Assembly (NCBI GenBank): GCA_025786725.1
Contig: JAHLTZ010000081.1
Span: 1-32,167, forward strand
Reading direction: 5' to 3'
Source: Syncephalis fuscata
Taxonomy: Eukaryota; Zoopagomycota; Zoopagomycetes; Zoopagales; Piptocephalidaceae
DNA: 32,167 bases
Numbering within the stretch: the first letter of the stretch is position 1; each line of letters begins with the position of its first letter. Both the position numbers and the translations under genes were made by a program. The notes under the pieces are model-generated. The model worked only from the letters and a program-made list of their open reading frames with translations. It did no database searches and was not told the DNA's origin. Shown piece by piece: positions 1 through 32,167 of the stretch.

Positions 1-5
1 ATGAT

Positions 6-3000
6 ATGAATACACGTCAAGATGACGTCAGTATGGTGGTACCACCTGTTACATCTAATGATATATATTCAAATAAGGATAGCCTAAGTGGAAATACCGG
101 ATTAAATAGTAATCAATATGAATCACGTCAATTGTCACCATCAAGAGATCAATTACAGAGACAGTCATCGCCTATCCATAGTGTGGAGAGACGTAGTAAT
201 TATAGTAATGACTATACGGATAGACCAAGAGATACATATAATGATGAAGATGCTGAACAAGATAGATCAATGAATAGACAACAACACAGACCGGGATCTA
301 GACAGCCATCTCATACTGGATCACATAGTGGATCACATACTGGATCTAATCTAGGATATGATAGATCATCAGCTCATTCATCGTCAACACCATCATTTAC
401 AGATCCATCTCATTCACCATCACCACCACCGTCTACTATAACAATAACACCACCACCAGTAAAGACACCAGAGTCAAGAGGTCCACGGAGATTAGATCGT
501 AGTTTGAGAACGTCTAACAACACATCAATGACACCGTCTAGAACAACACCTATGAGATCATCTATACATCCGCCAGTTCATGTATCTACTCAGCGTGATG
601 ATTATAATAATTCAATGACAAGACCGTCACCGCCTATAGTTAATTCACCTAATCGATATAACAACGATGATACTAGATCCAATTATAATGATCGTGACAT
701 TGATACTAGATCAAATATTGGTTTCAATGATCGCAATATCGATAATAGTCGATACAATAATAATTACAACAACCGTAATATTGATACTAGATCCAATGCT
801 GGTTTTAATGATCGTGATTTTGATACTCGTTCTAATGTCGGTTATAATGGTCGCAACATAGATAACAGTCGATATAATAATGCTTACAATGATCGTAATG
901 ATGATACTCGCTCTAATATGGGTTACAATGACCGTAACAGTAACAATTACAATGATCGTAATATTGATACTCGATCTAATCACAATGACCGTAATGATAA
1001 TAGTCGATACAACGACTACAATGATCGAAACTTTAATACCAGATCTAACTACAATGATCGTAATGTTGACACTCGTTCTAATGCCAATTACAACGATCGT
1101 GATTTCGATACTCGTTCTAATACCCGTTACAATGATCTTAATGTTGATACTCGTTCTAATACCCGTTACAACGATCGTAATGATGATACTCGTTCTAATA
1201 TGGGTTACAATGAGCGTAACAGCAACAATTACAATGATCGTAATATTGATACTCGATCTAATTACAATGACCGTAATGATAATAGTCGAGTTGATACATC
1301 ACGTGATCCATATAGTAGAGATCCAGCACCTCAACCATCATACAATACAGCTACAGATCAACCATATGATTATATTGGACATGATGGCCTATTGGAGAAT
1401 AGATTTAATGATGGCAGTCAATACGAACGCAATTCAAGACAACATGATAAAAGTGTATTTGACCAAGATGATAATGTACCTAAATGGGATATGGTTTCTA
1501 ATATTAATGGTGCCATTGCCCGTTACATTGAACAGTAAGTATAACGCGAGTATAGATATAGATACTACAAATGCTAATATATTTATAGCTTTATGAGATT
1601 GAATAATATGGAATTGGAAGAGGAAGAGAATAAAATGGATATGCGTATTCATCAATGGGGTATTCATCGATTACAAGAAGAGGGCCTTGTTCTATTAGAT
1701 ATGCAAGGTGAAATGCAGAGTAAACTTTATAGCATGCATGTTATTGTATTCCGTCCATCTAGAGGTAGAAGACTGCCTTATAATAACTTTATGCAAGGTG
1801 ATATGCTTAAAGCATCTAGAGATTTACCGACAGATGAATGTGCATGGGATATGACTGTATTGAATAAGACGGCGAATGAATTGCATGTTATCACGCGTAG
1901 ACCGCCTCCAGATCTACATGAGGATGTGTGGCGACTTGATCAAGCCTTTTCACCTATTCCCTATCAACGGTAATAGATATATGTTAGTGTATATATAAGT
2001 GTATACTAATTTTTGATATAGAACGGAAAAGGCTTTACTTTCATTGTGTCAGACAGGTACAGGCAGTGATGTACACGAGCGGGATAGACGACGTGAACGA
2101 CAAGCACAAGAACAGCAAGATTATGAATCAGATAGAAATTACATGAAGACAGTCGATAATCCACGTCCATTAAAGAAAGAAGGAACAGCATTTATTGGCA
2201 CCACATTACGTGATGTACTTGTAGCCAGTGATACACGTGCACTTGCTGGTAAGTGTACATAGATATACATAGAAATACATATATATTAATATATTTACCA
2301 TTTAATATATAATAGCTCAACCTTCGGGTCTGTTCGATAATTATCCTCAGATGCAAGAATGGCTTAAGGGACCGGCTGATGAATCAGAAATTTTACGTAA
2401 TTCTAATTTAATGAATAATCATGATCAACCACCTAAAGAAACAAAGGCACTTAATCGTTCGCAGATATCTGCAGTTAAATTGGCATTAAATAATAGATTT
2501 TCATTAATTGTTGGTGTAAGTAATTAATAATGATTAAGATATTAAGATATTAGAGTAGTAATAATAATAATAATAATATTTATTTATTTATTTATAACTT
2601 ATTTATATTAGCCACCTGGTACGGGTAAAACAACGGTAAATGATTTTATTTGTATTTAATTGATTAATTAGTGAATTATTAACTTTTTAATTTAATTATT
2701 TTTTACTTATCAATATAAATAGACAACAGTTAGATTGGTGCAGGTTGTACGTAAACTGACTAATGCTGAAATTCCTATTCTGGTTTGTGCCAAGACTAAT
2801 GTGGCCGTTGATAATTGTAAGTTATATTAATAAATGCAATATACAATATATAATAGTAATGGACTTTAATGGATTTTAATGGATTTTAATGGCTATTTTG
2901 ATAGTATTGGATGGTTTATTGGCAGCAGGTGTTGATGCTATTAGAGTTGGTGTAGTGGCCCGTGTTCGTACTGATTTACAGCATGCTACATTGGATGCAG

Positions 3001-4484
3001 AGATGGAAAAGCATCCACAATATAATCAATTAAAGAAATATCAAGATCAGTTGGAACGATTAAGAGGAGCAGCAAAAAACCAAGAGAAGAAAGGCCGCGG
3101 TAAGTATAGTATAATATTAATGAGTGAATGAATGAATGAATAACAATCCAATACTTAATATAATAGCACTTAAACAATTAAAGACCGGTACTCAGAAAGT
3201 GGATCTTTTAAGTACAGATATTGTTAAAGATGTATTAAGTAAGAATCAAGTGGTTTGTGCTACTTGTATCGGTGCAGGATCTGGTCAGCTTAAAGTAGGT
3301 GATGATGATGATGACAATAATAATGAGTCATGACTATAGAAATGGTTAATTAATACATTTTATTGAAAAAAGGGCTATCGATTTTCATTAGTTGTTATTG
3401 ATGAAGGATCTCAGTGTACTGAACCTGAATGTGTTATTCCATTAGCTAAAGGTGCTAAACATGCTATTATTGTTGGTGACCACTGTCAATTACCACCGGT
3501 GATTGTAAGTCGTGACGCTGGCCGACAAGGACTTAACTTTTCGCTATTTGACCGTTTACTAAGACGTGGTAAGATTAGTGGCTATATAATAATGATACAC
3601 TTATATACCTATATCTATTAATGTATTTAGAGGTGCCAAGTGTGATGTTGGATGTACAATATCGTATGCATCCTAGTATTTGCGCATTTCCTAGTGAAAT
3701 GTTTTATGATGGCCGACTTAAGAATGGTATTGAGCCACACGATAGACCAGTACCTATTCTACCTTCATTACCCGGCCTACCCGGTAGTGGTATGGTTGAT
3801 TTTGTATTACCGCCCGTGCTCTTCGTTGATTTGAAAGAAGGCACTGAAGCACGTATCAGTAATGGATCAGTTAAGAATGAACGAGAAATTGATATGGTTA
3901 TCCATTTATTACACGACTTAATGGATCATAATCAAACATTGTCACTGCGAGATATTGGCGTTATTACATTTTATGCTGAACAGCGTCGATCGATTCAAGA
4001 AGCAGTTCAAGATGATAAGATATTATTAAGAAATACACAGCCCAACTATAATGGTCGTGGCAATCGCCGTTCACCCAATAACAATAACAACAATAGTTAT
4101 CGCCAATCACAAGATGTACGTAGTTATGCCAATAAGAAGGATAATCTAATGGGCATCGCTGAAGAAGATTTACTTGAAGTACATACCGTCGATGGATTTC
4201 AAGGAAGAGAAAAGGAGGTCATTATTATGAGTACGGTACGAGCCAATCATCGTGGTGTGATTGGTTTTCTTAATGACTGGCGTCGACTTAACGTGGCCAT
4301 TACACGTGCCCGTCGTTTATTAATCATTGTGGGTAATGTAAGCACATTGATTTACGACGAGCACTGGGACGGTCTTATTAAGAGAACGTCTGAAAGTGTA
4401 GATGCGGCCATTATTCATGGCGATACGTATTTGGCCGATAAAGAACAGGCCAGAGGACATTCCACAATGCGTGTTCGTTATTAA
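6..4484 (+). CDS. SF1B DNA2/NAM7-type helicase (Upf1/IGHMBP2-like), 10 exons
   Basis: Exons: 6-1534, 1589-1969, 2022-2248, 2316-2515, 2612-2635 (24 nt), 2723-2816, 2905-3099, 3167-3294, 3373-3568, 3631-4484. They join in frame to about 1275 residues. The helicase core follows the Upf1/IGHMBP2 order: Q-motif-like NRSQ, Walker A GPPGTGKTT (about 779-787, mostly on the 24-nt exon), motif Ia NVAVDN, motif II DEGSQ (936-940), motif III GDHCQLPP (about 961), QYRMHP (about 1001), VDGFQGRE (about 1178) and NVAITRAR (about 1211). An IGHMBP2/Hcs1-like region rich in acidic residues, then GDM, precedes the core (about 510-640). Expected role is ATP-driven RNA or DNA unwinding; the exact orthologue is unclear. 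The first ~500 residues are Asn/Asp/Arg/Ser-rich low complexity, unusual for the family. The ATG at 6 is the first in frame, but no upstream stop is visible, so the true start may lie outside the window. Confidence 0.88.
654..1300 (+). repeat. Degenerate coding tandem repeat in the helicase N terminus
   Basis: About twenty imperfect copies of a short motif close to Y-N-D-R-N-x-D-T-R-S-N (roughly 30-36 nt per copy) follow one another within exon 1 of the helicase gene, residues about 217-430. The repeat also keeps two other frames open on both strands, producing long isoleucine/threonine-rich shadow ORFs that are not genes. The copies differ by substitutions and by loss of part units, as expected of replication slippage. 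The protein segment is predicted to be disordered; no function can be read from it. Confidence 0.85.
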
Positions 4485-4767
4485 CGAATAGAGTATATCT
4501 AAAATACTACAGTTTAGATATATTCTAATTCGTTTATTTAGCTTTTTTCAATTTCTTTTCTTTTACATTTTGCCATTTATTAAAATTACTTTACATTGAT
4601 ACTTAATAGCCAATTATGCACTGTCTAGCTATATTTTTATTGATCGGGTATATACGTGCACCAGGCATATCATAGCAATTATTGACACGATAATAGTAGT
4701 GATGCTAATAAAAAGAGTACTAATAAAAACAACTGTGTAATAGTAGTAATAATAGCAATAATACTAA

Positions 4768-5666
4768 TTAGCGTCGTTCACTATACTGATTATTACTATT
4801 GCTGGTACTGCTATGATGACGTCGTTGATGGTGTGAGCTTGGTGATCTTGAACGAGAGCGTCGTCGTGATTTACTATGGCTTTCCCGTTCTTCGTGGTCA
4901 CGTGATCCACGTTGTGATCGTTTCTCGCGTACCGTTAATCGTTGTGCTTCTTCGAGTTCACGTCGAATGGCCCGACCTGGATGACGTAAATGCATAAAGT
5001 TGCAGAAACCACCACGATCACACTCGCCATTCTCGTATTGTCGACAGCAGGCCTCAGAGAAATCGGTTACAGGCGATAACTCCACGAATAATGGTCGACC
5101 TATTCAATAAATTAATTAGTATATATTAGTAAACATTCATATGTACTATATAACTTACCGGCATAGAATCGCTTGTTTAGTTCTTCCATGGCCCGTTGTG
5201 CGTCTTCTTCATATGCAAAGCGTACGTAAACATTACCGACTAAATGATCACCGACATTGTCGCATACACGCATATCTTCAACTTCGCCGTATTTGCAGAA
5301 TTCCATAAAAATATCCTCGTAGAACAGATCAAAGTGCGATTGCAATTGTTCTTTGTCTAGTTGGCAGTTAGGATCGAGTGCGGGATTCTGATAGAAGTTG
5401 GCAATAAGAACTGTTTGCGAAAAGTTTGGCTTGACATGTTTACGCGAACAGCGTTCGCCGTGTCGGCATGCACCGATCTTGAAGTAGAACGAGCAATTGA
5501 CTCTATGAGATGATTTAGCGGTTAGTCATAAAGCTTGAAATACGCGACGATTATATTTAATTATTCTAAAACAAATACTAATAATAACAGCAATCGCGAT
5601 CGCGATCAAAAAAGCTACTTACTTATCCTTTTCTGTACCGTAGATAGACGCAAGATGCTCGGCCAT
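4768..5666 (-). CDS. U2AF1: U2 snRNP auxiliary factor small subunit (U2AF35)
   Basis: Exons 5666-5623, 5502-5159 and 5099-4768 join to 239 residues, the usual family size. The protein binds the 3' splice-site AG as a heterodimer with U2AF65. It has a first CCCH zinc finger at 18-37 (C-x8-C-x5-C-x3-H, in [11 protein letters not shown]), a UHM/RRM-like domain (about 45-130), a second CCCH finger containing [20 protein letters not shown], and a C-terminal Arg/Ser tail with SRRRSRSRS. Ser34 of the first finger and the Arg-Gln of the second, both important for AG-flank preference in the human protein, are conserved. Introns are 120 and 59 nt. The gene converges with the helicase gene. Its presence about 5 kb from the microexon gene is probably coincidental. 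Confidence 0.96.
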
Positions 5667-6198
5667 GATAATAGCGTTAATCAGGTAAACAATACAAAAG
5701 TTACTGGGCAATTAAACAAATAAATGGAAGAAAGAAAGAAAGAGAAAGAGAAAGAAAGTACTGAATGAGTTGAGTTATCATTAATATTAATAATATTAAA
5801 ATAATCACACGATGATAACATTGCTTAATTATTAGTAATTGGAATCAAATTGTTTTAATAAATAAATAGTCTGTATAAATATTTGCAAGTGCTTTATTTA
5901 TAATCTAAATGTTTGTATCAATTTAAGCAACTGTAATATTTAATAAAAGGTATTCAAAAAACCTTTTGCCTACTTGCTTTATACACTATTGAGATAATAG
6001 ATTCATTTGTACAAGTATCTCTTATCGTTTCCAATTTATTTAATATTAAGCAAAAAATGGACTGTGAATACGACCAGTGTACATGTCAATAAACCAATTT
6101 TAACCTCGTTTTTTTATTAATTATTGTACATAAAGATTCAATAAATGGAGTAAACTTAAGGTATGATGGAAATTCAGTTGAATGTAGTAGATTGCTAT
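5667..6198. other. Intergenic region, 5' of U2AF35 and 3' of F-box-like copy A
   Basis: No gene seen. It contains a purine run near 5725-5758 just upstream of U2AF35. From about 5870 it resembles 15565-15740 (shared runs such as tttgtatcaatt and ttgcaa), which marks the 3' edge of the duplicated F-box-like block. At 6061-6105, read on the minus strand, there is a relic of the C terminus that copy B still encodes (NWFIDM-like). Confidence 0.6.
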
Positions 6199-8014
6199 TC
6201 AAGCATTCAAAATATCAAATGTCCCATCGCCATGGACAACAACTAACTTTTCACTATATAATTTTGCAATAGTTGTACAGTTTATAGTTCGAGTCCATAC
6301 TATACGTCCTTGGTCAGAACTATCGATTGGCAATAACTGGCCGAGATCTCTGGCGTCAAACATTGATTGGGACAAATCTTTTGACGAAGATTTCTCCAAT
6401 GCAAATAGCGATAATGAAGCTTTAAACGTGTGCATTGGATACCGCTCTTGCATTTTCCCATCATATACACTTATTAAACACATTCCTTCTGTATATGTTT
6501 CAGCCTTGATTATGGCATTCGAGCAATATGGAATGGTGATTTGATTTGATAATATTTTTTTGCACTGAGATTGGTCTTTTTGGACGTCAAATAATTCCCA
6601 TTGAACATGCATTAACCGATTGCTATTACTAAAAGCCGACAAACTTTGAGCAGTATAAGCTATATAAGTGGAGTCATACTCTATAGAGGTAGGCGCTAAT
6701 GTCCATATTAGCAATTGGCATTGGCCACTAGAAGCAAATTGAATACATGTACATGAGACATGGCTGCTTAATCTTGGCCCTTCTATCCACTGTTTTCCCA
6801 CCAAGTCAAGAAAATCAAACCTTTTGTGGAGATCTTGCATACTTTTAGTTCGTAAAAGGACATGGTTGTTGTAAATGCCAACTAAACAAGATACACCATG
6901 ACCTTCCCAACTTTGACTCTTGTCCTGAAGATAAATAATATTTGGAGATAAATAGCCAGCATCGGGCCATACTATAATAGCCTCTCGCAGGCTGCTTGTT
7001 CGTTCTTTTGCGGATTCAGTAGTCGAAGCAATAGATGGAGATTTGTCTAAATTGTTAGAAACCTCAAGCTTGTTTTCTTTAATATACTCCGCTTCCATTT
7101 CAGCTAAGTTTACTATTGTCAACTACATTAGTAAATACTACCGTAGTCACTAAAACTAATAATAAAAAATTACCTATTGGGTCGCCAATAGCCACACTGT
7201 TCACGTCATCATAAGTGTCCATAGAAATATGAGCCACAATGAATTGATTTACTCCATAGACTGAGTGGGTTTGCACTATTTTCTTGAATAAAGGCGATGC
7301 TAGAGAAGTAATCAATTCTCTTTCAATCAGCTGCTCGTCATTGTGTGTATTTTTTTGGTTAAAGAGATTGTACTGAATTGACCAAATTTTTGTTTCTTGT
7401 TTACACCACACCAACGTATACCAGCGATTTACTTCAACTAGCTCCAACTCAGAGTATTTATCAATTGGCAAATCGCATATCCACTTTTTGAATTGACCTG
7501 CCATAAGTTTGCGGTTGATATGTCGGCGCCAGCGATAGGCGTAAAACCAATTAATGGTATCAAGGTTAGAGACGGGTGGTAAATCGCCAACACGCAATAT
7601 AAGCTCATAATCATCAGTATCAATTGTTGTAATAGTATTGAAACTAAATACAGATGGTGGGTCGTCAACAGGTGATATAAGTTCATAATCAGCATCATCA
7701 GCTGTTATAACATTATATGTTGACAAATCTTCATGTGTTGTTTGGTTTACATTAAGTGAAGGCTTGTTTGATTCTTTTGCAGCATTAATGTGCCAGCTAT
7801 ACCATGTAAGCCAACTTTGTTCACGCTGATCACCTAGACAAAATTTGTATCTATATTGTTGTTCCCAATAATCAGGATGATCAACTATCATTTGATGAAG
7901 AAATCGACAGCACGTGGCAAAACGTACCACATCTCGCTCTTCCATAAAATTAAACAAATGCAATAAAACATCGTAGTTTTGCCAAAAGTACTTGTTATGA
8001 ATACTTGAAGCCAT
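6199..8014 (-). CDS. F-box-like protein, copy A, C-terminally truncated
   Basis: Exon 1 is 8014-7174 and exon 2 is 7112-6199, giving about 584 residues. The N terminus looks like a divergent F-box (LHLFNFMEERDVVRFATCC, then WEQQYRYKF, about 15-60). The rest is unrecognised and could be a substrate-recognition module. F-box proteins usually link substrates to SCF ubiquitin ligases; that role is inferred only from the N terminus. The 61-nt intron uses TACTAAT and the acceptor GACAATAG. A nearer TAG only a few bases after the branch site must be skipped, because it would lead into a stop. The protein is about 99% identical to copy B (15745-17713) but ends at DILNA. There copy B has CGA and this copy has TGA; homologous sequence continues downstream with a 1-nt deletion. 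Either a shortened functional protein or an early pseudogene. Confidence 0.72.
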
Positions 8015-10763
8015 GGTTAACTAGAAATAGCTACGTCAAAATTGTTATATGATAGACAGAATGGATAGCAGGAAGTGTAAGTAGGAAGAAAAAGACATGT
8101 ATGCCTTTGAGTTGTTTTTGTCCTATTTAAAGTAAAATGGTTACATAATAGCGCATATTTACAATATAAATATTTTTATATTTAATAAAAACCAATAATA
8201 ATCAGTATTATTATATATTATATGTAGTTTAGAAAGTATTTATGACAAATGTTTATTCAAATAGCTGTGTTACTCCTAAATAATCAAATAGTGTGATTTA
8301 AAATGTTGCTGCGCATCAACTGTAGTGGGTATATGATAAAATGACACTTTGGCTGTGGATAAACTACTACTATCAAGACGTATAAGCATCTAAATTTTTT
8401 AGATAGTATTTGGTATAATTAGATTGTTACAATTTCAAAGCCTAGATATTGTAAAAAGTGGCTAAGCAATAGGAAATTGAAGGAAGAGCAATGATAATTT
8501 AGTCGCAATAAAGCAATTTTAACTGTGTTCTACTTGATTTCACGGCGATTCAGTCAAAGTACAGCTACTATCAACTAACTGATACAGTAGCTTGCTTGTA
8601 AAATTCTAATAATTTATTTTGTATAAAATTTAATTAAAATTAGTAATATTTTTCTTATATTCTGATATAATTATCGTGGATATCGGGTTTAATGGAAGGT
8701 AGGCTTTTGATGTTTTTAATCTTGTTTTTATTTATACTAAAGGCATAATTGTAAACTAAATTCTAAACATATTTTTCTTCTTTTATTGCGCATCTTATTT
8801 TTGTTAATATATAACGAAATAGTTTGATTGTATTTTATGATTTTATGGACAGTGTATGTGATCACATTATTGTACCTTTAGCGATAAGGCAGCATATGAT
8901 ACAAATATTGTGACGTACAGAAAAAACGTTATAGATATTAAGGGGAAGGGGGTTGTGGTGGCCTAAACAGTCAACACGTCTTTTCTTGGGAGAAAAATGT
9001 TGGTTCGCTTAGTTTTAAATCTTGTTTTTAGAAAATGCGTTACGAAATCCTTCCGTAAAAGAAACGATTGATATTCCAACACGTAAGGAGAGCCACCAAC
9101 AGTTTCCGTTGTAAATGGCAGGTTCTGCGTTGCGCGCGGATAGATTCAAAATAAACCGTCTATTTTTCTATGGGTGGCAGGTAAATGCCGCAAATGCATG
9201 GTTAGGTTCCACGGGCCATTGTCTCGCTTAAACTAATAAATTCAAATTCAAATACCTACTCTTGCAAGCGTTTAAATAATTCTTGGAGTTATTGATTAAA
9301 TCAACGAGTGTGTAGATATAAATATAATTAAGAAACTCACAATGCGCTTGCAAATATTTTATGTACAAACAATTAGCATTACAGAGTATAGTGGCAATAA
9401 AATATCGCCTAATCATTAGCGTTTACCTATTTAATTTTATACAAGTAACTGTGCTATTACATAGACACTTTGTAGTTTTATTTAATGTTATGTACAATGC
9501 TTTCTGTTTGCTGCGCTTTATTTCTGTTTAAAGTTATTGTTCTATTTGCATCAGCAACAGCCAACTTTTAATAAACGCAATCCAGCTTAGCCTAACTATA
9601 GCGATTTGCTATATGTTAAACCAGTAAATCTTTGAGCTGTCAATTGTTTTCCATCGATTTCTGATTTGGCTTGTTCCTCTATATTCCATTTTGCTTAACT
9701 TGTCAGAATTGGTTTTTAGAAATATGGGCAGCACTTAGGCCTTGGATGATTACCTGTTAATATGCAATTCATTGACATTATGCACTCAAAATTGCTGGTA
9801 TTTGTCTAGGATTGTTGATGTGCCAAGCCTCCGTTTACATGTTACATTGCATAGAATTTAGGCAATAAAATTTATTTTATAAACGAAAACTAGCAACAGC
9901 AGTGGTCAGCTGGAATGTCTTATTATTAAAAATACCGTGATGAATTACAGCACAACAATACTTATCGTATAGTCGATTCCAGGTATTTTAGATTGGTCGC
10001 CATTTGAATGATGCCAGTTGCACAACATGTAGCATGATATGCCTGAATGTGATGCATTGTGAATTCAAAACAACGATTACCCCTGTAACAATAGGCATAG
10101 TGTCGAATGAAATGCATACATGTATTAATCAACACACCTTGTATAATTTAAAGAATTACAGCTGATTTATGTATGACAGTAAAAACCTGTATAAAAGACC
10201 AGTTTGATACATTAAACTTGTTTTGCATCAGTGTTATGTTCTATTTTTGTATGTATGCGGATAGTGAAGACCAAATCGGTAGAAATGGCAGCAAAGACAT
10301 CATTATCGTTTTCACGAAACCAAGCAATATACTTGTTTTTGCCAAATATTTAAATCGTGTAACAGAAGATACAGACTAATATGCATATTTTATCACATGT
10401 ACTGGGTTATTACCATTACTGTGTCATTTGTGCAAATGCCGAGAAAATTGAAGTAAAGGCTGGACAGGCTGAAATCAAGACTGGGAAGCATGATGTCACA
10501 CCATGAATCTATTGGTACACTCGCACCTCAAACCATGATTTGGATTGCTTTATTGGTTCATATTATACATCAATGGTATATCTCGTATACTGCAGTATAC
10601 CAGTATCTCAGCATAGCCGTAAGTTTAAATAGCTTGCAAAATATACACAACCAACTGCGATATCATCATCACATTCTACTTCTTACTAAACACACACTAC
10701 TCCTTACTTTATACCAACCACATTCTACTATCTCTCTTATTTGTTTAACAAGTCGACATCACC
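8015..10763. other. Gene-poor region between copy A and the microexon gene
   Basis: No convincing gene in 2.7 kb. The first ~115 bases match the region upstream of copy B and are probably its promoter. About 8306-8385 resembles 15160-15240 (shared cores gcgcatcaa and aaaatgacac), a second dispersed or duplicated piece. Small ORFs at 9228-9416 (-) and 10173-10379 (+) have no recognisable features. Confidence 0.5.
10619..10763 (+). promoter_or_regulatory. Likely promoter / 5' leader of the microexon gene
   Basis: The stretch before the ATG is C/T/A-rich and G-poor, as in leaders of strongly expressed fungal genes, with a TATA-like tttata at 10708-10713. A perfect donor GTAAGT at 10619-10624 and a tactaaac at about 10684 raise the possibility of an intron in the 5' leader. 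The start context accATGaag is good. Confidence 0.4.
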
Positions 10764-13700
10764 ATGAAGCTTTCCATTGCCGTCATCTGCACTATCGTTG
10801 TGGCTCTTGTAGCCAGTACGGTCATGGTGGATGCTAATCCAGCTTTAGTTCGTCGTGGTATGTTACAATAACAATAAATATGACATATTATTATGCTTAC
10901 TAACAGCATTTTTAAACAATTATTATAATAGATCGTAAGTGATATTGTATATTATTTTATTTTTATTTTGAAAGCTTGTGGATCCCTACTATATATAATT
11001 GCGAATTTGTACTGCTTCTTCGTTTCTGCTAAATAATGTGGCGTTTTTTGAAACCAAGTGGGCCGCCACATTTTTGCGTAAAGCCGGTCCTGTCAATCTC
11101 ACACTGGGGCCGCTGTATTAATTGACGCCTTACCAGAGCTCCATTTAATATGGCCACAGATGTATTGCTTGTCTATGACTCTACTGGCTTTGACCTTTGT
11201 TACAGGACCTTTTTACACTCAGTAATACCTAATTGCTGGCTATTGCTGTTTCACTTTCTTCATGGCTTTCCTTCTTGCTGTGCTTGTTTTGTTCATTTCT
11301 CAGTATCTGCTTCGCATTCCCACATCTTTCTACTGCATCCGGTATGGGTTGGCTATTTGAAATCATTGTACTTGTTCTTATTGCCTATTATTGACTATAT
11401 AATTGCTATTATTTTATTTTATTTGTTTTCTTAATACTATTATTGTCTCTGGCTGGGCTTTTCTGTCTGACTCCATTTACTCTGCGCTGCACCTATTACC
11501 TTACTTTTTGGATCGCTGATTGCAAACGCGCTTATACTTGTCTGCACCTTCCTATTTTGTTTTGGTTGGTATTTTGTACTGTTATTTCCACGTTCTCCAT
11601 TGCCATATCACTCTCGTCACTATATTCTGTTCTTTGCTGACTTGGCACTTTACGTCTTCCTTTTCTTCTACTGATATTGCTCGCTCGTCTTCTAGCAGCA
11701 TCTCTTTTTTCCAATTACTTGAATCTCCACCACTATCTATCCCTTTCGGTTGGCGGTAGTATTATATATTAACTAACTATGCACCAATTATATATCATGT
11801 ACTGTATTCATCAACAACTTGATACTAATAGGCTGTAAGTTATATTGTATATTAATTGATTACTTACTAATTACATGTTATGCATCATGTGCATCAATGA
11901 CTTAATACTAATAGGCAGTAAGTAGTATTGTATATTACTGGCTTATATATTAATTATATACCATGTATTACGTATATCAATAACTTAATACCATAGAGGG
12001 TAAGTTGCATTGTGCATCCACTGATTATGTGCTAATTATATACCATGTATTGTATCAACAACTTAATACTAATAGATTGTAAGTTGTATTGTATATTAAT
12101 TGAGCATTGACTAATCACATGTTATACACTATATGTATCAATAACTTAATACTGGTAGGCGGTAAGTAATATTGTATATTGCTGATTTATAAATTAATTA
12201 TGTGCGATGCACTGTGTGTATCGATAACTTGATGGAATAGTTGGCAAGTAACATTACATATTAACTAAATATACGCTGATTATATCAATATATTGCGTGT
12301 GTATTAATGACTTAATATAAATAGGCGGTAAGTTGTATTGTATATTAATTGAACATTAGCTAATTATATATTGTCTGTTGTGCATACCAATAACTTAATA
12401 CTAATAGGATGTAAGTAATATTGTATATTAATTGAGCACTGGCTAATCATATATTATGCACCATGTATATTAATAACTTAATAATAGGTCGTAAGTAGCA
12501 TTATATGTGCTGACTTGTAAATTAATTATATAACATGCACTGTGTCCATCAACAACTTAATATAATAGGTCGTAAGTGATATTATACATTAATTGAATAT
12601 AAACTAATCATGCAATATATACTGTATGTATCAACAACTTAATATTAATAGATCGTAAGTAGTATTGTATATTAACTATATCATTTACTAATTGTATCAA
12701 TTATTTAATATTAATAGAACGTAAGTGGTATTGTACATTATTGGACTATACATTAACTATGCTGTTTACTGATTGTACTAATTATTTAACATTAATAGAA
12801 GGTAAGTAGTATTGCGTATTAATTGGGTATACATTAACTGCTATTTACTGTATGCATTAACAACTAAATATAATAGGTCGTAAGTAATAGTATATATTAA
12901 CTGAATATACATTAACTATGCTATTGATTGATTGTACCAATTATTTGATATTAATAGCTGGTAAGTTGTATTGTGTATTAATTGACTATACATTAACTAT
13001 GCTATTTATTGCTGGTATCAATTATTTAATATCAATAGACCGTAAGTGATATTGTATATTAACTGAATATACATTAACTATGCTATTTACTGATTGTGTC
13101 AATTATTTAATATTAATAGATTGTAAGTAATATTGTATATTAGCTGACTATACACTAATTATAATATTTACTGATTGTACCAATTATTCAATATTAATAG
13201 CTGGTAAGTGACATTGTATATTAACTGGCTATACATTAAAAATGCTTTTTACTGATTGTACCAATTGTTTAACATTAATAGATCGTAAGTAATATTCTGT
13301 ATTAATTATACATTAACTATGTTATTTACTAATTATTTAACATTAATAGGTCGTAAGTGATATTGTATATTAAATTTCTAATCACTAATTATGTGCTATG
13401 CACTATGTGTATCAATTATTCATATTAATAGCTAGTAAGTAACATTACATATCAACTGACTGCTCACTAATTACGTGTTATGCACTGTATGCATCAACAA
13501 CCTTATTAATAGGCTGTATGTGAAATTTTGTATCAATTAACTATGTACTAATCACATGCCGTTTATTGTATGCATCAATAACTTAATATGATAGGCAGTA
13601 AGTAACATTGTATATTAACTGATTATGCATTGATTATACCAATTATTTAACATTAATAGAACGTAAGCAATATTGTGTATTAATTGACTATACATTAACT

Positions 13701-14394
13701 ATACTATTTACTGATGGTACCAATTATTTAATATTAATAGAACGTAAGTGGTATTGTACATTAATTAACTATATATTAACTGTAATACTTGCTGATGATA
13801 TCAATTATTTAATGTTAATAGAATGTATGTGAAAGTTTTGTATTAGTTGGTTATGTACTAATCACATACTATTTAATGTATGCATCAACAACTTAATATT
13901 AATAGGCAGTAAGTAGCAGTGTGTATTAACTAATTATTCACTGACTATATTCATGTACTTTGTACATTAACAACTTAATATAATAGAAAGTAGGTTATAT
14001 TGTATATTAACCGACTACACACTAATCATATACCATGTATCGTGTGTATCAACGACTTAATATAATAGACAGTAAGTTGTACTGTGTATTAATTAAACAT
14101 GCACTGATTATATACCATGTACTGCGTGTTAACAACTTAATATTAATAGTTGGTAAGTAATATTATGTATTAATTGAATATGAACTAACTACGTGCTATG
14201 TAATCTATCCATAAACAAATTAATGTTAGGTGAATGTAAGTGATATTGTATATTAATTGTCTATGAGCTAATCGCATGCTATTTACTGTGTGTGTGTCAA
14301 TGACTTAATATTAATAGGCTGTAAGTAGTATTGTATATTGATGGCTTATATATTAATTATATGACATATAATATCTTTATTTGCAAATACAGGA
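10764..14394 (+). CDS. Secreted Cys-rich peptide gene made of a leader exon and 33 microexons
   Basis: Exon 1 (10764-10857) encodes 31 residues: start MKLSIAVICT, hydrophobic core, then VDANPALVRR. Donor GTATGT at 10858. Then come 3-nt exons, each between TAG and a GTAAGT-like donor, starting at 10932, 11832, 11915, 11997, 12076, 12159, 12241, 12325, 12408, 12488, 12569, 12652, 12718, 12799, 12877, 12958, 13039, 13120, 13201, 13282, 13350, 13432, 13513, 13595, 13660, 13741, 13822, 13906, 13987, 14069, 14150, a 6-nt exon at 14230-14235, and 14318. The last exon starts at 14393. Joined, this is 198 nt and 65 residues. All 34 introns are phase 1. The microexon part gives 34 residues with Cys at 34, 37, 41, 55, 59 and 65; TGA (14320 plus 14393-14394) follows Cys65. 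An Arg-Arg site just before suggests Kex2-type processing. Role unknown: possibly an antimicrobial, signalling or effector peptide. No transcript evidence is available here. Confidence 0.8.
10858..10931 (+). other. First intron of the microexon gene
   Basis: A 74-nt intron with donor GTATGT, a perfect TACTAAC branch site at about 10899-10905 and acceptor TAATAG. The AG directly after the branch site (aacag) is too close to be used. Its last 20 bases (caattattataatag) resemble the ends of the array introns, so it is likely related to them. Confidence 0.75.
10955..11757. other. Unclassified insertion inside the second intron of the microexon gene
   Basis: The intron after the first microexon is 897 nt, against about 62-82 nt for the others. 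The extra ~800 bases differ in composition: pyrimidine-rich on the plus strand and more G+C than the flanks. They are bounded by array-like sequence (gatattgtatatta on the left, gtattatatattaac on the right). The segment holds a 9-bp inverted repeat (11035-11043 / 11064-11072) and a short minus-strand ORF (11532-11714) rich in Arg/Lys/Glu, but no recognisable transposase or polymerase. Best guess is a mobile-element fragment inserted into an array intron. At the right edge the sequence gcg-gta looks like the remnant of one more microexon and donor. Confidence 0.5.
11035..11072. repeat. Perfect 9-bp inverted repeat with 20-nt loop
   Basis: AATGTGGCG at 11035-11043 is matched by CGCCACATT at 11064-11072, capable of forming a hairpin. 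It lies in the foreign-looking insertion in intron 2 of the microexon gene. Function unknown. Confidence 0.6.
11835..14392 (+). repeat. Tandem array of 32 related introns, period about 81 bp
   Basis: Each unit begins with GTAAGT, a variable pair of bases, then close to ATTGTATATTAA(T/C)TG, and ends with one of two 3' modules followed by TAG. Type A ends near TATCAACAACTTAATACTAATAG and dominates 11835-12651 and 13850-14317. Type B carries ACATTAACTATGCTATTTACTGATTGTACCAA (in parts) and ends ATTTAATATTAATAG; it dominates 12655-13349 and recurs at 13598-13821. Intron lengths are 72-82 nt except for three shortened B copies (63, 65 and 62 nt, ending at 12717, 13349 and 13659). Between AG and GT there are always 3 nt (once 6), and these are the most variable bases of the unit (17 different triplets). 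Donor variants: GCAAGT at 12244, GTATGT at 13516 and 13825, GTAAGC at 13663, GTAGGT at 13990. The similarity implies growth by tandem and block duplication. Confidence 0.85.
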
Positions 14395-15744
14395 TAATTG
14401 ATGGTTTCAAGACATCAGCATTGGTAGTGCAATCAAACCACTATTTCAATACACTTTAGGTATATATTCGGTGAAAAGCAAGACCATTTGACAACTACGC
14501 CGTCCAGTCTATTTATATATCAAGTTTTGGCCAATGCTCCGGTTTATCCAGTCTTTAACCAATGGAATCGTTATTTTAGCAACAAGCTTGCAATTAGTTG
14601 TCCTTATTCAACTGTGCAAGCTTATAGTAATAAACTTATGGTTTCATCTTAACTATATACAATCAAATTGTTATATCTATAATCATGTTTTATTGATATC
14701 TAAACATTAACGATTATTAATTAAATAGTTAAATCAACAAAAAGTATAATTACGTTGTGTTAATTACAAGCATAAGTTGATATATGTATAGCAATATTAT
14801 TATTTAAATAGCAATTTATAAATGAATATTGTAGCGATACGCATTATTAATGAAGTCAAACACATTTTTTTGCAAATATATTGTAATATAAGACATTATC
14901 TAATAAATAAATAATAATGGACTGAAGGCCGGTATTTCATTATAAGCTGGATAAATAATGTGTATATTTATATTGAGCGTGTGCTATACAATCATCCGAA
15001 TACATATGCTGAGCAATTAAAAAGACATTCCTATTTCTAGGATCACTACAATATAATACTAGATTTATTATATACTACTATATAGCTCAAAATTTATTTA
15101 AAACAGACTTTTATTTAAAATAAGGGAGTTGGTTGTAAGTAATATAATCATATGAGCTACAATGCTATTGCGCATCAATTGTAGGCAATGTATGGTAAAA
15201 TGACACATTAATTGTAGGTAAATTATTACTATCAGAATAAATATGCACTCGGGTTTTCAAATATTATTTCAAGTACTTTTACTTTAACAAACTGATTATT
15301 TTATAAATTTCTTATTGCTATTTATTTTTTAATAAAAAATTACTTTAAATGACAATACTCAAAAAAATATTTTATCTTACAAATAATGCCAAGTAATGCG
15401 AAATCAATATAAAATAATGGATAAAAATAGCTTTGATAATCAAATTAATCTGGGTCCTAAAAGATAGATTAAATGAGTTTATTAGGTTATTCAAAACAAC
15501 AGCACTGCCATTAAGAATATGTTTTACAAAGCATTAAATTTTCAACATATACAAGAATAAGCTGTATAAGACATTTGCAATTAAAGTGTTTTATTTACAA
15601 TTTAAACGTTTGTATCAATTGAGTCAACAATAACGTTTAGTACAAAACATTTAAAATATGTCTTCACATTTTACTTTTAAAATATGAATTCATTATCTCA
15701 ATAATGCATAAAACCTTAATTTACTGTTTTCAGTTTATCAACTA
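14395..15744. other. 3' UTR of the microexon gene and AT-rich intergenic DNA
   Basis: No gene seen. The first ~250 bases are probably the last, untranslated exon of the microexon gene. About 15160-15240 resembles 8306-8385. About 15565-15740 matches the downstream flank of F-box-like copy A. Confidence 0.5.
14629..14634 (+). terminator. Candidate polyadenylation signal of the microexon gene
   Basis: AATAAA lies about 235 bases after the stop codon assembled at 14393-14394, preceded by a non-coding last exon. A further AATAAA occurs near 14902. Confidence 0.4.
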
Positions 15745-17713
15745 TCAAGAAGCTGATGGCCCATGAATAAGGCCGGTGTGCATGTCAATAAACCAATTTT
15801 GCCCGTTGTCTTTATCAAACATTGCACATAAGGATCCAATAAATGGGACTGGTTTCGAATTGAATGGACAATAAATTGAGCGTAATAAATCTCCATTTCG
15901 AGCATCGAATAGATCGAACATTGTATAATTCTGAGCGATGATCAGCTTTTCACTATATAATTTTGCAACAGCTGTACAGTTTATAGTTCGAGTCCATACT
16001 ATACGTCCTTGGTCAGAACTATCGATTGGCAATAACTGGCCGAGATCTCTGGCGTCAAACATTGATTGAGACAAATCTTTTGATGAAGATTTCTCCAATG
16101 CAAATAGCGATAATGAAGCTTTAAACGTGTGCATTGGATACCGCTCTTGCATTTTCCCATCATATACACTTATTAAACACATTCCTTCTGTATATGTTTC
16201 AGCCTTGATTATGGCATTCGAGCAATATGGAATGGTGATTTGATTTGATAATATTTTTTTGCACTGAGATTGGTCTTTTTGGACGTCAAATAACTCCCAT
16301 TGAACATGCATTAACCGATTGCTATTACTAAAAGCCGACAAATTTTGAGCAGTATAAGCTATATAAGTGGAGTCATACTCTATAGAGGTAGGCGCTAATG
16401 TCCATGTTAGCAATTGGCATTGGCCACTAGAAGCAAATTGAATACATGTACATGAGACATGACTGCTTAATCTTGGCCCTTCTATCCACTGTTTTCCCAC
16501 CAAGTCAAGAAAATCAAACCTTTTGTAGAGATCTTGCATACTTTTAGTTCGTAAAAGGACATGGTTGTTGTAAATGCCAACTAAACAAGATACACCATGA
16601 CCTTCCCAACTTTGACTCTTGTCCTGAAGATAAATAATATTTGGAGATAAATAGCCAGCATCGGGCCATACTATAATAGCCTCTCGCAGGCTGCTTGTTC
16701 GTTCTTTTGCGGATTCAGTAGTCGAAGCAATAGATGGAGATTTGTCTAAATTGTTAGAAACCTCAAGCTTGTTTTCTTTAATATACTCCGCTTCCATTTC
16801 AGCTAAGTTTACTATTGTCAACTACATTAGTAAATACTACCGTGGTCACTAAAACTAATAATAAAAAATTACCTATTGGGTCGCCAATAGCCACACTGTT
16901 CACGTCATCATAAGTGTCCATAGAAACATGAGCCACAATGAATTGATTTACTCCATAGACTGAGTGGGTTTGCGCTATTTTCTTGAATAAAGGCGATGCT
17001 AGAGAAGTAATCAATTCTCTTTCAATCAGCTGCTCGTCATTGTGTGTACTTTTTTGGTTAAAGAGATTGTACTGAATTGACCAAATTTTTGTTTCTTGTT
17101 TACACCACACCAATGTATACCAGCGATTTACTTCAACTAGCTCCAGCTCAGAGTATTTATCAATTGGCAAATCGCATATCCACTTTTTGAATTGACCTGC
17201 CATAAGTTTGCGGTTGATATGTCGGCGCCAGCGATAGGCGTAAAACCAATTAATGGTATCAAGGTTAGAGACGGGTGGTAAATCGCCAACACGCAATATA
17301 AGCTCATAATCATCAGTATCAATTGTTGTAATAGTATTGAAACTAAATACAGATGGTGGGTCGTCAACAGGTGATATAAGTTCATAATCAGCATCATCAG
17401 CTGTTATAACATTATATGTTGACAAATCTTCATGTGTTGTTTGGTTTACATTAAGTGAAGGCTTGTTTGATTCTTTTGCAGCATTAATGTGCCAGCTATA
17501 CCATGTAAGCCAACTTTGTTCACGCTGATCACCTAGACAAAATTTGTATCTATATTGTTGTTCCCAATAATCAGGATGATCAACTATCATTTGATGAAGA
17601 AATCGACAGCACGTGGCAAAACGTACCACATCTCGCTCTTCCATAAAATTAAACAAATGCAATAAAACATCGTAGTTTTGCCAAAAGTACTTGTTATGAA
17701 TACTTGAAGCCAT
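15745..17713 (-). CDS. F-box-like protein, copy B, full length
   Basis: Exon 1 is 17713-16873 and exon 2 is 16811-15745, joining to about 635 residues. It is nearly identical to copy A (6199-8014): only a handful of substitutions, for example KSTHNDEQ for KNTHNDEQ and AHVSMD for AHISMD, and the same 61-nt intron with the same skipped TAG. The divergent F-box is at about 15-60; the remainder is unrecognised. The C terminus continues about 55 residues past the point where copy A stops, including NWFIDMHTGLIHGPSAS at the end. The duplication covers roughly 15565-17830, including about 115 bases of likely promoter, so both copies may be expressed alike. An SCF ubiquitin-ligase adaptor role is inferred from the F-box-like N terminus only. 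Confidence 0.8.
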
Positions 17714-18307
17714 GGTTAACTAGAAATAGCTACGTCAAAATTGTTATATGATAGACAGAATGGACAGCAAGGAATGCAAGTAGAAAAAGGCCTTGTATGC
17801 CTTTTGAGTTGTTTTTATTCTATTTAAAGCATACCTGTTACACGACTATGTATGTCCGTTGAGGTACAACATTGTTTTTATTTGATTTATAAAATAAAGA
17901 GTGCAATTACAAAAGTGCAGTTAATTGCCAATAAAATTTAAGCAAATACTATTACCAAATATAATAAATGTAGATTATCCAGTTTTTTCCATACTAAAGA
18001 ACCATAGCTTATTTTGCAACTTGGCGATCTAATTATCAAATATATTTTAAAATAACATATTTACAAAAAAAGAGTTATCAGTTAAGGCTATTTCTTGGGA
18101 TCCATGTTAAGTAATATGCTTTCCAAATAAATGTTCTAATTAAAAAACCAAAATGCTTTATTATTATTTGTATTTACTATAAATATCAGGGCATTCATAA
18201 ACGTTGAAACTAAACCCATCACACACACAGCCTTTTAGTCTATTATTTTATAAGCACGCCAGCTAAACACCAGTATTTATAATTTATCGCTTTATCGTAT
18301 CATTAAT
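17714..18307. other. Divergent intergenic region, copy B / small secreted protein
   Basis: No gene seen. The left ~115 bases match the upstream region of copy A and are the likely promoter of copy B. The right end holds a TATA-like tattttataagc near 18243-18254 and a short A/C-rich leader for the secreted-protein gene at 18308. Confidence 0.5.
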
Positions 18308-18499
18308 ATGAAGTTCTCTACTGCTATCATTGCCATCGCCGCTCTTTTGGTTGCCGCTGTCTTTGTCGAAACTGCACCAGGTTTCGCCAAGCCACCCATC
18401 GCTGGATCGCCATGTGTTGTCGGTGTTAGTCCGTCAGTTGGTGCTCTTGTCTGTCAAAGTAATGGTGACGGTACTAGCAGATTCGGATACCGCTACTAG
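18308..18499 (+). CDS. Small secreted protein (63 residues)
   Basis: An intronless ORF with an N-terminal signal peptide: MKFSTAIIAIAALLVAAVFV, cleavage likely near residues 21-23. The mature part of about 40 residues is Gly/Ser/Pro/Val-rich with two cysteines 13 residues apart (CVVG...GALVC) and ends in RFGYRY. No family recognised. Its leader (Met-Lys-x-Ser-x-Ala-x-Ile) resembles that of the microexon gene upstream on the same strand, which may reflect common ancestry of the leaders or only the general rules of signal peptides. A TATA-like element and a clear leader support its being a gene. It could be a secreted effector or wall-associated peptide; function unknown. Confidence 0.65.
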   Translation: MKFSTAIIAIAALLVAAVFVETAPGFAKPPIAGSPCVVGVSPSVGALVCQSNGDGTSRFGYRY

Positions 18500-19624
18500 T
18501 TGACTACTATGTACCAATAATATTGCTGTTTATTGAAAGCATGCAACACTGTAACTTATTCAAATATTATTGGCCTCTCCACCTGTTTATATTCGGGCTT
18601 GGATACACTAATATTACTTTAATAAAATATATACAATATGCTTATCTCTAACAACTCATTGCCATATCACAAACACCAAATGTTTATAAAAATGTAATTA
18701 TATTATATGCTAGATAGGTAAAAGCTTGTAAATAGCTATCCGCATTTGATATAATATATTATTGCTAAATTATATCGTTTTACTATTTTTTTAATATTTA
18801 TTCATTTAATTATATTAAGCAAAAATATTTTACATAATTTATTTGTTACAGATTGGTTGATTATTGTAATTATTTTATTTATGGCGATAAATACTTAACG
18901 AATATAAACCTAAAATAATGGACAACATACTAATTACCAAATCAGTGCGTAAAATACGTGCCCTATTCAAGAGCAAAACTTGCAATACGATGTGAAATTG
19001 CGATGCAATGATTGTCAAAGCATACATTATTTTATATATATCAACAAAAGAGCAACACAGCAATATCGTAGTGTATGATAGCTAATAAATAAAACCAGAC
19101 TTTCTTTTTAACTGTAGTTATAATTTTATAAAACTTTTTTATTAATTTCGTGTAGTCAATAAAAATAAAATAGCAGAAATGCTATAAATATGCAAGTGAA
19201 AGTGTATGAATATCGATGATGAAGCTACAATGTACATTTTAATGATAAAAATTAATAGTTATGATAAATACAGTTAGAATTAAACAAACAGCTTTTATTA
19301 ATAGTGCGTAATTAGTAGAGGTTATGATCATATGTAATAAATAAGTCTTAATTTAATAAATAAAGCACATAATATAATGCCATTACCATGATAAATAAAA
19401 TCAATAATATAAGTATGATACTTTTATTGTAAGTAAATTATCATTCCAAAGGATTGATGGCCTTTGAAGGTTGCACAATACATATACATCCAAAATACAC
19501 GTCATGCATACGACCATTATAGATACGCATTATAATCCTCTATCTTTTAGTAAAGTATTATTGACGTGAATAATCCTTAAAAATCTAGCTACTATCCTTT
19601 TATTGCCTTGTTTACTTATGCACA
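18500..19624. other. AT-rich intergenic region
   Basis: No gene recognised in 1.1 kb of very AT-rich sequence. AATAAA at about 18620 could end the secreted-protein transcript. A short minus-strand ORF at 18875-19063 has no supporting feature. Confidence 0.5.
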
Positions 19625-21280
19625 ATGGACCATATTCCTATACTTGTTATTGGATGTGTTGCGATATTTTCTGCCAGCGACTCGCTTGTTCTGCTTTCAT
19701 GCTGCAATAAATGGCTGCGGTATTGTGTCAGTCAACAGAATAATTTTTGGTATCAGCGATATAAGCAGTATTACAATCTTGCTGATGACAATGAGATGAA
19801 ATGGCTGGCCTGGTATGTAAAGACAATACGTGCATCGAGACTGTTGACATTACAGACCAAAAAAACAATCAACATTGCACAGTTGCATAACCAGCATATC
19901 GAATGGTTTCATGCATTCTGCTATCGGCGTGCTACTGATGCAAATTGGCTTAAAGACACACCATACCCAGTTAAAGATATAGTGGAAAAGGAACCAGATA
20001 ACGCTTGTTCTATGGTATTGCAAAGAATTGCTTATCATCGAGATGAACTATCGGAATGTTTCATTGCTGAGCAGTGTCAATTAATAAGAGAAGCATTTAC
20101 TAAACGATTTTGGCGCTTGCGTAGACTATTTATGAATGATTTGGACTATATGTCGTACGCAAAACAATGCCTGATATCAGACAGATTTGTGGTGGTTATC
20201 AGTACACAAGCAAATTGCGTAAATTTTAGCCACAAAACACCATGCTTAATTTCCATTTGGCCAGTACATTTAGTCTCAACTATGCGACCACGTCAATTTT
20301 CCTGTTTATGCAGTGATGCAAGCATCCGTGGTCGTTGGATGCTAGTTAATCATATTGATTTGGAAAGCGAACAGGATTATGGATCTGATCCATTAGCAAT
20401 TACCCGCGTTTTCGATCTTGCTAACGGTCAAAGATGTATGGGCATCATTACAAAACACTATGGAGAAACATTTTTATTAAGAGTTACTGATGAGACAGCA
20501 ATTGTATTTAGTAAATCGTTGGATCGCTCGAATGCCACTGCCACTGTCACACTTAGATGGAATGTATGGGAGTTTTCAGATCGTCATATAGGATATGGGC
20601 CACGCTGTCTAATGCAAGGAGAAATCCACTTTGAGGAATTCGATGAATCTGAAATTCTTGTTAAAAAACTGGATGATACTCGAGTTCTGATTGAAAATAA
20701 CTCACATTTATCTTTTGACGAGTGGAACAAAAGTAGTGCAAATGAAATAAGTTTGGCCATGATTTCAACAGAATGCGGCCATTCAAACGTTTGCATTAAA
20801 GACGTAAATCCCATTTGGACATATAATAATTATTTTTATGGTACAGTACCGCTATTTGGTTATAAACATATTCTTGTTATATCTAAAAGAGAATGGACAG
20901 TTCACAGCATAATCGATGGCGCTATATTAGCACGCATCGATCTAGAAACTTTAAGTTCAATGCCTGCAGCTGTTCGCATGCAAGATACAATTTTTTACAA
21001 TAGCTTTTTTTCATTATACATTGGAAGATTTATTATTTACGAATCTCAATATGACGACGCATTCATAGCAATGGATTTAATTCATCCAAATCGTATTAAA
21101 AGTTTGGGCATAGAAAATTCAAATTATTTATACGAAAAATTATTTGGTCATCCCTATATTCTTACAAGATTTGACCGCCTAATTGGAAATCATTTATTAC
21201 TAAATGATACATTCGATACAAGAAACACGATGGTAGTAGTAGATAACGAAGATTATAAAATTGTAGATTTGTCATTTTAA
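19625..21280 (+). CDS. Divergent F-box-like protein, third family member, intronless
   Basis: A single 551-residue ORF. The N terminus again resembles a degenerate F-box (VLLSCCNKWLRYCV then FWYQRYKQYY, about 20-50). Further on it shares short blocks with copies A and B in the same order: LAWYVKTIRA (LTWYSWHINA in A/B) and WFHAFCYRR (WFYAYRWRR in A/B). Identity is low overall, so this is an old paralogue. It is on the opposite strand and lacks the intron of A and B. The remainder is unrecognised, with alternating aromatic/charged segments that could form a beta-rich domain. A substrate-adaptor role is inferred only from the F-box-like start. The start was chosen as the first ATG followed by that motif. 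Confidence 0.75.
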   Translation: MDHIPILVIGCVAIFSASDSLVLLSCCNKWLRYCVSQQNNFWYQRYKQYYNLADDNEMKWLAWYVKTIRASRLLTLQTKKTINIAQLHNQHIEWFHAFCYRRATDANWLKDTPYPVKDIVEKEPDNACSMVLQRIAYHRDELSECFIAEQCQLIREAFTKRFWRLRRLFMNDLDYMSYAKQCLISDRFVVVISTQANCVNFSHKTPCLISIWPVHLVSTMRPRQFSCLCSDASIRGRWMLVNHIDLESEQDYGSDPLAITRVFDLANGQRCMGIITKHYGETFLLRVTDETAIVFSKSLDRSNATATVTLRWNVWEFSDRHIGYGPRCLMQGEIHFEEFDESEILVKKLDDTRVLIENNSHLSFDEWNKSSANEISLAMISTECGHSNVCIKDVNPIWTYNNYFYGTVPLFGYKHILVISKREWTVHSIIDGAILARIDLETLSSMPAAVRMQDTIFYNSFFSLYIGRFIIYESQYDDAFIAMDLIHPNRIKSLGIENSNYLYEKLFGHPYILTRFDRLIGNHLLLNDTFDTRNTMVVVDNEDYKIVDLSF

Positions 21281-21515
21281 TTTCTATTCATTCATTAAAC
21301 AACTTATACAATTATTAATATGATATATTACAGTGATCAGTGTTATACAACATGAAATTAGCCAATTAATTACTAATGCTCCAAGTCAATATACTATAAT
21401 TTATTATACTATTACCATACTTAGTTAATAAACAAAACGCATACGTATCATGATTATAAGATAAATAATAGCATTATACATATTCATTTCGACCCGTTAC
21501 ACCATATTTATTAAC

Positions 21516-23013
21516 TTAAGGCTTGGGCAAATGAGCAAGAGTACGCGAATTATCTAGAAACACTCGTACTAAATCAGAAAATACATTATTTTCATGACGA
21601 TTCATACGTTGATGTTCCCGCTGGAGTGCCGCTATATCCCATAGCTCTAGTTCTAGTTCATGAGTTGTTGTATCCTATGTGTAATAAATAGATGACAGAA
21701 AAAAGATCGTTGCAATGCTTGTTATACTACTATTGATCGTCCATTTATAGTTTACTTACTTGCCCGGTTACCACTTGTGTTAGATCAACCTGACAATGCT
21801 GATGCTTATAACTAACACGATTCTTTTTGCGTTCCATTATCCAGTCGCCACTTGGCATAGTTGATACTAATATATAAATATTATCGTGTGCTCATTAATT
21901 AGCAATTAAATACACCATCATCTATTGCTTACACTTACCTGGTACTTCCTCGTTAACAGATAGACGAAAATCAAACGGACTATTTGGTGAATAAATATGA
22001 AGATTGGCCAGTCGATTCTTTCTTAGAATACCGTTTGGCAATACTGCTTTTGTGTCCCAATCTACCGATACGCGTACTCGACCCGAACCATCTGGATAAA
22101 ATCGATCACATTCACGGGCTCGTCGATAGTTGACACGATGTCCCTAACATTGACAAATTTGATAAATTGATCAAAATGTGTAGTCTAAATCAACCTACTC
22201 GATAATGAGGTTTTTGTGTCTCTTCAACACGTCGATTCAATCTTGTATTAATACGTTGATGCCATTCCTAATTATAGTGTTATTCAGCAACACGTCATGA
22301 TTACCGCAAATTAACATATAACTTACGGCAGGCATATTTGACTCAAATCGCATCCATTTATCATCTCCAGGTGATATAACTATTAGCAATGATTTATTTT
22401 ATTGTTATTACTATCCATCAATATACAATTATCTATCTTATACTGTTGCTCTTTACCTGCTTCTGACATAACTGGTAGACGTATTCGTTGTCCCGTTTGT
22501 TTATCAAGTAATAAACCAAATTTTGCTTCAATCTATTATCATGGTTGGGCAATTGATAGTATACAATAGACTGCTGCTTACCTCGAGGTGAGGCCGTGTA
22601 ATATAACGGGCTAGAAACTCGGACACTGCGTGCAGTGTATCGTCGAAGGGACGCGTACCAAATAGTGTAGGTTCCAATACAGGTGCAAGTGCCGAGTTTG
22701 CCCCTTGTTCGCGCGCACGCTTAACTTCAACAGCTTCTGGCTTATGAGTACCGGCTGGAGGAGGGAATGCACTAGCATTCGGTACAGTCGCGTCTGCTTC
22801 AGTAGATGACCGTGTCCCTGAGCGTTGATTCTCATCGGCTGTAGCACTAGTGGATGTTGTTAATGACCGTTTTGAGCTATGACGCGCCGTCGCGTTTAAT
22901 TCATCGTCCGCTGCATCCTCAACCTCTGAGCGCGACCGTTTATGCGAAGAAGAGTCGTTACTCTTTGTATCTTCCTCATTACTCGTCGCTGTTGGTAATG
23001 TCAAATCTGACAT
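21516..23013 (-). CDS. mRNA 5'-triphosphatase (fungal Cet1-type capping enzyme), 7 exons
   Basis: Exons 23013-22582, 22532-22457, 22379-22327, 22267-22199, 22143-21939, 21866-21760 and 21674-21516 join to 366 residues. The enzyme removes the gamma-phosphate of nascent mRNA, the first step of cap formation in the nucleus. The triphosphate-tunnel signatures are present: EIEAKFG (about 144-150) with metal-binding glutamates, GRVRVSVDWDT, a basic strand with ERKKNRVSY, and HELELEL near the C terminus supplying the second glutamate set. Residues 1-110 are Ser/Thr/Ala-rich and acidic, probably disordered. This metal-dependent class occurs in fungi and some protists but not in animals or plants, which supports a fungal host. 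It lies 114 bp downstream of Dus3 on the same strand. Confidence 0.92.
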
Positions 23014-23127
23014 GGTATAAAATTAAAGTGTATTAATTAAATGTTAATTATATCAATTTGGTTTTAATAGTATTATTTATTGTCATCATCATCGTTATAA
23101 TCATCGTTCATGTCATTTAGTTATCTT

Positions 23128-25949
23128 TTATCCTTCTACTTCATAAGCATTTGCCTTATGTTTAGGAATAAAGTGAAAGTCACTCGGTGCAGGACCCAAA
23201 AACATTTCACTAATAAAATATTAATTAAACAATTATAAATATTAACTAGTTGTATTACCTAATCTTGACCCAGTCGCTGGCCCGCTCACTAGCCAATAAC
23301 GTTTCCATCTCATTTCTTCCCTTAAATGACGGTGGTCTTTCATTGATACGCTGGGGCAATACTTCAAGTAATCCAACTGGGATATAACTGGATAGATAAC
23401 CATTAATAACCAGCCAGGACTGTTAGTGATCAACTTACCGATGAAGAAAAGATTGCCATTCGCATAGGAAACGGCGTGTTTGATTTACGCCCTATTCGTT
23501 AAACAGATAATATTAATTAATCAACTCAATAAACAACTCATTGATTATTTACCTGAGTATCGGATCCCCAATGTTCTAGGCCGTAGTTGCAGAAATCTTT
23601 CATAATATCAAGACGTTCAGTAGCAGAAATATCCCAATGGCGGCGTGTTTTAATTTCGTCAAATAGCCATGGCTTAATCTAATTAACAATAGTTAATAAA
23701 GTTAATGATCTACTTTGTGTGCATGTGTATCTATTTACCAAAGCACCTCTAAATAGCAATAATAGTGATAATAATAATGATAACAATAATATATTAATTA
23801 GTTAATTAATAGTATATAAACTTGTAATGACCTACCTTCCAATCATAATACCGTCAACTTTATCTTCTTCTATATGATTGTAGTATTCTTCATAGGAAAG
23901 AACATCGCCATTACCAAAGAATTGCATGCCATTACGCAATCCACTACATTCCTTAATATAGTTCCAATCAGCTCGACGAGTGTATCGTTGTTGACGAGAT
24001 CTGCCATGTAACTAAATTGTACATTAGTATGGTTACAATGAACAAATGAATAACCACTTACCGTGCCTAAAGCACATCCCTATATATATCATTATTATTA
24101 TTATTGATTAATAAAGACATTCATTATTATATATTAACCAACTTACCCATGCATCAAATCGTGGTACAAGTTTATGAGCCAAACTTTTATTGTCCCATAC
24201 GCCCGTACGGAATTTGATAGTTAGTGGACAGCTTAGCACCTATATGAACATATACATATCAATATATAGATAGTATTTATCAGTCAATTAATAAATAATT
24301 GATACTTACCTGATCCATACCGCGTACAATACGACCTAGCTTTCCTGCTGATTCCATAAGACCGCTACCTGCTCCCTAATATTACATTTATAACGATCAT
24401 CACTTAGTAAAAGCTGTTTAACCTATTGTAGCATGCCTCTACTTACTTGTTTATAGACCATTTCCATAGGACAACCCAAATTGATATCAACGAAATCCAC
24501 ATCCAATTCACTCTCAATAACCTCAGCCAGTCGAATAAGAGGATCTGGCCGGTTACCACACACTTGTACACCGAATATATCTTCACTGGCGTGTCGCTTT
24601 GTCAAAGCCCATTCTGTACGTTGACCCTACATAACCATATACCATTAATAGATATTGTTATGTTAAATACCCCTCTCACTTACTTGAAGTAAATTGGTGG
24701 CCATCGCCATTTCACCACATGTAATATCCACGCCAAATCGTTTGCAAATACGACGGAATGGTAGATTGCCCACTGTAGTCAATGGAGCCAAATAAGTCTT
24801 GCCACTAAAGTCAAGTGTACGTTTTTCAACCAAACGCAATGGTACATCAGGTCCCATATCACCAACAGTTACTGAGTCATCAGCATCATTTACTGGCACA
24901 CTAGTATCTACTGGTACAGACTCTAATGCTGATGATGCTGTCTCGTCTCTTGTTTGATAAGTAGATCCAGTAGCAATCTTGTCAATGGTAGTTGGAGCGG
25001 TATTCTTGGCTATTTCTTTCATTTGTTCTTCCAAAATCCTTTTTGAATTGGGTAATGGATACTAAACTGATATAAGTAATTAATAAATGATGATATATTA
25101 AACTCACCTTGCTTGTACGTAATTGTTTCATTGTATCAAATCCAATACCATTTTTTATGGGTGGTTCTGGATTAGCCATTTTCTAATACAATAGACATGA
25201 TTAATAAATACAAAATTTTCTAGAATATTGCATACTTCTTCATTAACAATTTGTTCACCGTCTTCTTTGCTATGAGCACCGGCAAAACGGCACCGAATAC
25301 CAAACCGACACCTTATTCATATGATTAATAACAACTCTTTCCGCCAATATGTCATCTTACTTTCCAAATAGATCAAAATTAACACAACGATCTCCAATAT
25401 CGGCGCCTTTCTTTGCCATATATTCTTTAATATCGTGACTGAACTTGCAACTATCAAATGATAACAGTATTAAATCTAATACTGTCACTCTATAATATAT
25501 TCACTTACTGGTCACCCATAGTACATTGCGAATTATTGCCAATAAATTTGCACAGCTATTTAAATAGAATGAGTACTCTATAATAATACTCTATATATTC
25601 ATAATCGCGCTACCTGAAATGAATCACTACTATGAGCTTTGGTTCGTGATTTCATCTGTCCACGTTCACGTTTGCGCTTCTTGCCTCCACCTTGAGACTC
25701 ATTCCTTCCACGACTATCTTCTTCTGTTCCCTCTACTGTTGATTCGGGCACATTCTCTGCCGATGGTTTTGATACCTTATTATTATCGGTAGCAGCTACT
25801 TCACTGACTGGGTCATACAAAAGATACCTAAATAATAGGGCTTAACACTTTGATATCCCGTATTCGTCTACTTACTCCTTCTTAATAGGCGCTACGCCAG
25901 TACGACGCTCCGATTGGCGTGTATTCTCCACTATAGCCTCTGAAGTCAT
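23128..25949 (-). CDS. DUS3: tRNA-dihydrouridine(47) synthase, 17 exons
   Basis: Exons: 25949-25876, 25827-25614, 25555-25509, 25450-25361, 25311-25236, 25182-25108, 25061-24684, 24626-24447, 24375-24310, 24239-24147, 24079-24062 (18 nt), 24011-23836, 23748-23739 (10 nt), 23678-23553, 23491-23439, 23387-23259 and 23209-23128, giving 628 residues. The FMN enzyme reduces U47 in tRNA variable loops. Two CCCH fingers sit near 98-170 (C-x8-C-x5-C-x3-H, then [15 protein letters not shown]). The TIM barrel has [12 protein letters not shown], the catalytic cysteine in [27 protein letters not shown] and IMIGRGALIKPWLF; the C terminus has [12 protein letters not shown] and [10 protein letters not shown]. 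The 10-nt exon encodes the middle of GRGAL, which confirms it. A basic KKRKRERG run near residue 80 may be a nuclear signal. Confidence 0.95.
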
Positions 25950-26387
25950 AATAGTTGTTTTAAAGAAAAAATAAAAGAGATATCAAAGGATTGATTTGAA
26001 CCAATCCATATCCGCTAAGTGTCTGGATCCAAGTCAGAACAGGGGGTGTAAATCATTGGTACTATAGTCAATAGACACACGAACAATGTACAAATAATAC
26101 GCCACAGTATAATCGATTATGTACTTTTATAGAAAGTGATATACCACAGTGAATATTTCAGTTCTCATATTATATACACACACCCATCCACCCATTCACC
26201 CATAAACATGCTTATCTATAAATAAAAAACATAATAGTTTTTATAGTGGTCATCGTTGTCGTGCTTATTGTGATATCTCTTGCTGTTTCCTTATTGTTAC
26301 TATCTTGTTTTATTTGCCTACAGACACAAACTACCGTGACAACATCCCACAACAGCCTATAGTTACCGTTTGTATAGTCGCGCCACA
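25950..26387. promoter_or_regulatory. Divergent promoter region, DUS3 / INO80
   Basis: No gene seen. The 438 bp separate the start codons of two divergently transcribed genes. A short hairpin (gattg / caatc around ttcaaat-like bases, about 25987-26006 on the minus strand) recalls a tRNA T-arm but has no matching acceptor stem. Confidence 0.5.
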
Positions 26388-30940
<4,553 letters not shown>

Positions 30941-31248
30941 TTAAATGACGTTGTTTTGTTAATAGAACATTAAAAACGATAAATCGATGCAGTTTATTAT
31001 TGTCGATATACTCTTTTTCTTTAAATAAATGCAATAAAATAGTTTATAATCTGTTTATATTTAAATGTCAAGTAAATAGTTCAAGTTAATATACGAGTCT
31101 TTTAACTAAAACATTTATATTTAACATAAATATATTACATGCTTGATTGACCAATATTTTTATTTATTTCATATTTATACTGAACACTTAAAGTACTGAT
31201 TTATGCTATACCTTTTTTATATCTATGATAAAACAGCTGCTTATTCAT
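30941..31248. other. Convergent intergenic region, INO80 / P450
   Basis: AT-rich, no gene. AATAAA motifs at about 31024 and 31034 could serve INO80 3'-end formation. Confidence 0.5.
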
Positions 31249-32167
31249 CTATAATGGCGTGGCAGCCATCCAATAACAAGCGGTTCTTGAAGTAATACCA
31301 CACAATTCAATATCATCATTATGCAGTTCAATGGGAATTTTATCTAAACGGAAATAAAAGGTGACAACAGCTAGAAATAGCTTTAGTTGAGCCATCGCTT
31401 GTCGCTGACCAAAGCACTGTCGATCGCCACCACCTGTAATTGTATATTATTAATATATTGAATTGCTAAATGGCAACCAGTATTTAAACTTACCAAATTG
31501 ATAGGAGGCGTGCATGTAAGATTGGCGCGTTTCAGGTGTAATATTAAGCCAACGCTCTGGTCGGAATTCATTGGCATCAGGTCCCCAAATACGTGGATCG
31601 CGTTGTATGACGGCAATTGGGAAAAAGATATTTGCCTTGGCAGGGATTACAAAATCACCCGTATCAATGGGACGGGCTGAAGTGCGAGTGAAAGCTGGCG
31701 CTACACACGCCAAACGCATGCATTCCCGGTAGACGGCTTCGAGATAGGGTGCGGCTGTTGGTTGCATTTGATCAAATGTAATATATGGATCGCTGCCACC
31801 AGTCAGTCCAATAATTTCTGAGCGCAATCGCTGCTGAACTTGATGTTCGCCAGCCAAGAAATAAAGCATCCACTAATAATATAGCCTGTTTAATGGCAAT
31901 AATAAATAAACTAATACTACTTACACCTTGCGATGATGTGCTTGTCTCTACACCGGCCAACATAAATAGAAGAATCTCATCGCATATTTCTTTATGGGTA
32001 AATGATTCGTCACTATCAAGCAATAATGCGGCAAGATTAGCCCGTTTAAATGCCTCCGATGTTGACAGTTCGTCATGATCTATATTGATATTAAGTGCTA
32101 ATTGACATTGAATATGCTCTTGGTGCAGCAAATCAACCTCCTTGGCAATAATGTCCAATGATTGACC
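31249..32167 (-). CDS. Cytochrome P450, C-terminal part (5' end outside window)
   Basis: Exons 32167-31925 (open at the window edge), 31872-31494 and 31433-31249. Signatures in order: I-helix AGVETSTS (oxygen activation), helix-K E-x-x-R within YRECMRL, FRPERW, and the haem-binding loop FGGGDRQCFG whose cysteine ligates iron; the loop is split by a 60-nt phase-1 intron. The C terminus ends RTACYWMAATPL. This is a haem mono-oxygenase, normally on the ER membrane and fed by cytochrome P450 reductase. The substrate cannot be told, and the N-terminal anchor lies beyond the window. Intron 31873-31924 is 52 nt with donor GTAAGT. Confidence 0.92.

Follow-up and report, generated by a model that had tools for sequence, protein, structure and literature searches.

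Tandem single-triplet exons predicted to encode a small secreted cysteine-rich peptide in Syncephalis fuscata

Can the mature product of a gene be encoded by dozens of successive exons, nearly all of them a single triplet long? This question is raised by a 32,167-nt stretch of Syncephalis fuscata DNA (GenBank contig JAHLTZ010000081.1; hereafter, the window), in which a forward-strand gene at 10764-14394 begins with a signal-peptide exon, continues through 33 microexons (32 of 3 nt and one of 6 nt) and closes with a last exon (Table 1). In our view it is very probably a genuine spliceosomal gene, encoding a small cysteine-rich peptide that is predicted to be secreted. Its introns are probably removed stepwise by intron definition, and it belongs to a large family. 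The anatomy of the gene, like the family, open frames and intronless counterparts described below, was established by computation.

When spliced as predicted, the gene yields a product of 65 amino acids, the mature part of which contains six cysteines with the stop codon directly after the sixth, and its joined coding sequence is 198 nt including the stop. In these respects an earlier note, made from the letters alone, is borne out: it had described a frame without internal stops, six ordered cysteines, a TGA right after the sixth and an expected coding length of 198 nt. Its count of 33 microexons also stands (32 of 3 nt, one of 6 nt), but the strict motif TAG-N3-GTAAGT, which it had counted 33 times, was found at 27 places in the window. 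Each of these lies inside the microexon gene, and a search of both strands found none elsewhere in the window; the five remaining 3-nt sites have the donors GCAAGT, GTATGT (twice), GTAGGT and GTAAGC. Exon 1 is 94 nt long and is followed by GTATGT. The 34 introns total 3433 nt (median 78 nt), the repeat units are arranged in tandem at approximately 81 bp, and the final acceptor is at 14392. With microexon lengths in multiples of 3 nt and all junctions in phase 1, each codon is split 1+2 over adjacent exons; the TGA is likewise divided, with T at 14320 and GA at 14393-14394. The window had no Rfam match at the gathering score.

Table 1. Predicted features of the microexon gene, in window coordinates.
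Feature	Position	Strand	Basis
TATA-like box (TTTAAATAGC)	10624..10633	+	Sequence and upstream comparison; paralogs of both kinds, array and intronless, have a similar box; putative function
Exon 1: signal peptide and propeptide, ending in dibasic LVRR (possible kexin site), phase 1	10764..10857	+	Predicted cleavage sites
Intron 1, donor GTATGT	10858..10931	+	Chain search
Microexon 1, ATC	10932..10934	+	
Intron 2, 897 nt, enlarged by an insertion of ~800 bp (approximately 10955-11755)	10935..11831	+	
Microexon 2, GCT	11832..11834	+	
Microexon 3, GCA	11915..11917	+	
Microexon 4, AGG	11997..11999	+	
Microexon 5, ATT	12076..12078	+	
Microexon 6, GCG	12159..12161	+	
Microexon 7, TTG, donor GCAAGT	12241..12243	+	
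Microexon 8, GCG	12325..12327	+	
Microexon 9, GAT	12408..12410	+	
Microexon 10, GTC	12488..12490	+	
Microexon 11, GTC	12569..12571	+	
Microexon 12, ATC	12652..12654	+	
Microexon 13, AAC	12718..12720	+	
Microexon 14, AAG	12799..12801	+	
Microexon 15, GTC	12877..12879	+	
Microexon 16, CTG	12958..12960	+	
Microexon 17, ACC	13039..13041	+	
Microexon 18, ATT	13120..13122	+	
Microexon 19, CTG	13201..13203	+	
Microexon 20, ATC	13282..13284	+	
Microexon 21, GTC	13350..13352	+	
Microexon 22, CTA	13432..13434	+	
Microexon 23, GCT, donor GTATGT	13513..13515	+	
Microexon 24, GCA	13595..13597	+	
Microexon 25, AAC, donor GTAAGC	13660..13662	+	
Microexon 26, AAC	13741..13743	+	
Microexon 27, AAT, donor GTATGT	13822..13824	+	
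Microexon 28, GCA	13906..13908	+	
Microexon 29, AAA, donor GTAGGT	13987..13989	+	
Microexon 30, ACA	14069..14071	+	
Microexon 31, TTG	14150..14152	+	
Microexon 32, GTGAAT (6 nt)	14230..14235	+	
Microexon 33, GCT	14318..14320	+	
Last exon: GA of split TGA, then 3' UTR, AATAAA at 14629-14634	14393..14655	+	Approximate, predicted 3' end

The motif is not confined to the window. Genome-wide, TAG-N3-GTAAGT occurs 4287 times against 302 for the reversed control, TAG-N6-GTAAGT 494 against 297 and TAG-N4-GTAAGT 431 against 531, so that among these three spacings, the only ones counted, the excess is large at 3, small at 6 and absent at 4. Moreover, pairs of TAG-N3-GTAAGT sites separated by a gap of 60-90 nt number 2731, against none in the control. 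We rejected a chance or satellite origin of the motif on the strength of these spacing counts and the open frames described below. That the units form tandem repeats of about 81 bp would also suit a motif that is no splice signal at all, such as a DNA- or RNA-binding array or a satellite; we regard this as extremely unlikely, given the dependence on spacing, the presence of both splice consensus sequences and the 3' homology of the intronless genes, which starts at or near the predicted last junction.

Judged from its sequence, the window gene is one member of a large Syncephalis fuscata family of predicted secreted cysteine-rich peptides. The conserved signal and propeptide exon (MKLSIA...LVRR) was matched at E up to 0.001 in all 150 places scored, from 322 candidates at first look; a weak exon-1 match at L041:3033 (52% identity) was excluded from all counts. 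In nr, 11 of 165 candidates matched at E up to 1, all from Syncephalis fuscata, in a search that reaches only relatives sharing short exact words. By eye, several of these 11 proteins resemble unspliced readings, an observation that bears on annotation and not on expression. Pfam gave no significant match (four families each weakly matched one of 16 members, best E 0.0011), and the single PDB match up to E 1, a big defensin at 0.53, was not significant.

Exon chains were built for arrays of the family, the window gene included, from splice signals and lengths, without frame information, using site matrices retrained on strict 3-nt units of the same loci, lowered thresholds and a higher prior for exons of 3 and 6 nt. 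Exon lengths are thus partly built into the search and are not independent evidence, unlike the open frames as compared with shuffles and the cysteines. Of 18 arrays, all but L061 were run; 14 gave a chain and three gave none (L044, whose first donor lacks GT; L060, with a diverged 3' end; and L058x, cut by a locus end). In 12 of the 14, the microexons are solely 3 nt (378) or 6 nt (13), the introns between them have a 5-95% range of 74-80 nt, and an open frame runs through 21-49 microexons to end -1 to +23 nt from the start of the last exon. L051 and L059 have chains in which some exon lengths are not divisible by 3, and both were omitted from the stop counts.

Nine of these 12 arrays together hold 295 codons without a single stop, against 18.6 stops expected from triplet shuffles, and the product of their shuffle probabilities is approximately 10^-11; the frame aligned with the exons has 2 stops and the third frame has 29. 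Few triplets are themselves stop codons (2/275), and the lack of stops therefore counts only against shuffled order. For the window gene alone, 8.8% of shuffles are equally open, so its open frame is not strong evidence by itself. Positions of the splice sites that the search left free hardly vary (donor T 0.97, A 0.98, A 0.95, G 0.98 and T 0.97; T of the acceptor TAG 0.98), whereas 48 different triplets occur among 275. Related arrays differ by gain and loss of units. Between the window gene and L039, 0 of 102 microexon positions changed where about 2.4 changes would be expected, too few to count alone.

The order of the triplets also preserves cysteines. Ten of the 12 clean arrays, the window gene among them, have the spacing C-x2-C-x3-C in the mature part, as do all eight intronless genes, and triplet shuffles of the ten arrays regain it in 1-3% each. 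L046 and L052 are without it; the mature part of L046 contains three cysteines, and this array has no match to the 3' exon. Loss of the cysteines as triplets vary, which the earlier note had proposed to look for in related strains, was examined here in paralogs: among 16 aligned products, nine of them spliced and seven continuous, four cysteines of the mature part never change and the other mature positions vary, an outcome in favor of the note's reading. This alignment excluded L039, L043, L046, L051 and L059 and took the L047 product without its final five residues. A profile made from the seven continuous peptides only was then compared with triplet orders, first with the HMMER composition correction and afterward with it switched off, because real and shuffled orders contain identical triplets; both results are reported here. 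For the window gene, none of 2000 shuffles reaches the real order under either setting. With the correction on, the real order is not preferred in L041, L042, L052 and L058 (1801, 1528, 1853 and 1773 of 2000 shuffles score as high), and with it off, L058 is still weak (163/2000).

These data bear on whether the arrays could be decaying or silent, that is, a minisatellite of intron units in dead genes whose work is done by intronless paralogs. Some arrays do look damaged, among them L044, with its defective first donor, and L051 and L046, which carry insertions and have short products, and the nr proteins that seem unspliced point the same way as far as annotation is concerned. Decay would not, however, leave codons stop-free relative to shuffled order or four cysteines invariant, nor would it keep splice sites near-invariant in introns that are only 70-73% alike (four arrays measured), and we judge this explanation very unlikely.

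Eight of the 27 genes examined are intronless. All eight have the same promoter and signal peptide as the arrays, and a continuous C-x2-C-x3-C peptide that leads directly into the 3' exon shared with the arrays. They resemble the mRNA predicted for the array genes. The last exon of the window gene is 82-92% identical to their post-coding sequence, and in the intronless genes 3' homology begins at or near the predicted last junction. Across the family, this exon was matched in 23 of 26 genes searched (window included), the exceptions being L046, L048b and L058x, of which the latter two are cut by locus ends. Together with the open frames of the other arrays, the intronless paralogs support the earlier note's claim of a real gene with 34 introns and a mature product drawn from microexons. 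They also speak against the skipping of all microexons, in which exon 1 would be joined to the last exon and the array would be a single large intron with recursive splice points, a reading that draws on the similarity of AG-N3-GT units to recursive splice sites as described in PMC8605326. The product, as read from the sequence, would then stop one residue past LVRR, nothing would hold the triplet order stop-free or the cysteines in position, and the peptide would still have to be explained in the intronless paralogs; we find this extremely unlikely.

Among the intronless genes, L049, L050, L056 and L057 look like retrocopies, in that their 3' homology stops in an A-rich run just past the poly(A) signal. 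Against this, the promoter is common to intronless and array genes, the array gene L041 shows the same 3' break, and L053-L055 have about 1.1 kb of 3' flank in common with three array genes. For these reasons, switching in place, in either direction, by cDNA-mediated intron loss or array gain, appears as likely as retrocopying. The tree requires three changes between array and continuous states.

In the mechanism that we propose, exon 1 would encode a signal peptide followed by a propeptide with LVRR at its end, the 32 single-triplet exons and the 6-nt exon would encode the mature peptide, and the last exon would complete the stop codon and provide the 3' UTR. Introns are probably recognized by intron definition and taken out one at a time, because a 3-nt exon can hardly hold U1 and the 3'-splice-site machinery together. 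Each step would regenerate a 5' splice site (NNN|GTAAGT), forming a recursive ratchet that deposits one triplet; from this arrangement we infer ordered or recursive intron removal. Arrays would lengthen or shorten in steps of one complete unit, an intron with its triplet (about 81 bp), each step adding or removing one codon in frame, and triplets would change while the cysteines stay. The peptides are probably secreted and fast-changing, and their likely role lies in contact with the host fungus of Syncephalis fuscata.

A different outcome of the same arrays would be combinatorial splicing, in which varying sets of microexons are skipped to give a pool of related peptides per gene, with skips of 3n nt keeping the frame. 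Microexons of only 3 or 6 nt in 12 of 14 chains would permit this, 265 of 285 single-exon skips in nine arrays are stop-free, and the near-identity of adjacent acceptors and donors should favor errors; furthermore, schistosome MEG proteins are described in PMC10526429 as varied by alternative splicing. The intronless paralogs, however, fix a single full-length peptide, and full inclusion preserves the cysteine spacing. Combinatorial splicing is accordingly a possibility that we hold to be unlikely, and full, stepwise inclusion is the reading that we prefer.

On balance, we lean toward regarding the family as a new gene architecture, tandem codon-cassette arrays, with approximately 100 genes and 4000 single-triplet exons in a 29-Mb genome, stepwise splicing and several array-continuous switches. 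The repeat unit would be one triplet with its intron, and unequal exchange of 81-bp units could lengthen, shorten or rewrite such a gene amino acid by amino acid in frame, which suggests variation of secreted peptides through single-codon insertion and deletion. If spliced as predicted, the window gene would be an extreme of microexon use, in which 34 introns break up 198 nt of coding sequence and the mature peptide is encoded almost wholly one triplet per exon. Such genes would test the spliceosome on exons below exon-definition size, with thousands of natural copies and their intronless counterparts in one genome. Much of the family may be absent or misread in public annotation (11 nr relatives vs at least 150 exon-1 places), and similar genes may hide in other genomes.

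A literature search found no report of microexons in Syncephalis, in fungal effectors or in Rhizophagus and arbuscular mycorrhiza, and according to PMC11121469, functional microexons had not been described before in filamentous fungi. Very small exons are spliced elsewhere, including 1-nt exons in APC11 and VPS55 (PMC8831610) and 3-nt exons in Ncam and Drosophila TnT (PMC8042270). Unlike these single 1-6-nt plant and animal microexons, which are isolated in ordinary genes, the Syncephalis arrays would form a whole mature product. Drosophila ratchet points, in which an acceptor directly precedes a donor and splicing regenerates the 5' splice site, lie within long introns and resemble zero-nucleotide exons (PMC8605326), whereas a Syncephalis step would leave one triplet and the introns are approximately 78 nt.

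The closest known systems are the schistosome MEGs and the aphid bicycle genes. The MEGs of the parasite Schistosoma mansoni are described as encoding secreted proteins in numerous short exons of 3-81 bp, as difficult for automatic annotation and as having products varied by alternative splicing; 35 genes are reported, with 10-20 very short exons and introns of 100 to almost 5000 bp (PMC10526429). In the Syncephalis arrays, as their splicing is predicted, a signal-peptide exon likewise precedes a long series of very short exons. Unlike in MEGs, with their mixed exon sizes and long introns, nearly all internal exons of the arrays are one triplet (378 of 391 microexons are 3 nt), 21-49 microexons follow in succession, and the introns are tandem and about 78 nt long. 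Aphid bicycle genes are fast-changing putative effectors with about 17 exons on average, including many small internal exons, nearly all of one phase, and in the megacycle gene, which encodes approximately 2000 amino acids, the microexons number more than 100 (PMC9168663). Unlike either, the Syncephalis window gene would fit its 34 introns within 198 nt of coding sequence.

The array gene in the window very likely has the structure predicted for it, in which a signal-peptide exon, a run of microexons and a last exon are separated by 34 introns (median 78 nt; 3433 nt summed) and splicing would yield the product MKLSIAVICTIVVALVASTVMVDANPALVRRDRCKDCVGGCRHQQGPDHSDRPSCKQQCKNIGEC. An earlier note had reported TAG-NNN-GTAAGT 33 times, enclosing 3 nt in 32 cases and 6 nt in one; those exon sizes hold, while the strict motif TAG-N3-GTAAGT occurs 27 times in the window, every one within the array gene. 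Two copies of a 1.9-kb stretch with an F-box-like gene flank the array gene, one on either side. The open frames with CCCH zinc fingers, one of them also with an RRM, resemble the small subunit of U2AF, which acts at 3ʹ splice sites. An inserted element, different from that in intron 2 of the window gene, is present in three other arrays (L048, L051 and L058x); in L048 and L051 it begins after the stretch TATTGTATATTA, as the window's insertion does.

Coordinates of features in the window and of one related locus
Feature	Position	Strand	Remarks
Tandem repeats	683-1219		periods 33-39 and 120 bp
Pair of CCCH zinc-finger open frames	4768-5525	-	one with RRM too
1.9-kb duplicate with F-box-like gene	6247-8132 and 15946-17829		98.5% identity
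Exon 1	10764-10857	+	followed by 33 microexons
Intron 2 insertion	10955-11755		~800 bp; 5 other genome places match at 80-95% identity
Last exon	14393 (start)	+	
L044, near-copy of array L045	G000:C2:593500-601471		first donor without GT

Chains of exons were built from splice signals and lengths only, with frame not used. Fourteen arrays yielded chains, and in 12 of these every microexon is 3 or 6 nt long (378 and 13, respectively). In these 12, the frame stays open to between -1 and +23 nt from the start of the last exon, C-x2-C-x3-C is found in 10, and the mature product has six cysteines in nine (seven in L048, eight in L052 and three in L046). The claim that the window holds a real gene with 34 introns, no internal stop and six cysteines is supported by the related arrays, whose chains were likewise built without frame, and by intronless paralogs, the splicing itself being predicted. 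Chains for L051 and L059 did not keep the frame open; re-read with another 6-nt exon, a choice made knowing the frame, L059 has an open frame and six mature cysteines. The chain search gave no chain for L044, L060 or L058x, and an 18th array, L061, lay outside it. L044 may be non-functional because the GT of its first donor is absent; a copy with an intact first donor also exists. L060 and L061 are more divergent: in the former a block of two units (TTC, CTG) recurs and a manual reading begins with a proline- and valine-rich stretch, and the latter has a related signal peptide.

Stop counts come from nine arrays of these 12, with each near-identical pair represented once. None occurs in 295 codons, against 18.6 expected from triplet shuffles; multiplied together, the shuffle probabilities come to 10^-11.3. 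In the same arrays the exon-aligned frame holds 2 stops and the third frame 29; since the former is also almost stop-free, the weight rests on the shuffled-order comparison and the cysteines.

Eight intronless genes (L049, L050, two in L053, L054, L055, L056 and L057) carry the family signal peptide followed directly by a C-x2-C-x3-C peptide and last-exon-like sequence. Their 3ʹ sequence matches the last exon of the window gene at 82-92% identity, starting at the second base of that exon in six of the eight, and promoters are common to array and intronless genes. When nine spliced products are aligned with seven continuous ones, four cysteines do not vary: C34, C37, C41 and C59, numbered as in the product of the window gene. 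A profile of seven continuous mature peptides was scored against 2000 shuffles per array, with HMMER composition correction on and off; the window product outscores every shuffle either way.

Microexons per array, and shuffles (of 2000) scoring at least as high as the observed product
Array	Microexons	Correction off	Correction on
Window	33	0	0
L039	33	0	0
L040	34	16	78
L041	27	29	1801
L042	30	7	1528
L043	34	18	108
L045	24	1	14
L046	21	35	68
L047	39	0	14
L048	38	0	12
L052	49	22	1853
L058	29	163	1773

Splice sites are near-invariant over 272 introns of nine arrays, a count in which the donor's first G and the acceptor AG were imposed by the chain search, and 48 kinds of triplet occur among 275. 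Between the window gene and L039, base differences number 0/102 in microexons and 63/2665 in the remaining intron sequence; between L040 and L043, 6/105 and 67/1928. L047 and L048 differ at 26/120, 244/2292 and, in donors, 7/240, counts that include shifted units because whole units differ as well; part of these unit differences may be sites missed by the chain.

A tree of exon 1 and the 3ʹ exon from 22 of 27 genes (L046, L048b, L058x, L060 and L061 left out) requires three array/intronless changes, and three are also forced by supported branches. Intronless L049 and array L041 are sisters (support 100/99). Genes are well known to lose all their introns by way of a spliced mRNA. Such a loss has also been inferred for a plant gene with a 1-nt microexon (PMC8831610). 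If arrays lost their introns in this way, the loss would itself be evidence of splicing; the switch could have run in either direction.

The 27 genes (18 arrays, 8 intronless and L048b, cut off by its locus end) belong to a larger family. The exon-1 peptide matches at least 150 places in the 28.95-Mb assembly (150 of 150 scored; 322 candidates). TAG-N3-GTAAGT occurs 4287 times genome-wide against 302 in the reversed control, which by subtraction gives about 4000 single-triplet exons. The last-acceptor motif (up to one mismatch) occurs 121 versus 16 times; the roughly 100 arrays suggested by these sequence counts are only an estimate because part of the matches are not last acceptors. Syncephalis, a parasite of other fungi, is placed in Zoopagomycota. 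The one nr match to the window peptide is an S. fuscata protein, as are all 11 relatives found, each hypothetical. P0001 is an intronless member, and several others look by eye like unspliced readings. P0003, P0004 and P0010 have cysteines; P0002 and P0005-P0008 lack the cysteine pattern after LVRR and, judged by eye, perhaps read into introns or insertions. P0006 resembles an open frame inside the window's intron 2 insertion.

Donors read GTAAGT at 335 and acceptors TAG at 382 of the 391 microexons in the 12 arrays. Because only 3 nt separate acceptor and donor, use of one site of a microexon probably precedes binding at the other. The arrays would fit intron definition, with introns removed step by step. 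As junctions are in phase 1 and exons are 3n long, gain or loss of a 3-nt unit is insertion or deletion of one codon. Single-exon skips create no stop in 265 of 285 cases across nine arrays, so splicing errors would mostly be tolerated, and skipped microexons could possibly give a mixed pool of peptides instead of one product.

The predicted product of the window gene has no convincing relative in Pfam or PDB. A literature search of titles and abstract starts, with preprints and most subscription papers outside its reach, found no paper on single-triplet-exon arrays among the matches listed. Isolated exons of 1 nt (PMC8831610) and 3 nt (PMC8042270) are described. Schistosome MEGs are reported to have 10-20 short exons of 3-81 bp (PMC10526429), and aphid bicycle genes a mean of ~17 exons, with a megacycle gene of >100 microexons coding for ~2000 aa (PMC9168663).
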